Of a DNA stretch of 64,000 nt, positions 1-64,000 are shown piece after piece; position 1 is the stretch's first letter; every line of letters begins with the position of its first letter. The translations under genes were made by a program, and so were the position numbers. This stretch comes from Candidatus Schekmanbacteria bacterium (GTDB lineage Bacteria > Schekmanbacteria > GWA2-38-11 > J061). Where the stretch lies: positions 434,001 through 498,000 of the forward strand of contig JACRJM010000004.1 of the NCBI GenBank assembly GCA_016219965.1, read 5' to 3'. The notes beneath the pieces are model-generated. The model had not been told where the DNA came from. It made no database searches and saw nothing but the letters and a program-made list of their open reading frames with translations.

Positions 1-814
1 CCAATAACTTAGAAGCTTTTAAGATTGCGAGGAATGCTTTCTCATCCTGATATGGGACTTTATAATCAAGGAGCAGGAGAAATTGCATCCCTCTCCACAT
101 TGATTTTCTGACAACAAAATAAGACTGGTTTTTAGATTTCTTTGAGAGATAAAAATAGTAACCCTTCAGAGTCCCGAAAAAACGCCATTTCAAAAATTCC
201 GGCGAGCGGGAAAACTCCAATGTGTCAGTCCAATGATAATTATTCCAACCATCTGAATTATCCGCCAATACAAATTCTTCACCATAGGATGATATTTTTT
301 CCGGTGATCTGCGGTTTTTATAATATCCCTCTTTTGCCCCTTCTTTTGAATAGAGCTTTGCTGTAATTAACAATGGATTGATGAGATTTCTTACCCAGAT
401 GAATTTCCTTAAATTCCCTAACACTTTGGTCCCAAGAGACAGGTGTATTTTTTTGGCAGTTTCTGTAAGTCCAATTGCGAAATAAGGGCGGTAACTCCTG
501 ATGGCTTTACATGCTAAAACAGCGCCGGAGATGCCTCTGCTATTTTCTGATACGTAATAATCGCAGCCAAAATAACCTTTGTAATCTCTTCCTGATAAAT
601 GGAACTCAAAAGGGCTTGCCATGAATTGGCCTGCTATTTCATCATTATCATTGTAACAAAGATATCCATGCGGGTGTTCCTTGTCCTGAAGAAGAGGATT
701 TTCGATGAACTGATATTTAAATCTTTCGCTGGTGTTTTTTCGTTCCGGGAAACTCTTTTTATTGAAATCCAAAAAATTATCTATTCTGGCGGGCTCTATT
801 TTAGCAATTTTCAT
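1..814 (-). CDS. GNAT-like acyltransferase, C-terminus cut by window edge
   Basis: An open frame runs from the ATG at 814 to the window edge, about 271 codons without a stop, so the gene is partial. It begins MKIAKIEPARIDNF. Residues around 85-110 read GCDYYVSENSRGISGAV, which resembles the acetyl-CoA pyrophosphate-binding segment (R-x-x-G-x-A/G) of GNAT acyltransferases. A later LGTKVLGNLRKFIW stretch fits the end of a GNAT core as found in polysaccharide-cluster acetyltransferases. The start overlaps the stop of the upstream ligase gene as ATGA (811-814), so translation is probably coupled. I infer transfer of the acyl group activated by the upstream genes onto a sugar amine or other amine; the acceptor is unknown. 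Assignment to GNAT is by motif only; a FemAB-like fold is an alternative. Confidence 0.65.
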   Translation of the reverse strand, partial: MKIAKIEPARIDNFLDFNKKSFPERKNTSERFKYQFIENPLLQDKEHPHGYLCYNDNDEIAGQFMASPFEFHLSGRDYKGYFGCDYYVSENSRGISGAVLACKAIRSYRPYFAIGLTETAKKIHLSLGTKVLGNLRKFIWVRNLINPLLITAKLYSKEGAKEGYYKNRRSPEKISSYGEEFVLADNSDGWNNYHWTDTLEFSRSPEFLKWRFFGTLKGYYFYLSKKSKNQSYFVVRKSMWRGMQFLLLLDYKVPYQDEKAFLAILKASKLL

Positions 815-2160
815 ACTATGACATTTCTTGATTTTTTAAACCTTTCGCTGTGCTGTGTATCTTTGATAATCTGGATTTTGACCGGGACTTTAAAGCTCTG
901 TAGCTTTTCCCTGCAATGTTTCTTTATCCTGCGGATTACTTCCTTCTGGTCTTCATCTTTTATAAGACTGACCTTGGCGCATACGATGTTTCCGGTTATT
1001 GGATTTTTCTCGCCATAAATTATTACATCAGAGATATTGTCCATTTCCTGAATAATGCTTTCCACTTCTGCAGGAAACACCTTTTCTCCGCCTACATTGA
1101 TCATTTCAGATTTTCTTCCAAGGATCTTTATGTACTCACCGTCAACTTCTACAGAGTCTCCAGTATCAAACCATCCGTCATCTGTAAAAGGGCTTGGCGC
1201 ATTGAGATAACCAAGCATCGCAGAATCCGCCTTGATCTGGAGTATCCCGTTCACTACACGGGTGTCGTAACCTTCTCCTCCGACCTTTACCCAAAGCGAT
1301 TCATCGCTCTTAGACTGAGAGCGTAACACTCCCAGTTCTATTAACCCGTAAGTTTGAAGCAATTTTGTCTTTGGAAAAACTTCTTTCACTTTTTTCAGGG
1401 TGCTTGGGAGCATCGGTTCCGTGCCGTAAGAAATTGTTTTTAAGCTGCTCATGTCATGCCTCTTATAAGCCTCGCTTAAAAGAAGCAGGTTTAGAAAAGT
1501 CGGCGATGTAGGTAGAAGTTCAACTTTATACTTGTCCACTAGCCTGCACACTTCTTCAGGGTTACGGTTTTGAACCGTGACGAGCGTTCCGCCGTTTGAG
1601 AGTGCATATAACATCGTATTCAGTCCACCCCAGTGATCGAAGAGCAGGAAATTGATTAATACGAGAGGAGCTCTCTTGATTTTGAATTTATAAAGAAGTT
1701 TAGAAAAATCATGGACAGCGCCCTTACTTTTTCCCGTTGAGCCTGATGAAAAAAGTATCAATCCAGGATGCTCCGATTGCCTTATTTTAGTGAAGAAATC
1801 ATGATCCGGAACATGAGAAAGGGCTTTGGTTTCTACGCTGTCGCTTTTTGATACTGAAAATAATATCTCGGCTTGTGCGATTCCTAAAAGATCCGGGTTC
1901 TTTGTTATGACGGTTTCTGTCAGCGGGACTATTATCAGGCGGTGTTCGATCATGGCGAGGAGAAGGGCGATAGTGTTTGGAGTGAAATCTGACACTATGG
2001 CTGTTATTGTTCCCGGCCTTATCCCTGCATCTTTGATGAAATTCTGCCAATATGTTACACGGTCAAGAAGATATTCATAGCTAAAGGTCTTATCCTGCCA
2101 CACTAAAGCATTCTTTTGCTTATTGGAATTGAAGGCGTCTATCAGGAAATCTATGAACAT
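811..2160 (-). CDS. AMP-forming acyl ligase (ANL superfamily)
   Basis: This 449-residue protein activates a carboxylic acid as an acyl-adenylate. The phosphate-binding loop is FSSGSTGKSKGAVH (about residues 137-150). The A5 motif is YGLIELG, the A7/A8 region is DDGWFDTGDSVEVDGEYIKI followed by LGRKSEMINVGGEKVFPAEVE, and the A10-region lysine is FKVPVKIQIIKD. It is shorter than typical acyl-CoA synthetases (500+ residues), the loss being in the N-terminal domain. The neighbouring free carrier protein (2854-3192) makes loading of an ACP the most likely second half-reaction, although CoA cannot be excluded. Its start shares one base with the stop of the upstream reductase (TAATG). The substrate cannot be read from the sequence. 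Confidence 0.85.
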   Translation of the reverse strand: MFIDFLIDAFNSNKQKNALVWQDKTFSYEYLLDRVTYWQNFIKDAGIRPGTITAIVSDFTPNTIALLLAMIEHRLIIVPLTETVITKNPDLLGIAQAEILFSVSKSDSVETKALSHVPDHDFFTKIRQSEHPGLILFSSGSTGKSKGAVHDFSKLLYKFKIKRAPLVLINFLLFDHWGGLNTMLYALSNGGTLVTVQNRNPEEVCRLVDKYKVELLPTSPTFLNLLLLSEAYKRHDMSSLKTISYGTEPMLPSTLKKVKEVFPKTKLLQTYGLIELGVLRSQSKSDESLWVKVGGEGYDTRVVNGILQIKADSAMLGYLNAPSPFTDDGWFDTGDSVEVDGEYIKILGRKSEMINVGGEKVFPAEVESIIQEMDNISDVIIYGEKNPITGNIVCAKVSLIKDEDQKEVIRRIKKHCREKLQSFKVPVKIQIIKDTQHSERFKKSRNVIV

Positions 2161-2861
2161 TAAACGCCCCCGAGATAAACAATCTGCCCGGTAACCATAT
2201 CGCTTTCAGGTTTGATAAAAAAATCTATGACATTTGCCACTTCAGAACATTCGCCGTATCTGTGTATTGCCTGTCTGCTTAGCAGTTTGTCCAGTTTTTC
2301 CTCCGGTACACCGCGGATCAAATCTGTTTTGACTGCCGGGGGCGCTACGGCATTTACCGTGATGCCAAAGTCGGCAAACTCTCTGCCGAGCACTTCTGTC
2401 AGCGTTGCAACGGCTGCTTTGGAAGCGGCATAAATCGCCTCGCCTTCCAGTTTAAACGGGATAGCGAATGTCACAAAGTTGATTATCCTGCCGCGCTTTT
2501 TTTTCTGCATCAGTTTTGCCGCTTCACGGGAAAACAGAAAAGTCCCCAATACATTCGTCTTAAGAATGTTCTCTGCTGTTTTAAGCGGCGTCAAAAGGAT
2601 ATGGTTCATTGAAGCGATGCCCGCATTGTTTATCAGAACATCGATCGACCCGCAGGACTTGCGTATTTCTGAGAACATCTTCTTTACCTTCACTTCATCG
2701 CACACATCCAGGCAAAAATGATGATAGTTCTCCAATTCATAGTCAACCGGTCCGCGGCTGCATCCAAAAACTATAAAACCTTTTTTGACATAATATTGCG
2801 CCAGATACTTTCCTATCCCTTTTCGCGTGCCTGTGATGACCATTACCTGTTTGTCATTCAT
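2160..2861 (-). CDS. short-chain dehydrogenase/reductase, FabG-like
   Basis: NAD(P)-dependent oxidoreductase of the classical SDR family, 233 residues from the start chosen here. Visible are the Rossmann motif TGTRKGIG (residues 9-16), NNAG, and the catalytic YAASK, with the expected serine region upstream. I chose the ATG at 2861 (MNDKQVMVITG) because it places the TGxxxGIG motif at the usual distance and overlaps the ACP stop by eight bases. An in-frame ATG at 2903 would add 14 residues, but these are encoded only by a 15-base tandem repeat that belongs to the ACP tail. The place between an ACP and an acyl ligase suggests reduction of a 3-oxoacyl-ACP or a sugar/acyl intermediate. It is unlikely to be the housekeeping FabG given this context. 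Confidence 0.85.
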   Translation of the reverse strand: MNDKQVMVITGTRKGIGKYLAQYYVKKGFIVFGCSRGPVDYELENYHHFCLDVCDEVKVKKMFSEIRKSCGSIDVLINNAGIASMNHILLTPLKTAENILKTNVLGTFLFSREAAKLMQKKKRGRIINFVTFAIPFKLEGEAIYAASKAAVATLTEVLGREFADFGITVNAVAPPAVKTDLIRGVPEEKLDKLLSRQAIHRYGECSEVANVIDFFIKPESDMVTGQIVYLGGV

Positions 2862-3192
2862 TTGATGGCTCCCCAAGTGATGGCTCCTCATTTGATGACT
2901 CATTAATGAGCAGGGCTATGTAATCGGCGAGCGTTCCAATGGTTTTAAAAGGGCTGTTTTTCTGAGACATGGCTTTCTCATCTGTCAATGATATCAGAAC
3001 ATTGAAATTTTCTTCTATGTGCTGCTCAGTTGCTACAATAAAATTGACAAGACCTAATGAATCTAATTTTCCTGATTTGCCAAACAAAACCGTATCAACC
3101 GATTTTTCCAGACGGTTATCTTCAGGAAATTCCAGATTAATTTCATCAATGACATTGAAAATTGTTTCAATTATTTTTTCTTTGTTAACCAT
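2854..3192 (-). CDS. acyl carrier protein with repeat-bearing C-terminal tail
   Basis: A 112-residue protein whose FGKSGKLDSLGLVNFIVATE segment carries the D-S-L phosphopantetheine attachment site (Ser about residue 45). The surrounding helices are those of an acyl carrier protein, but longer than the usual 75-80 residues. The last 15 residues are three five-residue repeats (ESSNE, EPSLG, EPSNE) made by a 15-base tandem duplication, giving an acidic tail. A good ribosome site (GAAGGGGA) precedes the ATG at 3192. It is transcribed with waaA-lpxK upstream and the SDR, ligase and GNAT genes downstream, so it is probably a dedicated carrier for an acyl group made or loaded by this cassette rather than the fatty-acid-synthesis ACP. 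Confidence 0.85.
   Translation of the reverse strand: MVNKEKIIETIFNVIDEINLEFPEDNRLEKSVDTVLFGKSGKLDSLGLVNFIVATEQHIEENFNVLISLTDEKAMSQKNSPFKTIGTLADYIALLINESSNEEPSLGEPSNE
2857..2901 (-). repeat. three tandem 15-base units at the end of the ACP gene
   Basis: On the minus strand the units are GAGTCATCAAATGAG, GAGCCATCACTTGGG and GAGCCATCAAATGAA. They add three pentapeptides to the ACP and create extra in-frame ATGs upstream of the SDR start. Confidence 0.85.
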
Positions 3193-3289
3193 TGCGTTTC
3201 CCCTTCATTGCAATCATATATTTTTTTAATCATATTCTATAGCTTATTTCAAAGCAAGAAATCCGCAATTAATTCCGGTCATATCTTGC

Positions 3290-4399
3290 TTAGTATTTCC
3301 CTGCGGCTCTGAGAATACTGTCTTCAAAAAACTTATTCTCCACAGCGCGGAATCTTATTTTAGGATAAAGAAGCGTGCCTGCTTTTTTAAGCAATTCACT
3401 GTTTCGGCAGATGTCTTTTTCAGTTGTTATCAGTAATTCCGCTCCGGATTTTTCAACGGCTTTTTTTAGCATTGCGACGTCGTCTTCGGTGTAATTGTGG
3501 TGATCCCTGAATGCAATGCTTTCAGTTATTGAGATTCCTGTTTCTGATGCAGTGGAAAAAAAAGAATCAGGGTCGGCAATGGCGCAGAAGGCCACTGTTT
3601 TTTTACCGGCAAGCTCGCTGCTTTTTATGGTGCGGTTTTCATTCCCATATTCAACGACACCGGTAGTCTCGTGCAGAGCATGATAGATTGGTTTCCCCTG
3701 CGTCATCCTTGTGAAGAACAAGTCGCATGCCATCGCTTGTTTCCCCATCTGGTTTGTTTTCGTAAGGATGATTATATCAGACCTGCAGGAAGCAGAAATA
3801 AATTCCCTCAGGTTCCCGGCAGGTATTGGGCGTACATCAGAAGGAAAAATCCTGCTGTCCCAGAGCATGATGTCTAAATCGCGTTTCATCTTAAGGTACT
3901 GGTAACCGTCGTCCAGTATGAGGCATTCGCTGTTAAACCGTTCGATTGCTATTTTCCCGCTTGCGCATCTGTCCCTTCCCTGTATGACCGGAACACCTGG
4001 CAGGTTTTTTGCAATCAGATAGTTTTCATCTGAGGCAATGGGAGGATGTTGAAGGATCTTGTTTCCGTCTGAAATGACAACTGTTTCATCAGAACTTCCG
4101 CTGCTTCCATACCCCCTGCTTAAGATTGCATGGGGAATAGAGTTCTTCTTAAACAATTCTGATATGGAAATAACTGCAGGAGTCTTGCCGGTGCCCCCCC
4201 ATGAGATGTTCCCGATAGAAATAACAGGGACAGGCATTTTTTTGCTTTTGAGTATGTCCCTGCCGTAAAGGAATTCCTTTATAGCAGGCACAGAGGCATA
4301 CACAAAACCTGCCGGCGCCAGTATATTTGTCAAAGCCTTTGCAGACAGGCTTTTATCCTTTCCGGAGGCGGCTCTATTGTAAAAATTGATGAAACTCAT
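3290..4399 (-). CDS. lpxK: tetraacyldisaccharide 4'-kinase
   Basis: LpxK phosphorylates the 4' position of the lipid A disaccharide at the inner face of the inner membrane. The 369-residue length fits the family. A hydrophobic N-terminus (LAPAGFVYASVPAIKEFLYG) anchors it to the membrane. The Walker A is ISWGGTGKTP (about residues 66-74), followed by LSRGYG and the LDDGYQYLKMKRDLDIML motif with the DDG(Y/F)Q catalytic segment typical of LpxK. TTEKD lies near the C-terminus. It overlaps the stop of waaA by four bases (ATGA). Its presence shows the organism makes a phosphorylated lipid A. Confidence 0.95.
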   Translation of the reverse strand: MSFINFYNRAASGKDKSLSAKALTNILAPAGFVYASVPAIKEFLYGRDILKSKKMPVPVISIGNISWGGTGKTPAVISISELFKKNSIPHAILSRGYGSSGSSDETVVISDGNKILQHPPIASDENYLIAKNLPGVPVIQGRDRCASGKIAIERFNSECLILDDGYQYLKMKRDLDIMLWDSRIFPSDVRPIPAGNLREFISASCRSDIIILTKTNQMGKQAMACDLFFTRMTQGKPIYHALHETTGVVEYGNENRTIKSSELAGKKTVAFCAIADPDSFFSTASETGISITESIAFRDHHNYTEDDVAMLKKAVEKSGAELLITTEKDICRNSELLKKAGTLLYPKIRFRAVENKFFEDSILRAAGKY

Positions 4400-5688
4400 T
4401 TCGCTATCCCTAAAAGTTTTTCTATAATATCCACATTACGCTCAGTTGCTCCAAGATTCTTTTCAAATACCCTGTGGCAATTTTCTCCCATTCTTATAAC
4501 TTCGCTTCGTCCGCTTAAAAGAGATTTTAATTTTTTCATGAGTTCATCTTTATCTTTAACCTGAATGCCTGCTTCGCTTTCAAGAATTATTCCCGCGATG
4601 TCCCTGAAATTGTGCATGTATGGTCCAAAGATTACAGGTTTGTTGAAAACAGCAGCCTCAAGAAGGTTATGCCCTCCGGTGGAGACAAGGCTTCCTCCCA
4701 TAAAGACGAGATCGCAGGCGGCAAATATCATATATAGTTCGCCGACGGAATCAATGAGCAGTACATCATGCTTATTTTGATGCGCATCAACAAGCCATGA
4801 ACGGCGTACATAATTCAGCCCTTTTGATTTGAGTAATGCGTCAACCTCAGAAAATCTTTCAGGATGGCGGGGCGCAATGACAAGAAATATATCCTTGAAC
4901 TCTTTTTGAAGGCGCAAGAAAACTTCGATTAAGATATCATGTTCCCCTTTATGTGTGCTTGCGAAGACGAGCTTGAATTTTTCCGGCGGTATCCTGAAAG
5001 TCTGAGATACTGATATGCTGTCAACCTTGCGGGCAGATATTACTGCCTGATCGAATTTGAGATTTCCTGTAACAACGACTCTGTCTGCCGGTGCGCCAAT
5101 CTCTTTTATCCTTTTTGCATCAGACTCAGACTGCATACTGAAAACCGAGATGTCCTGCAAAATCCTTTTTATTATAGCTCCAAGTTTCATATATCCGTGG
5201 CAGGAATTCTCAGAAAGTCTGCCGTTTGATATGATTACAGGTATATTGGCTTTGCGGGAGAGACGCAGAAAATTAGGCCATATCTCGGTTTCGATGAGAA
5301 CGCAAATGTCTGGAGCTACTTTTTTTAAGGCCCTTTTTACAGCCCATGAGAAATCAAGCGGGAAATAAATTATGCTGTCGGCTTCCGGGAGTTTCTGTTT
5401 CGCCGTTTTGTTCCCTGTCAGGGTCGTAGTGGAAAATATTATTTCAATATTGGTATGTTTTTCTTTTAGGTTTTTTACAAGCGACATTGCTGCCATTGTT
5501 TCCCCGACAGAGACAGCATGTATCCAGACACGTTTTGCACCCGGTTTTTTAGGTTTTTGCGGTGGAATGAATCCGAGCCTCTGCTTTAGCCCTGCCCGGT
5601 ATTTTTCCGTTGTCACATATTTAAAGGCAAAATATGGGAGGGAAATGATAAAAAAAAGCCATGTCAGTATTTCGTATATTATGTACAT
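4396..5688 (-). CDS. waaA: 3-deoxy-D-manno-octulosonic acid (Kdo) transferase
   Basis: WaaA/KdtA adds Kdo from CMP-Kdo to lipid IVA. The 430-residue protein has the N-terminal membrane anchor (MYIIYEILTWLFFIISLPYF), the family segment WIHAVSVGETMAA with the catalytic-region glutamate, ETEIWPNFL, and the C-terminal GT-B donor site GGSLVSTGGHNLLEAA. Length and motifs are ordinary. It starts the lipid A operon, followed without gap by lpxK. Whether it is mono- or bifunctional cannot be told from the sequence. Confidence 0.95.
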   Translation of the reverse strand: MYIIYEILTWLFFIISLPYFAFKYVTTEKYRAGLKQRLGFIPPQKPKKPGAKRVWIHAVSVGETMAAMSLVKNLKEKHTNIEIIFSTTTLTGNKTAKQKLPEADSIIYFPLDFSWAVKRALKKVAPDICVLIETEIWPNFLRLSRKANIPVIISNGRLSENSCHGYMKLGAIIKRILQDISVFSMQSESDAKRIKEIGAPADRVVVTGNLKFDQAVISARKVDSISVSQTFRIPPEKFKLVFASTHKGEHDILIEVFLRLQKEFKDIFLVIAPRHPERFSEVDALLKSKGLNYVRRSWLVDAHQNKHDVLLIDSVGELYMIFAACDLVFMGGSLVSTGGHNLLEAAVFNKPVIFGPYMHNFRDIAGIILESEAGIQVKDKDELMKKLKSLLSGRSEVIRMGENCHRVFEKNLGATERNVDIIEKLLGIAK

Positions 5689-5746
5689 AGTTCAGAGATT
5701 AAGTTTTCCGGTCATTAAATGATCATTTTATGACTATTGGTTATAA

Positions 5747-8038
5747 TTATTGCCGGTCAAGAATAGACCTTATCTTCAGCATGAGGTTTCGCATATGGAG
5801 CGGCTTTGGTATGAAATCAAGACCCTCTTCATATATCCCCTTTGAAGTGAGAATGTCCTGTGTGTAGCCGCTCACAAAAAGAATTTTTGCTTCAGGGTCA
5901 ACGGACTTTATATCATCATAAACCTCTTTGCCGTTTTTCCTTGGCAAAACCACATCCAGGATAACCATATCAATTGAGCCCTTATTGTCATTATATTTTT
6001 TGACAGCCTCAAGTCCGTCATTGGCGAGAATGACCTTATAACCGTAAACTTCGAGGACGTCTTTTAAAAAACCTTTCACAGAACTTTCATCTTCTGTTAT
6101 GAGTATTGTTTCATTCCCCTTGAAATCAGCCTGGAATTTCGAAAGCCCGGGTTCGTCATAGGCTTTGCCTTTGAATTCTTCAAGCACAGGCAAATATATC
6201 TTAAAGGTTGTTCCCCATCCTTTTTCAGTATACACATCTATAAATCCTCCATGCTGTTTTACCGTGCCGTAAACAATGGCAAGCCCCAGCCCTGTTCCCT
6301 TATCCTCTTTGGTCGTGAAAAAAGGCTCGAAAATATGCGGAAGGGCTTTGCTTTCTATTCCTGACCCTGCATCGCTTGCAAACAGCATTACATATAATCC
6401 GGGTTTTGAATTAAACTTGGATGTATATTCGGCATTGAGTATAACTGGTGTTGTCCCGATTGCAAGTCTTCCTCCGTTTGGCATTGCATCCCTGGCATTT
6501 GTCACGAGATTTATTATGACCTGCTCAAGCTGATGAGGGTCTGCAAATATAAGGAAATCCGAATCTGAACAGTTCACTATTAGTTCGATATCAGTGCCTA
6601 TTATGTTCTCAAGGAGCTTTGATATGTTCTTTATTACATCATTTGGGTTTATCCTCTGTGGTCTTATTATCTGTTTATGGCTGAATGCCAGCAGGCTTGA
6701 TGTCAGGTTTTGCGCCCTTTCTGAGGCACTTAGCACTTCGCCGATAAAGCGTTTTATCCTTTCGTTGCCGCCTTCAAGCTCTTTTTCCAGTAAATTCGTA
6801 TAGCCGATTATAACAGTCAGAAGGTTGTTAAACCCATGAGAGATACCTCCTGCCAGAAGCCCAAGAGACTCCATTTTTTGCGACTGGATAAGCTGCTCCT
6901 CAAGCCTTTTAGTGTCGGTAATGTCCCTGTTGCTTACGCGCCTTCCAAGGAATTTATCGCCGGTGAATATGGGGCTGCAGATATGGGAAATCCATTTGGT
7001 CCCGCTGTCTTTTGTAATTATGCGGAATTCCATTGTCTCATGCTGGGGACCGTCAAAGCTCGCAAGGTGCTTTCTGTAGGTATCTGCATCCTCTATATGG
7101 AGTATCTCATTTATGAGTCTGGGATTCTCGATGAATTCCTCCGGCTTGTATCCGGTTATTCTTTCACTGGAAGGGGACATGAAGATTATTTCCTTTTTCT
7201 CATTTATCCAGTATTCCCAGTCATAGGCGAATTCGGAAAGTGTCCTGAATTTTCGTTCACTCTCTGCAATCTGCTGCTGCTGTTCATGCAGGCTGTCATA
7301 GCTCTCCTTAAGCGCGACACTCATGGTGTTGAAGTTCCTGGCAAGCTCGCCGAACTCGGTGCTGTCCTGATAATCGATGGTAAACCCAAGTTTCCCTGAC
7401 GCGATCATCCTGGTAGCATTCAGCAGTTCAGACACCGGACGCGTGATAAACCTGATAAGGTATGCTGATACTGATATGATAAGCAGTGATGATAATATAA
7501 GAGTTGCAAAAAGAATTATTTTTGCATCCTCGATTTTTATCAATGCCTCTGATGTCATCTGCTGGAGCCTGTTGCTTGCATTAAATGTCATTTCCTGAGT
7601 GAGGGAAAGAAGCCTGTTGCCAACTTCAGCGGCATCCATTTTCAGCTTGTCTATCCGTTCCATGTTGGCAGAGGCGGTGATATAAAAACTCAGCTCATTC
7701 TTATATTCATCACAGAGCGATTGTATCTGTTCAATCTTATTTGTTATCTCAGTCGAATGATGACATGAACTGCAGTTGTTAATAGCATTATCAAGAGAAG
7801 TAACGTTTTTTATGATGGAATCAAGGTTCTGCGCAAGCGGGGTGCGAACAGTATAAAGGTCCGACTGAACAGTCTGTATGTTTATCACGAGGTCCTGCCT
7901 TAAGTGTTCTATTTCATGGAGTTTTAAAAGAGAGCTGAGCGATGCAGTAGTGTTCTTGATATAAAGAGTTACAATAACCGCTCCGGCTGAAAAAATCAAA
8001 AAAACGGCAAAGAGAGATAAAAAAATCTTTTTTTTCAT
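5747..8038 (-). CDS. hybrid histidine kinase with periplasmic CxxCH haem motif
   Basis: A 763-residue membrane kinase. TM1 spans residues 5-26, and the periplasmic part (27-172) contains CSSCH at 89-93, the attachment motif for a c-type haem, inside a helical four-helix-type domain. TM2 is at about 173-195, followed by HAMP (196-250), PAS (265-380), HisKA (383-450), HATPase_c with VTNARDAMPNGG and GTGLGLAIVYG, and a C-terminal receiver (645-763) with acidic EDE and the phospho-acceptor in ILDVVLP. The phospho-acceptor His401 sits in GGISHGFNN; most relatives have Asp or Glu, not Gly, after the His. It overlaps the upstream PhnD-like gene as ATGA, so the binding protein may be its periplasmic partner. 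I infer redox or gas (haem) sensing; the ligand is unproven. Confidence 0.88.
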   Translation of the reverse strand: MKKKIFLSLFAVFLIFSAGAVIVTLYIKNTTASLSSLLKLHEIEHLRQDLVINIQTVQSDLYTVRTPLAQNLDSIIKNVTSLDNAINNCSSCHHSTEITNKIEQIQSLCDEYKNELSFYITASANMERIDKLKMDAAEVGNRLLSLTQEMTFNASNRLQQMTSEALIKIEDAKIILFATLILSSLLIISVSAYLIRFITRPVSELLNATRMIASGKLGFTIDYQDSTEFGELARNFNTMSVALKESYDSLHEQQQQIAESERKFRTLSEFAYDWEYWINEKKEIIFMSPSSERITGYKPEEFIENPRLINEILHIEDADTYRKHLASFDGPQHETMEFRIITKDSGTKWISHICSPIFTGDKFLGRRVSNRDITDTKRLEEQLIQSQKMESLGLLAGGISHGFNNLLTVIIGYTNLLEKELEGGNERIKRFIGEVLSASERAQNLTSSLLAFSHKQIIRPQRINPNDVIKNISKLLENIIGTDIELIVNCSDSDFLIFADPHQLEQVIINLVTNARDAMPNGGRLAIGTTPVILNAEYTSKFNSKPGLYVMLFASDAGSGIESKALPHIFEPFFTTKEDKGTGLGLAIVYGTVKQHGGFIDVYTEKGWGTTFKIYLPVLEEFKGKAYDEPGLSKFQADFKGNETILITEDESSVKGFLKDVLEVYGYKVILANDGLEAVKKYNDNKGSIDMVILDVVLPRKNGKEVYDDIKSVDPEAKILFVSGYTQDILTSKGIYEEGLDFIPKPLHMRNLMLKIRSILDRQ

Positions 8039-8904
8039 TCGTTGTTGTAGTTGTAATTTTTTATATCAATCCCTGCTTTCAGCGCAATATCAAAAACAGG
8101 AGCATAGTCATCTTTAGTCGTAGATATGAATTTTATGGCTTCAAATTTGCCAAGCACATTCTTCCCTTCAGGGTCATTGTCCATTCCGATTAATGTGTCA
8201 TGAAGCTTCTTCTTTATGCTCTCATCAAGGTCTCCTCTCACACAAAGACCGTTTGAAGGCACATCAGGTGATTCGGCAATGATGATAAGCTCAGTTGCAA
8301 CCCTTGGATTAGCACGGGATACACGGTCGAACATTGAATGTTTTACACAGCCGATATCAGCCTTACCGTCTAAAACTGCATCTATTGCAGCATCATGGCT
8401 TCCGGCGAAATAATATTCCTTAAAGTAGGTTCCAATGTTATTTATGCCGTGCTCCTTGAAGTATGCCATGGGGAATACATATCCGGCGGTTGTTGCTTTT
8501 TCTACGAATGCCAGTCTTTTCCCCTTCATGTCGGGTGCTGATTTTATTCCGCTGTCTTTCCTTACAATTATATAGCCGCGGTAGGTTGACGTGCCGTCAA
8601 GATTCACTGGTCTTGCAAGAGGTTCAACACCTAGCATGCTGATTGCCATGGCTCCTGTGAAGCTCCCGAAAAAAACGCCGTCCATCTTCTCGCTCTTAAA
8701 CCTGTCTATTATGTTGCCGTAGCGGGAAATAATGGTGAATTGCACTTTTATACCTGTTTTCTTTTCTATGTAATCTCCGATAGGTTTGTATCTTTCGCTC
8801 TGTTTAAAAACATTCTGCTCTGGTATGAGTCCGATCCTGAGTTCGGCTGCATATGATACGCCAGAAAAAAGAAAAATCATTATAACTGCAATTATCCGGT
8901 ACAT
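8035..8904 (-). CDS. PhnD-like periplasmic binding protein
   Basis: A 289-residue exported protein of the phosphate/phosphite/phosphonate (PhnD/PtxB) solute-binding family. The ATG at 8904 is chosen because it has a strong AAAGGAG site and starts directly with the signal peptide MYRIIAVIMIFLFSGVSYAA; an in-frame ATG 129 bases upstream lacks both. Typical segments are LRIGLIPEQN, the YIEKKTGIKVQF region, VFFGSFTGAMA and DGKADIGCVKHSMFDR. No transporter permease or ATPase is nearby; instead its stop overlaps the start of the histidine kinase (ATGA). This arrangement suggests it works as a ligand-sensing subunit for the kinase rather than in uptake. The ligand is unknown. Confidence 0.85.
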   Translation of the reverse strand: MYRIIAVIMIFLFSGVSYAAELRIGLIPEQNVFKQSERYKPIGDYIEKKTGIKVQFTIISRYGNIIDRFKSEKMDGVFFGSFTGAMAISMLGVEPLARPVNLDGTSTYRGYIIVRKDSGIKSAPDMKGKRLAFVEKATTAGYVFPMAYFKEHGINNIGTYFKEYYFAGSHDAAIDAVLDGKADIGCVKHSMFDRVSRANPRVATELIIIAESPDVPSNGLCVRGDLDESIKKKLHDTLIGMDNDPEGKNVLGKFEAIKFISTTKDDYAPVFDIALKAGIDIKNYNYNNE

Positions 8905-9046
8905 CTGAACTCCTTTTATTTTTATGAAAAAATGAAAATTATTATACATAACCAAATTATAAAAAAAACAAAAATATCCTCTCTGCTTATAGATGTCACA
9001 TATAAAATATTTTAATGGTCTTAATGCTATCAAAAATCATTTATGG

Positions 9047-9075
9047 ATGACATTTCGAGGCTTCCATTGTATAAA
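9047..9075 (+). promoter_or_regulatory. putative sigma70 promoter of the Lon-like gene
   Basis: ATGACA, a 17-base spacer and TATAAA, ending 22 bases before the ATG at 9098. This would give a very short leader holding the AAGGAGGG ribosome site. Confidence 0.5.
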
Positions 9076-9097
9076 AAAAGACAAGGAGGGATGATTA

Positions 9098-11611
9098 ATG
9101 ACAATTCCCGCAAAATACAGGCTTTCGAAAGACAAGCTTTACTGGAAATGTAATCTTAAAGGGGGCAACTTCGAGGGGCTTGAAAAACTTGAGCCGGCTG
9201 AAGGAACAATCGGGCAGGATCGCGCCCTTAAGGCGCTTAAAATCGGACTTGAGCTTTACAGCTCCGGATATAATATTTTTGTGACCGGACTTACCGGTAC
9301 CGGCCGCAGGACAACTGTCAGAAAAATCCTTGAAAAGATGCGTCCAAAATGCGGACCTCTTTTTGACCGCCTTTATGTGAATAATTTCAAGGACAATGAC
9401 CATCCAAGGCTCATCACATTGCCTGCCGGTGAAGGCGCGAAATTCGCGAAATCTATGAAGGACATCATCTCGTTTTTAAGGAAAAACCTTTCACAGATAT
9501 TCGAGGGCGAAAGCATAGTAAAAAGGAAACAGCAGGTTGCAAAACAATTTGAAGAGGAAAACAAAAAGATTTTTAACCAGTTTGATAGTGACATTAAGAG
9601 TGAAGGATTTGTTATCGGACAGGTGCAGCTAGGCCAGATGACGGTCCCGGACCTTTTGTTTATGATAGACGGCAAGCCTTATCCCATTTCCCATGTAGAG
9701 GCCATGGCTGATGAAGGGAAAATTGAAAGCGCGAAGTTTGAAAAAATGGAAGGCAGATACATTGAGTTAAAAGAGGGGCTGAGAAAGATATTTAATAAAA
9801 TAACAAAACTCAACATGGAGCTGGGTGAGAGGTTAAAAGAAATAGAAAGAGAAAGCTGTGTCCATGTTATTGACGGTATGCTTGAGGAGGTCAGGGAGAC
9901 AAGACATGAATACTGCGTCAATGAGTATCTTCATGAATTGAAAGAAAGCATATTGAACGACATAGAGCTCTTTAAATCTGCGCAGGAGACTCGCCAGCAG
10001 CAGGAAGCAGCAATGCCCATATCGATGTCGGAAGAGGTTCCTATAAACCCTTTTCTTAAATATGATATCAACCTTCTTCTCACCAATTCTAAAGACGCAG
10101 GCTGTCCAATAATAATAGAGCCGTCTCCGACAGTCGCGACCCTTTTTGGTACTATCGAGCGAGATGTTTCCCGTTCAGGGATGTGGTTCAGCAGTTTCAT
10201 GAATATAAAGGCTGGCTCGCTTTTAAGGGCGGACGGAGGATATCTTGTACTGAATGCGAATGATGTATTTATGAACCCGATGGTCTGGCCTATTTTAAAA
10301 AGAGTGCTTAAGACAGGAAAGCTCGATATCCAGTCAACTCCCTCGATTTTCCAGATGGAGTCGCTTGCCATAAAACCTCAGCCAATCGAAGTTAACATAA
10401 AAGTCATCATGATCGGCGACAGCGAGATATATGAACTCCTGTACAGCTACGAGGAGGATTTCCGGAAGGTGTTCAAGATAAAGGCTGAGTTTGACACGCA
10501 GATGGATCTTAACAATAAGAACATCACTCTTTTCCTTTCTGTCGTTGCAAAGATGTGCAGTAACAAAAACCTTGCAGGTTTAAAGACTGATGCCCTTGAA
10601 CGGATAATCGAATACGGGGTGAGAAGGGCAGGGGCAAGAGGAAAGCTGATAACGCGGTTCAGCGAGATAGAAGACCTTCTCCTTCAGGCAGATTACTGGA
10701 GAAAACAGAAAGGGGACAAGATAATAACGGCAGTCCATATTGATGAGGCGATAGACAACACCATAGAGAGACACAACCTCATGCAGACCAAGATACAGGA
10801 GATGATAGATAAAGGGATAATCATCATAGATTGCGAAGGTGAGAAAGTGGGGCAGGTGAATGGCCTTGCTGTCTATTCAATGGGGGCTTATTCCTTCGGC
10901 AAGCCTTCCCGCATAAGCGCAGCAGTCTCGGTGGGGCAGGGAGGGATAGTCAATATCGAGAGAGAAGTTAAACTAAGCGGAAGCACGCATGACAAGGGAG
11001 TTTTGATCCTTACCGGTTATCTGAGAGAGAAATACTCACAGGATATGCCGTTGAATCTATATGCAAGCATCTGCTTCGAGCAGTCATACAGCGGAATTGA
11101 CGGAGACAGCGCATCAAGCACTGAATTATATGCTCTGCTTTCAAGCCTTTCAGATGTTCCCATAAAACAGAGCATAGCCGTGACCGGCTCGGTTGACCAG
11201 AAAGGCGATGTCCAGCCCATAGGCGGCGTGAATGAGAAGATAGAAGGTTTTTTCGATGTCTGTGTATCTTTTGGAGGGAAGGAAGGGCTTAACGGCAAGC
11301 AGGGAGTGATGATCCCGAGGCGCAATGTCAATGACCTGATGTTAAGGCATGATGTTGTAAAAGCAGTTGAAGAAGGGAAGTTTAACATTTATGCGGTTGA
11401 TAACATAGAGCAGGGGATTGAGATACTCACAGGCGTTAAAGCAGGGAGAAAAAAGAAAGATGGGACATTTGAGAAAGATACAATAAATTATTTTATATAC
11501 GAGAAACTTAAGAAGTTTGCAAAGAGTGTGAAACCGCGTGATGCAGAAAAGAATGATAAGGATGATGAGCCGGTTAGAGGAGGCACCCAAAACAAAAAAA
11601 GAAAGGGCTGA
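9098..11611 (+). CDS. Lon-family ATP-dependent protease (AAA_32/LonB-like type)
   Basis: An 837-residue cytoplasmic protease of the COG1067 Lon-like group. An N-terminal nucleotide-binding region carries GLTGTGRRTT (about 64-73), a family variant of Walker A with Arg where Lys is usual. A long helical insertion follows at about 130-310. The C-terminal Lon proteolytic domain has the Ser-Lys dyad: Ser671 in GDSASS and Lys714 in GGVNEKI. These are 43 residues apart, the same spacing as Ser679/Lys722 of E. coli Lon. There is no LAN substrate domain. A strong AAGGAGGG site precedes the start. Likely role: degradation of damaged or regulatory proteins. The next gene follows with no gap. Confidence 0.93.
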   Translation: MTIPAKYRLSKDKLYWKCNLKGGNFEGLEKLEPAEGTIGQDRALKALKIGLELYSSGYNIFVTGLTGTGRRTTVRKILEKMRPKCGPLFDRLYVNNFKDNDHPRLITLPAGEGAKFAKSMKDIISFLRKNLSQIFEGESIVKRKQQVAKQFEEENKKIFNQFDSDIKSEGFVIGQVQLGQMTVPDLLFMIDGKPYPISHVEAMADEGKIESAKFEKMEGRYIELKEGLRKIFNKITKLNMELGERLKEIERESCVHVIDGMLEEVRETRHEYCVNEYLHELKESILNDIELFKSAQETRQQQEAAMPISMSEEVPINPFLKYDINLLLTNSKDAGCPIIIEPSPTVATLFGTIERDVSRSGMWFSSFMNIKAGSLLRADGGYLVLNANDVFMNPMVWPILKRVLKTGKLDIQSTPSIFQMESLAIKPQPIEVNIKVIMIGDSEIYELLYSYEEDFRKVFKIKAEFDTQMDLNNKNITLFLSVVAKMCSNKNLAGLKTDALERIIEYGVRRAGARGKLITRFSEIEDLLLQADYWRKQKGDKIITAVHIDEAIDNTIERHNLMQTKIQEMIDKGIIIIDCEGEKVGQVNGLAVYSMGAYSFGKPSRISAAVSVGQGGIVNIEREVKLSGSTHDKGVLILTGYLREKYSQDMPLNLYASICFEQSYSGIDGDSASSTELYALLSSLSDVPIKQSIAVTGSVDQKGDVQPIGGVNEKIEGFFDVCVSFGGKEGLNGKQGVMIPRRNVNDLMLRHDVVKAVEEGKFNIYAVDNIEQGIEILTGVKAGRKKKDGTFEKDTINYFIYEKLKKFAKSVKPRDAEKNDKDDEPVRGGTQNKKRKG

Positions 11612-11612
11612 A

Positions 11613-12287
11613 ATGAGAAAAAGATATGCGCTATGGTTTGCAGTAATCACAGTAAGCTTTTTTACATTGTTGACATGTCCACTTTTTGCCCAGCAGTCAA
11701 TTCACAATACTGAACACCCGCCTCGCTCTCTGGATGGTTATATAAAGATGCTCGAAAGCTCTGACCGCGGGACATGGCAGATGCCTCAAAGGGTTGTTGA
11801 ATCACTCGTGATAAAGGATGGAGATGTTGTTGCAGATATAGGGGCAGGTTCGGGATATTTTACAGGATTTTTTTCAAAGGCAGTTGGTAAAAATGGTAAG
11901 GTTTACGCCTGCGACATTGAGAAGGGAATGATAGATTATCTCGGTGAAAGAGTGATAAAAGAAAAACTTGATAATGTTTCCCCTGTCCTCTGCAAACCTG
12001 ATGACCCGATGCTCCCTGAAGCGTCGGTTGATCTAATCTTTATTTGCGATACATACCATCATATTGGGAATAGAGATGCCTATATTAGTCTCCTGATGAA
12101 ATACCTTAAGCCTGGCGGAAGGCTTGTCATAGTGGATTTCCAGAAGAGGGAAACTCCGGAGGGTCCTCCGGTTTCGATGAGGATTGCGCGTGAAGATATT
12201 GTAAAAGAGATAACCGATGCAGGATTCAAACTTTACGCAGACTTCTATTTCCTGCCCTACCAGTATTTTCTGGTGTTTGCGAAGTAA
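11613..12287 (+). CDS. SAM-dependent methyltransferase-like protein with N-terminal signal sequence
   Basis: A 224-residue protein with a class I methyltransferase core: motif I is VADIGAGSGYFTG, an acidic CDIEKGM strand end follows, and the post-motif segment is YLKPGGRLVIVDF. I chose the ATG at 11613, two bases after the Lon stop with AAAGGG upstream; longer in-frame starts would run back into the Lon gene. From this start the first 28 residues (RKRYALWFAVITVSFFTLL...AQQ) look like a signal peptide or membrane anchor. That is odd for a SAM-using enzyme, because SAM is not expected in the periplasm. It could be inner-membrane anchored with the domain in the cytoplasm, or non-catalytic. The substrate is unknown. 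Confidence 0.8.
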   Translation: MRKRYALWFAVITVSFFTLLTCPLFAQQSIHNTEHPPRSLDGYIKMLESSDRGTWQMPQRVVESLVIKDGDVVADIGAGSGYFTGFFSKAVGKNGKVYACDIEKGMIDYLGERVIKEKLDNVSPVLCKPDDPMLPEASVDLIFICDTYHHIGNRDAYISLLMKYLKPGGRLVIVDFQKRETPEGPPVSMRIAREDIVKEITDAGFKLYADFYFLPYQYFLVFAK

Positions 12288-12442
12288 CGACAATCCAAAC
12301 AAATAAAGATTCAATCTAATACTTTCCTGCAAATATTTTCTTGCCAATTTGAATAATTTTAGATTTATTTACACTTAAAATGCATATCGGAAAGCTGACT
12401 TGTAGGTGGCTGACAGCAAGAAAATAAATGGAGAGATAAATT

Positions 12443-12952
12443 ATGGAGCTTATTGTGCAGCAAGAAGTAATAGAAGGCAAAATACATACTATTCGAGGGC
12501 ATAGGGTTTTGTTGAGCATAGACCTTGCTGAGCTTTAAGATGTTGAACCGAAAGTTTTAATACAGGCTGTTAAACGTAACATTGAGCGATTCCCAGAAGA
12601 CTTTATGTTTCAACTTACGAATCAGGAGTTTATAAACTTGAAGTCACAATTTGTGACTTCAAGTTGGGGTGGTATTCGTCGTGCAACTCCATATGCTTTT
12701 ACAGAGCAAGGGGTGGCAATGCTCTCAAGTGTCCTTCGCAGTAAAAGAGCGGTCCAGGTAAATATAGCAGTTATGAGAGCTTTTGTTAAATTGCGGGAGA
12801 TGTTGTCCACTCATAAAGAACTTGCACGAAAGATAGAGACGCTTGAGAAGAAGTATGATACACAATTTAAGGTAGTTTTCGATGCTATTCGTCAATTGAT
12901 GTCTCCGCCGGAAAGACCCAAAAGGAAAATAGGCTTTTTGAGAGAAAAGTGA
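12443..12952 (+). pseudogene. ORF6N (KilA-N-type) DNA-binding protein gene, broken by one nonsense codon
   Basis: Reading from the ATG at 12443 gives MELIVQQEVIEGKIHTIRGH followed by RVLLSIDLAEL. A TAA stop (12536-12538) then falls exactly where the family has a tyrosine (LAELY.V). The same frame continues without further damage as [35 protein letters not shown] and a C-terminal coiled segment to the stop at 12952. A TAT or TAC to TAA change is the simplest explanation. The ORF6N domain is usually phage- or mobile-element-derived. The downstream half could still be made from an internal ATG at 12605, but it would lack the N-terminal domain. Stop-codon readthrough or a sequencing error are alternatives. 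The bases between 12288 and 12442 hold no gene I can see. Confidence 0.8.
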
Positions 12953-13202
12953 AACTTATAAAGTATATGGTAAAGAAGAAACATATTTATCTGTCTGGAG
13001 TTGACCATTGGCGGTGTAAGGGAGATGCTTATTAATGCCTCTTTCCCACTGCGCCGGAAAAACCAAAACAGAGTAAGCGGAAAAGAAATTAAGCAAGGCA
13101 ACACTTGGTACACTCGTTTGGAAATGATAAAAATCCCTTGAAATCATAACCGATGACGGTTATAAAACTGACTTCATTATTATTTATATTTAAGGGCATT
13201 TG

Positions 13203-13490
13203 ATGAAATTAACTATTAAAGATGTTGAACATGTTGCAAAGCTTGCAAGGCTGAAGTTCGACGGTAAAGAGATTGAAGAACTTACAAGCCAGCTTGATTC
13301 CATTATCAGCTACATTGAGAAGATGAACGAGCTTGATACCTCGCAAGTTGAACCTACATCGCACGTCATTGACATGAAGAATGTGTTCAGACCCGACGAG
13401 GTTGGAGTGTCGCTTCCAAGAGAGGACACACTCAAAAATGCTCCGGTGCAGGAAAATGGATTTTTCAAAGTACCAAAAATAATCGAGTGA
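13203..13490 (+). CDS. gatC: Asp-tRNA(Asn)/Glu-tRNA(Gln) amidotransferase subunit C
   Basis: GatC, 95 residues, is the small subunit that wraps GatA and GatB in the tRNA-dependent amidotransferase. It begins MKLTIKDVEHVAKLARLKFD and contains the family pattern SQLDSIISYIEKMNELDTSQVEPTSHV..NVFRPDEV. The codon just upstream is TTG (13200), which could also start translation; ATG is preferred. It heads the gatC-gatA-gatB operon. The 250 bases upstream (12953-13202) hold no gene I can support. Confidence 0.95.
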   Translation: MKLTIKDVEHVAKLARLKFDGKEIEELTSQLDSIISYIEKMNELDTSQVEPTSHVIDMKNVFRPDEVGVSLPREDTLKNAPVQENGFFKVPKIIE

Positions 13491-13497
13491 GAAAATG

Positions 13498-13546
13498 AAC
13501 CACTAAGAGCACAGAGAAAAAATATTACTCTGCGACCTCTGTGGTT
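13498..13546. repeat. small imperfect hairpin repeat between gatC and gatA
   Basis: AACCAC at 13498-13503 pairs with GTGGTT at 13541-13546. Inside, AGAGCACAGAG and CTCTGCGACCTCT give further partial pairing. It looks like a REP-type intergenic element inserted in the operon. Confidence 0.55.
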
Positions 13547-13564
13547 TAAAAGGATCTAATTATT

Positions 13565-15004
13565 ATGGCATTATACAATAAGACAATCTGGGAGCTAAGG
13601 ACACTTCTCGACAAAAAGGAAATATCTCCGTCGGAACTTTTAAGCTCAGTCATGGAGAGAATCTCATCAGTTGACGGCAAGATAAAAGCCTATGTCACAG
13701 TCCTTGAAGAATATGCCAGAAGGCAGATAAAGAATGGCGTTCCGCAGGGGATTCTTTCAGGGATACCAATCGCACTTAAAGACAATATGTGCGTAAAAGG
13801 GGAGCGGACGACCTGCTCGTCTAAGATATTGTCAAACTTCTATCCTCCATATGATGCAACTATTACAAAGAAACTCATTGGCGCAGGTGCAGTTATCTGC
13901 GGAAAGACTAACCTCGACGAGTTCGCCATGGGTTCTTCAACGGAAAATTCAGCCTTTCATACCACAAGAAATCCATGGGATATTGAACGCGCACCAGGCG
14001 GCTCAAGCGGTGGATCTGCGGCAAGTGTCTCGGCAGACGAATGTATAGCAGCTTTAGGCTCTGACACAGGAGGCTCAATAAGACAGCCTGCGTCATTCTG
14101 CGGAATAGTTGGACTAAAGCCTACTTACGGCGCTGTATCAAGATACGGGCTTGTGGCGTTTGCATCATCACTTGACCAGATAGGTCCCATGACAAAGGAT
14201 GTCCGCGACTGCGCAATAATGATGAATGTCATTTCAGCTTACGATCCATCTGATTCAACTTCTGTTCCCTTTGAAAGACCTGATTATACCGCAGGACTTA
14301 CAGGCGACATGAAGGGAATGAAAGTGGGGGTTCCGAAAGAATATTTTATAAAAGGGCTAGACGCTGAGGTGGAGGCAAACGTCAGGCTTGCCATAAAGAA
14401 GCTGGAAGAACGGGGAGCCGAACTAATTGAAATCTCTCTTCCGCATACTGATTATGCCATAAGCACATACTACATACTTGCCACTGCCGAGGCATCGTCG
14501 AACCTTGCCCGTTATGACGGAGTAAAATATGGTTACAGGACTGAGAAAGCAGAAGACCTGATAGACATGTATTCAAAGACAAGGGCAGAGGGTTTTGGCG
14601 CAGAGGTGAAAAGAAGGATAATGCTTGGCACGTACGCATTAAGCTCAGGCTATTATGATGCATATTACAGGAAGGCGCAGAAGGTAAGGACGCTTATAAA
14701 GCAGGATTTTGACAATGCCTTTAAAACCGTTGATGTGATTGCGACTCCGACTGCGCCGACTACTGCATTTAAAATCGGCGAGAAGGCAAGCGATCCATTG
14801 CAGATGTATCTCTCAGATATATTCACCATTTCAGCGAATCTTGGAGGAGTGCCTGCGCTGTCAATGCCCTGCGGGTTTGATGGGAAGAGCCTTCCTGTGG
14901 GATTTCAGATTATTGGAAAACATTTTGATGAAGTTAACGTGCTTCGCACTGCCTATGCCGCAGAGCAGGCATTAGGAATAAAAGACAGGAAGCCGGAGAT
15001 ATAG
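13565..15004 (+). CDS. gatA: Asp-tRNA(Asn)/Glu-tRNA(Gln) amidotransferase subunit A
   Basis: GatA is the glutaminase that supplies ammonia to GatB. The 479-residue protein has the amidase signature and the full Ser-cis-Ser-Lys triad: Lys72 (IALKDN), Ser147 (APGGSSGGS) and Ser171 ([12 protein letters not shown]). The spacing between them is the same as in the structurally known GatA. Length is normal. It lies 74 bases after gatC, separated by a small palindrome, and is followed by gatB after six bases. Confidence 0.97.
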
Positions 15005-15010
15005 ACAATT

Positions 15011-16453
15011 ATGCAATACGAAACAGTAATAGGACTTGAAGTTCATGCGCAGTTGCTGACGCGCTCAAAGATTTTCTGCAAATGCTCTACCCAATTCGGA
15101 TCAGAGCCTAATTCGCAGACCTGTCCGGTATGCATCGGAATGCCCGGAGTGCTCCCTGTCACAAACAAGGAAGTGGTTAACATGGCATTAAAGACTTCTA
15201 TTGCCCTAAATTGCAAGGTCAATAACAGAAGCAGGTTTGCGCGGAAGAACTATTTCTATCCGGACCTTCCTAAGAATTATCAGGTCTCGCAATTCGAGGA
15301 ACCTCTTTCAGAGCATGGCTATCTTGATATATCCGTTGACGGTAAACAAAAAAGAATTGGGATAACAAGGGTTCACATGGAAGAGGATGCCGGCAAGAAC
15401 ATCCATGAGGGCGTTGTTGGCGGAAGCTATGTGGACCTTAACAGGACGGGTGTTCCGCTAATGGAGATTGTAAGCGAGCCTGATATAAGCTCGCCTGAAG
15501 AAGCTAAGGCATATCTTACGGAGCTAAAGATCGTACTCTTATATCTTGAGGTATGCGATTGCAACATGGAAGAGGGAAGTCTTAGGTGCGATGCAAACAT
15601 ATCTGTAAGACCTGTGGGACAAAAAGAACTCGGTACGAAAACTGAACTTAAGAATATGAACTCCTTCAGGAACCTCCAGAAGGCGCTTGAGTATGAGATT
15701 ACAAGGCAGATAGATGTCCTTGATGATGGAGGAAGGATAGTTCAGGAGACGCGCCTTTGGGATGCAGGGAAGGGGATAACTTTGTCAATGAGGAGCAAGG
15801 AAGAGGCCCATGACTACAGATATTTCCCCGAGCCTGATCTTGTTCCCATGGAGATCGGCGATGAGTGGCTGTCTCAGGCTAAGGCATCTCTGCCGGAACT
15901 GCCGGCTGAAAAAAGGGTGCGGTTCATCTCAAAATATAATTTGCCGGAATATGATGCCGGAGTCCTTACTTCATCAAAACAGCTTGCTGATTATTATGAG
16001 AAAGTAGTTTCCATTTATGTTGACAGTAAAAAAGCGAGCAACTGGGTAATGGGGGAACTGCTGAGATTGCTGAATGAAGAAGGAAAAGACATAAAAGACC
16101 TGAAGGTGACACCGCAGGATTTTGCGGCAATGCTGACTTCAATTGACAAAGGTGTGATAAGCGGCACTGCTGCGAAAACAGTCTTCGAAGAGATGTACAG
16201 AAGCGGAAAATCCCCGGCAGATGTGATAAAAGAAAAGGGGCTTGAGCAGGTAAGCGACAGCTCTGCCATTGAGTCTGCCGTTGAAAAGGTGATTGCAGGC
16301 AACAGCGTTCAGGTTGAACAGTATTTAAGCGGCAAGGACAAGGTTATGGGCTTCCTTGTGGGACAGGTGATGAAACAGACAGGGGGAAAGGCAAACCCTG
16401 CGATGGTGAACACCATAATGAAGCAGAAGCTTGAGGCTTTAAAAAACAAATAG
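15011..16453 (+). CDS. gatB: Asp-tRNA(Asn)/Glu-tRNA(Gln) amidotransferase subunit B
   Basis: GatB binds the mischarged tRNA and activates and amidates the glutamyl or aspartyl group. The 480-residue protein begins [20 protein letters not shown]. It shows the zinc-site cysteines ([22 protein letters not shown]), the [20 protein letters not shown] motif, and the C-terminal YqeY-like tail ([20 protein letters not shown]). Together with gatC and gatA this shows an indirect route to Gln-tRNA and/or Asn-tRNA. Confidence 0.97.
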
Positions 16454-16508
16454 AAGCCTTTTTAAAACTCTTTTTTAAATTCATTTTTAAATTAAGGAGG
16501 AACTGACA

Positions 16509-17174
16509 ATGGCAAAGAGAGTTGGTTTGCTTCTTTCAGGATGCGGAGTTTATGACGGGGCTGAAATACATGAATCTGTTTCCGCCATGCTTGCCCTTGA
16601 CAAGGCGGGTGCAGAGATAATCTGCATGGCTCCCGATATTCCGCAGCATCATGTTATAAATCATCTTGCAGGACAGGAAGCGAAAGGCGAGACGCGTAAT
16701 GTCCTTGTTGAGGCAGCGCGCATTGCCCGCGGCAATATTAAGAATATAAAAGATGTGAAAGTCTCTGACATAGATGCACTTGTCATTCCCGGCGGGTTCG
16801 GCTCTGCCAAGAATTTTTCGACTTATGCCTTTGACGGGGAGAAGTGCAAACTTAATCCTGACGTAGCAAGGCTCATAAGGGAAGTTGTCCGCGCTAAGAA
16901 ACCTCTTGGAGCAATCTGCATAACACCTGTCATCGTTGCAAAAGCATTCGAAGGGGAAAAAGAAAAACCGGAACTCACAATAGGGACAGACAAGGCTACG
17001 GGTGCTAATATCGAGAAGATGGGCAGTATCAACTTCGAATGTCCTGTGACCGGATTCCACGTTGACAGGGTGAACAAGATAGTTTCAACACCGGCTTATA
17101 TGATGGCGACGAGAATATCGCAGGTTTATGAGGGGGTGGAGAAGCTCGTTAACGAAGTCCTCGCCCTCTGCTAG
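16509..17174 (+). CDS. elbB: ElbB-type DJ-1/PfpI family protein
   Basis: A 221-residue member of the ElbB (enhancing lycopene biosynthesis 2) branch of the class I glutamine-amidotransferase-like superfamily. It starts AKRVGLLLSGCGVYDGAEIH and has ALVIPGGFGSAKNFSTYAFDG followed by GAICITPVIVAKAF, where the cysteine is the usual nucleophile position. E. coli ElbB has been reported to have weak glyoxalase activity. A strong AAGGAGGAACT site precedes the ATG. A long hairpin repeat begins three bases after its stop. Confidence 0.92.
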   Translation: MAKRVGLLLSGCGVYDGAEIHESVSAMLALDKAGAEIICMAPDIPQHHVINHLAGQEAKGETRNVLVEAARIARGNIKNIKDVKVSDIDALVIPGGFGSAKNFSTYAFDGEKCKLNPDVARLIREVVRAKKPLGAICITPVIVAKAFEGEKEKPELTIGTDKATGANIEKMGSINFECPVTGFHVDRVNKIVSTPAYMMATRISQVYEGVEKLVNEVLALC

Positions 17175-17177
17175 TTG

Positions 17178-17304
17178 GGCAAATTTAATTTTTGGCGGTA
17201 TACTTCGTCAGTAGCCAGCTCGCAAATCCTCATGTACAGAAAAGTACACTCCGGTATTGCTCACTGTCTACTTCCTTGTCTTCCATCCAAAACTTAAATT
17301 TGCC
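17178..17304. repeat. long hairpin repeat, copy 1
   Basis: Ends GGCAAATTTAA (17178-17188) and TTAAATTTGCC (17294-17304) are inverted repeats. The apex is GTACAGAAAAGTAC (17234-17247), flanked by CGCAAATCCTCAT and ACTCCGGTATTGC. It shares the apex with three other copies at 22.5-24.6 kb, but its terminal stem sequence is different. It follows the elbB stop directly. Confidence 0.8.
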
Positions 17305-17355
17305 AGATAATATACTGCATCTCGTATTCACGAAGAAAATATCTGAGGTAACTTG

Positions 17356-17418
17356 ATGGCTTGGCAGTTCCGCGGCAGGCACCTGCTGTTCAGTGCCAAA
17401 GCGGAACTGCCAAGCCAT
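17356..17418. repeat. 63-base palindrome with conserved loop, copy 1
   Basis: A perfect 18-base inverted repeat begins ATGGCTTGGCAGTTCCGC (17356-17373) and closes at 17401-17418. The 27-base loop contains GGCAGGCACCTGCTG and TTCAGTGCC. The same loop occurs inverted at 42555-42617. Confidence 0.85.
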
Positions 17419-17485
17419 TTCATGTTCCTGCATAACATATCCCTTTTCAATTCTTTTGCCTTTTTTATTGTGCTCCGCAAATATA

Positions 17486-17513
17486 TTGACTATCTGAAAA
17501 ACATAAATATAAT
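17486..17513 (+). promoter_or_regulatory. promoter of the PIN toxin-antitoxin operon
   Basis: TTGACT, a 16-base spacer, then a perfect TATAAT. Confidence 0.7.
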
Positions 17514-17534
17514 ATGTGTATATAGCTACACATA
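17513..17534 (+). promoter_or_regulatory. candidate antitoxin operator
   Basis: The inverted repeat TATGTGTA - 6 bases - TACACATA overlaps the -10/+1 region and ends three bases before the AGGAGG ribosome site. The position suits autorepression by the ribbon-helix-helix antitoxin. Confidence 0.6.
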
Positions 17535-17546
17535 TAGGAGGAAGCT

Positions 17547-17858
17547 ATGAAGAGGACTAATATTATACTTAGTGATGAGCAGCATAAGAAATTGACGCTC
17601 CATGCTAAAAAAAACAGGAGCACTCTCGGCGAGCTTGTGAGAAAAGCGGTTGATATTTCTTACATGAAGACGGATGCATTGAGAGAGAGAAGAGAAGTTG
17701 CAGTTAAGTCATATGCTGAAGGATTTATCAGTCTTGGAAAACTTTCTGAGGTTTTAGGTATTGATCCAATCAGTGCAAGAACCTATTTAAAAGAACAAGG
17801 TATATCTCTTAATGTACAGGACATGAAAGAAATATCCCGGGATTTTGCAAATGCCTGA
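17547..17858 (+). CDS. ribbon-helix-helix antitoxin with UPF0175-like C-terminal half
   Basis: A 103-residue protein. The first 45 residues (KRTNIILSDEQHKKLTLHAK..TLGELVRKAVD) read as a ribbon-helix-helix DNA-binding fold. Residues 55-90 (SYAEGFISLGKLSEVLGIDP..ARTYLKEQGI) resemble the small helix-turn-helix of UPF0175-type antitoxins, which partner PIN toxins. An AGGAGG site lies ahead of the ATG, and its stop overlaps the toxin start by eight bases. It is likely to neutralise the PIN protein and to repress the operon through the palindrome at 17513-17534. Confidence 0.8.
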   Translation: MKRTNIILSDEQHKKLTLHAKKNRSTLGELVRKAVDISYMKTDALRERREVAVKSYAEGFISLGKLSEVLGIDPISARTYLKEQGISLNVQDMKEISRDFANA

Positions 17859-18348
17859 AGTTATATTTGACTGCTGTGTGCTTTCCAATTTTGCACTTTC
17901 AGACTCATTTAATATTGTTAAAAGCATCTATGCAAATACTTCTTATATTACAGATTTTGTTTCAGTAGAAATTTTGAAGGGGTTTCAAAAAGGCTATACG
18001 GAACTTGCAGAAATAAGAAATGCTGTAAGAGATGGATGGATTAAGGAGATAGCTTTAAGTGGAAAAGAAGAAAAAAATCTTTTTGAATCACTTTCCATTT
18101 CGCTTGGTCTTGGTGAAGCATCGAGCATTGCCGTTGCAAAGACGAGAGAGCTTGTATTTGCCTGTGATGACAAGGCTGCAAGATATGAAGCAAATTACTT
18201 GAAAGTGAAACTTACTGGCACACTTGGTATTCTTAAAAAGGCTGTGAATGTAAAAAATATTACTCTAAAAGAGGCAGATTCAATATTAAACAGAATGATT
18301 GGTTGCGGGTTTTATTCGCCGGTTAATTCCATAAAAGACATTCCATAA
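17851..18348 (+). CDS. PIN-domain toxin (VapC/DUF3368-like)
   Basis: A 165-residue PIN-domain protein, probably an RNase toxin. Acidic residues expected in the metal site are visible: Asp7 in VIFDCCVLSN, Glu in SVEILKG, Glu in LGLGEASSIAVA, and the Asp pair in FACDDKAARYEA, a hallmark of the DUF3368 branch. The ATG at 17851 overlaps the antitoxin stop. An in-frame TTG six bases earlier is less likely. A bidirectional terminator follows at once. Confidence 0.85.
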   Translation: MPEVIFDCCVLSNFALSDSFNIVKSIYANTSYITDFVSVEILKGFQKGYTELAEIRNAVRDGWIKEIALSGKEEKNLFESLSISLGLGEASSIAVAKTRELVFACDDKAARYEANYLKVKLTGTLGILKKAVNVKNITLKEADSILNRMIGCGFYSPVNSIKDIP

Positions 18349-18349
18349 A

Positions 18350-18390
18350 AAAAGCCCCTTCCTCCTTGCGCAGGAAGGGGTTTTCCTTTT
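18350..18390. terminator. bidirectional terminator between the PIN toxin and speD
   Basis: CCCCTTCCT (18355-18363) pairs with AGGAAGGGG (18372-18380). It is flanked by an A-run on the left and a T-run on the right, so it can serve both converging genes. Confidence 0.85.
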
Positions 18391-18409
18391 GCTGAAAGTT
18401 TTTTCCCAG

Positions 18410-18883
18410 CTAACCCTTTTTGTCTTTTACGCTTTTCTTTTGACTCTGGAATTCGCTGAAAGGCAGAATCCTTCTTCTCTGTTCGTTCACAACCTTTGTT
18501 GATAATCCGATGTCCTTTGGGAACTCAAGACCTCTCTCAAAGACATTCTTGTCGAATTTCTTGATGTCAAAAACATTGGTGATGTAGCTTACTGCCCCTT
18601 CCACATCAAAGAGCTTGCATGAGAAGATATCGAGACTAAGATAATCTTTACATGGAAAAGTGTGGATGCTGATGTGGCTTTCGGCGATTAGCACAAACCC
18701 AGAAATACCCCAGTCTTCAGCTTTCAATCCATTGTACTTAAACACATAGGGTGGCATGATTTTAGTCATACCGATACTTGACGGAAACTCTTCCAGGATA
18801 GAATATATCAGCTCCAGATCTTCGAGCTTTCTCCTGCTGCAGCCGTAACCATCAAGGGTAAGATGCGGTCCGAATCCTACCAT
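18410..18883 (-). CDS. speD: S-adenosylmethionine decarboxylase proenzyme
   Basis: A 157-residue pyruvoyl enzyme of the small prokaryotic class. It makes decarboxylated SAM, the aminopropyl donor for spermidine-type polyamines. Self-cleavage should occur between Glu68 and Ser69 in AESHISIHT, with Ser69 becoming the pyruvoyl group. His74 and Cys89 (DIFSC) complete the processing and catalytic set, with exactly the spacing of the Thermotoga enzyme (Ser63, His68, Cys83). A strong AAGGAGGGG site precedes the start. No spermidine synthase gene is adjacent. Confidence 0.95.
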   Translation of the reverse strand: MVGFGPHLTLDGYGCSRRKLEDLELIYSILEEFPSSIGMTKIMPPYVFKYNGLKAEDWGISGFVLIAESHISIHTFPCKDYLSLDIFSCKLFDVEGAVSYITNVFDIKKFDKNVFERGLEFPKDIGLSTKVVNEQRRRILPFSEFQSQKKSVKDKKG

Positions 18884-18925
18884 CTATTCACCCCTCCTTA
18901 GAAAAATTGTGAATTGGTTAAAAGC

Positions 18926-18942
18926 GGAGAACCAAGTTCTCC
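18926..18942 (-). promoter_or_regulatory. hairpin in the speD leader
   Basis: A perfect 7-base stem, GGAGAAC/GTTCTCC with a 3-base loop, about 45 bases upstream of the speD start. No riboswitch class is recognised. Confidence 0.4.
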
Positions 18943-18977
18943 GGGTCCATACAAAAAAAATGAGAAAAGAGAAGTGC

Positions 18978-19005
18978 TGTTTAAATGATTCTCTCTCAAT
19001 GTCAA
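18978..19005 (-). promoter_or_regulatory. putative speD promoter
   Basis: TTGACA - 16 bases - TAAACA read on the minus strand. It predicts a leader of roughly 88 bases. The rest of the 18884-19213 gap holds a palindrome but no supported gene. Confidence 0.45.
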
Positions 19006-19096
19006 TAAAAAATTCATCACTTTCCCCATAATTTTTATAATTATAACAGAAAGTGTTTTCAGGATGTGAAGTAAAAAATGATTTTGAGCAAAAAAA

Positions 19097-19117
19097 GTTT
19101 TTTGGCGCCAAAAAAAC
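19097..19117. promoter_or_regulatory. AT-armed palindrome centred on GGCGCC
   Basis: GTTTTTT-GGCGCC-AAAAAAAC, symmetric except for one extra A, lies between the divergent speD and aminotransferase genes. It could be an operator; no regulator is identified. Confidence 0.35.
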
Positions 19118-19213
19118 TCTTGTTCAGGTTCATGTCCATTGACTTGAAAATCTGTTCATGATAGCTGCTAATCAGCCTGAGATAAGCTTAAGTTAAAGGG
19201 AAGAGTTAATAGC

Positions 19214-20356
19214 ATGTCTATTTCCAAAAGAGCTGAAGAAATTACTCCGTTTATCGTGATGGATGTTTTAGAACGTGCCAAAGAACTGGAACGGCAGGGA
19301 AAAAACATAATCCATCTTGAAGTTGGAGAACCTGATTTTGATACTCCGCGAGTTGCAACAGAAGCTGGTATAAGTGCGATCCGCCGCGGGGAGACCCATT
19401 ACACGCATAGTCAGGGATTGATCGAGCTCAGGGAAGCCGTTGCAGAAGATTATCATTCAAAGTATGGTGTTTCCGTTAACCCGGCAAGAGTGATAATCAC
19501 TTCAGGAACATCTCCCGCAATGCTTCTTATCTTCGGAGCCATGCTTGAAACCGGGGAGGAAGTCATACTTCCCAATCCGTATTATTCCTGTTACCCGAAT
19601 TTCGTTAAATTTGTAGGCGGTGTTCCGGTCTGTGTGAATATTTATGAAGATGATGGTTTCACTTACAGACCTCAGGAAATAAAAAAGAAGCTGAGCCAGG
19701 CAACAAAGGCAATAATGCTGAATTCTCCTTCCAACCCAACCGGATGTATAATCGGGATTAAGGAGATGGAAGATGTGGCGGCGATGGGAAGGTTAATTAT
19801 TTCTGATGAAATCTATCACGGACTTGTTTATGAAGGGAAGGAACACAGCATACTTGAAGTCACTGACAATGCCTTTGTCGTGAACGGGTTTTCAAAACTA
19901 TATGCTATGACGGGATGGAGGCTAGGTTATGTGATTGCACCGGAACGATTTTTGCGCCCCATGCAAAAGCTCCAGCAGAACCTTTTCATATCTGCTTCTG
20001 CCTTTGCGCAATGGGCGGGAATCGCGGCGCTTCGCGATGCTGGTGAGGATGTTAAAAAAATGGTAGAGACGCTTAATACCCGAAGAAAATTTATGATAAG
20101 TAAGCTGAGAGAGCTTGGCTTTGGAATCACAGTAGAGCCAACAGGCGCATTTTATGTCTTTGCAAACGCAAAAAAATTTACGAGTGATTCCTACAGGTTT
20201 GCTTTTGATATTCTGGACAAAGCAGGTGTTGCGGTCACTCCGGGAATTGATTTTGGTTCTAACGGCGAAGGATATATAAGGTTCTCCTATTCAAATTCCA
20301 TTGAAAATATAGGAGAGGGGATGGAAAGAATTAAAAAGTATCTGAGCGCAATCTGA
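19214..20356 (+). CDS. pyridoxal-phosphate aminotransferase, class I/II
   Basis: A 380-residue fold-type I aminotransferase of the AspC/AlaT-like group. The PLP lysine is Lys228 in NGFSKLYAMTGWRLGY. The cofactor-binding pattern LNSPSNPTG (about 169-177) and SDEIYHGLVY are present, and the substrate carboxylate Arg lies in GYIRFSYSN near the end. Broad-range aspartate, alanine or aromatic specificity cannot be separated by eye. It precedes ftsY by 25 bases and may share its transcript. Confidence 0.92.
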   Translation: MSISKRAEEITPFIVMDVLERAKELERQGKNIIHLEVGEPDFDTPRVATEAGISAIRRGETHYTHSQGLIELREAVAEDYHSKYGVSVNPARVIITSGTSPAMLLIFGAMLETGEEVILPNPYYSCYPNFVKFVGGVPVCVNIYEDDGFTYRPQEIKKKLSQATKAIMLNSPSNPTGCIIGIKEMEDVAAMGRLIISDEIYHGLVYEGKEHSILEVTDNAFVVNGFSKLYAMTGWRLGYVIAPERFLRPMQKLQQNLFISASAFAQWAGIAALRDAGEDVKKMVETLNTRRKFMISKLRELGFGITVEPTGAFYVFANAKKFTSDSYRFAFDILDKAGVAVTPGIDFGSNGEGYIRFSYSNSIENIGEGMERIKKYLSAI

Positions 20357-20381
20357 GCAAAAGAGGAGGTTGAACAGAGAG

Positions 20382-21377
20382 ATGTTTAATAAGATTTTTG
20401 GAAGAAAAGATAAAGATGATGAGGTAAAGCAGAACGGGATTCTTGAAAATGATGAGCCTGCCGCAAACGGTTTCTTTGGAAGGATAAAGGAAGGTCTTAA
20501 GAAAACACGCAGGGAGATAGCATCAAAGATAGAGAAGGTGATCTTTCCGGGCAGAGTGCTGGATGATGAGTTTTATGAGGAGCTTGAGGAGATATTGGTG
20601 CTTTCCGACATCGGCGCAGTCACAGCAAACCAGCTTGTGTCAGAGCTTAGAAAATATGTGGTGATGGAAAATGTAAAAGATGCGGACAAGGTCAAATCTT
20701 ATTTAAAACAAAAACTTGGAGAAATGCTTTCTTCCTATGAAGGACATATAGATGTTACCGGCTCAAAGCCTTATGTCATAATGATTGTCGGTGTCAACGG
20801 AGTGGGAAAGACAACTACCATAGGAAAGCTGGCACAGCGGTTCCTCAATGACGGCAAGAAGGTGATGCTTGCTGCCGGAGATACGTTCAGAGCTGCTGCC
20901 GACAAACAGCTTGAAATATGGGGGGAGAGGGCAGGGGTTGAAGTGGTTAAAGGCAAAGAAGGTGCAGACCCCTCTTCTGTGGCATTTGATTCCGTGGCAT
21001 CTGCAGTTTCGCGCGGTGTGGATGTTCTGATAGTTGACACGGCAGGGAGAATGCACGTTAAGAAAAATCTAATGGAAGAACTAAAAAAAATGAAACGGGT
21101 CATCGGAAAAGCCATGCCTGATGCACCGCACGAAATAATAATGGTTGTTGACGCCACGACAGGGCAGAATGTAATCTCACAGGCACGGATGTTTAAGGAT
21201 GAAATCGGGCTGACTGGAGTTATCATGACCAAGCTTGACGGGACTGCCAAGGGAGGAGTGATTGTGCCGCTTGTGAGAGAGATGGGTGTGTCTGTCAAAT
21301 TCATAGGCGTAGGCGAGGATATCGACAGCTTACAGCCCTTCGATGGCCGTTTATTTGCAGAAGCACTTTTTGACTGA
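20382..21377 (+). CDS. ftsY: signal recognition particle receptor FtsY
   Basis: FtsY docks the SRP-ribosome complex at the membrane for co-translational insertion. The 331-residue protein has a short acidic A region, the four-helix N domain (about 35-110), and the G domain with GVNGVGKTTT, GDTFRAAADKQL, DTAGRMH, TKLDGTAKGG and GVGEDIDSLQPF. The ATG at 20382 is used; an in-frame TTG at 20370 sits too close to the GGAGG. rodA follows after 16 bases. Confidence 0.96.
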   Translation: MFNKIFGRKDKDDEVKQNGILENDEPAANGFFGRIKEGLKKTRREIASKIEKVIFPGRVLDDEFYEELEEILVLSDIGAVTANQLVSELRKYVVMENVKDADKVKSYLKQKLGEMLSSYEGHIDVTGSKPYVIMIVGVNGVGKTTTIGKLAQRFLNDGKKVMLAAGDTFRAAADKQLEIWGERAGVEVVKGKEGADPSSVAFDSVASAVSRGVDVLIVDTAGRMHVKKNLMEELKKMKRVIGKAMPDAPHEIIMVVDATTGQNVISQARMFKDEIGLTGVIMTKLDGTAKGGVIVPLVREMGVSVKFIGVGEDIDSLQPFDGRLFAEALFD

Positions 21378-21393
21378 TTAAGAGTGGTTAAAA

Positions 21394-22509
21394 TTGTTTA
21401 AAGAGTTAATCTCACATCTTGAGTGGAAGATCCTTCTTGTTGTAGTCATACTTGCTGCTGCCGGGATCTCTACCATATACAGCTCTTCTTATATGCCCGA
21501 GCTTGCCGGGATAAAACTGTTTCCTTCAGCAGATAATTACTGGGAAAAGCAGCTCATATGGTTCGGGTTCGGGTTAGCTCTTGCTTTCTGTCTTGCCCTT
21601 CTTGATTATCACGTTGTAGTTAAATTGGCGTATATAATTTACGGCGTCGTGGTTCTTATGGTAATTATGGTTTTCATATTCGGGGCAGTTAGGTCAGGGT
21701 CAAGACGCTGGCTTGAAATAGGAGGTTTCAGTCTTCAGCCTTCTGAAGCAGTAAAGCTTGCTCTTGTTATTGTGCTTACGAGATATTTCTCGGATATTAA
21801 AAAGAATGAAGCCCTTTCATTCAGAGATATTCTAATGCCGGGCATTTTCACCGGAATACCTTTTCTTTTCATACTCCTTCAGCCGGACCTTGGAACTGCG
21901 ATCTCTGTATTGGCAATATTTTTTGCCTATCTTCTCTTAGTAGGTTTGAAAAAAAGAGTGTTTATAAGCGGTTTATTTGCTCTTGCGGCGAGTGCAGTCG
22001 TGATGTGGTTTTTCCTTCAGGATTATCAGAAACAGAGAATTCTCATGCTTCTAGGGTCTGAAAGCGATGCGCGCGGAAGCGGTTATAACATAATACAATC
22101 AAAAATTGCAGTCGGCTCAGGCGGAATTTGGGGGAAAGGTTATCTGCATGGGAGCCAGGGACAGTTGAGATTTCTCCCTGAAAGCCACACTGATTTCATA
22201 TTTTCCGTTTTTGCTGAAGAGTGGGGTTTTGTCGGAGTAGCTGCAGTAATTTTACTCTTCTCATCTCTGATTTTCCTTTTTCTCAAGACATCGTGCGAAT
22301 CGCGTGACAAGAGTGCCGCACTTCTTTCTTTTGGGGTTGCGGCAATGCTTACATTCCAGATAATAGTTAATATTTCAATGATTATTGGGCTTATGCCAAT
22401 TGTGGGGATTCCGCTCCCGTTCTTTAGCTATGGGGGGTCGGCGATGATTACGACTATGGGGGCGGTGGGGCTTATTCTCAGCATACGTTCTCACCGCTAC
22501 ATGCGATAG
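21394..22509 (+). CDS. rodA: SEDS peptidoglycan glycosyltransferase RodA
   Basis: A 371-residue polytopic membrane protein of the SEDS family (RodA/FtsW/SpoVE), which polymerises lipid II with a partner penicillin-binding protein. Family motifs are RWLEIGGFSLQPSEAVKLAL, LLQPDLGTA, SGYNIIQSKIAVGSGG, FLPESHTDFIFSVFAEEWGF and GIPLPFFSYGGSAM. The extended loop after the second helix and the absence of cell-division neighbours favour RodA over FtsW. It appears to start at TTG (21394). A long hairpin repeat begins one base after its stop. Confidence 0.9.
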   Translation: MFKELISHLEWKILLVVVILAAAGISTIYSSSYMPELAGIKLFPSADNYWEKQLIWFGFGLALAFCLALLDYHVVVKLAYIIYGVVVLMVIMVFIFGAVRSGSRRWLEIGGFSLQPSEAVKLALVIVLTRYFSDIKKNEALSFRDILMPGIFTGIPFLFILLQPDLGTAISVLAIFFAYLLLVGLKKRVFISGLFALAASAVVMWFFLQDYQKQRILMLLGSESDARGSGYNIIQSKIAVGSGGIWGKGYLHGSQGQLRFLPESHTDFIFSVFAEEWGFVGVAAVILLFSSLIFLFLKTSCESRDKSAALLSFGVAAMLTFQIIVNISMIIGLMPIVGIPLPFFSYGGSAMITTMGAVGLILSIRSHRYMR

Positions 22510-22510
22510 G

Positions 22511-22631
22511 CCGAGCCCTCATTCATTCGTATACCTTCGTTGGCTTCGTCGTCAGCTCCTCGACGTACAGAAAAGTACGACTGCGTCGCTTTCTTCTTGC
22601 CGCATCGGTCTACTTTTGACTGCGGGCTCGG
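22511..22631. repeat. long hairpin repeat, copy 2
   Basis: Ends CCGAGCCC and GGGCTCGG pair. The apex GTACAGAAAAGTAC (22565-22578) is identical to copies 1 and 3, with a GC-rich stem of different sequence. It directly follows rodA. Confidence 0.8.
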
Positions 22632-22634
22632 ATA

Positions 22635-22758
22635 GCGAATGCGGGCTTTGGCGTGATGCTTTGTAAGTGACCAGCTCGCAAATCCTCATGTACAGAAAAG
22701 TACACTCCGGTATGCTCGCCGTCCACTTTCGCGTCTGCCATCCAAATTCCGAATTCGC
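22635..22758. repeat. long hairpin repeat, copy 3
   Basis: Ends GCGAAT and ATTCGC pair, as do CTTTGG and CCAAAT further in. The apex is GTACAGAAAAGTAC (22690-22703), flanked as in copy 1 by GCAAATCCTCAT and ACTCCGGTATGCTC. Confidence 0.8.
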
Positions 22759-22812
22759 CAATAACAAATATACAGATTCTTCCTTGCCGCCTTTGATAGA
22801 AAAAAATGTAGG

Positions 22813-22870
22813 GTCCGTTCCCCGAACGGACTGAAAAATTCTGTCATTCCGGGCTTGACCCGGGATCCAG
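22813..22870. repeat. two further short palindromes upstream of higB
   Basis: GTCCGTTC-CCC-GAACGGAC at 22813-22831, then a CCGGG-CTTGA-CCCGGG palindrome within 22842-22870. The second reads like the very common dispersed element TCATTCCGGGCTTGACCC. Together with repeat copies 2 and 3 they fill the gap between rodA and higB; no gene is seen there. Confidence 0.6.
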
Positions 22871-22886
22871 AAAATTGTTGAAATAA

Positions 22887-22904
22887 GTTAACGTGTATGT
22901 TAAC
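22887..22904 (+). promoter_or_regulatory. candidate HigA operator
   Basis: GTTAAC-GTGTAT-GTTAAC, an 18-base palindrome with one mismatch in the inner arms, ends eight bases before the GTG start of higB. Confidence 0.5.
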
Positions 22905-22912
22905 CATGTTTT

Positions 22913-23269
22913 GTGAAACGGAATATTGTTTTTTACAAAACACCTAACGGGAAATGCCCGGTTCAGGATTTTCTTGATTCTTTGCCTGGTAAATCTGCGC
23001 AAAAGGTAGCATGGGTTCTCAGTTTGATGGAAGACCTGGATGTTGTGCCTTCTGTTTATTTTAAGAAACTGGTTGGCACTGAAGAAATTTGGGAATGCCG
23101 GACACAATTCGGCTCAAATGCCTGCCGTGTATTTTGTTTTTTTGATGGAAACTCTGTGGTTGTTTTGACACATGGATTTATGAAGAAGACACAGAAGACT
23201 CCAAGGTCTGAAATTGACAGGGCAGAATCGTATAGAAAAGATTATTTAAAAAGGAGATCAAAAACATGA
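22913..23269 (+). CDS. higB: HigB/Gp49-like (RelE-superfamily) toxin
   Basis: A 118-residue protein of the phage-derived Gp49-like HigB group, probably an mRNA endonuclease acting at the ribosome. Characteristic segments are FLDSLPGKSAQKVAWVLSLM, FKKLVGTEEIWECRTQFGSN, CRVFCFFDGNSVVVLTHGF and KKTQKTPRSEIDRAESYRKDY. It starts with GTG at 22913 and ends in an ATGA overlap with higA. It lies immediately downstream of repeat-rich DNA, which fits acquisition by transfer. Confidence 0.88.
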   Translation: MKRNIVFYKTPNGKCPVQDFLDSLPGKSAQKVAWVLSLMEDLDVVPSVYFKKLVGTEEIWECRTQFGSNACRVFCFFDGNSVVVLTHGFMKKTQKTPRSEIDRAESYRKDYLKRRSKT

Positions 23270-23541
23270 GTGATTTGAAAAAATATATAATTGAAAGAAA
23301 AAAGAAGGATAAGAAGTTTGCCAAAGGATTTGATGAGGGGTATGAGCAGTTTAAGGTTGGTGTTATTCTCCGTCAGGCTCGGGAAGCAGCAGGACTTACG
23401 CAGGAAGAGCTTGCACGCAGGCTTAAAACTAAAAAAACTGCAATTTCAAGGATTGAGAATCACGCAGAAGACATTAAACTCTCAACATTAGAGCGTGTCG
23501 CTGAAGCCTTAGGCAAACACCTGCAGGTAAAGATTGCATGA
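23266..23541 (+). CDS. higA: HigA-like helix-turn-helix antitoxin
   Basis: A 91-residue XRE-family protein. The helix-turn-helix spans about residues 30-85 (LRQAREAAGLTQEELARRLK..AISRIENHAEDIKLSTLERVAEALG). The toxin-before-antitoxin order and the four-base overlap are typical of HigBA. It probably represses the operon through the GTTAAC palindrome at 22887-22904. Confidence 0.9.
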   Translation: MSDLKKYIIERKKKDKKFAKGFDEGYEQFKVGVILRQAREAAGLTQEELARRLKTKKTAISRIENHAEDIKLSTLERVAEALGKHLQVKIA

Positions 23542-23586
23542 GAAAATAGAATTACCTTAAGCTTGTCTATAAGGAATTCTGAATCG

Positions 23587-24342
23587 CTATTCCATTAGCT
23601 CTCTGTCATATCGAGAGAACTCAATAGGCGTTGTATTGAGTCCAGCGTTGTCTAAAATTTCTTTAATGTTTAAAATCTGTTTCTCGCTAGTTTTCGAACC
23701 TACAACAATACAATTAATTAAATCAGAAAGCACAACAGGCAATAAAATATACTCTGGAGTTGGTTCACTACGGGGTTGCCAACAGACAATTCGCAATTCT
23801 TTATCGAGACGAAAATGAATATCTTTGGTAAAAAAAATCTCTGGGATTCCAGGATAATTGAGATATTGACCTCCTGCATGATTTACATATTTTACACTTG
23901 ATATATCCAGTGGCCAAAACTCAATTGCTTTGTCATTGTCACATGCCCGCTGTAAAGCTCTAACTGTACTTTTGATTGCTATTCCTGGTGGATTTCTTGC
24001 ATACGCTTTCCACATAAGGTCTAAGTCAATGTCATTGACACACCAAGAACTGATATAAACACTCTTTCTCCTCTTAGTCCTAGATTTTTCCTCTGTATTA
24101 ATAAGATCTGGATAGCCACGAGACTTAAGCCAATCGTTATCGTCAAGCAATTGTTGTCTTGAATAAGTTCCCTCAAATTTATCCTCTAATAGGTCAGCCC
24201 TTCTCATGTAGAGTGCAGAATCTTTTATCAGCGAAGCAAACTTATAAAAATCCATATAACGCCAAACTGTAGTATCAAGGTTATCCGGTAAGATACATGC
24301 AGAGTTAACTTCTCTCAGTGGTTTGATATATTCGTTATCCAT
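23587..24342 (-). CDS. DUF2971 protein
   Basis: A 251-residue protein with the DUF2971 pattern: VWRYMDFYKFASLI near the start, LYMRRADLLEDKFEGTYS, VYISSWCVNDIDLDLMWKAY, then GIAIKSTVRAL and FRLDKELRI. DUF2971 has no established function; members are scattered in accessory regions and sometimes near defence genes. Here it stands alone, convergent with higBA. In the 306-base gap on its upstream side are only a hairpin repeat and the rpsI terminator. Confidence 0.75.
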   Translation of the reverse strand: MDNEYIKPLREVNSACILPDNLDTTVWRYMDFYKFASLIKDSALYMRRADLLEDKFEGTYSRQQLLDDNDWLKSRGYPDLINTEEKSRTKRRKSVYISSWCVNDIDLDLMWKAYARNPPGIAIKSTVRALQRACDNDKAIEFWPLDISSVKYVNHAGGQYLNYPGIPEIFFTKDIHFRLDKELRIVCWQPRSEPTPEYILLPVVLSDLINCIVVGSKTSEKQILNIKEILDNAGLNTTPIEFSRYDRELME

Positions 24343-24465
24343 AATACTCTAAAATCAATTTTTTGATGCTAACAAAAATTGACATTCATTTCAATTTGTT
24401 AGTTTTCATTGTTTGTTCCAAAATACTTGGATTATCTGAAGCAAACATGGAATAACATTTTTTAA

Positions 24466-24583
24466 GGATGCGAGATTTGAGTGGCAGGCGAGGAAGCGGA
24501 GGATTAGCATACCGGAGCATACTTTCTGTATGTGAGGATTGCTAACCGGACGCTGACAAAGCATCACACCAAATATTGCATCC
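24466..24583. repeat. long hairpin repeat, copy 4 (inverted)
   Basis: Ends GGATGC and GCATCC pair. The apex CATACTTTCTGTATG (24518-24532) is a diverged reverse complement of the other copies, with ATACCGGAG and GAGGATTGCT as matching flanks. Confidence 0.75.
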
Positions 24584-24591
24584 GCATGAAA

Positions 24592-24628
24592 TAAAAAAAG
24601 CAGCACTGAAATAATACAGTGCTGCTTT
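24592..24628 (-). terminator. rpsI terminator
   Basis: AGCAGCACTG (24599-24608) pairs with CAGTGCTGCT (24617-24626). The A-run to the left is the U-run on the minus strand. Confidence 0.9.
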
Positions 24629-24648
24629 CTGAATTGATAAATTGAAAC

Positions 24649-25041
24649 TTAACGTTTCGAGAACTGAAACCTCTTCCTAGCCTTCGGACGGCCGTATTTT
24701 TTACGTTCAACTTCACGGGGATCACGTGTCAGCATCCCTTCTTTTTTAAGAGGGCCCCTCAAAGCTGCATCGAAGTTTACAAGCGCTCTGGCAAGCCCGT
24801 GTCTTACTGCTGCTGCCTGACCGGAAACGCCGCCGCCGCGAACTGTTATAAGAAGATTATAATTATCTTTTTCTGGAAATGATTTGAAGGGACTTAAAGC
24901 CATTGACCTTAAGCTTTCTGTTGGGAAATAATCTTCAAACTTTTTCCTGTTTACTTTTATTATTCCATTACCCTGTCTTAACCACACCCTTGCAATTGCG
25001 GTTTTTCTTTTGCCTGTTGCGTAAAAAGAAAGTGTCTCCAA
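24649..25041 (-). CDS. rpsI: 30S ribosomal protein S9
   Basis: S9, 130 residues, with the conserved YATGKRKTAIARVWL start, GGGVSGQAAAVRHGLARALV, the DPREVERKKYGRPKARKRFQ segment and the C-terminal FSKR that reaches the decoding site. It is co-transcribed after rplM with a 23-base gap, the usual L13-S9 pairing. Confidence 0.98.
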   Translation of the reverse strand: METLSFYATGKRKTAIARVWLRQGNGIIKVNRKKFEDYFPTESLRSMALSPFKSFPEKDNYNLLITVRGGGVSGQAAAVRHGLARALVNFDAALRGPLKKEGMLTRDPREVERKKYGRPKARKRFQFSKR

Positions 25042-25064
25042 AATTCTGCTCCTCTTAATTGTTA

Positions 25065-25505
25065 TCAGACTTCAAGTTGTTCAGGTGATTGTGCCTGATG
25101 AGAATGTTCCGGACCAACATGAACCTTGAGTTTCTTTAGCATAACGCTTGCGAGCTTGTTCTTTGGCAGCATTCTTTTAACAGCTAGAGTTATGATATCT
25201 TCAGGGTGTCTTACAAGCATCTCTTTTGCTGTCAACTCCTTAAGTCCGCCTATCCATCCAGAATGATGATAATACATCTTATCATCCCATTTAGTGCCTG
25301 TAAGCTTTATCTTTTCTGCATTGATTACCACTACAAAGTCCCCTGTATCAACGCTAGGTGTATAAATTGGTTTGTTTTTCCCCATCAGTATTACTGCAAT
25401 CTTTGCTGCCAGCCTGCCTAATACCTTGTCCTGAGCATCTATAACATACCACTTTCTTTCAACTTCTTCTTTTTTTGCCAGAATTGTTCTATATGCCTTA
25501 GTCAT
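25065..25505 (-). CDS. rplM: 50S ribosomal protein L13
   Basis: L13, 146 residues: [53 protein letters not shown] and the [20 protein letters not shown] segment are all conserved. It starts the rplM-rpsI operon. Confidence 0.98.
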
Positions 25506-25546
25506 GATAAGTAATTCCTAAAATAAGTTTCTAATTTGTTTGACGC

Positions 25547-25575
25547 TATTTATATCTGTAATAGATATTTGTCAA
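25547..25575 (-). promoter_or_regulatory. rplM-rpsI promoter
   Basis: TTGACA - 17 bases - TAAATA on the minus strand (overlapping TATAAA), about 40 bases before the start. Confidence 0.6.
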
Positions 25576-25693
25576 GGGGTTAATGCTCTTAAGATATCAA
25601 ATTCATCTCGACTTATAACTTTTTTTGAGGTAGTTAACAATTTATTGTTCTCGCGGATTTTTTTGACATAAGTCCATTTTTAAGGAGCTTTTA

Positions 25694-26272
25694 ATGAAAA
25701 CAGAAACAATAGTAGTAGGTATATTGGCATTTGTCATGGGAATACTGGCAGCTGTAACTATCCCACGATACTTTAAAAGCACGGAAACAGATATAACCAA
25801 TATGGAAGCACCTGCTAATCCTTCAGGCCCTTCAGTTCCTTCACAGGAGATTGCACAGGTGATAGACCATATTCAATCACTTATTAAGACTGATCCTGAG
25901 AATTCGCAGTTAAGGGTTCAGCTTGGGAACGCTTATTTTGACAACGGTCAGTTTGATAAAGCTATTACTGAGTACGAGAAGGCACTTGAGAAGATACCTA
26001 ACGATGCTGATGTAAGGACAGACTTTGCCATCTGTTACAGAAATATGGGCAACTATGACAAAGCGGTACAGGAATTTGAAAAGGCTGCTGCGTCAAATCC
26101 AATGCATGTAAATTCACGGTATAATGCTGGAGTTGTTTATTATTATGACCTTAAGAATTATCCCAAAGCAAAAGAAGTTTGGGAGTCATATTTAAAGATT
26201 GCTCCAAATGATCAGAGGGCTGGAGAGATACAGAAGCTGCTTATGGATATTGCCGGAAAGATCGGTAAATAA
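25694..26272 (+). CDS. membrane-anchored TPR protein
   Basis: A 192-residue protein. An N-terminal anchor (VVGILAFVMGILAAVTIPRYF) is followed by a Pro/Ser linker and about three tetratricopeptide repeats (residues 65-165: LGNAYFDNGQFDKAITEYEK, YRNMGNYDKAVQEFEKAA, YNAGVVYYYDLKNYPKAKEV). It probably scaffolds a periplasmic or membrane complex; nothing more specific can be said. The 279-base gap to trpA holds no gene I can see. Confidence 0.82.
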   Translation: MKTETIVVGILAFVMGILAAVTIPRYFKSTETDITNMEAPANPSGPSVPSQEIAQVIDHIQSLIKTDPENSQLRVQLGNAYFDNGQFDKAITEYEKALEKIPNDADVRTDFAICYRNMGNYDKAVQEFEKAAASNPMHVNSRYNAGVVYYYDLKNYPKAKEVWESYLKIAPNDQRAGEIQKLLMDIAGKIGK

Positions 26273-26551
26273 TCAATTATAGATTCCCTCTATTCGCAGG
26301 TTAAAACTAATGGATTATGTTGATGCTATTAACGTATTGATATTAAATGGATGATATGCTCTTAAAAAATAGATTTAACTATCCCCAGAACCTGTGTAAA
26401 TCCTGTGATTATCTGGTGGAATTCATGCCTAAGTTTCATGTAATTTCAGAGTTAGATACGATTTGCCACATATTAGTGCAAGGCAACACTTTTTCCATAA
26501 AATCTTAGATGTTTTATTACAAGTTGCATTACATCCGGAGGATTATACAAG

Positions 26552-27370
26552 TTGAGCAGACTAACTGAAAAGTTTAACGATCTTAAAGTAGAAGGAAGAG
26601 CTGCCTTTATTCCATATATAGCAGCAGGCGATCCAAACCTGGATATCACAAAAGAACTGCTGCTTGAGTTACAGTCAAGTGGTTCTGATATTATAGAGCT
26701 TGGGATTCCATTTTCAGACCCAATCGCTGATGGTCCGACAATCCAGAAGGCAGGGGTAAGGGCGCTTAACAGCGGAACGACTGTTAAGAAGATTTACGAA
26801 ATGCTGAAATCTATCAAAAAAGAAATGGTTACTCCTCTTGTAATAATGACTTACTTTAATCCAGTCCTTAAATATGGCATTGAACGTTTCATTCGTGATT
26901 TTAAGGAAGCAGGAGTAGATGGGATAATTGTACCTGATCTTCCTCCTGATGAGGCAGATGATTTTATCGGAATAGCAGAGAGGTATTTTTTTGACACAAT
27001 ATTTCTTCTTGCTCCTACAAGCAATCATGGAAGAATAAAAAGGGTAAGCAAGGCAAGTCACGGCTACATATATTATGTTTCCGTTTTAGGTGTTACAGGG
27101 GCAAGGGCAAGCTTAAGTTTTAAATTAAGTAAAAACATTAAAGACATTAAAAAAGTTACAAAAACTCCTGTTTGCGTGGGCTTTGGAATTTCTACTCCTG
27201 AACAGGTAAACCAGGTTGCTTCAATGGCGGAAGGCGTCATAGTGGGTAGTGCCATTATAAAGGTAATTGAGAATAACCTGGATAATCCTTCGCTTGTTAA
27301 GAGAGTCGGTGAATTTACGAAACAATTAGTTTCCGGGATATATCTGGAAGCAAAGAAGGAGTCTGTTTAG
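26552..27370 (+). CDS. trpA: tryptophan synthase alpha subunit
   Basis: TrpA cleaves indole-3-glycerol phosphate to indole and glyceraldehyde 3-phosphate. The 272-residue protein keeps both catalytic acids at the canonical numbers: Glu49 (IIELGIPFSDP) and Asp60 (ADGPT). The phosphate-binding GFGIS and EGVIVGSAI segments are also present. It starts with TTG, supported by CCGGAGG nine bases upstream. Unusually, trpB and other trp genes are not adjacent. Its stop overlaps the convergent histidine-kinase stop by four bases. Confidence 0.96.
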   Translation: MSRLTEKFNDLKVEGRAAFIPYIAAGDPNLDITKELLLELQSSGSDIIELGIPFSDPIADGPTIQKAGVRALNSGTTVKKIYEMLKSIKKEMVTPLVIMTYFNPVLKYGIERFIRDFKEAGVDGIIVPDLPPDEADDFIGIAERYFFDTIFLLAPTSNHGRIKRVSKASHGYIYYVSVLGVTGARASLSFKLSKNIKDIKKVTKTPVCVGFGISTPEQVNQVASMAEGVIVGSAIIKVIENNLDNPSLVKRVGEFTKQLVSGIYLEAKKESV

Positions 27371-29589
27371 AATCTTTGATTTACGACATGTAAATCTGAA
27401 GAGCCGGAATGGATTAGTGTATTAAATTCATTTTTTTCAGAAGCCGGGAAAGTAACAGTAAAAACCGTGCCTGTTCCTTTTACGCTAACTACATCAATAT
27501 TGCCTTCATGCTTCTTAATTATACCATAGCTAACTGAAAGCCCAAGGCCTGTCCCGTTGCCTGGACGTTTAGTAGTAAAAAATGGATCGAATATCTTTTG
27601 AAGATGTTCTTTATCAATACCTTCTCCGGTGTCATTGATGCATGCATAAACCATTTCTTCATTTTGATTGGTATGAGGGACATTACCGGTAGAAACTGTA
27701 ATTGTTCCTCCATCAGGCATTGCCTGCAATGCATTCATAAACAGATTTGTAAAAACCTGCTGCAGCTCAAAATTGTTGCCGTATATTTTTTTGATATCAT
27801 TTGTATAGTGTTTTTCTACCGTTATTCTTTTTATGAAGAGGTTGTGCTCAATTACTTCTAAAGTCTCATTAATGACATCATTAAGGTAAAGAACTCCCTT
27901 ATCTCCTTTGTCAGCAGGTCTTGAGAATTTCAAGAGGTTTTCAATGATTTGTTTGCATTTCTGTGATTCCTTTTCCAGGCCTTTCATTCTTTCAGCGATT
28001 TTTTCCAGTTCTTCTTTAGTTAGACCGGATTCTGTATTTTCACTTATTTTTTTATGAAGGTACTGGCTGTAACCAAGAATACCGGCAAGAGGGTTGTTTA
28101 TCTCATGGGCAATGCCTGCAGATAACTGCCCCAGGGCGGCAAGCTTGGAATTCTGCATAAGCTGTGATTCCAGCATCTTTCTTTCTCTAAGGTCTCTGCA
28201 AATCCCTATGCTTCCCATTATAATCCCATTTTCATCATAAAAATAGTTCAAACTCCATTCTACCGGGATTATATCTCCATTTTTTGTCTGAATTGCAGAT
28301 TCCCATATTGCCGGCTCTTTGTTATTGAGGAGCTTCTCGATTATTTGTGCTCCTTCTATATAATATTTTTCATCGGCCGGGATAAAATCCATTGGGCGCA
28401 TTCCTAAAATCTCATCTTTACTGTATCCGGAAAGTTTTTGTGCAGTTTCGTTACATTTTGCGATAATTCCCTTGCTGTCAGTAATCATTATGCAGTCAAC
28501 TGAAGCTTCTATTATATTTTCAAGATAATTCTTTGATTTCTCCGTTTGCTTTTCTGATTCGATTATAGGGGTAATGTCTTTTCCAAATATATTAAAACCA
28601 TAAAATTTCTTATCATCTTTTATCCTTGATGCAGAAAGATAATAATGCTTATTTCCTGTCTGGAGTTCATATGAGCAGGAGTCGCATTTCTGGTTTTTCA
28701 AGCAACATTCAATCTCATGAATGATTTTTTCATTATGGGTGTTTTTAATAGCAGAAAAAAAATCAGAAATGTTCAAACTGTGCATATTTGAATAACCGTT
28801 ATTAAACAATGCCAGAGCACTTTGATTTATTTTGACGATTTTACCATCTTTGTCAGTTATGATAAAAAGGTCATCGAGGCTGTTGAAAGTCTTATCAAGG
28901 GCAAACTGGGTAAAAGAAAACAGCTCGTTTTTTTCAAGGTAATAGGAAAATATTATAATAAGCAGCAATTCACAAAGATGAGCTACCCAGCGCGTTGTAA
29001 GTTTATAGGGAAAAGAAGATAAAGTATTTGCGATGAAAACTGTAAAAATCCCCATCAGTACTATAGCTATTTTACCTCTATCCTTCCTGTCCTTCTCGCA
29101 GACTGCTTTTATACCTACCAGTAAAATCATGGCATAGGCAAGGCACATTACAACCGGGACAATAAAGAACATTTTCCCGTTCATTATTGGATAGGAAAAG
29201 TCGTCCTTTGTTATGCCGTTGGATATCAATCCCCATCCATTGAAATAGTCGAGGAATATCAGTGCTGATATTAATCCGGATGATATGGCCAGGGGATATA
29301 TATATCTATTATTATGGACATATCTTTTGCAGAATAAACTTACGAAAACCAGAAAACTTATCAGGCTGTTTGAAATCATTAATATTGAAATATATATAGG
29401 GACAAGAATGGAGTTGGTGTTCTGGAAAGGAATGGTCTGCCAATATAATCTTATAATAGAAACAATGATATTTGAAACAACCCAGAAACTGAAAAGTTTA
29501 TTTTCTTTAGCTTCAGGATTTGAAATATAAACATAGGTCCCCAAGAAAACCTGGAATGCTAAAAATAAGATAAAAGTAAATTCATTCAT
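27367..29589 (-). CDS. multi-PAS sensor histidine kinase with polytopic N-terminus
   Basis: A 740-residue kinase. Residues 1-220 hold about seven transmembrane helices, as in the '7TM histidine-kinase N-terminal' type sensors. Then come PAS-like regions (about 228-340 and 350-470), the second with NETAQKLSGYSKDEILGM. HisKA has His in LSAGIAHEINNPLAGILGYS, and HATPase_c has NLFMNALQAMPDGG, DTGEGI and GTGLGLSVSYG. A CLKNQKCDSC segment in the first PAS gives three close cysteines of unknown meaning. No response regulator is adjacent. The signal is unknown. Confidence 0.9.
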   Translation of the reverse strand: MNEFTFILFLAFQVFLGTYVYISNPEAKENKLFSFWVVSNIIVSIIRLYWQTIPFQNTNSILVPIYISILMISNSLISFLVFVSLFCKRYVHNNRYIYPLAISSGLISALIFLDYFNGWGLISNGITKDDFSYPIMNGKMFFIVPVVMCLAYAMILLVGIKAVCEKDRKDRGKIAIVLMGIFTVFIANTLSSFPYKLTTRWVAHLCELLLIIIFSYYLEKNELFSFTQFALDKTFNSLDDLFIITDKDGKIVKINQSALALFNNGYSNMHSLNISDFFSAIKNTHNEKIIHEIECCLKNQKCDSCSYELQTGNKHYYLSASRIKDDKKFYGFNIFGKDITPIIESEKQTEKSKNYLENIIEASVDCIMITDSKGIIAKCNETAQKLSGYSKDEILGMRPMDFIPADEKYYIEGAQIIEKLLNNKEPAIWESAIQTKNGDIIPVEWSLNYFYDENGIIMGSIGICRDLRERKMLESQLMQNSKLAALGQLSAGIAHEINNPLAGILGYSQYLHKKISENTESGLTKEELEKIAERMKGLEKESQKCKQIIENLLKFSRPADKGDKGVLYLNDVINETLEVIEHNLFIKRITVEKHYTNDIKKIYGNNFELQQVFTNLFMNALQAMPDGGTITVSTGNVPHTNQNEEMVYACINDTGEGIDKEHLQKIFDPFFTTKRPGNGTGLGLSVSYGIIKKHEGNIDVVSVKGTGTVFTVTFPASEKNEFNTLIHSGSSDLHVVNQRF

Positions 29590-29777
29590 AAGTTTAACTT
29601 GCTCTTAATTAATATACTGACCAACCCGAGGTTTGGTGTTTCGACACTCCGCTTAGTTACTTCAGTTTTTTTCTGTTGATTCTCTTGAATAAACTTAAAA
29701 AGTAATCTATCTATACAAAGTTTTTCGAATTCCAATTTTGGATAATCTTGTTTATTTCTATGATTTAAGAAGGGGTT

Positions 29778-31565
29778 ATGAAAAAAGAGTATTACTCAAA
29801 GCTGAAGGATAGTCTCTATATATACCGGTGGTGGTTTGTTTGCGGTATAATTGCCGTCCTTATATTCGATTCCTCTAACCTTGCAATCCCGTGGGCTTTA
29901 AAAATTGCCATTGAAAGTTTGAAGAATCCAACATCGTCAGCTCATGGTGTGTCCTACTATGCTTTTATTATAGTTATTCTTGCGTGCTCAGGTTTTCTGT
30001 TCAGGCTCATCTCGAGATATTTCCTTTTTGGTGCAAGCCGTTATATGGAATATGACCTGAGAAGGGATATATTCGGACATCTTTTAAGATTGTCACCTAA
30101 GGGATTTTCCAAATTCAGAATAGGCGATCTCATATCGCGGGCGTCTAATGATCTGAACACTATAAAGATGTTTATAGGATTTGGCATTCTCACCATAATA
30201 AGTACGTGCTTTACATATATTGTTGCTCTTTGCGCGATGTTTAGTCTAAGCCCAAGGCTAACACTCCTTTCCCTTATACCGCTTCCGCTCATTGTGCTTG
30301 TTGTCAAGAAAGTTACTCCCAAAATGTATTCCATATCAAGGGAAACGCAGGACATGCTTGGTGAAATCAGTAATATATCTCAGGAAACAGTTAGCGGTAT
30401 TCAGACAATAAAAGCATTTGTTCAGGAGGAAAAGAATTACAGAAGGTTTATAGATTATAACAAGTCATATTACAGTATGAGGCTTAAGCTCGTTAAATAT
30501 ATGGGGCTTATTTTTCCTCTTATGGGCATGTTAAGCGGTGTCGGAACCCTTATAGTTTTGTGGCAGGGGGGAGCCATGGTGATAAACAAAGAGATAACTC
30601 TCGGGGATTTCGTTGCGTTTAACACATATCTTGGAATGCTTATATGGCCTTCCATAGCGCTTGGCTGGATATTCACTTTGATTCAGAGAGGATTGGCTTC
30701 ATTCGCAAGGGTTTGCGAGGTGTTTGATGAAATCCCCACTATTACTGATGATGAAAGTGAAAATGATAGCGCAATCCTGTCAGGAGACATTGAGATAAAA
30801 GACCTCACTTTTTCTTATGGTTCACCGTCAGACGACAGCGGCAATGAGCCGGGCAGGAATGTGATAGACGGTGTATCTCTTACAATAAAGGAAGGAGAAA
30901 CACTTGTCATTGTAGGTCCTACCGGATCAGGAAAGACGACGCTTGCAAAACTGATAACAAGGCTTATCGAGGTGCCTGAAGGGGCAGTTTATATAGATGG
31001 CAAAGATATTACAAAAGTTCCGGTTGCGTCTTTAAGGAAATCAATAGGGTACATTCCTCAGGAGGGTTTTATTTTTCACAACAGTATCCGGGAGAATATC
31101 GGGTATGGTCTTGATAACGGGAATGGAGGAATGAACCCTGATATGCTTGCTAAGGCCGCTGAGATCGCTGACTTCCTGAAGGACATAGAAGGGTTTCCTG
31201 ATGGCATGGAAACAAGAGTCGGAGAAAGAGGTGTTACCCTTTCAGGAGGACAAAGGCAAAGGCTCACACTTGCGAGAATGCTGGTATGCGATCCAAATAT
31301 TCTGATACTTGATGATTCTCTTTCAAGCGTTGATACGCATACGGAGAGGAATATAATGGAGAATCTTCGCGACATCCTGAAGAAGAAAACTTCGATCGTG
31401 ATAACGCACAGAATATCACCTTTAAAATATGCTGACAGGATAGCGGTCATTGACAATGGTAAGCTTGCTGAACTTGGAACACATGGAGAGCTGATGCAAA
31501 AGCGGGGTACTTATTTCAAACTTTATACCCGTCAGGCTCTCACTGAGGAAATGGAGGAGCTGTAG
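29778..31565 (+). CDS. ABC exporter half-transporter, degenerate-site subunit
   Basis: A 595-residue fused membrane/ATPase subunit: six transmembrane helices (to about 320), then the nucleotide-binding domain with Walker A GPTGSGKTT, Q-loop YIPQEGF, signature LSGGQRQR, Walker B ILILDDSLSSVD and His in VITHRIS. Asp replaces the catalytic Glu after Walker B, as in the TM287/BmrC-type subunit of heterodimeric exporters. It is followed without a gap by its partner. Substrate class (drug, lipid, peptide) is not evident. An AAGAAGGGG site precedes the ATG. Confidence 0.92.
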   Translation: MKKEYYSKLKDSLYIYRWWFVCGIIAVLIFDSSNLAIPWALKIAIESLKNPTSSAHGVSYYAFIIVILACSGFLFRLISRYFLFGASRYMEYDLRRDIFGHLLRLSPKGFSKFRIGDLISRASNDLNTIKMFIGFGILTIISTCFTYIVALCAMFSLSPRLTLLSLIPLPLIVLVVKKVTPKMYSISRETQDMLGEISNISQETVSGIQTIKAFVQEEKNYRRFIDYNKSYYSMRLKLVKYMGLIFPLMGMLSGVGTLIVLWQGGAMVINKEITLGDFVAFNTYLGMLIWPSIALGWIFTLIQRGLASFARVCEVFDEIPTITDDESENDSAILSGDIEIKDLTFSYGSPSDDSGNEPGRNVIDGVSLTIKEGETLVIVGPTGSGKTTLAKLITRLIEVPEGAVYIDGKDITKVPVASLRKSIGYIPQEGFIFHNSIRENIGYGLDNGNGGMNPDMLAKAAEIADFLKDIEGFPDGMETRVGERGVTLSGGQRQRLTLARMLVCDPNILILDDSLSSVDTHTERNIMENLRDILKKKTSIVITHRISPLKYADRIAVIDNGKLAELGTHGELMQKRGTYFKLYTRQALTEEMEEL

Positions 31566-33380
31566 ATGTCTGGAGTGCACGGAGGAGAAGGGGGATCAAT
31601 ATTAGAGGAACATGAGCTTGGAAAAGCTTACGACTCTAATTTGATGAAGAGGCTTTGGGTATATGTAGCGCCCCATAAGTGGCTTATTATTATATCGCTG
31701 TGCATCCTTCCTGTTGTCGCAGTATTACAGCTCTTACAGCCTTATATTATAAAAACAGCCATTGATAATAATATAGCCAGGGGGGAACTGAAGGGACTTA
31801 ATGTACTTGCGGTGCTCTTCTTCAGCATACTCATTTTGCAATATATAGTTACTTTCATTCAGCAATATCTGCTCCAGATTGCCGGACAGAAAATAATATT
31901 GGACCTTCGTACAGTTCTATTCACGCATGTCCAGCGCCTGCCTCTGAAATTCTTTGATAAAAACCCGGTGGGAAGACTCGTAACAAGACTTACAGGCGAT
32001 GTGGAGAATCTAAATGAGATGTTCACCGCCGGGATAGCTTCATTTGCCGGTGATTTTATAATGCTTGCCGGTATCATGGTGGCAATGCTCATGCTCAATA
32101 TGCGACTTGCTTTTGTGATGTTCACGGTTCTTCCATTCCTTGCGGTTCTTGCAGCTTTTTTCAGGGTGAAAGGAAGAAAGGCCTACAGGGTGATTAGAAC
32201 GAAAACAGCCCTTGTAAATTCTTATCTCGAAGAAAACCTTTCAGGAATTGAAATAGTGAAACTCTTTCGCAGAGAGAAGAGAAATTTCGAAGAATTCCAG
32301 AACTATAATAATGAGCTCCGCAAAGGAAACATGCAGTCTGTTATCTATGATGCGCTCCTCTATGCGTTTGTGGAACTTATAGGGTCAGTTTCTGTGGCTC
32401 TCATCATCTGGTATGGCGGAGGTGAGATTTTAAGGAATGCAATAAGTTTTGGCGTGCTCGTGGCTTTTATAGAATATGTCCAGAAATTCTTTGTCCCTAT
32501 ACGTGACCTTTCACAGAAGTATGCGATCATGCAGCAGGCCATGGCTTCTTCAGAACGTGTTCTTTCACTACTTGATGAAGAGGAAGAAAAAACAGATGAA
32601 AGCGTAGGAGTAGTGGAAGGTTTGAAGGGAGAGATTGAATTCAGAAACGTGACTTTCGCATATAATGGAGGAGACCCTGTTATACGGGATTTCAGCCTCA
32701 ATATATCTCCGGGAGAGAAAGTAGCAATTGTCGGTGCAACCGGGGCAGGTAAATCAACACTCCTGAAACTCCTTCTCCGTTTTTACGAATGCGAGCAAGG
32801 GAATGTATATGTAGACGGAGTGGATATAAGGGAAATTAAAAAAGACTGGTTGAGGCGGAACATAGGGATAGTCCCTCAGGATATTTTCCTCTTTTCAGGA
32901 GACATTGAAGGGAATCTCAGGCTTGCGAACGATGACATAACTACTGAAAGACTTCAAGAGTGCGTCAGAACAGTTAAAGCAGATAGGGTGATAGAGAAGC
33001 TCCCTGCAAAACTGAAAGAACACGTCTCTGAAAGAGGAAATAATTTTTCAAGCGGAGAAAAACAGCTTCTTTCATTTGCAAGAGTCCTTGCATTTAATCC
33101 AAAGATACTTATCCTCGATGAAGCAACATCGAATGTAGACGTTGAAACAGAACATCTCATACAGCAGGGATTAAAAGAGCTCTTGCGGGGCAGGACATCT
33201 ATTATAATCGCACATCGTCTTTCGACTATACGCGATGCGGACAGGATTGCAGTCATGCACAAGGGAAAATTGAGGGAATTAGGAACGCATGAGGAACTGC
33301 TTATTAAGAAAGGGATCTATTACAGGCTTTACAGGCTTCAGGGAGGCGTTGCAGACAGCCAGGTTGCCGAAGGTGCCTGA
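31566..33380 (+). CDS. ABC exporter half-transporter, catalytic-site subunit
   Basis: A 604-residue partner of the preceding gene. After six membrane helices it has Walker A GATGAGKST, a PQDIFLF Q-loop, Walker B ILILDEATSNVD with the proper Glu, and IIAHRLS. The signature is FSSGEKQLL instead of LSGGQ, as in the YheH/BmrD/TM288 branch. So the Walker motifs here combine with the intact LSGGQ of the first subunit to make the one hydrolytic site, while the other site is degenerate. An extended N-terminal region of about 25 residues precedes the first helix. Confidence 0.93.
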   Translation: MSGVHGGEGGSILEEHELGKAYDSNLMKRLWVYVAPHKWLIIISLCILPVVAVLQLLQPYIIKTAIDNNIARGELKGLNVLAVLFFSILILQYIVTFIQQYLLQIAGQKIILDLRTVLFTHVQRLPLKFFDKNPVGRLVTRLTGDVENLNEMFTAGIASFAGDFIMLAGIMVAMLMLNMRLAFVMFTVLPFLAVLAAFFRVKGRKAYRVIRTKTALVNSYLEENLSGIEIVKLFRREKRNFEEFQNYNNELRKGNMQSVIYDALLYAFVELIGSVSVALIIWYGGGEILRNAISFGVLVAFIEYVQKFFVPIRDLSQKYAIMQQAMASSERVLSLLDEEEEKTDESVGVVEGLKGEIEFRNVTFAYNGGDPVIRDFSLNISPGEKVAIVGATGAGKSTLLKLLLRFYECEQGNVYVDGVDIREIKKDWLRRNIGIVPQDIFLFSGDIEGNLRLANDDITTERLQECVRTVKADRVIEKLPAKLKEHVSERGNNFSSGEKQLLSFARVLAFNPKILILDEATSNVDVETEHLIQQGLKELLRGRTSIIIAHRLSTIRDADRIAVMHKGKLRELGTHEELLIKKGIYYRLYRLQGGVADSQVAEGA

Positions 33381-33450
33381 TAGATAAAGGCACGATGTAT
33401 CGACTGAGACATCGTCTACAAGAATTTTACAAATTGTCATTTGTTTTATC

Positions 33451-33478
33451 TTGTCATGTTTCTTTGTTTTGTTATATT
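33451..33478 (+). promoter_or_regulatory. putative promoter of the ferrochelatase-like gene
   Basis: TTGTCA - 16 bases - TATATT, about 70 bases upstream of the chosen start. Confidence 0.4.
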
Positions 33479-33546
33479 GAACGAAATTTTGAACTGTTCC
33501 GGACGCTAAGGATACAACCAGTGAAAACAATATGGAGGTTTGGAGG

Positions 33547-35040
33547 ATGATTATTGTACTGAGTATTTTGGGATGTTTGATCGTTCTTGTAGGGTTCCTT
33601 TTTGGAATGTTCAAGTATAAAAACAGGCGGCTTGAGCCTGATTATTTCCAATATTACAAGAAACAGGATACGACCCCTGTGGGTAAAGTAGGCGTATTTG
33701 TCGGCGGTCTTATAATGCCTGATAAACACAGCCATGCTTTTTTCCACAATATAATAATCAAGATATTCAAAGTAGTTGTTCCATGGCCTTTTAACCTTCT
33801 TGCATTAAAGGACAAAGGGGTTGCTCTTCTTGATCCCCATCATGTGCATGCAAGGAAGGAATTCGTTCCGACACATCTTGAAGATGCCTTTGGAAATGAC
33901 CGCGATGTTGATGGTACTCCCTACATTGAACTCTATAAAGCAGGTAAATGCGTATGGGTGCCGCCTTCAGGGCAGATATATCTTGATCACGGCTATTTTC
34001 TTTTCACAGGCCGCTTAAGCGGAGAGCCTTCAGCATGCGGTAAAGTTGCAAACAAGTCGCGTCTTTATTATTACGGACATGGCATAAAACAGGGAAACGG
34101 AAGGCTCCCTCACTGGGAGGCATCCTTTAAGATAATCAACGGAGCCTTTGACAAGATAAAAGCCAAATATAAAAATGTTGAAGTCGGTGCAGCCTGCAGT
34201 CTGCTCCACTGGGATATGAAAAAAACTCTGCACGATCTTCTTGATAAAGGGTGCGAAACTATAATACTTGCTTCACCTCTCGCGATTTACTCGCATTTCG
34301 AAGATTTTAATTCCACCTTCTACCATGCTTTCGAATATATAGAGGAATGGGAAAAAGAGCATAACAAGAAAGTAAAAATTATAATTGCGCCGCAGATGGG
34401 TAATTTCCAGCCGGCGCGTCAGGCATTCCTTGATATGCTGAAGGACAGGCTTGATGCCATACCTGAAGGCTCAAGCGTAATGGTTGCAGTTACATTCCAT
34501 GGGATGCCGTGGGGTAAATTTCAATGGGAAGCATGGCTTGAGAACGCTCCAATATATTCTGATCCGCTTTTTGACTCTGTTAAGGAGATGGTGTCCAAGT
34601 ATAAATTCAGTAAATCGAAAGTCATCAGATGCCAGGATGAATTTGCTGACCCCTACTGGAACCCGAAAGGAAAATATACCGGTACAGAGCTGGATTTCTG
34701 GGGATCAGTTAAAGCCGGATACATTTATGGAACGAACATGGCTTATTGGGATGCGATCAAAGAAGGTTATGATTTTGCCATAGGACTTCCTATAGAATTC
34801 CATGCAGAAAACTCGGATACGCTGATGCATCATGCAATGAAGAACTATGAAAACTTCGACCAGTATAATATAGATGATCCCATTGACTACCCCGACTGGT
34901 CGGTTCCCTATGTGAGAGTCATGGAGCAGGGGAAGACAAAAGTAATATATAATGGTGTGCCGGTTGGAAAATATCAGCACCATATAATTGAAGCTCTCTA
35001 TATGGCTCTTGATTCGGCGATAGCTAAGAGGAAGAACTGA
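33547..35040 (+). CDS. membrane-anchored uncharacterised protein with ferrochelatase-like motifs
   Basis: A 497-residue protein that I do not recognise as a named family. The ATG at 33547 is preferred because GGAGG lies eight bases upstream; an ATG at 33532 would add five residues but has no site. Residues 1-22 form one membrane helix. The rest is soluble and rich in His, Trp and Tyr. Two segments recall class II chelatases: AVTFHGMPWG (His codon 34498-34500), like the S(F/Y)HG(I/L)P motif holding the metal-binding His of ferrochelatase, and LPIEFHAENSDTLMH (34786-34830), like the PIGF(V)S(E/D)H.ETL motif with the catalytic Glu. It is about 150 residues longer than HemH. I infer a remote chelatase-fold protein, possibly a metal-tetrapyrrole enzyme; this is tentative. 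A terminator follows. Confidence 0.6.
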   Translation: MIIVLSILGCLIVLVGFLFGMFKYKNRRLEPDYFQYYKKQDTTPVGKVGVFVGGLIMPDKHSHAFFHNIIIKIFKVVVPWPFNLLALKDKGVALLDPHHVHARKEFVPTHLEDAFGNDRDVDGTPYIELYKAGKCVWVPPSGQIYLDHGYFLFTGRLSGEPSACGKVANKSRLYYYGHGIKQGNGRLPHWEASFKIINGAFDKIKAKYKNVEVGAACSLLHWDMKKTLHDLLDKGCETIILASPLAIYSHFEDFNSTFYHAFEYIEEWEKEHNKKVKIIIAPQMGNFQPARQAFLDMLKDRLDAIPEGSSVMVAVTFHGMPWGKFQWEAWLENAPIYSDPLFDSVKEMVSKYKFSKSKVIRCQDEFADPYWNPKGKYTGTELDFWGSVKAGYIYGTNMAYWDAIKEGYDFAIGLPIEFHAENSDTLMHHAMKNYENFDQYNIDDPIDYPDWSVPYVRVMEQGKTKVIYNGVPVGKYQHHIIEALYMALDSAIAKRKN

Positions 35041-35065
35041 TTTATCCAAGCTGCAGATTTCTGAA

Positions 35066-35093
35066 GCCGGAGCAGATTGCTCCGGCTTTTTTT
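35066..35093 (+). terminator. terminator after the ferrochelatase-like gene
   Basis: GCCGGAGC-AGATT-GCTCCGGC followed by seven T. Confidence 0.92.
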
Positions 35094-35237
35094 ATTTATC
35101 ATTCCTAAATAAACTTATTCTACATTTCTAAGATGACTATTTTTGTTAACTGGCGTCAATTTTAAAATATAACTTGATTTTCTGTATTAAAATGTTCTTA
35201 TTTGAATAAGAAATAATTATTTATTTCAGTTCATCGC

Positions 35238-35246
35238 TGATATAAT
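35238..35246 (+). promoter_or_regulatory. putative extended -10 promoter
   Basis: TGATATAAT matches the extended -10 consensus, about 40 bases before the sensor gene start; no good -35 is present. Confidence 0.4.
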
Positions 35247-35285
35247 GTTGATATAGATGACAAAAAAATATTCCGGATGTAGAAG

Positions 35286-37154
35286 ATGAGACTGTCGCTG
35301 AAAACTCGAAGTTATCTTATATTCTTTCCTCTGGTTATACTAATAGCTATCCTCCTTCTGTTTGCTGTTTCCTTTTACAGAAGCATTGGAGGCGAAGTCA
35401 GAGAATTTCACCAGTCAGCAGAGGAACTTATACATGCCGAAAGATGCGCAGTTATTTTTGAACTCTACATCTCAGAATATTCTCATTTTATATTAACAGG
35501 TAATCAAGAACACAGACAGGAGATGGAACAACTGCGAAGTGAAGCTGGAAGAATAATGAATTTATGGAAACAACGAATCGATACTCACAGAAAAGAAGAG
35601 GATTATGATTATTTCAACAATCCATATATGCCGCTAGATGATATTGAAAAAATGTACTCTTCCGTTGAACAGGCAGGGGATAAATCCATTGCACTCTTTG
35701 AACAGGCAAAAAAGGATGATGCTATAAAAGCCTTCTACATGGAAACAGCACCCATTTATGATGTTCTTTCTTCTAAAATGAAGATGCTCGTTTCTGTGCG
35801 CGAAACAGTCTCTCTTGAACGGCTAATGAATCTTGAAACCCTTGCAGGTAACTATGGCATACTCCTTTCACCTGCTTTGCGGCTGGAAATAAAAAATATG
35901 TATCCTGATTTATTGATGACCATACTCGCAGAAAGATTTCAGCGTGAGGTCAACGGAGAGGTAAAGAGTCTTTTTGATTTTATTGCCACTGGATCAACTG
36001 AAGATAAACTTGAGCTTAATGAATTTTCCGGGAGGTGCAGCTCGATTATTGCAAGATGGAAGAAAATTGCAGATGATTTGAAAGATAAAAATGAGGTACT
36101 TTGCCGCCGGCAGGTCGAGCTTCTTTCAGAACTTAATGAAGAGTACGGCATTTTAACAGAGAGGAAAGTGATAGTACTCTCCCTTGCCAGGGAAGGAAAA
36201 ACCGGTGAAGCGCTGGAGTATCTCAAAAACAATATAGAACCTCTTTCCTCTGCCTTCTCTAAGAAAATGGATATTCATATTACAAATGAGGAAAAGGAGA
36301 TTGAGGGTGAAATCATCAGCATGAGCAGCAGTATCAGCAGAATAGAAACAGGGATAGGTGTTTTAGTAGTTATCATAATAACAATAGTTATTTCTGTCTT
36401 TATTTTTTTAGTGAAACAGATTATCGGGCCGGTATTAAAACTTAAGGAAGCGGCAATATTAATGGGAAAAGGGAATCTTTCATCCCGCGTGAATATTGAA
36501 AGAAATGATGAGATCGGAGAACTGGCGGATGCATTTAACCAGATGGCTGCATCTATTTCTGAAAAAACTGTTTCAAAGGAATATGTTGAGAATATAATCA
36601 GCTCTATGGCTGAAAGCCTTGTTGTAATATCAACTACCGGATTCATTACAAATGCCAATCCGGCACTATACAGAATGCTTGGATATGAGGAAGGTGAACT
36701 TATAGGGAAAAAACTCAGCACAATTTTTCCTGTAAAACTGCCTTTTAACGGAACTGAGACAAAAGATGATGACACATACTGGATTATCCAGAACAAGGAA
36801 ACTGAGTACCGTACTAAAGAAGGGAATAGTATACCTGTTTCATTTTCCGCTTCCATAATGCGCGATGATGACGGAAAAGCTCTTGCTATAATCTGCGTGG
36901 CGCAGGATATTACAAAGCAGAAAAAAGAAACTCAAGTTCGCGAGAAACTGATAACAGACCTGCAGGGTGCCATTGCAAACATTAAAACACTTAGCGGGCT
37001 GATTCCAATCTGCGCTTCCTGCAAGAAGATTCGCGATGACAGTGGATACTGGAACATGGTTGAATCATATATCTCAGAACATAGCGAGGCTGAATTTACT
37101 CACAGCATCTGTCCTGAATGCGCTGAAAAGCTTTACGGCTACGTTAAAAAATAA
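35286..37154 (+). CDS. HAMP-PAS sensor protein with C-terminal four-cysteine module
   Basis: A 622-residue membrane sensor without a kinase, cyclase or methyl-accepting domain. TM1 is at about 8-30. A long periplasmic helical region (31-350) follows, then TM2 (about 352-375), HAMP (376-430, ending DEIGELADAFNQM) and PAS (435-550). The C-terminus is IPICASCKKIRDDSGYW...SICPECAEKLY, with Cys576, Cys579, Cys609 and Cys612. This tail is known to me as a recurrent C-terminal segment on receiver and PAS proteins of environmental bacteria. The CxxC/CxxC pattern suggests a zinc or iron-sulfur knuckle, but its function is not established. How the protein signals is unclear. Confidence 0.85.
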   Translation: MRLSLKTRSYLIFFPLVILIAILLLFAVSFYRSIGGEVREFHQSAEELIHAERCAVIFELYISEYSHFILTGNQEHRQEMEQLRSEAGRIMNLWKQRIDTHRKEEDYDYFNNPYMPLDDIEKMYSSVEQAGDKSIALFEQAKKDDAIKAFYMETAPIYDVLSSKMKMLVSVRETVSLERLMNLETLAGNYGILLSPALRLEIKNMYPDLLMTILAERFQREVNGEVKSLFDFIATGSTEDKLELNEFSGRCSSIIARWKKIADDLKDKNEVLCRRQVELLSELNEEYGILTERKVIVLSLAREGKTGEALEYLKNNIEPLSSAFSKKMDIHITNEEKEIEGEIISMSSSISRIETGIGVLVVIIITIVISVFIFLVKQIIGPVLKLKEAAILMGKGNLSSRVNIERNDEIGELADAFNQMAASISEKTVSKEYVENIISSMAESLVVISTTGFITNANPALYRMLGYEEGELIGKKLSTIFPVKLPFNGTETKDDDTYWIIQNKETEYRTKEGNSIPVSFSASIMRDDDGKALAIICVAQDITKQKKETQVREKLITDLQGAIANIKTLSGLIPICASCKKIRDDSGYWNMVESYISEHSEAEFTHSICPECAEKLYGYVKK

Positions 37155-37164
37155 AAAAAAGGTT

Positions 37165-37180
37165 TATGACTTAGGTCATA
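37165..37180 (+). promoter_or_regulatory. FNR/HcpR-type palindrome upstream of hcp
   Basis: TATGAC-TTAG-GTCATA, perfect arms. With the -10 TATATT at 37202-37207, the predicted start is near 37214, placing the palindrome centre at about -41.5. That is the class II activator position of CRP/FNR proteins. It resembles the HcpR sites of sulfate reducers in its GAC..GTC core. Confidence 0.55.
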
Positions 37181-37267
37181 CCGGACTTTATCTCTTAATT
37201 ATATATTCAACCACAGTGGCGGATAAACGCTGAATAAAAAACCATACTCTTAAAGAGGAGAAATATT

Positions 37268-38554
37268 ATGTTCTGTAACCAGTGCGAACAAGCGGCAAAA
37301 GGGACAGGTTGCACTGTCGCCGGTGTGTGCGGGAAAGATCCCGATATTCAATCATTGCAGGAAACTCTTATTTTCGGTTTGAAAGGTATTGCGGCATATG
37401 CATGGCACGCAAAGAAACTTGGGAAGACTGACCCTGAGGTGGATGCATTCATGCACGAAGCCTTATTCACAACCCTCACTAATGTGAACTTCGACCTTGA
37501 AGACCATCTCAATATGGTACTCAAATGCGGGCAGATGAACCTGAAAACTATGGAGATGCTTGATAAAGCCCACTGCGAGCGTTTTGGCAATCCGACTCCG
37601 GTTGAAGTTGATACAGGTACAAAAGCTGGACGCGGAATACTTGTCACCGGTCATGATCTGCTTGATATCCAGGAGCTGTTAAAGCAGACAGAAGGGAAGG
37701 GAATCAATATATACACTCACACAGAGATGCTTCCGGCTCACGCTTATCCTGAGATCCGCAAGTACAAACATCTTGTCGGCAACTACGGCGGAGCATGGCA
37801 GGACCAGCTTAAAGAATTCGACGCTTTTCCGGGTACGATACTTGCAACAACCAACTGTATCCAGGTTCCAAAAGAATCTTACAAAGACAGATTTTTCACA
37901 ATGGGAGTTACATCCGCATCAAAAGAAGGCCATATTCAGGGGCATGATTTCTCAAAATTAATTGAAAGAACTCTGAAGACACAGCCTCTCGCTGAAGCGC
38001 CGGGCAAAAAGATAATGACAGGTTTCCATCACACTGCGATCCTCGGCATTGCGGACAAGGTAATCGGAGCTGTTAAGGCAGGGAAGATTAAGCATTTCTT
38101 CCTGATCGGAGGATGCGACGGTGCAAAACCTGGAAGAAATTATTACACGAAATTTGCGGAACAGGTTCCCAAGGACTGCGTGATACTTACGCTTGCCTGC
38201 GGGAAATACCGTTTCAACAAACAGGATTTTGGGACAATAGACGGGATACCGAGGCTTCTCGATATCGGACAATGCAACAACGCGTACAGCGCGATTCAGG
38301 TTGCCGTGGCACTTGCCGGCGCTTTCAACTGCGGTGTCAACGACCTTCCTCTGTCACTGATACTGTCATGGTATGAGCAGAAGGCTGTTGCAATTCTTCT
38401 TACACTCCTTTCACTTAACATCAAGGGTATGAGACTCGGACCTACGCCTCCTGCATTCCTGACGCCTAACGTAGTTAAGGTTCTTCAGGACAAATTTGAC
38501 TTAAAGCTTATTACGACTCCGGAGGAAGATTTAAAGGCAATACTCAAAAAGTAA
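37268..38554 (+). CDS. hcp: hybrid cluster protein (hydroxylamine reductase type), short form
   Basis: Hcp/prismane protein, involved in NO, hydroxylamine and nitrosative-stress chemistry. The N-terminal cysteines Cys3, Cys6, Cys15 and Cys21 (CNQCEQAAKGTGCTVAGVC) bind the proximal cluster. The hybrid-cluster ligands are represented in TGHDLLDI, MLPAHAYPE, TTNCIQ, HFFLIGGCDGAKPG, TLACGKYRFN and LSWYEQKAVAI. At 428 residues it lacks roughly 110 residues that follow the Cys motif in class I enzymes, which matches the class III type of archaea and thermophiles. An AGAGGAG site precedes the ATG. It is a monocistronic unit ended by a strong terminator. Confidence 0.95.
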   Translation: MFCNQCEQAAKGTGCTVAGVCGKDPDIQSLQETLIFGLKGIAAYAWHAKKLGKTDPEVDAFMHEALFTTLTNVNFDLEDHLNMVLKCGQMNLKTMEMLDKAHCERFGNPTPVEVDTGTKAGRGILVTGHDLLDIQELLKQTEGKGINIYTHTEMLPAHAYPEIRKYKHLVGNYGGAWQDQLKEFDAFPGTILATTNCIQVPKESYKDRFFTMGVTSASKEGHIQGHDFSKLIERTLKTQPLAEAPGKKIMTGFHHTAILGIADKVIGAVKAGKIKHFFLIGGCDGAKPGRNYYTKFAEQVPKDCVILTLACGKYRFNKQDFGTIDGIPRLLDIGQCNNAYSAIQVAVALAGAFNCGVNDLPLSLILSWYEQKAVAILLTLLSLNIKGMRLGPTPPAFLTPNVVKVLQDKFDLKLITTPEEDLKAILKK

Positions 38555-38617
38555 AAAATATGGGGACCCCCGGCCCTCATTTGTACCCAAAAAAGGGAGT
38601 ATCTGAGGGTGAACATG

Positions 38618-38654
38618 CCGGCGTCGTGAATATATAACGACGCCGGTTTTTTTT
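38618..38654 (+). terminator. hcp terminator
   Basis: CCGGCGTCGT - 9 bases - ACGACGCCGG followed by eight T. Confidence 0.93.
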
Positions 38655-38668
38655 GTTTTTTCTTTACC

Positions 38669-38698
38669 TTGACAGTTCTTTTAATAACCATCTAAAAT
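38669..38698 (+). promoter_or_regulatory. promoter of ftsB and the peptide-transporter genes
   Basis: TTGACA - 18 bases - TAAAAT, 30 bases before the ftsB start. Confidence 0.6.
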
Positions 38699-38727
38699 AA
38701 ACAAATAATTTTATATGAACTTATAAA

Positions 38728-39054
38728 GTGGCCCGTAAAGTAAAAAAACTAAGAAGTGCTGTAAGGCGCGCACAATCACGCGTGGTAGTATGTGTGCTGC
38801 TTGCGTATGTTGTAATAATAGCCGTCCTCTTTTTTGCAGGTGACAACGGTTATCTCAAAATCAAAGAATTGGAAACAAAACGGGTTGAGCTTCAGTCAAA
38901 GATAGATCAGCTCAGAAATGAAAATACCATTCTTGCGAAGAAAATTGACAATGCAAAAAAGGATCCGTTCTGGACTGAAAAAGTAGTAAGAGAGGAACTT
39001 GATTTGGTAAAAGACGGCGAGATAGTCATTAAAATGAAGAGTACAGGGAAATGA
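38728..39054 (+). CDS. ftsB: FtsB/DivIC-like septum formation initiator
   Basis: A 108-residue bitopic protein of the FtsB/DivIC family, part of the FtsQLB-type divisome complex. It has a basic N-terminus, one transmembrane helix (about 21-40), a coiled coil (KELETKRVELQSKIDQLRNE..) and the C-terminal DPFWTEKVVREELDLVKDGEIV, which contains the usual 'ARE.L.....GE' pattern. It begins with GTG. Its stop overlaps the next gene (ATGATGA), coupling it to a transporter that has no obvious division role. Confidence 0.85.
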   Translation: MARKVKKLRSAVRRAQSRVVVCVLLAYVVIIAVLFFAGDNGYLKIKELETKRVELQSKIDQLRNENTILAKKIDNAKKDPFWTEKVVREELDLVKDGEIVIKMKSTGK

Positions 39055-40700
39055 TGAAGCATAGACTTGTGGCCGCATTTGCGGTTTTGATTCTATTGAT
39101 AGGTTTTGGTGCCTGCCGTAAGGAAAACAAATCCGCACTTTCTCCATCACAGGAAGGAAAGGTCTATGAGCCTGCATATGGAGATACAATAATCGAAGGC
39201 TCAATAGGAGATGCCTCTACACTGCTTCCTCACATTGCCTCGGACAGCGCATCCCACGAGATTGCCGACCTGATATATAACGGACTTGTCAGATACAATA
39301 AGGACCTCATTATTGAAGGCGCACTTGCGGACTCATGGAAAGTTTCTGAAGACGGCCTTACTATCACATTCAATCTCAGAAAGAATGTCAAGTGGCATGA
39401 CGGAGTTCCTTTCACTTCAAAAGACGTGATGTTCACCTATAAGCTGATGATTGATCCGAAAACACCTACTGCCTACAGCGGTGATTTTCTCCGTGTCAAA
39501 AAAGCAGAAGCTCCGGATGACTATACCTTTAAAGTTACCTATGACAAACCATTTGCTCCTGCCCTTATAACCTGGTCAACGTGGATACTGCCGGCACACC
39601 TACTTGAAGGAAAAGATATAAGCAACGTTGAATTCGGACGTAATCCCGTAGGAACGGGACCATACAAATTTAAAGAATGGAAAACAGGCGAGAAGATAGT
39701 CATTGTTTCAAACAATGATTACTTTGAAGGAAGACCTTATATAAACCGTGTGATTTACAGGATAATCCCTGACAACCAGACAATGTTTCTGGAACTTCAG
39801 GCAGGAGGTGTTGATGAGATGGGATTAACACCGCTTCAGTATTCAAGGCAGACCGACTCCCCGGTGTTTAAAAATAACTTTCAAAAATTCCGTTATCCTT
39901 CTTTTGGATATACTTTTCTGGGTTTTAACCTGAAGGATGAAAAGTTCAAGGATAAGAAGGTAAGGCAGGCAATAAGTTATGCCGTGAATAAAAAAGAGAT
40001 AATAGACGGGGTAAATCTGAGCTTGGCAACTGAAGCTGTAGGTCCGTACCGCTCAGATATGTGGGCTAACAATCCAAATGTTAACAAATATCCATATAAT
40101 CCGCAAAAATCAAAATTACTGTTCGCTGAAGCCGGATGGAAGGATATTGACGGCGATGGTCTGCTTGAAAAGAATGGGGAAAAATTTGAATTTACAATCA
40201 TAACAAATCAGGGAAACTCAATGAGGGCCCGCACAGCAGAAATCATACAAAAAAATCTTAAGGATGTAGGAATCAATGTGAAGATAAGAATAGTGGAGTG
40301 GGCGGCATTCCTTAAAGATTTCATACACAAGAAGAATTTTGAGGCTATTATCCTCGGCTGGTCCATACCCATAGAGCCTGACCTTTACGATGTATGGCAT
40401 TCGAGCAAAACAGGACCTGATGAACTGAATTTTATTTCTTTCAGCAATCCTGAGGTTGATAAGCTCCTTGAAGCAGGAAGATCAACTTTCAATCTGGATG
40501 AAAGGAAAAAAGCTTACGGACGGATACAGGAAATCCTTGCCGATGAGCAGCCTTATGTTTTTTTATTCGTACCCGACTCTCTCCCTGCAATAAGTGCGCG
40601 GTTCAAGAATATTAAACCGGAACCAGCCGGTATCAATTATAATTTTATTAAATGGTTCGTCCCTAAAGAACTTCAGAAATTTACTGAAATGACTCCCTGA
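39051..40700 (+). CDS. oligopeptide/dipeptide-type solute-binding lipoprotein
   Basis: A 549-residue family 5 extracellular solute-binding protein (OppA/DppA). The signal peptide ends at a lipobox (LIGFGAC; Cys about residue 22). Family features are [73 protein letters not shown] and [17 protein letters not shown]. The substrate is probably a peptide, but nickel or heme cannot be excluded by eye. It overlaps ftsB and is followed by two permease genes. Confidence 0.92.
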
Positions 40701-40719
40701 CTTATCCTCTCATCCACAA

Positions 40720-41691
40720 ATGGGAACATATCTAATAAAAAGATTTGGCGCCATGATTCCTTTGCTGTTCGGGATCACACTCATCTCTTTCATAGTGATT
40801 CATCTTGCTCCGGGAGAACCCACAGACCTTGCCACAGAGTTTAATCCCAAGGCCTCTGTACAGGCAAAGCAGCAGTTAAGGGAGCTATACGGACTTAACA
40901 AGCCGCTTCATCTGCAATACTTTGACTGGCTGCAACGGATAGTCAAATTTGATTTCGGAAGGTCATTCTCCCCTGACAGGAGGCTTGTCATTGACAAGAT
41001 AAACGAGAGGATATGGATAACGATAGGAATAAACACCATTTCTCTTTTTATAATTGTCCTCATAGCCATACCGCTGGGAGTCTTTTCCGCAACCTATCAG
41101 TATTCGCTGTTTGATAAAATCTCCACTGTAATCGTGTTTCTTGGTTTTGCAGTGCCTACATTCTGGCTGGCGCTCCTTCTGATGATTTTATTCGGGGTGA
41201 ATCTTGGGTGGCTTCCGATTTCCGGATTAAAATCGATTGATTACGATAACATGACTTTTATAGGAAAAATGCTGGACCTTGGCAGGCATATCGTCCTTCC
41301 TCTTTTTGTTTCAGTTTTTGGAGGGTTTGCAGGACTTTCAAGATATTCGCGTTCAAACATGCTCGAAGTCATAAGGCAGGATTACATCACAACAGCCCGT
41401 TCAAAAGGTCTTGAGGAAAGAACTGTCATCGGGAAACATGCTTTACGAAATGCACTTCTTCCTGTAATCACAATACTTGGTTTCTCACTTCCCGGATTGA
41501 TAGGAGGGAGCGTTATATTCGAGACGATATTTGCTATTCCCGGTATGGGACAGCTTTTTTATATGGCAGTTATGTCGAGGGATTACCCTGTGATAATGGG
41601 AGAGCTGGTGATCGGGGCATTCCTCACGCTTGTGGGGAATCTCATAGCTGATATAAGCTATGCATTGGCAGACCCGAGAATAAGGCTTTAA
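40720..41691 (+). CDS. DppB/OppB-type ABC permease
   Basis: A 323-residue inner-membrane permease with six helices. It has the typical start [22 protein letters not shown] and the EAA-loop region [26 protein letters not shown] that contacts the ATPase. It forms the channel with the next gene. No strong ribosome site is seen ahead of the ATG. Confidence 0.93.
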
Positions 41692-41695
41692 AAAA

Positions 41696-42544
41696 ATGGG
41701 CGGCGAGAGTTTCGGAAAAATATTCTGGCGTAACTTTACTAAGAACAGGCTTGCACTGCTTGGTGCAGGAGTTGTGATAGTCCTGTTTGTAGTTTCTATC
41801 TTTGCCTCCTATCTCTCATCCTATTCTCCTGATGATATTGATGTGACGCAGATATTGAATCCTCCGAGCAGGGCCCACATATTCGGTACAGACGAACTTG
41901 GAAGGGATGTTTTTACGAGAATCCTTTACGGCTCAAGGATATCACTTAAAGTCGGTTTTGTGGCTGTAGGCATTGCGACATTGATAGGCGTTATACTTGG
42001 AAGTATATCGGGATTCTACGGAAAATGGGTTGACTCGCTTGTGATGAGAGTTGTTGACATCATGCTCTGTTTTCCGTCTTTTTTCCTCATACTTGCAGTG
42101 ATATCAATCCTTGAACCGAGCATATACAACATAATGATAGTCATCGGAGTTACAGGGTGGATGGGTGTGGCAAGGCTTGTGAGGGCCGAGTTTTTGAGTC
42201 TCAAGGAAAGGGACTTTGTCGTGGCTGCAAGGGCGATTGGGGCAAGCAATCTTAAGGTCATGTTCAACCATGTCCTGCCAAATGCAATGGCTCCGGTGCT
42301 TGTGTCTGCGACGCTTGGAGTTGCTGCGGCAGTGCTGACAGAGTCTGCCTTAAGCTTCCTTGGCATCGGTGTACAACCTCCTACTCCAAGCTGGGGGAAC
42401 ATACTCACCGAAGGAAAAGATAATATCGAGATTGCCTGGTGGCTTTCACTGTTTCCGGGCTTTGCAATACTTATAACGGTTTTGTCGTACAATCTTCTTG
42501 GCGAGGGAATACGCGATTCGCTTGACCCGAGACTTAATATTTAA
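41696..42544 (+). CDS. DppC/OppC-type ABC permease
   Basis: A 282-residue second permease subunit. It has the N-terminal OppC anchor helix, the GTDELGRDVFTRILYGSRISL motif, and the EAA loop VVAARAIGASNLKVMFNHVLPN. It ends with GEGIRDSLDPRL, usual for this family. The ATP-binding subunits (DppD/DppF) that normally follow are absent; the next gene is an unrelated fusion enzyme. Confidence 0.94.
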   Translation: MGGESFGKIFWRNFTKNRLALLGAGVVIVLFVVSIFASYLSSYSPDDIDVTQILNPPSRAHIFGTDELGRDVFTRILYGSRISLKVGFVAVGIATLIGVILGSISGFYGKWVDSLVMRVVDIMLCFPSFFLILAVISILEPSIYNIMIVIGVTGWMGVARLVRAEFLSLKERDFVVAARAIGASNLKVMFNHVLPNAMAPVLVSATLGVAAAVLTESALSFLGIGVQPPTPSWGNILTEGKDNIEIAWWLSLFPGFAILITVLSYNLLGEGIRDSLDPRLNI

Positions 42545-42554
42545 TAGTGATTTG

Positions 42555-42617
42555 TGGCTTGGCAGTCCCCGCTCCGGCACTGAACAGCAGGTGCCTGCCG
42601 CAGGAGCAGCCAAGCCA
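42555..42617. repeat. 63-base palindrome with conserved loop, copy 2 (inverted)
   Basis: TGGCTTGGC and GCCAAGCCA form the ends. The inner 24 bases (GGCACTGAACAGCAGGTGCC and flanks) are the exact reverse complement of the loop at 17374-17397, while the stem arms have diverged. Confidence 0.82.
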
Positions 42618-42643
42618 GTAAAATAGAGAATAGCAAAGGATAT

Positions 42644-45526
42644 ATGAAAAAAATAAAACTGCCTGAAAGACTTCAGGGTACGGATGGTGTAAGAGGTCTG
42701 GTTCTTAGATCAGATTCAGCTCGGGTAAAAAATTTATCTCCAGTTGAAGCTTACGTTGAGCATGGTGTAATCACAGAGGAGTTCGCCGAGCTTTATGGAT
42801 ATTGCCTTGGCAAATTTCTTTTAAACAGGAAATTCCTTTTAAGCAGCGATTCCATAGTGGTTGGCTGGGATCCGCGCGATAAAGAAGGAATGGTTGTAAA
42901 TCCATTTATCAGAGGGCTTTCCCGCGCTATAAAAAAAATAATCACCATAGGAATAGTCCCTACTCCTGCTGCGGTTATTTTTATGCAATACAGTGGAGCA
43001 AAAGCTTCTGTTGTTTTAACTGCATCGCACAATCCTCCGGAGCAGAACGGCATAAAAATTTTTCTTGCTCCTCTTGGAATGAAGCTTCTCCCCTCTGATG
43101 AAGCTGAGTTCAGCAGGCTTATCTATAAAACAGATTATTCTAAGGTGAAGAGGATAAAAGCTTTAGCTTCGGTAACAGACATGAGCAGGGAAGCGATTGC
43201 CTGCTTTAAGGGTTTTTTACTTTCGCCTCAGAACAGTTGGATTGAATCGCCGTCATTAGTTTCAAAATATTCCATTTCCATAGATTCATCGAATGGCGCT
43301 TATTCCGGAATATCAGAAGAGATATTTAAAAGCGCGGGGTTTGGCAGAGTTACAGAAACTGCCGGAGACCTAACTAAACCTGTAAACGAAGGGTGCGGTG
43401 TAACTGAGATTGAAAGAAAAAAAGAATGGATGAAAGAGAATATCAAAGATAATATCAATGACGCGCCTGAGATTGTCCACAGTATTTACAGCGAAGCTTA
43501 CAAATTCAAGAAAGAGATAAAAAGTGGTAAGACTATCCTCTCCGGCGTGGTTTTTGATGGCGATGGCGATCGCTTCATGCGTCTTGATTACAATCCTGCC
43601 AGTGATTCAATTTATTTGATGAGCGGTGATAAAAACGCAGCTCTGCTTTGCAGGTATCTTAGCGGCAGATATTTCAGAGGTGCTAAAGATAAGCGGGACG
43701 TGCTTCCGGTTTTGAACACTATAGAGTCTGATGTCAAAATCACATCCTATGCGGAGGCATTGGGATTTAAAAATACAGTTACAGGGATAGGCGATAAATG
43801 GATTTTATTTTACAGCATTTGTCATTTTATAAAAGAAATATTAGATAATTGGAAAACACTTGGTCTTTCGGAAAAAGAGAAAAAATATATTTCTGATTAT
43901 CTTGTCAATGTAAAGAACGGTAAAGGAATGAGCGCTTTTCACCTTTCAGATGTTTTAAATAAAAGCGGGGTTTTATTTTCTGGCGAGAGAAATAAGAGAT
44001 TTGCCGGTCTTCTTTATGGGAAGAAGATAAGATTCGGATTGGCTTACGAAGAGAGCGGCCACGCCATAACAATGGGACTCCTTAAGACTTTAGATTCAGC
44101 GGTTCTTCCTGTCTTTACCGGAAACGGGATAAAAGCGGCATTGAATTCATTTGCCGCAGATGTCGCAGCAACTGCCGGAAAATCTCAGGAAAAAAGATTG
44201 TCAATGCTCAGGCACCCATTTGAAGAGAGCTATAAAAAAACATTTTATGTTTATTACTCGGACCGCAAAAAGTTTACTCACGATAGCGGCTTAAGAATGA
44301 AGCTCAAACAAGCAGCGAAAGCAGTGTTAAAAGGGGACGCAACCCTTTTCTTGAACCGCATTTCGGAAGAAAGAAAAGCTGAGGAACCGGATCTTATTTA
44401 TTACAGCCTGTCAGATGAGAAAGGGAGGAATTGCGGCGCTCTTTATATAAGGAATTCAGGTACCGAAGAAAAAACCCAGATTACCGTTAAATGCAGTAAA
44501 TCAATTTCCGGGAAGATGTGCAGTGCAGGAGAGAACATATCACATATTGCAGGGATTTTACTTAAGTCATTGACTCAACCGAATGCCATTATACAGGGGA
44601 AGATTCTTAATATTCTTTATTATGGTGGGCTTTCTGAAAAGGAACTTAAAAACTCTATGAGTCCCGATGAGATCAGATATTTTTCACGGGTCATTGATGA
44701 TTCGGTAAAAAAAGAAGGATTTATTTCAATGGGTGCAGATGGTTCCGCTAAGCTTACAGAAAAAGGAAGAAGGTTCATTGAAGAGTCTAAGCTAAAAACA
44801 AGAACAGCCTGTGTAATACTGGCTGCAGGGAAGGGAACACGGATGAAATCCCCTCTGCCCAAGGTACTTCATAAGCTGAATAGAAAACCATTGCTTTCAT
44901 ATTCCATAAAGCTTGCAAAAGATTGCGGCATAGACCCTGTTGTAGTGGTTGTTGGTTACAAGGCGAATATGGTTAAAAAAGAGATTGGCTCGAATGGGAT
45001 TAGCTACGCCATGCAAAGGGAACAGCTTGGCACAGGCCATGCGGTCATGCAGTCAGAAAAGGCTCTAAAAAAGTTTGATGGGAATGTACTGATTCTCTAC
45101 GGGGATGTTCCGCTTCTTAGTAAAAAAACAATAATTAGTTTTTTGAATTCGCACCTTAGTTCAGGAACAGAGCTCTCCATATTGACTGCTGATCTTCTAA
45201 ACCCATTTGGTTACGGAAGGATTGTGAGGGACAGTAAAGGTGATTTCAGCAGGATTGTGGAAGAGAAGGACACAACGTCTTCACAGAAAAAAATAAAGGA
45301 GATAAACAGCGGCATATATTGCGTCAGGGCGGACACACTGTTCCATCTGCTTAAAAAACTTAATGATAATAATTCACAGCATGAATACTATCTCACGGAC
45401 ATAGCCGGGCTTTTAAAAAAGGGAGGGAAAAATGTAAACGTTGTAAAAACAAAAAATGCTTTTGAAATAGCCGGTATAAATTCAGTGGAAGAACTTAAAA
45501 GGATAGAAAAATTAAGCAAGGAGTAA
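42644..45526 (+). CDS. fusion of sugar-phosphate mutase (GlmM/PGM-like) and GlmU-type nucleotidyltransferase
   Basis: A 960-residue protein. Residues 1-615 are an alpha-D-phosphohexomutase: GTDGVRG near the start, phosphoserine Ser128 in TASHNPPEQNG, metal loop DGDGDR (305-310), sugar-binding loop EESGH, and the phosphate-binding loop RNSGTEEK. All four active-site elements are intact. Residues about 645-720 look like a small winged-helix-type module (MSPDEIRYFSRVIDDSVKKE..KLTEKGRRFIEES). Residues 722-960 are a nucleotidyltransferase of the GlmU N-terminal type: LAAGKGTRMKSPLPKVLHKL, QREQLGTGHAV, LYGDVPLL. There is no left-handed beta-helix acetyltransferase domain. I infer conversion of a hexosamine 6-phosphate (perhaps already acetylated) to a UDP-sugar on one chain. 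The substrate is unproven. A 21-base dispersed motif lies inside the gene at 44329-44349. Confidence 0.85.
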   Translation: MKKIKLPERLQGTDGVRGLVLRSDSARVKNLSPVEAYVEHGVITEEFAELYGYCLGKFLLNRKFLLSSDSIVVGWDPRDKEGMVVNPFIRGLSRAIKKIITIGIVPTPAAVIFMQYSGAKASVVLTASHNPPEQNGIKIFLAPLGMKLLPSDEAEFSRLIYKTDYSKVKRIKALASVTDMSREAIACFKGFLLSPQNSWIESPSLVSKYSISIDSSNGAYSGISEEIFKSAGFGRVTETAGDLTKPVNEGCGVTEIERKKEWMKENIKDNINDAPEIVHSIYSEAYKFKKEIKSGKTILSGVVFDGDGDRFMRLDYNPASDSIYLMSGDKNAALLCRYLSGRYFRGAKDKRDVLPVLNTIESDVKITSYAEALGFKNTVTGIGDKWILFYSICHFIKEILDNWKTLGLSEKEKKYISDYLVNVKNGKGMSAFHLSDVLNKSGVLFSGERNKRFAGLLYGKKIRFGLAYEESGHAITMGLLKTLDSAVLPVFTGNGIKAALNSFAADVAATAGKSQEKRLSMLRHPFEESYKKTFYVYYSDRKKFTHDSGLRMKLKQAAKAVLKGDATLFLNRISEERKAEEPDLIYYSLSDEKGRNCGALYIRNSGTEEKTQITVKCSKSISGKMCSAGENISHIAGILLKSLTQPNAIIQGKILNILYYGGLSEKELKNSMSPDEIRYFSRVIDDSVKKEGFISMGADGSAKLTEKGRRFIEESKLKTRTACVILAAGKGTRMKSPLPKVLHKLNRKPLLSYSIKLAKDCGIDPVVVVVGYKANMVKKEIGSNGISYAMQREQLGTGHAVMQSEKALKKFDGNVLILYGDVPLLSKKTIISFLNSHLSSGTELSILTADLLNPFGYGRIVRDSKGDFSRIVEEKDTTSSQKKIKEINSGIYCVRADTLFHLLKKLNDNNSQHEYYLTDIAGLLKKGGKNVNVVKTKNAFEIAGINSVEELKRIEKLSKE
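44329..44349 (+). repeat. 21-base dispersed motif, copy 1 (inside the fusion gene)
   Basis: AAAAGGG-GACGCAA-CCCTTTT: 7-base arms with a 7-base loop. Here it is translated as K-G-D-A-T-L-F within the mutase part. Confidence 0.75.
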
Positions 45527-45535
45527 AGAAAGGTC

Positions 45536-46054
45536 ATGACTGCTATATTGCTTATTGACGGCTACAATCTGATTGGAGCCTTCGGTTCGCTTGACAGGGA
45601 TAGTTTAGAAAATCTGAGAAATGACATTATAAAAAAGCTGGCATCATACAAGAAAGTAAAAGGTTCAAATGTAGTGGTTGTTTTTGACGGAGAGAATTCC
45701 GGAGCCGACTCAGAGAGCAGGGACCGGATAAGCGGAATAGATCTCCTGTATTCAAGGCATGGTGAAAAAGCAGATGATGTCATAGTCCGTATGGCAGCTT
45801 CAGGGAAGGGGAAATATGTAATTGTCACCAGTGATAATGATCTTATTTCCCGTTGTTCCTCTTTAGGATGCACTGCCATAACTTCAGGGGAATTCATAGA
45901 CAGGATGGAGCTTGCCGCGGCACTCGATGATGAGTTTGAGGATTATGATGATGGAAACATCTATGATACAAAGAGAATAACAAAGAAAAAAGGGAATGGA
46001 AATAAACTTCCCAAGAAGGAGAGGCAGAGGAAGGCGAAGCTGGAAAAATTTTAA
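45536..46054 (+). CDS. YacP-like NYN-domain RNase
   Basis: A 172-residue protein of the YacP/Rae1 (DUF901) group, a PIN-like NYN nuclease; Bacillus Rae1 cuts mRNA in the ribosomal A site. Acidic metal-site residues are visible in LLIDGYNLIGAF, VVVFDGENSG, GEKADDVIVRM and VTSDNDLIS. The tail is basic. It follows the fusion gene by nine bases and is probably co-transcribed. Its stop codon lies within the stem of the palindrome at 46045-46081. Confidence 0.88.
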   Translation: MTAILLIDGYNLIGAFGSLDRDSLENLRNDIIKKLASYKKVKGSNVVVVFDGENSGADSESRDRISGIDLLYSRHGEKADDVIVRMAASGKGKYVIVTSDNDLISRCSSLGCTAITSGEFIDRMELAAALDDEFEDYDDGNIYDTKRITKKKGNGNKLPKKERQRKAKLEKF

Positions 46055-46081
46055 AAGGGGACGCAACCCTTTTAAAATTTT
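46045..46081. repeat. 15-base-stem palindrome containing the 21-base motif, copy 2
   Basis: AAAATTTTAAAAGGG pairs perfectly with CCCTTTTAAAATTTT around the loop GACGCAA; the core motif is 46053-46073. It may act as a terminator for the upstream operon. Confidence 0.8.
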
Positions 46082-46086
46082 AGGGG

Positions 46087-46156
46087 TAAAATAGGGACAG
46101 CGCCCATTAATTTTGCAATTTTACATAAGTTAAAAATGGGCGCTGTTCCTATTTTA
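46087..46156. repeat. 22-base-stem hairpin upstream of rnpB
   Basis: TAAAATAGGGACAGCGCCCA (46087-46106) begins the left arm. The right arm at 46135-46156 pairs with 22 bases with one G-T wobble, leaving a 26-base AT-rich loop. Confidence 0.8.
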
Positions 46157-46165
46157 TTTAATCTG

Positions 46166-46197
46166 TTGACATAAAAGAGTAAATGGATATTTAGTAT
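46166..46197 (+). promoter_or_regulatory. rnpB promoter
   Basis: TTGACA at 46166 with a weak -10 in the TATTTAGTAT stretch (46188-46197), just before the RNA start. Confidence 0.5.
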
Positions 46198-46198
46198 A

Positions 46199-46575
46199 CG
46201 TGGAGAGGGCAAGCAGCCGCTGCTGGTGTTAAAACCGGTGGAGGAAAGTCCGGGCTCCAAAGGGCAGGGTGCTTCGTAACGCGAAGTGGGGGCGACCCCG
46301 AGGAAAGTGCCACAGAAAATATACCACCGGGCGTAAGCACGGTAAGGGTGAAATGGCGAGGTAAGAGCTCACCGTGTTTCAGGTGACTGGAACAGCATGG
46401 CAAACCCCACCCGGAGAAAGGCCAAATAAGAAACAGCAAGGATCGCCCGTCCTTAAGCTTTATGCTTACTGTTTCGGGTAGGCCGCTAGAGCTCAATGGC
46501 GACATTGAGCCAAGATAGATGGCTGCAATATCAGGCGACTGGTATTACAGAACCCGGCTTATTGCCCTCTCCATT
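46199..46575 (+). ncRNA. rnpB: RNase P RNA, bacterial class A
   Basis: The catalytic RNA of RNase P, which matures tRNA 5' ends. The P1 helix GGAGAGGGCAA (46202-46212) pairs with TTGCCCTCTCC (46562-46572). Hallmark conserved segments are GAGGAAAGTCCGGGCTCC near the 5' end (CR-I), the CR-II/III region with GGTAAGGGTGAAATGGCGAG, and AGAACCCGGCTTA at the 3' end (CR-V). A run of seven T follows P1 and probably serves as terminator. It is about 375 bases, normal for type A. Confidence 0.97.
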
Positions 46576-46641
46576 TTTTTGAAAATTCTGCTTATATTTT
46601 ATGGGGCATTTTGGCAATCCCTGCTTTGCACTTAAGCCAGA

Positions 46642-46662
46642 AAAAGGGTTGCGTCCCCTTTA
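46642..46662. repeat. 21-base dispersed motif, copy 3 (end of ogg)
   Basis: The reverse orientation AAAAGGGTTGCGTCCCCTTT+A; the stop codon of the glycosylase gene is part of it. Confidence 0.75.
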
Positions 46663-47316
46663 TTTTAATATCTCGCCGGTCTGCCTGCTCCAGAGGAGAA
46701 GATCAAGCTCATCCATATCTATGTCAATTTCTTCCGCGAAGTGGCGCATCTTCTTTTCTATCTCAAGATAAGAGGGTTTATTGGCAGGCTTCTTCTCACC
46801 ATTGATCACGCCGAATTCCCTAAGACAGTTAAGTATATGCTTATCCAGAATGGCATATCCGCTGTAACCGATGTTTCTTAAAAAATGGCTTGCCTCCTTG
46901 TAACCGATTCCCTTTATTCTTTTATTTGCGGCAAAAAAATCCCGCAGGTCTTCCCTGTCTTTTGATGATTTTAATATCTCTTTGAGGTTAAAACTGAATT
47001 CTTCTTTAAGATATTCTCGCGTCTCGAAAATAAATTTCGGACGGACCCTCCAGAAGCGGTGTTTCCCTTTGATGTGCTGACTTATATCTTCAGAGCTTCC
47101 GTTATAAAGAACCGGCTTTATCGCTTCTATTGAGCGCAGCCCCATCTTTGCACTTGCATTTGCTGTCAATATGCAGAAGGCAAGCTCTTCGAAGATTTCC
47201 TTGTTAGAGGATTCTCCCCGTTTTTTAAACTCTGCAAGCCTCCCCTTTATTTCAAGCTTCTTTTGGCTGTAATCTTCCAAAAGGCTTTGATGCACAGCGC
47301 TATGGGTTTTAATCAT
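46660..47316 (-). CDS. ogg: 8-oxoguanine DNA glycosylase/AP lyase, Ogg2 type
   Basis: A 218-residue bifunctional base-excision repair enzyme of the Ogg2 (archaeal MjaOgg-like) family. The helix-hairpin-helix is KRIKGIGYKEASHFLRNIGY. The catalytic Lys (in GIGYK) and Asp (in AILDKHIL) are 18 residues apart, as Lys129/Asp147 in MjaOgg. FCILTANASAKMGLRSIEAI is the conserved N-terminal helix region. It is nine bases downstream of nrdJ and likely co-transcribed with it. Its last codons run into a dispersed repeat. Confidence 0.93.
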   Translation of the reverse strand: MIKTHSAVHQSLLEDYSQKKLEIKGRLAEFKKRGESSNKEIFEELAFCILTANASAKMGLRSIEAIKPVLYNGSSEDISQHIKGKHRFWRVRPKFIFETREYLKEEFSFNLKEILKSSKDREDLRDFFAANKRIKGIGYKEASHFLRNIGYSGYAILDKHILNCLREFGVINGEKKPANKPSYLEIEKKMRHFAEEIDIDMDELDLLLWSRQTGEILK

Positions 47317-47325
47317 TTTATTTAT

Positions 47326-49629
47326 TTAATGACATTTTGAATATCCGCATGACCTGCATACAACGCAGCCGCTTTCCATCTCAAGGGAGCTTCCGCAGTC
47401 AGGGCAGGGGACATAACTCATCTGCATTGATGTCGAATCTGATACTATAACAGCCTCAGCCATCTGAGCTGCCTGAGGTCCTGTAACCAATTCCGCCTCT
47501 ACTTGTTTTTCTTTTCCCTTTTGCGTTTCTTCCTGCTCTTTGGCCGGCTTTCTGCCGTTTGAAATTGATTGGTGTATTGCCCAGGCTATTGCATCAGGGC
47601 AAGAGAGGATTTTCTTTCCTCCGTTGGCTTCCCTGTTGTCGCTCCTTATGCAGGAAAGACATCTTATCCCTTTCATCTGTTCGATAATCTCATCAATGTC
47701 GATGTTGGACCTCAACGCAAGGGAGATGAGCCTGCTTGTGGCTTCGGACTGGCTCGGGCATCCGCCGGCTCTGCCTGTGTTGGTGAAGACTTCGCATATA
47801 CCATTCTCGTCGGCATTCACAGTGACGTAGAGATTGCCGCAGCCTATCTTGTTTTTTACTGTAAACCCTGATGTCATATGGGGGCGCGGTCTTGGTGCAA
47901 GTTCTTTTTTATTTGCTAATTTTTCGCCAATGTTCAGCACCTGGGCGTCGCGGCTTTCGTCGCGGTAAACTGTAACGCCCTTACAGCCTAACTTGTAAGC
48001 TGTGAGGTAGGCTTTTTCAATGTCCTGCTGTGTTGCTGCCTTCGGGAAGTTTACAGTTTTTGAAACAGCATTGTCTGTGTATTTCTGGAATCCGGCCTGC
48101 ATCTTTATATGCCACTCAGGCGTGATATCATGTGCTGTCACATATATCTTTCTTATCTCATCAGGTATGTCTTTTATGTTCCTGAGAGTTCCTTCCTTTG
48201 CAATCTGCTCGATCAGTTCTTTGGAGTAAAATCCCATCTTCTTTGCAGCTTCTAAGAACGTGGGATTCACTTCAACAAGTTTATCATTGTCCATGACGTT
48301 TCTGTAATAGCAAATGGCAAATAGAGGTTCTATCCCGCTTGAACATTCAGCTATTATGCTTATCGTTCCTGTGGGAGCGATGGTGGTCAGGGTGGCGTTC
48401 CTCAACGGTATTCCTGATTCCTTGAATTTGCTCTTGTCATAATTTGGGAATGAGCCCCGCTCAACGGCAAGCCTTGTTGATGCCTTCAAGCTTTCATCTT
48501 TTATGAACTTCATTACATCTCTGCCGGTTTTTATCCCTGCATCGGAACTGTAGGATATTCCAAGCTGAATGAGCATGTCGGCAAATCCCATGACTCCAAG
48601 CCCTATCTTCCTGTTCCCCTTTGTTATCTCCTCTATTACTGAAAGAGGGTATTTGTTTACATCTATGACATTGTCAAGGAACCGTACGGCTGTCTGCACT
48701 GTCTCACTGAGCCTGCCGTAATCTATTGACGGCTCGCCTTTGGCGTCGGTCACGAATCTGGAAAGATTTATTGAGCCCAGGTTACATGACTCGAATGGGA
48801 GAAGAGGCTGTTCACCGCATGGGTTTGTGCTCTCTATCTCGCCGAGTTCAGGTGTCGGGTTGTCCCTGTTGATCCTGTCTATGAATATTATCCCCGGCTC
48901 TCCATTCCTCCAGGCAAGGTTCACTATCATCTGAAAGACTTTTCTGGCGTTAAGCGTTTTGACAGGTTTTCTGGAACGTGGATTTATAATGTCGTACTCC
49001 TCATCCATCTCTACTGCTTCCATAAACCTCTCTGTGACTGCAACTGATATATTAAAGTTATTAAGCCTGTTATTATCTTTCTTGCATGAAATGAAATCGA
49101 GAATATCAGGATGGTCAACTCGCAGTATCGCCATGTTGGCTCCCCGCCTCGTGCCCCCCTGTTTTATTGTCTCAGTTGCAACATTGAATACTTCCATGAA
49201 TGATATCGGACCGCTTGATATCCCGCTGGTTGAGGCAACAACATCATTTGCAGGTCTCAATCTTGAAAAAGAGAATCCCGTTCCGCCGCCGGTCTTATGA
49301 ATGATTGCAGTATTCTTTATTGTCTCGAATATTCCTTCCATTGAATCATCAATAGGAAGAACAAAGCAGGCTGAAAGCTGTCCAAGCTCCCTTCCTGCAT
49401 TCATGAGGGTAGGGCTGTTGGGCATGAACTCTTTGTTGATCATCATGTTGTAAAAACTCTCCGCAGTCTTCTCCACTTCCTTCTTGCTCTTGCCGTAAAG
49501 TTTCTCAGCCGCGGCTATGGTATTGGCGACCCTGCGGAACATGTCATCAGGTTCTTCGATTACCTCCCCGTCTGCGTTTTTCCTGAGATAACGGCGCTTG
49601 AGTACTGTCAAGGCATTCTCTGAGAACAT
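47326..49629 (-). CDS. nrdJ: adenosylcobalamin-dependent ribonucleoside-diphosphate reductase
   Basis: A class II ribonucleotide reductase of 767 residues, which makes deoxynucleotides with adenosylcobalamin and works with or without oxygen. The barrel shows NPCGEQPLLPFESCNLGSIN with active-site Cys, Asn and Glu, GGTGFSFSRLRP, GTRRGANMAILRVDHPDI, and TIAPTGTISIIAECSSGIEP. The C-terminus has a Pro/Glu-rich linker and a zinc-ribbon-like tail (CPDCGSSLEME..VVCRSCGYSKC) that includes the redox-active cysteines. I use the ATG at 49629, since the GGGGGAGG at about 49633-49644 is its ribosome site; an ATG at 49647 lies upstream of it. Confidence 0.96.
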   Translation of the reverse strand: MFSENALTVLKRRYLRKNADGEVIEEPDDMFRRVANTIAAAEKLYGKSKKEVEKTAESFYNMMINKEFMPNSPTLMNAGRELGQLSACFVLPIDDSMEGIFETIKNTAIIHKTGGGTGFSFSRLRPANDVVASTSGISSGPISFMEVFNVATETIKQGGTRRGANMAILRVDHPDILDFISCKKDNNRLNNFNISVAVTERFMEAVEMDEEYDIINPRSRKPVKTLNARKVFQMIVNLAWRNGEPGIIFIDRINRDNPTPELGEIESTNPCGEQPLLPFESCNLGSINLSRFVTDAKGEPSIDYGRLSETVQTAVRFLDNVIDVNKYPLSVIEEITKGNRKIGLGVMGFADMLIQLGISYSSDAGIKTGRDVMKFIKDESLKASTRLAVERGSFPNYDKSKFKESGIPLRNATLTTIAPTGTISIIAECSSGIEPLFAICYYRNVMDNDKLVEVNPTFLEAAKKMGFYSKELIEQIAKEGTLRNIKDIPDEIRKIYVTAHDITPEWHIKMQAGFQKYTDNAVSKTVNFPKAATQQDIEKAYLTAYKLGCKGVTVYRDESRDAQVLNIGEKLANKKELAPRPRPHMTSGFTVKNKIGCGNLYVTVNADENGICEVFTNTGRAGGCPSQSEATSRLISLALRSNIDIDEIIEQMKGIRCLSCIRSDNREANGGKKILSCPDAIAWAIHQSISNGRKPAKEQEETQKGKEKQVEAELVTGPQAAQMAEAVIVSDSTSMQMSYVPCPDCGSSLEMESGCVVCRSCGYSKCH

Positions 49630-49736
49630 ACTGTTTCCCTCCCCCACTGCCGGTTTAAATATGAAATAAAATTGGATAACTACAATATATAGTGTCTACA
49701 AATTATATACAGCACAATATGTCGGCTGTCAATTAA

Positions 49737-51626
49737 TTAGTTGGTATCCGCTATGAGATTATTTTTAGGTACCATAAGGGCGTTTTGAAGTCTTGATAAA
49801 GCCCCTTTATTTGCTGCACTGATAAGGTCAGGGCTGATACTGTCAGGGGAGAAGCTTAGAATATTTTCATTGATGGTCTCCCTGTTAAAGCCGTTATTTT
49901 CAGCAATCCCTTCACCGACTCCTTCAAAAAATGAGACGGCGGCATTATGCTCAGTAAAACCGCTGAAGAACTTTTCATAATTTTCTCTGACGTTGAATGA
50001 AAAAATCTTCCCAAATCCATTGTAAAAATACGGTCTGTTCATTTCAGGTATTGTTTCCGTTGCGAATTTTAGAAGTGTGTTCATATTGCTTTTTTCACCT
50101 GTATAATATGAAAAACTCTCCCCCAGCCCTTTGTAGAAATAATTTCTAAGTTCAGAAGGTGCCGCTGCAAGCTTTGGAGTTTCCTCGGAAACCCGGGACA
50201 AGAATACCCATCCATAATTGAACCCGAGTCCTTCTGTGTACTCCTCTCTTGCTCCCAGATTTAGATTTTCAGAAAGTTTTATTAAATGGGAAAGGTCATT
50301 AAATCCATATCTGAATGTAACTACCTGCCCAAGCCAGAAATAGTTATATCCTTTATATGAAAGAGCGCTTGTAGGAGATTTAAAATTTAAAAATCTGAAG
50401 TCATAATTAATGTTGAGCAATACAGAAAGTGCCACCAGCATTATCCCTGCCCATTTTTTCCATTTTAATCTGTTTGCTATGAGGCTCGAAGCTGAGATTG
50501 CCATGGCAATGCTGAAGACATACATGATTGGCGCCATGTATCTGAATCCGAAGTAGTCCTTATATCCCTGGCCTATTTGAAATGATGTCAAAGAGTAGGT
50601 GAGCGCGAAAAAAGCAATGTAGAATATCAGAAAGAGCGCAATAATAGCTCCTCTGCTTTCACTCTTTTTCTCTTTAAGGAGTTTATAAAAGGGTTGCGTC
50701 CCCTTTACTACCTTTACTAGTATCAGGATTGATATGAAATAAAAAAAAGCGGTCAATAGCTGTGGAGAATGTATGTCTATTATGCTGTCGCTGTTGTAGC
50801 AGGGGGAAGAGGGGATGATATTTATAAAAAAATCCTTTAAGCGCGCTAGTGACGATGTGCTCTCACTGCTCTCTGCCAATAGCTGGGAGATGGACTTTCC
50901 TTTGATCCTGAATCCTGCAAAGTCGTGCGTAAGATTAAAATAAATGCCCGGCAGGAAACCAAAGATAGCGCCCGACAGCAAAGGTAAAATACTTTTCTTT
51001 AAGAACCTCCAATCCCCCCAATTAATGACAAGAATAGAGAAAAAAAGAGCCGCCAATTGAGGCGCAATGGAGTAGGAAAAAAATATCCCTGTGCCAATTA
51101 TGAGTCCTGCGAAAAAGATAATCAAAGAAAAGTCTGCACGTTTTTTTTCTTTTTCATATGCCGCAAGTAAAAGGGAAAGTGCCGCAGTTGTAAAGAGGAG
51201 GCTTTCAAAATGATTTCCCCATGATGTAAGTGAGATTTTGAGCAGTCCCGGCGCCGGAAATATAGCGATGGCTGAAAAACATAAGGCGCAAATTTTGCCG
51301 AAATATCTCAAAAGCAGAAAATACCAGAGCGTGAAAATAACAAGCGAGATTATGAACGTCACAAGCTTGAGTGCAAAATATGATTCGCCAAAGAGCTGGA
51401 AAAAGGGAACAGCAGCCATTCCCATGATAAGCGAGCCCCCTTCGTAATCAGTATAAAGATAATCAAAAAGAGGAAGTATCCTTCCGGTAATTAATTCCTT
51501 TGCTATTGCTCCGCGGTAAAGCTCTTCTGAATCATATATAACGTCAAGGGATGTAAGAAGTATTGATAGTCTGAAAATTATGAAGACTGACGCTATTGTG
51601 AGGAATATGAGGGCTTTTGATTTCAA
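49737..51626 (-). CDS. GT39-like polytopic membrane glycosyltransferase
   Basis: A protein of about 629 residues. Its first two thirds are hydrophobic, about ten helices, with an acidic YDSEELYRGAIAKEL motif in the first periplasmic loop, typical of GT-C (GT39/ArnT-like) enzymes that use lipid-linked sugars. The C-terminal 180 residues are soluble and contain four F-Y/E-x-G-(L/F/V)-G motifs (YTEGLGFNYG, FYKGLGESF, FYNGFGKIF, FFEGVGEGI). The start is probably TTG at 51626: GGAGG lies five bases upstream and TTGA overlaps the asnB stop. The ATG at 51638 has no ribosome site. A 21-base dispersed motif lies inside at 50687-50707. The sugar and acceptor are unknown. Confidence 0.75.
   Translation of the reverse strand: MKSKALIFLTIASVFIIFRLSILLTSLDVIYDSEELYRGAIAKELITGRILPLFDYLYTDYEGGSLIMGMAAVPFFQLFGESYFALKLVTFIISLVIFTLWYFLLLRYFGKICALCFSAIAIFPAPGLLKISLTSWGNHFESLLFTTAALSLLLAAYEKEKKRADFSLIIFFAGLIIGTGIFFSYSIAPQLAALFFSILVINWGDWRFLKKSILPLLSGAIFGFLPGIYFNLTHDFAGFRIKGKSISQLLAESSESTSSLARLKDFFINIIPSSPCYNSDSIIDIHSPQLLTAFFYFISILILVKVVKGTQPFYKLLKEKKSESRGAIIALFLIFYIAFFALTYSLTSFQIGQGYKDYFGFRYMAPIMYVFSIAMAISASSLIANRLKWKKWAGIMLVALSVLLNINYDFRFLNFKSPTSALSYKGYNYFWLGQVVTFRYGFNDLSHLIKLSENLNLGAREEYTEGLGFNYGWVFLSRVSEETPKLAAAPSELRNYFYKGLGESFSYYTGEKSNMNTLLKFATETIPEMNRPYFYNGFGKIFSFNVRENYEKFFSGFTEHNAAVSFFEGVGEGIAENNGFNRETINENILSFSPDSISPDLISAANKGALSRLQNALMVPKNNLIADTN
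50687..50707. repeat. 21-base dispersed motif, copy 4 (inside the glycosyltransferase gene)
   Basis: Minus-strand reading TAAAGGGGACGCAACCCTTT+T, translated in a different frame from copy 1, as K-G-T-Q-P-F, in the cytoplasmic or loop part between membrane helices. Confidence 0.75.
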
Positions 51627-53491
51627 TGCGCCCTCCATATATGATAAGAGAAAATGGTCCAGATCTTCTGGCTGTTGTCTTTATGTCCTTTCAGGTGCTC
51701 GCTTAAGAGCTTTTCTGTGAATTTAAAATCAATCAGCGGGTCTTTTTTTGAGCTTTCATCGAGGACTACATCTGTGATTAATCTCTTCAAATCTTCCCTT
51801 ATGAGTCTTTTTAGCGGCATGTTGAAACCGCTTTTTTTCATGTTGATTATATTGACCGGTATAAAACGTTTTGCAGCTTTCTTCAGAATATATTTGCTTT
51901 TGAATCCGTGAAGCTTAAGCCTTGAAGGAACACTTGCCGCAAACTCAACGAATTCGCTGTCAAGGAAGGGCACTCTCACCTCAAGTGAATTTGCCATGCT
52001 CGCCATGTCGACTTTCTTGAGTATGTCATCAACGAGCCATGTTTTTATATCCAATGCCATAAGATTATTCAATATGTCTTCATCATCATTTTTAGGGTCA
52101 AGTTGCCGGTAATGTTTGATAAAGGACTGTTCAGCAGCATAGCCTTTGGAGATATTCTTTAAATCGCTGTTTAAAAGTATATCAAGTTCATGAGCGGGGA
52201 ATACAGTCCTCCAGTGGCAGTGCGCTCTTGCAGTCTCCATCCGGATTCCGGAAAAAAAGTTATTTATCCTTCTATCAGCATTGACGTAGCTTATGATTTC
52301 GCCGGCCGCCCCGCTCATAGGTGTTATGAGAGGAATCATGGCGAGGTAGCTTCTTATCTTGTCAGCCTTGTAGCTGGGATAGCCGGCAAAGTTTTCATCG
52401 CCTCCGTCGCCTGAGAGTGCAACTTTCACTTTTTTTGCGGCTTCGCGGGAGATGAGGTATGCCGGTACGATTGATGAATCTGCAAAAGGCTCATCCATGT
52501 GAGCTACAATGGAAATGATTTCGGGTATCACGGACTTGTCTATTTTTAATTCCTGTTGGTTTGTTTTGCAGAGCCTGCTCATTTGTATTGCTGCATCTGT
52601 CTCGCTTCTATTCAGATACCAGAGGTTGGCTGTGAAAGTGTTTACCGGCTCATCTGATTTGTTGTGCATAAGGGAGACGACCATGCTTGAGTCAAGGCCT
52701 CCGCTTAAAAAAGCACCGAGAGGTACATCGCTCTGCATATGACTTGCCACAGAACCATCCAATATTCTTAAAAGCTCGTTTTCAATCATATCGTCTTTTA
52801 ATAGCGGTGACTCTGAAGGTGAGAGTTCCCAGTATTTTTTTTCTATAAGCTTTCCGTTATCAGCGATTATGATATGGCCGGGACGGACTGAATTAACTGA
52901 TGCATAGATTGTTTTTGGGTTCAAAATGTATCCGGCAGAGAAATAGTCAATGATTGAAGAATGGTTAATGTCCCGGTTAAAACCCGGAAATTTTTCCAAA
53001 GCTTTTATTTCTGATGCGAAAACTACATGCTCATTTGAAGCTGTATAGTAGAGAGGTTTGATTCCTATCCTGTCCCGCGCAAGGATGAACCTGTTTGTAC
53101 TTTCATCAAAAAGGGCGATGGCAAACATTCCCCTCAATTTAGTTACGAATTCCTCACCATGTTCCTCGTAGAGATGGGGGATGATTTCGGAATCAGAATT
53201 TGAATGAAATACATGCCCTTTGGACATAAGCAATGAGCGGATTTCACTGAAGTTGTATATCTCGCCGTTAAAAACAGAGATGATTTTCTTTGATTCATTG
53301 AAACAGGGCTGTCTTCCGTTTGCAGGGTCGATTATTGCAAGCCTGTTGCTTGAAAGTGAAATGTTGCCGCTTGTGTGATTTGTTTCCTCGTCAGGCCCGC
53401 GGTGGCGAAGCATTGCCGACATAGAGAGAGCAATATTTTTGTCAGCTTTGGCTGTTTTACTAAAATAGTATAGGCCTGATATTCCGCACAT
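51623..53491 (-). CDS. asnB: asparagine synthase (glutamine-hydrolysing)
   Basis: A 622-residue AsnB-type enzyme. The N-terminal class II glutaminase starts at Cys2 (MCGISGLYYF) and shows LRHRGPDEE and SVFNGEIYNF. The synthetase domain has the PP-loop LSGGLDSSMVVSL, SGDGGDENFAGYPSY and KVDMASMANSLEVRVPFLD. Many members with this architecture sit in exopolysaccharide clusters and amidate sugars or peptides rather than free aspartate. The coupling to a membrane glycosyltransferase (TTGA overlap) makes that possible here. Confidence 0.92.
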   Translation of the reverse strand: MCGISGLYYFSKTAKADKNIALSMSAMLRHRGPDEETNHTSGNISLSSNRLAIIDPANGRQPCFNESKKIISVFNGEIYNFSEIRSLLMSKGHVFHSNSDSEIIPHLYEEHGEEFVTKLRGMFAIALFDESTNRFILARDRIGIKPLYYTASNEHVVFASEIKALEKFPGFNRDINHSSIIDYFSAGYILNPKTIYASVNSVRPGHIIIADNGKLIEKKYWELSPSESPLLKDDMIENELLRILDGSVASHMQSDVPLGAFLSGGLDSSMVVSLMHNKSDEPVNTFTANLWYLNRSETDAAIQMSRLCKTNQQELKIDKSVIPEIISIVAHMDEPFADSSIVPAYLISREAAKKVKVALSGDGGDENFAGYPSYKADKIRSYLAMIPLITPMSGAAGEIISYVNADRRINNFFSGIRMETARAHCHWRTVFPAHELDILLNSDLKNISKGYAAEQSFIKHYRQLDPKNDDEDILNNLMALDIKTWLVDDILKKVDMASMANSLEVRVPFLDSEFVEFAASVPSRLKLHGFKSKYILKKAAKRFIPVNIINMKKSGFNMPLKRLIREDLKRLITDVVLDESSKKDPLIDFKFTEKLLSEHLKGHKDNSQKIWTIFSYHIWRAH

Positions 53492-53603
53492 AGTAATTTA
53501 AGATAAAAATATATTGATTTAGTTTAGCAGGTTTTTTTTGGAAAAGTACAAATTTTAAAGCGACTGAAGCAATTCACGAGAAAGCGGAAATCTGAAAAGA
53601 TAT

Positions 53604-54155
53604 TTAAGGAAATTTGCTGACTACTTCTTTTGCAAACTTCACTATCTCATCTTTCATGGTTTCATCTTTTGATGAGGTGGTTATTCGTACAAAATAGTTT
53701 TTTTTGTATGCTTCGATGCGGTAAGTGCCAATGAGTCCTTCGTCTAGCCTTGCCGCTTTGCCAATCCCGTCAAGGGGACTTGCATTTACACTGGTTGCAT
53801 TGTCAAAGAACGTCCTTGCATCTGATATGAAGTTAGTCTTGTAAATTTCAACGCTGAACGATTGAGAGGAAGCCTTGCTCTTAAAGTCGCAGAAAAGAAT
53901 ATCGTTTGCTCCGCTGTTGATATAGTACGGCGCTGCCCCATCTATAAGCGAGGCAAGACAAACAACATCCTGGCAGTTTGAATAGTCTTTATCCATTACA
54001 AATTTGTTTATTTCTATGCCCGCAGGGAGTATAGCAATCGTTGCTAATCCATCAGGTTTTTCAACCCCTGCATCATTCCCTTTGAACAGAGAACATCCGC
54101 AGGCAATAAGGCATATTGTCAGGCTAAGTACAGCGTATTTTATAGATGTGCGCAT
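53604..54155 (-). CDS. uncharacterised lipoprotein
   Basis: A 183-residue protein beginning with a lipoprotein signal (KYAVLSLTICLIACGC, lipobox LIAC/G-C). The mature part contains two segments (FCDFKSKASSQSFSVEIYKT and ..YRIEAYKKNYFVRITTSSK) similar to the DUF6599-type pattern of secreted proteins that measure or bind small molecules, but I cannot assign a function. The ATG at 54155 is preferred over an in-frame TTG at 54164. The 317-base gap beyond its start is AT-rich and holds only the promoter of the next operon. Confidence 0.7.
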   Translation of the reverse strand: MRTSIKYAVLSLTICLIACGCSLFKGNDAGVEKPDGLATIAILPAGIEINKFVMDKDYSNCQDVVCLASLIDGAAPYYINSGANDILFCDFKSKASSQSFSVEIYKTNFISDARTFFDNATSVNASPLDGIGKAARLDEGLIGTYRIEAYKKNYFVRITTSSKDETMKDEIVKFAKEVVSKFP

Positions 54156-54364
54156 TTCTTTCAAAAAAATATAAATTTTAAATTACTCATAAAGGCTTTC
54201 CATTTATATGTCAAGGTATAGAAAATAGATAGAGAATATATTCCTCAAACCCTGATACGCCAAGTAGTCAATGTGCAAACTAATTGTTAAAAAATCATGA
54301 ATATATATGAAAATGAAATACTGAGAAATAACATGTAATAATTTAACTAAAGATGCTAAAGGTG

Positions 54365-54392
54365 TTGACAAGTTACATATTGGAGCTATTAT
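54365..54392 (+). promoter_or_regulatory. promoter of the chemosensory operon
   Basis: TTGACA - 16 bases - TATTAT, about 80 bases upstream of the cheR-like gene, in AT-rich DNA. Confidence 0.6.
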
Positions 54393-54472
54393 TTATCTAA
54401 ATTAATTAATAAAAGAGGAATAGAATAATAATATGCATAATACTTAAATATAACTGATAGAGTTGGCAAAAG

Positions 54473-55966
54473 ATGAAGTTGATGAGCAAATATGAAGTGT
54501 TAGATGCAGAGCTACTTAGTAATATTAAAGAACTGATAACCAAAAATACGGGTCTGGAATTTAGAGACCACGACCATGAAAAATTCTCAAAAGTCATAAA
54601 GTCTAGAATTGAATTCTATAAATTAGTCACTCCGGAAGAGTACTATCTTTTACTGAAGAATGAAATTTCAAATAGCAGAAGTGATGAATGGCGTGAACTG
54701 ACAGTGCTGCTTACTGTAGGGGAGAGTTATTTCTTCCGCGATAAAAGACAGTTTTCACTTTTATCAGGGAAGATCCTGCCGGCTTTGATAGAGCGAAGAA
54801 AAAAGGTCAGAGAATTGCGCATATGGAGCGCCGGCTGTGCGACAGGTGAGGAAGCATATTCTTTGGCGATTCTTCTCAATGAGATGAAGCAAAGTCTTAA
54901 TGGTTGGGAAATCACGATTCTTGGGACTGACATAAAAAAAGAGTTTCTTGCCAAAGCGATATCAGGCAGTTACGGCTGGTGGTCATTTCGGGTTATGCCG
55001 GAGAATATGGAGAAGAAGTGTTTTTCTAAGAAGAAGAATACGTTCCAGATTAATGATGGCATTAGACAGATGGTAACTTTCTCTTTCTGCGACCTACTCA
55101 GGGATAAATTTCCGAGCATCGAAAACGGTATTCACGATATGGACCTAATACTTTGCCGCAATGTATTTATTTATTATAACAAAAAGGCAATTACTACAAT
55201 AACTGAAAAACTGGCTAATAGTTTAAATGAAAGCGGGTATCTTATCACAGGGCATGGTGAGCTTTTCTCGGTTAATATGGATCCCCTGAAAACAAGGGTT
55301 TTCGATGAATCTGTCGTATATGAGAAGGCTGCAGAAAGCCGGACTAAAGCGGCATCCGCAGAATTACCTAAAGTATTTCCTCAAAAAGTATTGATGCATG
55401 AAGATCCGAAGACAAGTTCAAGCAAAATCGTTGAGTTCAAAGAAAAGAAAAAACTTCAATCATTTATTCCTGACTTCTTATCGCAGGCATCTCTGCTTTA
55501 CAGGGAAATGAATTACAAGGATGCAATCGAAAAAGCTGAATCAGTGCTTATCGAAGAGCCCAACAATTATTATGCCCTTTATCTTATTGGATCGGCCAGG
55601 GCAAATATGGGGGATTATGACAGAGCCCTTTTTTTCCTAAGAAAGGCTATTGAGTCTGACAGACTTGCAGCAGAACCTCATTACATGATGTCGAATATAG
55701 CCCGGCAGAGAGGGAAACTTGAAGAGTCGAAGAATGAGCTTAAAAAAGTAATATATCTTAATCAGGCACATATACCAGCTTACCTTGAACTTGCGGATAT
55801 TTATGAAATTCAAAGGTATATTGAGAGGGCAAGAAGACTCCGTGAAACAGCGCTTAAAACACTTATGCTTCTTCCAGAAAATTCAACTATTGAACCTTAT
55901 GAGCATATGACAGCAAAAGAGCTTATTGATTACGTACGACGCATTTTGTCTCAATCGAAGGAGTAG
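54473..55966 (+). CDS. cheR: CheR-type methyltransferase with C-terminal TPR repeats (WspC-like)
   Basis: A 497-residue protein. An N-terminal helical domain (to about 85, with LTVGESYFFRDKRQF) is followed by the SAM-binding CheR domain with IWSAGCATGEEAYSLAI, ILGTDIKKEFLAKA and LILCRNVFIYYN. A linker leads into about three TPRs (residues 335-450: LLYREMNYKDAIEKAESVL, ALYLIGSARANMGDYDRALF, HYMMSNIARQRGKLEESKNE). It methylates glutamates of the receptor encoded two genes on. CheR-TPR fusions are typical of Wsp- and Frz-type alternative chemosensory systems. It is the first gene of a six-gene operon. Confidence 0.93.
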   Translation: MKLMSKYEVLDAELLSNIKELITKNTGLEFRDHDHEKFSKVIKSRIEFYKLVTPEEYYLLLKNEISNSRSDEWRELTVLLTVGESYFFRDKRQFSLLSGKILPALIERRKKVRELRIWSAGCATGEEAYSLAILLNEMKQSLNGWEITILGTDIKKEFLAKAISGSYGWWSFRVMPENMEKKCFSKKKNTFQINDGIRQMVTFSFCDLLRDKFPSIENGIHDMDLILCRNVFIYYNKKAITTITEKLANSLNESGYLITGHGELFSVNMDPLKTRVFDESVVYEKAAESRTKAASAELPKVFPQKVLMHEDPKTSSSKIVEFKEKKKLQSFIPDFLSQASLLYREMNYKDAIEKAESVLIEEPNNYYALYLIGSARANMGDYDRALFFLRKAIESDRLAAEPHYMMSNIARQRGKLEESKNELKKVIYLNQAHIPAYLELADIYEIQRYIERARRLRETALKTLMLLPENSTIEPYEHMTAKELIDYVRRILSQSKE

Positions 55967-55976
55967 TGATCAAAGC

Positions 55977-57002
55977 ATGACGCAAATTTCATATCTTATT
56001 TTCCGTTATGGCGGTTCATTATACGGTGTGAAAAGTGAATTCGTCTGCGAAATCGTAAACCTTCCAGCTATCACATACATAGAAGAAGTGCCCACCTGCA
56101 TGATAGGTGTTTTCAATCTGCGCGGAAGAATAGTTCCTGTAATAGACCTTGCGATAAGGTTCGGTCATACACCCCGCCGCTATTATATTACTGACTTTGT
56201 TGTAGTGATTGAAATAAGGGACATAATGCTTGGCATTGTCGCTAATGATGTTTTGCAGGTGCAGGATATTAGTTCTGCTGATATCGAGGGGCTCCCGCAG
56301 CTTATGTCTGAAGGGAAACCGAGCCCCCATTTTTTGGAAGGAGGGGCGAAGGTTGAAGATGAGATCATAATGCTGCTTGATTTGAATAATCTGATAAATC
56401 ACACCGAACTGCCTTATGAAATCTCTGTGGAAGAACTTGAAGAACTTCAGACTGACCATCCTCATTTTTTTCCGGAAGCAACGCCTGATGAATTGAAGCT
56501 GCTTCACAAGAGAACCCAGAATCTTCTGCAACAGATGGAAGACACGGACGTATCAGAAGCAACAGCGTTTGCCATCATCCGTCTTGGGAACGAGTTCTTT
56601 GCTGTGAATCTTAATTTAGTTCGCGAGTTTACTGAGGTTAAAAGCATAACACCTGTACCCTGCTGTCCTTCTCATATTGCAGGAAATATTAACCTTCGCG
56701 GCGAAGTGTTGACCGTTGTAGATATGAAGGGGAAAATGAATATTCCGGCATCTCCATCTGCTGTTATTACTAAGGTTATGGTTGTTGAAAACAATGGTCT
56801 CAATATTGGAATTTTAATAGATGAAGTATCAGAGGTAATATCAATTCAGAGCTCGGATATCACATCTCCCCCTTTGGCTGTGAAATACATGGATAACGAA
56901 TATATAACAGGTACTGTGGAGTTAAATGGAAGGACTATAAGTTTAATAGACTTTGACCGGATAATTTCAAATGGAGAGCTTATAGTGAACGGGAACGTTT
57001 AA
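55977..57002 (+). CDS. double CheW coupling protein (CheW-CheW)
   Basis: A 341-residue protein made of two CheW domains. The first (about 1-140) has [37 protein letters not shown] and [10 protein letters not shown]. The second (about 185-335) has [36 protein letters not shown] and [11 protein letters not shown]. Such adaptors link receptors and CheA; two domains in one chain could bridge neighbouring trimers or take the place of separate WspB and WspD. The ATG at 55977 follows a GAAGGAG site somewhat distantly. It lies ten bases after cheR. Confidence 0.92.
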
Positions 57003-57022
57003 AAACAAGGAGGATATTAATA

Positions 57023-58468
57023 ATGTTTCGTAAGATGAAACTTAGCCAAAGGATATTTTTAGGCAACATTCTTATGATACTTGTATTTGCTGTATCTGCG
57101 ATGTTCATTTATTCGAGCGTTGTCACAGTGTCGGATTCTCTGACAGCTCTTATCAGTTCTGCGAACGATGCCACTCTTGCAAGCGATCTGGAAATTTACT
57201 CTTCAGAGATGGCAAGAACACTTCGTGGATACATTCTTTTCCATGAGAAGAGCAATATTGATACCTATAATGAGGCTTTCGAAGAAATTAAAGCAATTTC
57301 GCAAAGGGCAGGCGAGATAAAAGAACCCGAGCAGAAAGAAAAATTTGCCAATGCTGTTAATTTATGCAGGGAATTTGATGTAAAGGCAAAAGAGATTATT
57401 GCCCTTGTAAATGATGGGAAATACAACGAAGCTGCTGAAGCTAATAAAGCCCATACTAAGACTATATTTGACAAAATAAAGCCTATTGTCCGTGAGTTCA
57501 GGGAAGAAAAAAATAAAACCCTTAACAGGGAGGAAGAAGAGGCAAACTCTGCCATCAGTCTTCATAATATTATTGTTGTTGCAGGACTACTCTTTTCAAT
57601 AGTTGTTGCCATCATTTGTGCTGTCGTTGTTTCCGGCTGGATATCAAGAAGTGTAAAGGAGTCCCTGAGCAATGTTAACTCTGCCGCTGAAGAAATAGCG
57701 GTTACCGCGACTGAGCATGAAAAAACTGCATCTGCTCAGGCAGCATCTGTGAGCGAAACTGCTATTACAATGGAGGAGCTTGATACATCGTCACGCAAAG
57801 TATCAGAGCAGGCTGAGACTGCGGCAGAAGCGACAAAATATGTGATAAAGCTTGCAGAGGATGGTCTTAATACTGTTGAAGAGACAGTTAAAGGGTTGAG
57901 TTCCATAAGAGATAAAGCAGACGAGGTTTCGAAACAGGTATTGAAACTAAGTGAGCAGACTGCACAGATAGGCGGTATTGCCACACTTGTGACTGATATA
58001 GCAGGGCAGATAAACATGCTTGCCATCAATGCAGCAGTGGAGGCAGTCCGTGCAGGGGAGCATGGAAAGGGATTCAATGTCATTGCACAGGAGGTAAGAA
58101 AGCTGGCAGACCAGGGGAAAAAAGCGGCTGAAAAAGTGAATGACATTGTTGCTGATATTCAGAAGGCAACGAATTCTACTATCATGGCAATGGAGGACGG
58201 TACAAAAACAATTGATGAAGGTACAAGGGTTGCTGAAAGAACGACTGAGATGTTTAAAGGGGTAAAGGAATCAATTAACAGCAACTTTGAAAATTTCAAA
58301 CAAATTACTCTGAACATAACTCAGCAGGCAGCAGCAATAAGACAGGTGGTGGAATCAATGAACAGCCTGAATGCAGGAGCTAAAGAAACTGCGGCTGGAT
58401 TAACACAGACAAAGATCGGATTAGAAAGGATTAACGAGTCGTCATCGGAACTGCTTAGACTTGTTTAA
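57023..58468 (+). CDS. methyl-accepting receptor without a recognisable HAMP domain
   Basis: A 481-residue chemoreceptor. TM1 is at about 10-32. The periplasmic four-helix-type sensor (33-185) includes [22 protein letters not shown]2 (about 186-208) is followed directly by the methylation helices, with no HAMP pattern visible. The signalling hairpin is [22 protein letters not shown] followed by [17 protein letters not shown], and the C-terminus lacks a CheR/CheB-binding pentapeptide. An AAGGAGG site precedes it. It corresponds in position to WspA. Confidence 0.92.
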
Positions 58469-58532
58469 ATCGGACGGGAGATCGGAAGATAAAGCTGCGA
58501 TTGGAAATTTTGAATATAGCGAATAGGCAGAT

Positions 58533-60686
58533 ATGATCAAAGACAAAGAACTTCGCGAGCTTTTCAGGGTTGAATCAGAGGAGCATATACAGGGGATAGA
58601 AAAGGGACTCATTCAGCTTGAGACTAACCCTGATGACAAGGAAACTCTCGAAGTTATATTCCGTGAAGCGCACAGCATCAAAGGGGCTGCTAGAATGGTG
58701 GGTGTCAAAGATGTAGAGCTGATAACCAACCGATTCGAGGATATCTTAGGCTCTGTAAGAAACGGGGAGACGAAGTTTGATCAGTCTGTTGTTGACATCA
58801 TATTTCGCGGGATAGATGCAGTTAGAAAGATAGTTAATGAAGCGGTTACAGGTGAGCCTTCAGGCGTTGATCTTTCAGGGGTAATAGAACTTTTAAAAAG
58901 TGGAGCTGAAAAAGAAACCAATGCTCCGCATATTGAAGAGCTGACAGTGTCAAATGAGGAGGGAGGATACCGTATTGATAGATACCGTGTTGATACCGTT
59001 CGGGTTGAGACAAAAAGATTAGACAGACTCATGACATATTCAGAGGAACTCACAGTATTAAAGACAAGAATGGCTCATTTCCTTGCTGAAATTAATCACG
59101 CATTAGAGATGCTGGATGATATTTCAAGTCTTGTTCTGAGAAAGGAAGGAGGCTGGCTGCAGGGTATAAACGAAATGACAGGCGGAGTGCTATTAACTTT
59201 AAAAAAGCTTAGAGATGCGGCATATGAGAATGATGCGAAGCTTGAGCTTGTCTCGGCTGAACTCGAAGAAGGCATACGTAATATCAGACTTATTCCATTA
59301 AACTCTCTTTTTAACCTTTTCCCGAGAATGGTGCGGGATATGGAGAGGGAGTACGGGAAAGAGATTAAGTTTGAAATAACAGGTGGTGAGACAATGGCTG
59401 ACAAAAAAGTGATCGAGGATATGAAGGATCCCGTCATGCATATACTTCGTAACGCAGTGGATCATGGTATCGAATCTCCGGATGTACGCGAAAAAATGGG
59501 TAAAAACAGAAAGGGTACGATAGCGCTCAGGGGATTTCGTACGGATAACAGCATTTTTATTGAGATTCAAGATGATGGCAGTGGACTTGATATTGAGAAG
59601 ATAAAACACAATTCCCTTAAGCAGAAACTGTATACCGCAGATGAGGTCGAAAAAATGACGCCTGAAGAGATAAAGTCAATAATATTTGCTTCGGGCTTTT
59701 CAACAAGCTCATTCGTAACCGAAATATCGGGACGCGGAGTTGGACTCGATGTTGTACGTACCAACGTTGAACAGCTTAAGGGAACTATTGAAGTATTGAG
59801 CAAGCAGGGCTCCGGCTGCACCATAAAGATTAAACTTCCAATAACTCTTGCCACTGTAAGGGCAATCATTGTTACTGCGAATGAAATGCTTTTCGCTGTT
59901 CCGGTTGAGTTTATCCGGTACTGCCGGCTGATTTCCGGGAAGAATTTTTTTTCAATAGAAGGGAGCGAAACTGTCAGTATTGACGGTCATTCTGTTTCCG
60001 CTGCAAGGTTGTCAGATATACTTGAAATCAATGGCAGTAAAAGTGCAAAAATTGATGAGCGTCTGGATTGTATTATTATTTCAGTAGTTGATGATCAGTT
60101 CTGCGTCATAGTTGATTCTATTTTAGATGAACGGGAAATTGTTCTTAAACCTCATAATCCGCTTTTAAAGCATGTTCCCAATATTTCAGGGACTACAATG
60201 CTTGGGAGCGGAGAGTTGTGTATGGTGCTGAATCCGCATGATATGAGAAAAGTCTTCAGAAATAGAAGGGGTTTTATGATGACAAAAAAACCGGAGTCCG
60301 GAGAGATGGCAGAAGAGCTGAAAAAACATGTTGTCCTGCTTGTTGAGGATTCTATTACAACGCTGACACAGGAAAAACGGATACTTGAAAGCGCAGGATA
60401 TGAGGTTGTCACGGCTGTTGACGGGATGGATGCTCTGAGCAAACTTGCTTTCCGCAGGTTCGATGCTGTAGTTTCAGACGTCATGATGCCCAATATGGAT
60501 GGTCTGACGCTTACTGAAAAAATACGCCGTGACACGAAATGCAGTGAGATGCCGGTTATACTCGTTACAACGCTTGCGTCAGATGAGGACAAGAAAAGAG
60601 GGCTCGAGGCAGGAGCAAATGCCTATATAGCAAAACCGGCATTTGAGCAAAAAATCCTCCTGGATACGCTGAAGAGGCTTATTTAG
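58533..60686 (+). CDS. cheA: CheA-type histidine kinase with C-terminal receiver (WspE/FrzE-like)
   Basis: A 717-residue hybrid kinase. Hpt domain with phospho-acceptor His47 (REAHSIKGAARMVG); dimerisation and linker; HATPase (about 300-440) with HILRNAVDHGIESPDVR, DDGSGLD and GRGVGLDVVRTNVEQLKG; CheW-like domain (about 445-580); receiver (about 600-717) with LVEDS and the acceptor Asp in VVSDVMMPNMDG. No P2 domain is evident. It should phosphorylate CheB, its own receiver and the final HD-GYP-linked receiver. Confidence 0.94.
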   Translation: MIKDKELRELFRVESEEHIQGIEKGLIQLETNPDDKETLEVIFREAHSIKGAARMVGVKDVELITNRFEDILGSVRNGETKFDQSVVDIIFRGIDAVRKIVNEAVTGEPSGVDLSGVIELLKSGAEKETNAPHIEELTVSNEEGGYRIDRYRVDTVRVETKRLDRLMTYSEELTVLKTRMAHFLAEINHALEMLDDISSLVLRKEGGWLQGINEMTGGVLLTLKKLRDAAYENDAKLELVSAELEEGIRNIRLIPLNSLFNLFPRMVRDMEREYGKEIKFEITGGETMADKKVIEDMKDPVMHILRNAVDHGIESPDVREKMGKNRKGTIALRGFRTDNSIFIEIQDDGSGLDIEKIKHNSLKQKLYTADEVEKMTPEEIKSIIFASGFSTSSFVTEISGRGVGLDVVRTNVEQLKGTIEVLSKQGSGCTIKIKLPITLATVRAIIVTANEMLFAVPVEFIRYCRLISGKNFFSIEGSETVSIDGHSVSAARLSDILEINGSKSAKIDERLDCIIISVVDDQFCVIVDSILDEREIVLKPHNPLLKHVPNISGTTMLGSGELCMVLNPHDMRKVFRNRRGFMMTKKPESGEMAEELKKHVVLLVEDSITTLTQEKRILESAGYEVVTAVDGMDALSKLAFRRFDAVVSDVMMPNMDGLTLTEKIRRDTKCSEMPVILVTTLASDEDKKRGLEAGANAYIAKPAFEQKILLDTLKRLI

Positions 60687-60715
60687 AAGAGGAGACAAAT
60701 TGAGGTGACCAAATA

Positions 60716-61813
60716 ATGAATGAATGGGATGATGTGAGAGGAAAAGAACAGATACGGGTAATAAAAGTTCTCCTGGTGGATGATTCCCCCCTGGCACTCG
60801 TTATCATGAAAAGAATGCTTTATGCAGCACCTGACATAAGGGTTGTTGGGACTGCAAGGAACGGAAAAGAGGCGCTAAAACTTATTCCGATTGTTGACCC
60901 TGATGTTATCTGCACTGACCTTCATATGCCGATAATCGACGGACTTGCGCTTACAAAAGAAGTGATGGAGGAATATCCCCGCCCAATACTGGTTATAAGT
61001 ATATCAGTTCAAAAGGAATCTGAGAATGTTTTTAAACTTATAGAAGCAGGTGCAGTAGATGTATTTCCGAAGCCGAGCAGCGGGCTCGAGGAAGATTATA
61101 TGAAGCAGACAGCAGAGTTTATCAGCAGAATCAGAATACTCTCAGGTGTTAAGGTATTCAGAAAAAAAAGAGAGAAACCTTTAAAGAGACTTGAAACAAC
61201 AGAACCCATAATCGCTGTTCCCGGATATACTGTTCCTAAGATTCTCGGCATTGGAACGTCAACTGGCGGCCCAAATGCTCTGCAACGTATTCTTTTAAGA
61301 CTTCCATCGGATTTTCCTCTTCCTGTTATGTGTGTGCAGCATATTAGCGAAGGGTTTCTGCTTGGTTTTGTGGAATGGCTTCAGGGAATGAGTAAAGTCA
61401 AGATTGAAATTGCAAGGCAGGGGGAGCTCCCGTTGCCCGGGCACGTTTATTTTCCTCCGGAGAATTTTCATCTTATCATAGATTCAGAAGGGAAGTTCAG
61501 ATATTCCTCTCAATCCCCGGTTGACGGGCACCGTCCTTCAGCGACAGTTATGTTTCATTCAATGGCACAGCAATTCGGGAGTTCCGCAATAGGAGTCCTT
61601 CTTACCGGGATGGGACGGGATGGTGCTGATGGCATGAAGGCAATAAGGGATGCTGGAGGGATTACCATTGCACAGGATGAGAAGACTAGCATCGTGTTCA
61701 GCATGCCTAAACATGCTATAGAGCTTGACGCTGCACAGTATGTTTTACCGGTTGATGAGATCGCAAGAGCGATTTTAACTCTTGTTAACAAAAAAAATGA
61801 TAGGAGTCTATAA
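60716..61813 (+). CDS. cheB: CheB-type receptor methylesterase (WspF-like)
   Basis: A 365-residue protein. The receiver (about 15-135) has the acidic pair Asp22/Asp23 and phospho-acceptor Asp68 in ICTDLHMPIIDG. The methylesterase domain has the catalytic triad: Ser182 in GTSTGGPNAL, His209 in VQHISEGF, and Asp in LTGMGRDGADG. It removes methyl groups added by the CheR protein and resets the receptor. The first 14 residues before the receiver are hydrophilic; a later start is possible. Confidence 0.94.
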   Translation: MNEWDDVRGKEQIRVIKVLLVDDSPLALVIMKRMLYAAPDIRVVGTARNGKEALKLIPIVDPDVICTDLHMPIIDGLALTKEVMEEYPRPILVISISVQKESENVFKLIEAGAVDVFPKPSSGLEEDYMKQTAEFISRIRILSGVKVFRKKREKPLKRLETTEPIIAVPGYTVPKILGIGTSTGGPNALQRILLRLPSDFPLPVMCVQHISEGFLLGFVEWLQGMSKVKIEIARQGELPLPGHVYFPPENFHLIIDSEGKFRYSSQSPVDGHRPSATVMFHSMAQQFGSSAIGVLLTGMGRDGADGMKAIRDAGGITIAQDEKTSIVFSMPKHAIELDAAQYVLPVDEIARAILTLVNKKNDRSL

Positions 61814-61815
61814 TT

Positions 61816-64000
61816 ATGCAGAAATTTGAAGAGAAGGAGATTAAGGGGAAGGAAATTCTCTTAGTTGAAGACAGTGAGCTTCAATCTGCAGTATTAAAAA
61901 ATATGCTTGAGGAACAGGGATTCGTTGTAAAGGTTGCCGGAAATGGGGCTGAAGGACTCGGTATGCTAAATCAACACAAATCAGACATTGTTATTGCAGA
62001 CATCCTGATGCCTCTAATGAACGGTTATGAGATGTGCAGGCAGATAAGACAGAATAAAACGTTAAAAGACATGCCTGTCATACTTCTTACACAGCTTACG
62101 GAACCTGAAGACATAATCAGAGGGCTTAATTCAGGAGCTGACAACTATGTGACCAAGCCGTACGACACGGAGTATCTCCTTTCAAAAATCTGTTCGCTGC
62201 TAAGAAGCCCGGACCAGTTCCGCAACAATCCTGCGGAACAATGTGTTGAAGTTACATACAAGGGAAAACACTATACTGTACGTGCCGGAAGGAGTCAGAC
62301 TATGAACCTCCTTCTTGCGACATATGAGAATGCTATAATACAGAACAGGGAACTTAATAAGATGCAGGAAGAACTTAAGCTTCTCAACGATGTACTTGAG
62401 GAGAAAGTTAAAAAGAGGACTGCTTCATTGACTGTAGAGATTGCAGAACGAAGACGGATTGAAAATGAATTAAGAGCAAGCGAAGCAAGGTTTCGTGGTG
62501 CAGTTGAATCTGCAAATGATGCAGTAATCTGCCTGGAAGCTCCCGGGATGGTTTATTTATGGAACACAAAAGCAGAGGAGTACTTCAATTATTCAGCATC
62601 TGAAGCTATTGGAAAACATATTACTCAACTTATTATCCCTGAAAGAAACAAGGATTCAATACAAAGGTATTTTGATGTTTTCTTCAAGACTGGAATCGGA
62701 CGCGGTGCCGACAAAGCCATAGAAGGATTTGCCTGCCGCAAGGATGGTTCGGAGTTTCCTGTCGAGGTTTCAACTGCGGGAATAAATGTAAACGGCACAT
62801 GGAATTCTATTAGTCTCATCAGGGATATAACGGAAAGGAAGAAGGCTGAAAAAAAATTAAAGAATGAAATTGAGACAACAGCGAGTTTACTCGCTCTTTC
62901 TGAAGCCACTGCAAACACTGTTGATATTGATGAACTTTCTAAATCTGTAGTTAAATGCTGCTGTGACATAGTAAAATGCGATGTTTCACTTTTCTATTTA
63001 TGGGATGCTGTGGCAGGAAAATTTCGTCCGCAATCCTCAGAGGGACTGATAAAAAGCATGCTTCCTATATTCAGAAGTGAGAACCTTTCAGAAGACGAAG
63101 AATTATTAAAAAAGGCACTGGGAACCGGGAAACCGGAATTACTTGATGTGAATTTTCAGAAATCTTCCAGTGCAAAGAAAAAATTATGGGATCCGGAAAA
63201 GATGGAATGGCTGAATGATGCAAAGGAGATCGAAATAATCCCGCTTCTGAATATCAGTAAACAGCGGCTTGGTTTGTTGATAAATGTTTACCGGGAGCAC
63301 AGGGAAATTACAGAAAGAGGCGGCAAGCTTATTCAGACTATATCAGATGAGGTGTCACAATCACTTGAACAGACTAGGCTGTTCAGCGATACCATGCATA
63401 AGACGATGGAGCTTTCCCACAAGATAGAAACCATACAGGTTATGCATGATATAGACAAAAGTATACTCTCCACACTTTCACCGGAAGAGATTCTTGAAAC
63501 TTCCACGCGAATAATAGGAAAAATAATCCCCTGTGATAAAACCACTATTTTTCTTATTGACAAGGAAAAGAAGAGTTTTGTTTTTGCTTCGGGATTCGGA
63601 TTGTTTTCCCTAAAAAAAGGGTCATTGGTGCCGTTCGGGGCAACGAATGCATCGGAAATCATTGATACACGAAAACCGCAGTACATTGCAAATTTAATGG
63701 AGAATAAAGAACCTCTTTTTCTTGAAAAAACCCTTATACAGGAAGGATTCATGTCGCATGTGAGAATTCCACTCACAGTTAAAGGTGTTGTGATAGGGAT
63801 TCTATCAGTTGGTGCAAAAAGACCGGCAGCGTTTACGACACCGCATCTTCAAACTCTGGAAAAACTTGCCTCACAGATAAGTGTTGCGCTGGAAAATGCG
63901 AGGCTTATAACCGACATGGAAGAGCTTTTCATTGGAACCGTAAAATCTCTTTCATATGCCATTGACGCAAAGTCTTCTTGGACATCAGGTCATTCAGAAA
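61816..64000 (+). CDS. response regulator with PAS, two GAF domains and an HD-GYP start, cut by window edge
   Basis: An open frame from the ATG at 61816 to the window edge, 728 codons and incomplete. Receiver (about 12-130): LLVEDS, acceptor Asp62 in VIADILMPLMNG, LTQLTEPED, KPYD. A coiled coil (about 170-215) is followed by PAS (about 220-345), GAF 1 (about 360-510) and GAF 2 (about 550-690, SHVRIPLTVKGVVIGILSVG). The last visible residues, SLSYAIDAKSSWTSGHSE, match the opening helix and first His of HD-GYP domains. I infer a c-di-GMP phosphodiesterase that is the phosphorylated output of the operon, in place of the GGDEF protein WspR. The HD and GYP motifs themselves lie outside the window. 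Confidence 0.85.
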   Translation, partial: MQKFEEKEIKGKEILLVEDSELQSAVLKNMLEEQGFVVKVAGNGAEGLGMLNQHKSDIVIADILMPLMNGYEMCRQIRQNKTLKDMPVILLTQLTEPEDIIRGLNSGADNYVTKPYDTEYLLSKICSLLRSPDQFRNNPAEQCVEVTYKGKHYTVRAGRSQTMNLLLATYENAIIQNRELNKMQEELKLLNDVLEEKVKKRTASLTVEIAERRRIENELRASEARFRGAVESANDAVICLEAPGMVYLWNTKAEEYFNYSASEAIGKHITQLIIPERNKDSIQRYFDVFFKTGIGRGADKAIEGFACRKDGSEFPVEVSTAGINVNGTWNSISLIRDITERKKAEKKLKNEIETTASLLALSEATANTVDIDELSKSVVKCCCDIVKCDVSLFYLWDAVAGKFRPQSSEGLIKSMLPIFRSENLSEDEELLKKALGTGKPELLDVNFQKSSSAKKKLWDPEKMEWLNDAKEIEIIPLLNISKQRLGLLINVYREHREITERGGKLIQTISDEVSQSLEQTRLFSDTMHKTMELSHKIETIQVMHDIDKSILSTLSPEEILETSTRIIGKIIPCDKTTIFLIDKEKKSFVFASGFGLFSLKKGSLVPFGATNASEIIDTRKPQYIANLMENKEPLFLEKTLIQEGFMSHVRIPLTVKGVVIGILSVGAKRPAAFTTPHLQTLEKLASQISVALENARLITDMEELFIGTVKSLSYAIDAKSSWTSGHSE

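What the first reader, a model, noticed from the sequence alone, without database searches (positions are those of the whole stretch)
42644..45526. One chain joining a phosphohexosamine mutase-like enzyme to a GlmU-type nucleotidyltransferase
Seen: all four mutase elements (Ser128 in TASHNP, DGDGDR, EESGH, RNSGTEE), then a winged-helix-like insert, then a GlmU-type N-terminal domain (LAAGKGTRMKSPLPKV). No acetyltransferase beta-helix is present. Known: bacteria normally make UDP-GlcNAc with separate GlmM and bifunctional GlmU, while the eukaryote-like order is acetylation first, then mutase and uridylyltransferase. Inference: this fusion channels a hexosamine (or GlcNAc) 6-phosphate straight to a UDP-sugar, and acetylation happens before or elsewhere. 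The middle module could be regulatory.
Basis: partly seen in the sequence, partly recalled or inferred. Interest (0 to 1): 0.75.

Follow-up and report, generated by a model that had tools for sequence, protein, structure and literature searches.

The report
Fused GlmM-like mutase and GlmU half
A little-known group of bacteria (Schekmanbacteria) probably makes the cell-wall sugar UDP-GlcNAc with a rearranged enzyme set, in which an unusual, oversized sugar-phosphate mutase is joined in one protein to the nucleotide-transferring half of the standard enzyme GlmU, while the acetylating half is a separate protein encoded elsewhere.

Summary
The fusion is real: a 960-residue ORF, found also in a second genus of the same family. 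In the sister family the same two genes are separate and overlap, in the same synteny. Residues 1 to ~714 belong to a ~700-aa phosphohexomutase family that carries its own C-terminal winged-helix-like domain, so that domain is not a fusion insert. Residues 720-958 are a complete GlmU uridylyltransferase domain. The mutase family occurs in Nitrospinota, SAR324, Coatesbacteria and others, often after glmS and before a stand-alone left-handed beta-helix (LbH) acetyltransferase gene. None of 49 genomes carrying it has a canonical GlmM or bifunctional GlmU above the curated cut-offs; 28 of 52 other genomes have canonical GlmM. The window's genome has GlmS and an LbH acetyltransferase with intact catalytic residues in another operon. 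Most likely the fusion does steps 2 and 4 of UDP-GlcNAc synthesis, and acetylation of GlcN-1-P happens in trans, as in a split GlmU. Direct channelling between the fused domains is therefore unlikely, and the order stays bacterial rather than eukaryote-like. Activities are inferred, not assayed. Verdict: a new variant of a known pathway; the papers searched describe no such fusion.

The parts
42644..45526 (+). Fusion gene: large GlmM-like phosphohexomutase + winged-helix-like domain + GlmU N-terminal uridylyltransferase (960 aa)
42755..44560 (+). Mutase part (res ~38-639), large phosphohexomutase family
   Evidence: Pfam PGM_PMM_I res 38-162; GlmM profile; AlphaFold + Foldseek; family alignment
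43019..43036 (+). Phosphoserine loop TASHNP, Ser128
   Evidence: invariant T126 A127 S128 H129 N130 in 34 members
43556..43573 (+). Metal-binding loop DGDGDR (res 305-310; DADGDR in most relatives)
44048..44062 (+). Sugar-binding loop EESGH (res 469-473)
   Evidence: E469, G472, H473 invariant
44450..44470 (+). Phosphate-binding loop RNSGTEE (res 603-609)
44573..44785 (+). Winged-helix-like C-terminal domain of the mutase family (res ~644-714)
   Evidence: present in unfused members, G708 of the LTxxG motif invariant; weak matches to MarR 3bj6 (5e-4), HTH_45, HemN_C; helix-rich with a beta wing in the model
44801..45517 (+). GlmU-type uridylyltransferase domain (res 720-958)
   Evidence: 263-267 bits to glmU positions 2-236; ~41% identity to solved GlmU over 238 columns; catalytic motifs kept
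44819..44845 (+). Nucleotide-binding signature LAAGKGTRM (res 726-734)
45536..46054 (+). YacP-like NYN-domain gene, conserved downstream neighbour
   Evidence: PF05991 1e-27; same position in G001, G002, G003
41696..42544 (+). OppC-like ABC transporter permease gene, conserved upstream neighbour (synteny marker only)

Best explanation
A two-domain enzyme of UDP-GlcNAc synthesis. The first ~640 residues convert GlcN-6-P (from GlmS) to GlcN-1-P, replacing canonical GlmM. GlcN-1-P is then acetylated by a separate LbH acetyltransferase (234 aa, encoded beside glmS at C15:119801-120502 of the same genome). The C-terminal GlmU-N domain joins the resulting GlcNAc-1-P to UTP. So a bifunctional GlmU has been split into two proteins, and its uridylyltransferase half has been fused, in one Schekmanbacteria family, to the neighbouring variant mutase. 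The winged-helix-like domain is an old part of the mutase and may regulate it or mediate contacts; its role is unknown. SHOWN by sequence: fusion, family membership, co-localisation, absence of canonical GlmM/GlmU above cut-off, conservation of catalytic residues. INFERRED: substrates, reaction order, physical contact with the acetyltransferase.
For: Fusion in two genera, split overlapping genes in the sister family with the same neighbours. The large mutase follows glmS in 23 of 65 loci with enough upstream sequence and precedes LbH in 37 of 64 with enough downstream sequence; the fullest operons read GlmU-N, [GlmS], 402-aa NTase-LbH, GlmS, large mutase, LbH (L083, L113, L117, L119, L121, L123, L125, L126). 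0 of 49 large-mutase genomes have GlmM above cut-off against 28 of 52 comparison genomes (Fisher p=7e-11, not corrected for kinship; p=0.005 within the same panel only). 0 of 49 have bifunctional GlmU above cut-off; 29 have stand-alone GlmU-N, and all 29 have stand-alone LbH against 10 of the 20 others (p=2e-5). Own genome: 403-aa NTase-LbH, GlmS, LbH 234 aa contiguous on C15. LbH keeps His, Tyr and Asn of the acetyltransferase site in the aligned members, and Lys in the own protein, while the 403-aa protein has Arg and Phe at the His and Tyr positions; His362 is named as key catalytic residue in GlmU (PMC11947611).
Against: No biochemical data. The mutase scores only ~107 bits on GlmM (cut-off 447) and branches outside both GlmM and PMM/PGM on a long branch, so specificity cannot be read from phylogeny. 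B. subtilis PgcA can moonlight as GlmM (PMC6797236), so the 461-aa PMM/PGM of this genome could share the role. Ten large-mutase genomes, mostly SAR324, lack stand-alone LbH and have only the 400-aa protein with His replaced by Arg where examined, so loss of that His may not mean loss of activity. In this genome the mutase is not beside glmS.
Confidence: 0.75

Rival explanations
1. Eukaryote-like order: GlcN-6-P is acetylated first, the mutase acts on GlcNAc-6-P like AGM1, and its product passes directly to the fused uridylyltransferase.
For: The fused domains would then be consecutive steps, the usual reason for a fusion. A weak sequence match of the mutase to AGM1 (2dka, E=5e-5).
Against: The operon contains an LbH acetyltransferase of the GlmU/ST0452 type with its active-site residues intact; that type acts on hexosamine-1-phosphates. 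Of five GNAT hits in the genome (E<=1e-5), the four scanned match RimI, amino-acid N-acetyltransferases or unassigned GNATs. GlmM profiles and structures score far above AGM1.
Confidence: 0.1
2. The fusion makes a different UDP-sugar, and UDP-GlcNAc comes from the 403-aa NTase-LbH protein of the glmS operon together with the 461-aa PMM/PGM acting as GlmM.
For: The 403-aa protein passes the cut-off for bifunctional Arch_glmU (323.8 vs 292.1 bits) and sits beside glmS. PMM/PGM enzymes can moonlight as GlmM (PMC6797236).
Against: The fused NTase is GlmU-N at 263-267 bits with the EEKD and EINSG motifs kept. The 403-aa protein has Arg and Phe in place of catalytic His and Tyr. Elsewhere the large mutase, not the PMM/PGM, is the mutase that directly follows glmS (exception L059, where a PMM/PGM-like gene lies between).
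Confidence: 0.12
3. Annotation or assembly artefact: two genes joined by a frame error.
For: In relatives the two genes overlap in different frames, so one indel would join or split them.
Against: The same junction is open in a second genus at 49% identity; AlphaFold finds both domains intact; no stop codon in 960 codons.
Confidence: 0.02

Closest known systems
GlmM, bacterial phosphoglucosamine mutase (TIGR01455; e.g. 6gyz, 7ojr)
   Same: Fold, four catalytic loops, place after GlmS
   Different: ~270 residues longer counting the C-terminal domain, ~17-20% identity, scores under a quarter of the GlmM cut-off, outside the GlmM clade, winged-helix-like C-terminal domain, fused NTase
GlmU N-terminal domain, GlcNAc-1-P uridylyltransferase (TIGR01173; 1g97, 9dr4)
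   Same: Full domain, ~36-44% identity, catalytic motifs
   Different: No C-terminal LbH acetyltransferase; joined to a mutase instead
ST0452-type archaeal GlmU (TIGR03992; 2ggo, 5z09)
   Same: The stand-alone LbH partner resembles its C-terminal half with His308, Tyr311, Asn331, Lys337 positions kept
   Different: Partner is a free-standing acetyltransferase with no NTase domain; the genome's own two-domain homologue has lost the His and Tyr
AGM1, eukaryotic phosphoacetylglucosamine mutase (2dka)
   Same: Same superfamily; feeds a UDP-GlcNAc pathway
   Different: Only a weak sequence match; no evidence that acetylation precedes the mutase
Response regulator-HD-GYP-GlmU-N fusion beside the large mutase (L087, L053)
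   Same: Stand-alone GlmU-N fused to another protein, next to the same mutase family
   Different: Fusion partner is a signalling module, not the mutase

Membership tests
GlmM (TIGR01455 equivalog) | Score above curated cut-off 447.55 bits | tested here: not met
   ~104-107 bits, two stretches
GlmM (TIGR01455 equivalog) | Phosphohexomutase fold with Ser, DxDxDR, ExSGH and RNSGTE loops | tested here: met
GlmM (TIGR01455 equivalog) | Falls in the GlmM clade | tested here: not met
   GlmM and PMM/PGM rows (bar one long-branch row) group together 100/100 apart from the large family; bootstrap had not settled
GlmM (TIGR01455 equivalog) | Converts GlcN-6-P to GlcN-1-P | not testable with these tools
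   inferred from glmS adjacency and absence of canonical GlmM
GlmU (TIGR01173 equivalog, bifunctional) | N-terminal uridylyltransferase domain | tested here: met
GlmU (TIGR01173 equivalog, bifunctional) | C-terminal LbH acetyltransferase in the same chain; score above 366.85 | tested here: not met
   ORF ends at GlmU position ~239; 267 bits
GlmU acetyltransferase half (the separate LbH 234-aa partner) | Catalytic His, Tyr, Asn, Lys of ST0452/GlmU | tested here: met
AGM1-type eukaryotic pathway | GNA1-like GlcN-6-P N-acetyltransferase present | tested here: inconclusive
   five GNAT hits; four scanned, none matched a GNA1 family, but no GNA1 query was run
Winged-helix DNA-binding domain | Significant match to a winged-helix family | tested here: inconclusive
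   E 7e-5 to 5e-4 in single members or profile search

The most novel reading that the evidence does not exclude
The fusion is a scaffold: the separate LbH trimer docks on it, so that mutase, acetyltransferase and uridylyltransferase form one assembly in which GlcN-1-P and GlcNAc-1-P do not leave, and the winged-helix domain senses product or binds DNA to control the pathway. The ~700-aa mutase would be a distinct, so far uncharacterised class of phosphoglucosamine mutase that replaces GlmM in several phyla.
Probability: 0.15. Interest if true: 0.7.

Novelty: new variant of a known kind. Interest (0 to 1): 0.5.

Why it matters
UDP-GlcNAc synthesis is essential for peptidoglycan and lipopolysaccharide, and GlmM and bifunctional GlmU are usually treated as the bacterial standard. 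Here a set of lineages, including marine nitrite oxidisers (Nitrospinota) and SAR324, appears to run it with a different mutase and a split GlmU. If true, automatic annotation misses GlmM and half of GlmU in these phyla. The fusion joins non-consecutive steps, which makes a test of 'fusion means channelling' possible.

Tried and rejected
Frame error: rejected (second genus). Winged helix as a fusion insert: rejected (present in unfused members). The 403-aa Arch_glmU-type protein as the acetyltransferase: less likely, catalytic His and Tyr replaced, though SAR324 genomes with only this type leave doubt. 443-aa mutase next to the large mutase in L059 as canonical GlmM: 220 bits, below cut-off, groups with PMM/PGM. 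GNA1-like acetyltransferase: none seen among four of five GNAT hits. Plasmid search gave only ordinary GlmU and mutases. Paper searches for ST0452 His308, for GlmM with winged helix, for Nitrospinae GlmM/GlmU and for GlmM-GlmU fusions gave nothing on this fusion. No PAE or coordinates were available, so the distance between active sites was not measured; full-length pTM 0.83 against 0.93 for the mutase alone hints at a flexible joint.

Full report
What is there. The ORF at 42644-45526 (+) encodes 960 residues without a stop. Residues 38-162 match Pfam PGM_PMM_I (1.3e-20); domains II and III match weakly. The closest curated profile is GlmM, at 104-107 bits against a cut-off of 447.55. Residues 722-958 match GlmU positions 2-236 at 263-267 bits. 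AlphaFold models of residues 1-720 (pLDDT 92.7, pTM 0.93) and of the whole chain (93.1, 0.83) give an intact phosphohexomutase fold and an intact GlmU N-domain; best PDB matches are PMM/PGM and GlmM (TMt about 0.8) and GlmU. No beta-helix is present.

The fusion is real and recent. The genome (3.58 Mb, 18 contigs, 98% complete) belongs to the same order as a genome whose gene is identical to that of Candidatus Schekmanbacteria GWA2_38_11. A second genus of the same family (G001) has the fused arrangement, read across two contig ends with the junction inside one ORF. In the sister family (G002, G003) mutase (725-727 aa) and uridylyltransferase (257-261 aa) are separate ORFs that overlap by some 16-25 bases. 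Neighbours are the same: an OppC-like permease upstream and YacP downstream. As the mutase is unfused in all other loci seen, fusion is the derived state (inference).

The middle domain belongs to the mutase. All unfused relatives aligned have the C-terminal region, with an invariant glycine in an LTxxG motif. Its profile resembles winged helices weakly (MarR 3bj6 5e-4; HTH_45 and HemN_C in single members). A regulatory role is a guess.

The large mutase family. A scan of GTDB genomes found at least 183 relatives, 80 kept, in Nitrospinota, SAR324, Coatesbacteria, Tectomicrobia, Schekmanbacteria and others. In a tree it lies apart from GlmM and PMM/PGM (long branches and an unsettled bootstrap, so only the separation should be trusted). 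Neighbourhoods are telling: GlmS immediately upstream in 23 of 65 loci with enough sequence, LbH just downstream in 37 of 64. Fullest operons: GlmU-N, sometimes a second GlmS, 402-aa NTase-LbH, GlmS, large mutase, LbH.

Replacement of GlmM and GlmU. None of 49 large-mutase genomes has a GlmM above its cut-off against 28 of 52 comparison genomes. Fisher p is 7e-11, or 0.005 using only the shared panel; neither corrects for kinship. None of 49 has a bifunctional GlmU above cut-off, 29 have a stand-alone GlmU-N. Stand-alone LbH is in all 29 of these and in 10 of the other 20. This is the pattern expected of a split GlmU.

The rest of the pathway in this genome. C15 carries, in a row, a 403-aa NTase-LbH (Arch_glmU, 323.8 bits, above cut-off), GlmS (603 aa) and a 234-aa LbH protein, that is, the operon of the other phyla minus the mutase. 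The 234-aa protein keeps the residues corresponding to His308, Tyr311, Asn331 and Lys337 of ST0452; the 403-aa protein has Arg and Phe at the first two. The roles of His308, Tyr311, Asn331 and Lys337 in ST0452 are from my own knowledge; a paper held here names Glu348 and His362 as key catalytic residues of GlmU (PMC11947611). Hence the 234-aa protein is the better candidate for the acetyltransferase.

Mechanism, most likely. GlmS makes GlcN-6-P; the mutase half of the fusion gives GlcN-1-P; the free LbH protein acetylates it; the GlmU-N half of the fusion makes UDP-GlcNAc. The fusion therefore joins steps 2 and 4. An assembly in which LbH docks on the fusion would restore a channel, but nothing here shows it.

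Limits. Substrates are inferred. PMM/PGM-type enzymes can act as GlmM (B. subtilis PgcA, PMC6797236), and this genome has one (C15:449278-450552). Ten large-mutase genomes, mostly SAR324, lack stand-alone LbH; those whose 400-aa protein was aligned have Arg for His, so their acetyltransferase is unexplained. Comparison genomes are a broad panel, not a phylogenetically matched one. The paper library is open-access only; absence of a report there is not proof of novelty.

Noticed in passing
L087:3192-5072 (Coatesbacteria) and L053:453-2327 (G037): GlmU-N uridylyltransferase fused behind a response regulator and HD-GYP domain, directly beside the large mutase: a possible signalling link to UDP-GlcNAc synthesis.
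   Followed up: partly
L082, L085, L098, L100, L107, L108 and their genomes (SAR324): These genomes have the large mutase and GlmS but neither stand-alone GlmU-N nor stand-alone LbH above the limits used; only a 400-aa NTase-LbH with Arg for the catalytic His. Their acetyltransferase is unexplained.
   Followed up: partly
L113, L117, L119, L121: Two GlmS-like genes (both ~606 aa) in the same operon, one of them much less similar to the reference GlmS.
   Followed up: no
L111:6959-9465 (Planctomycetaceae) and G090:C169: Large mutase and LbH lie in overlapping long frames; either a frameshift or a mutase-LbH fusion. Not resolved.
   Followed up: no
L158:166-1899 (G000:C7): 578-aa protein joining what looks like an FAD-dependent oxidoreductase to a GNAT domain.
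   Followed up: no
L055:1570-4236 (G000:C15): 889-aa protein that looks like two FAD-dependent oxidoreductase units in tandem.
   Followed up: no
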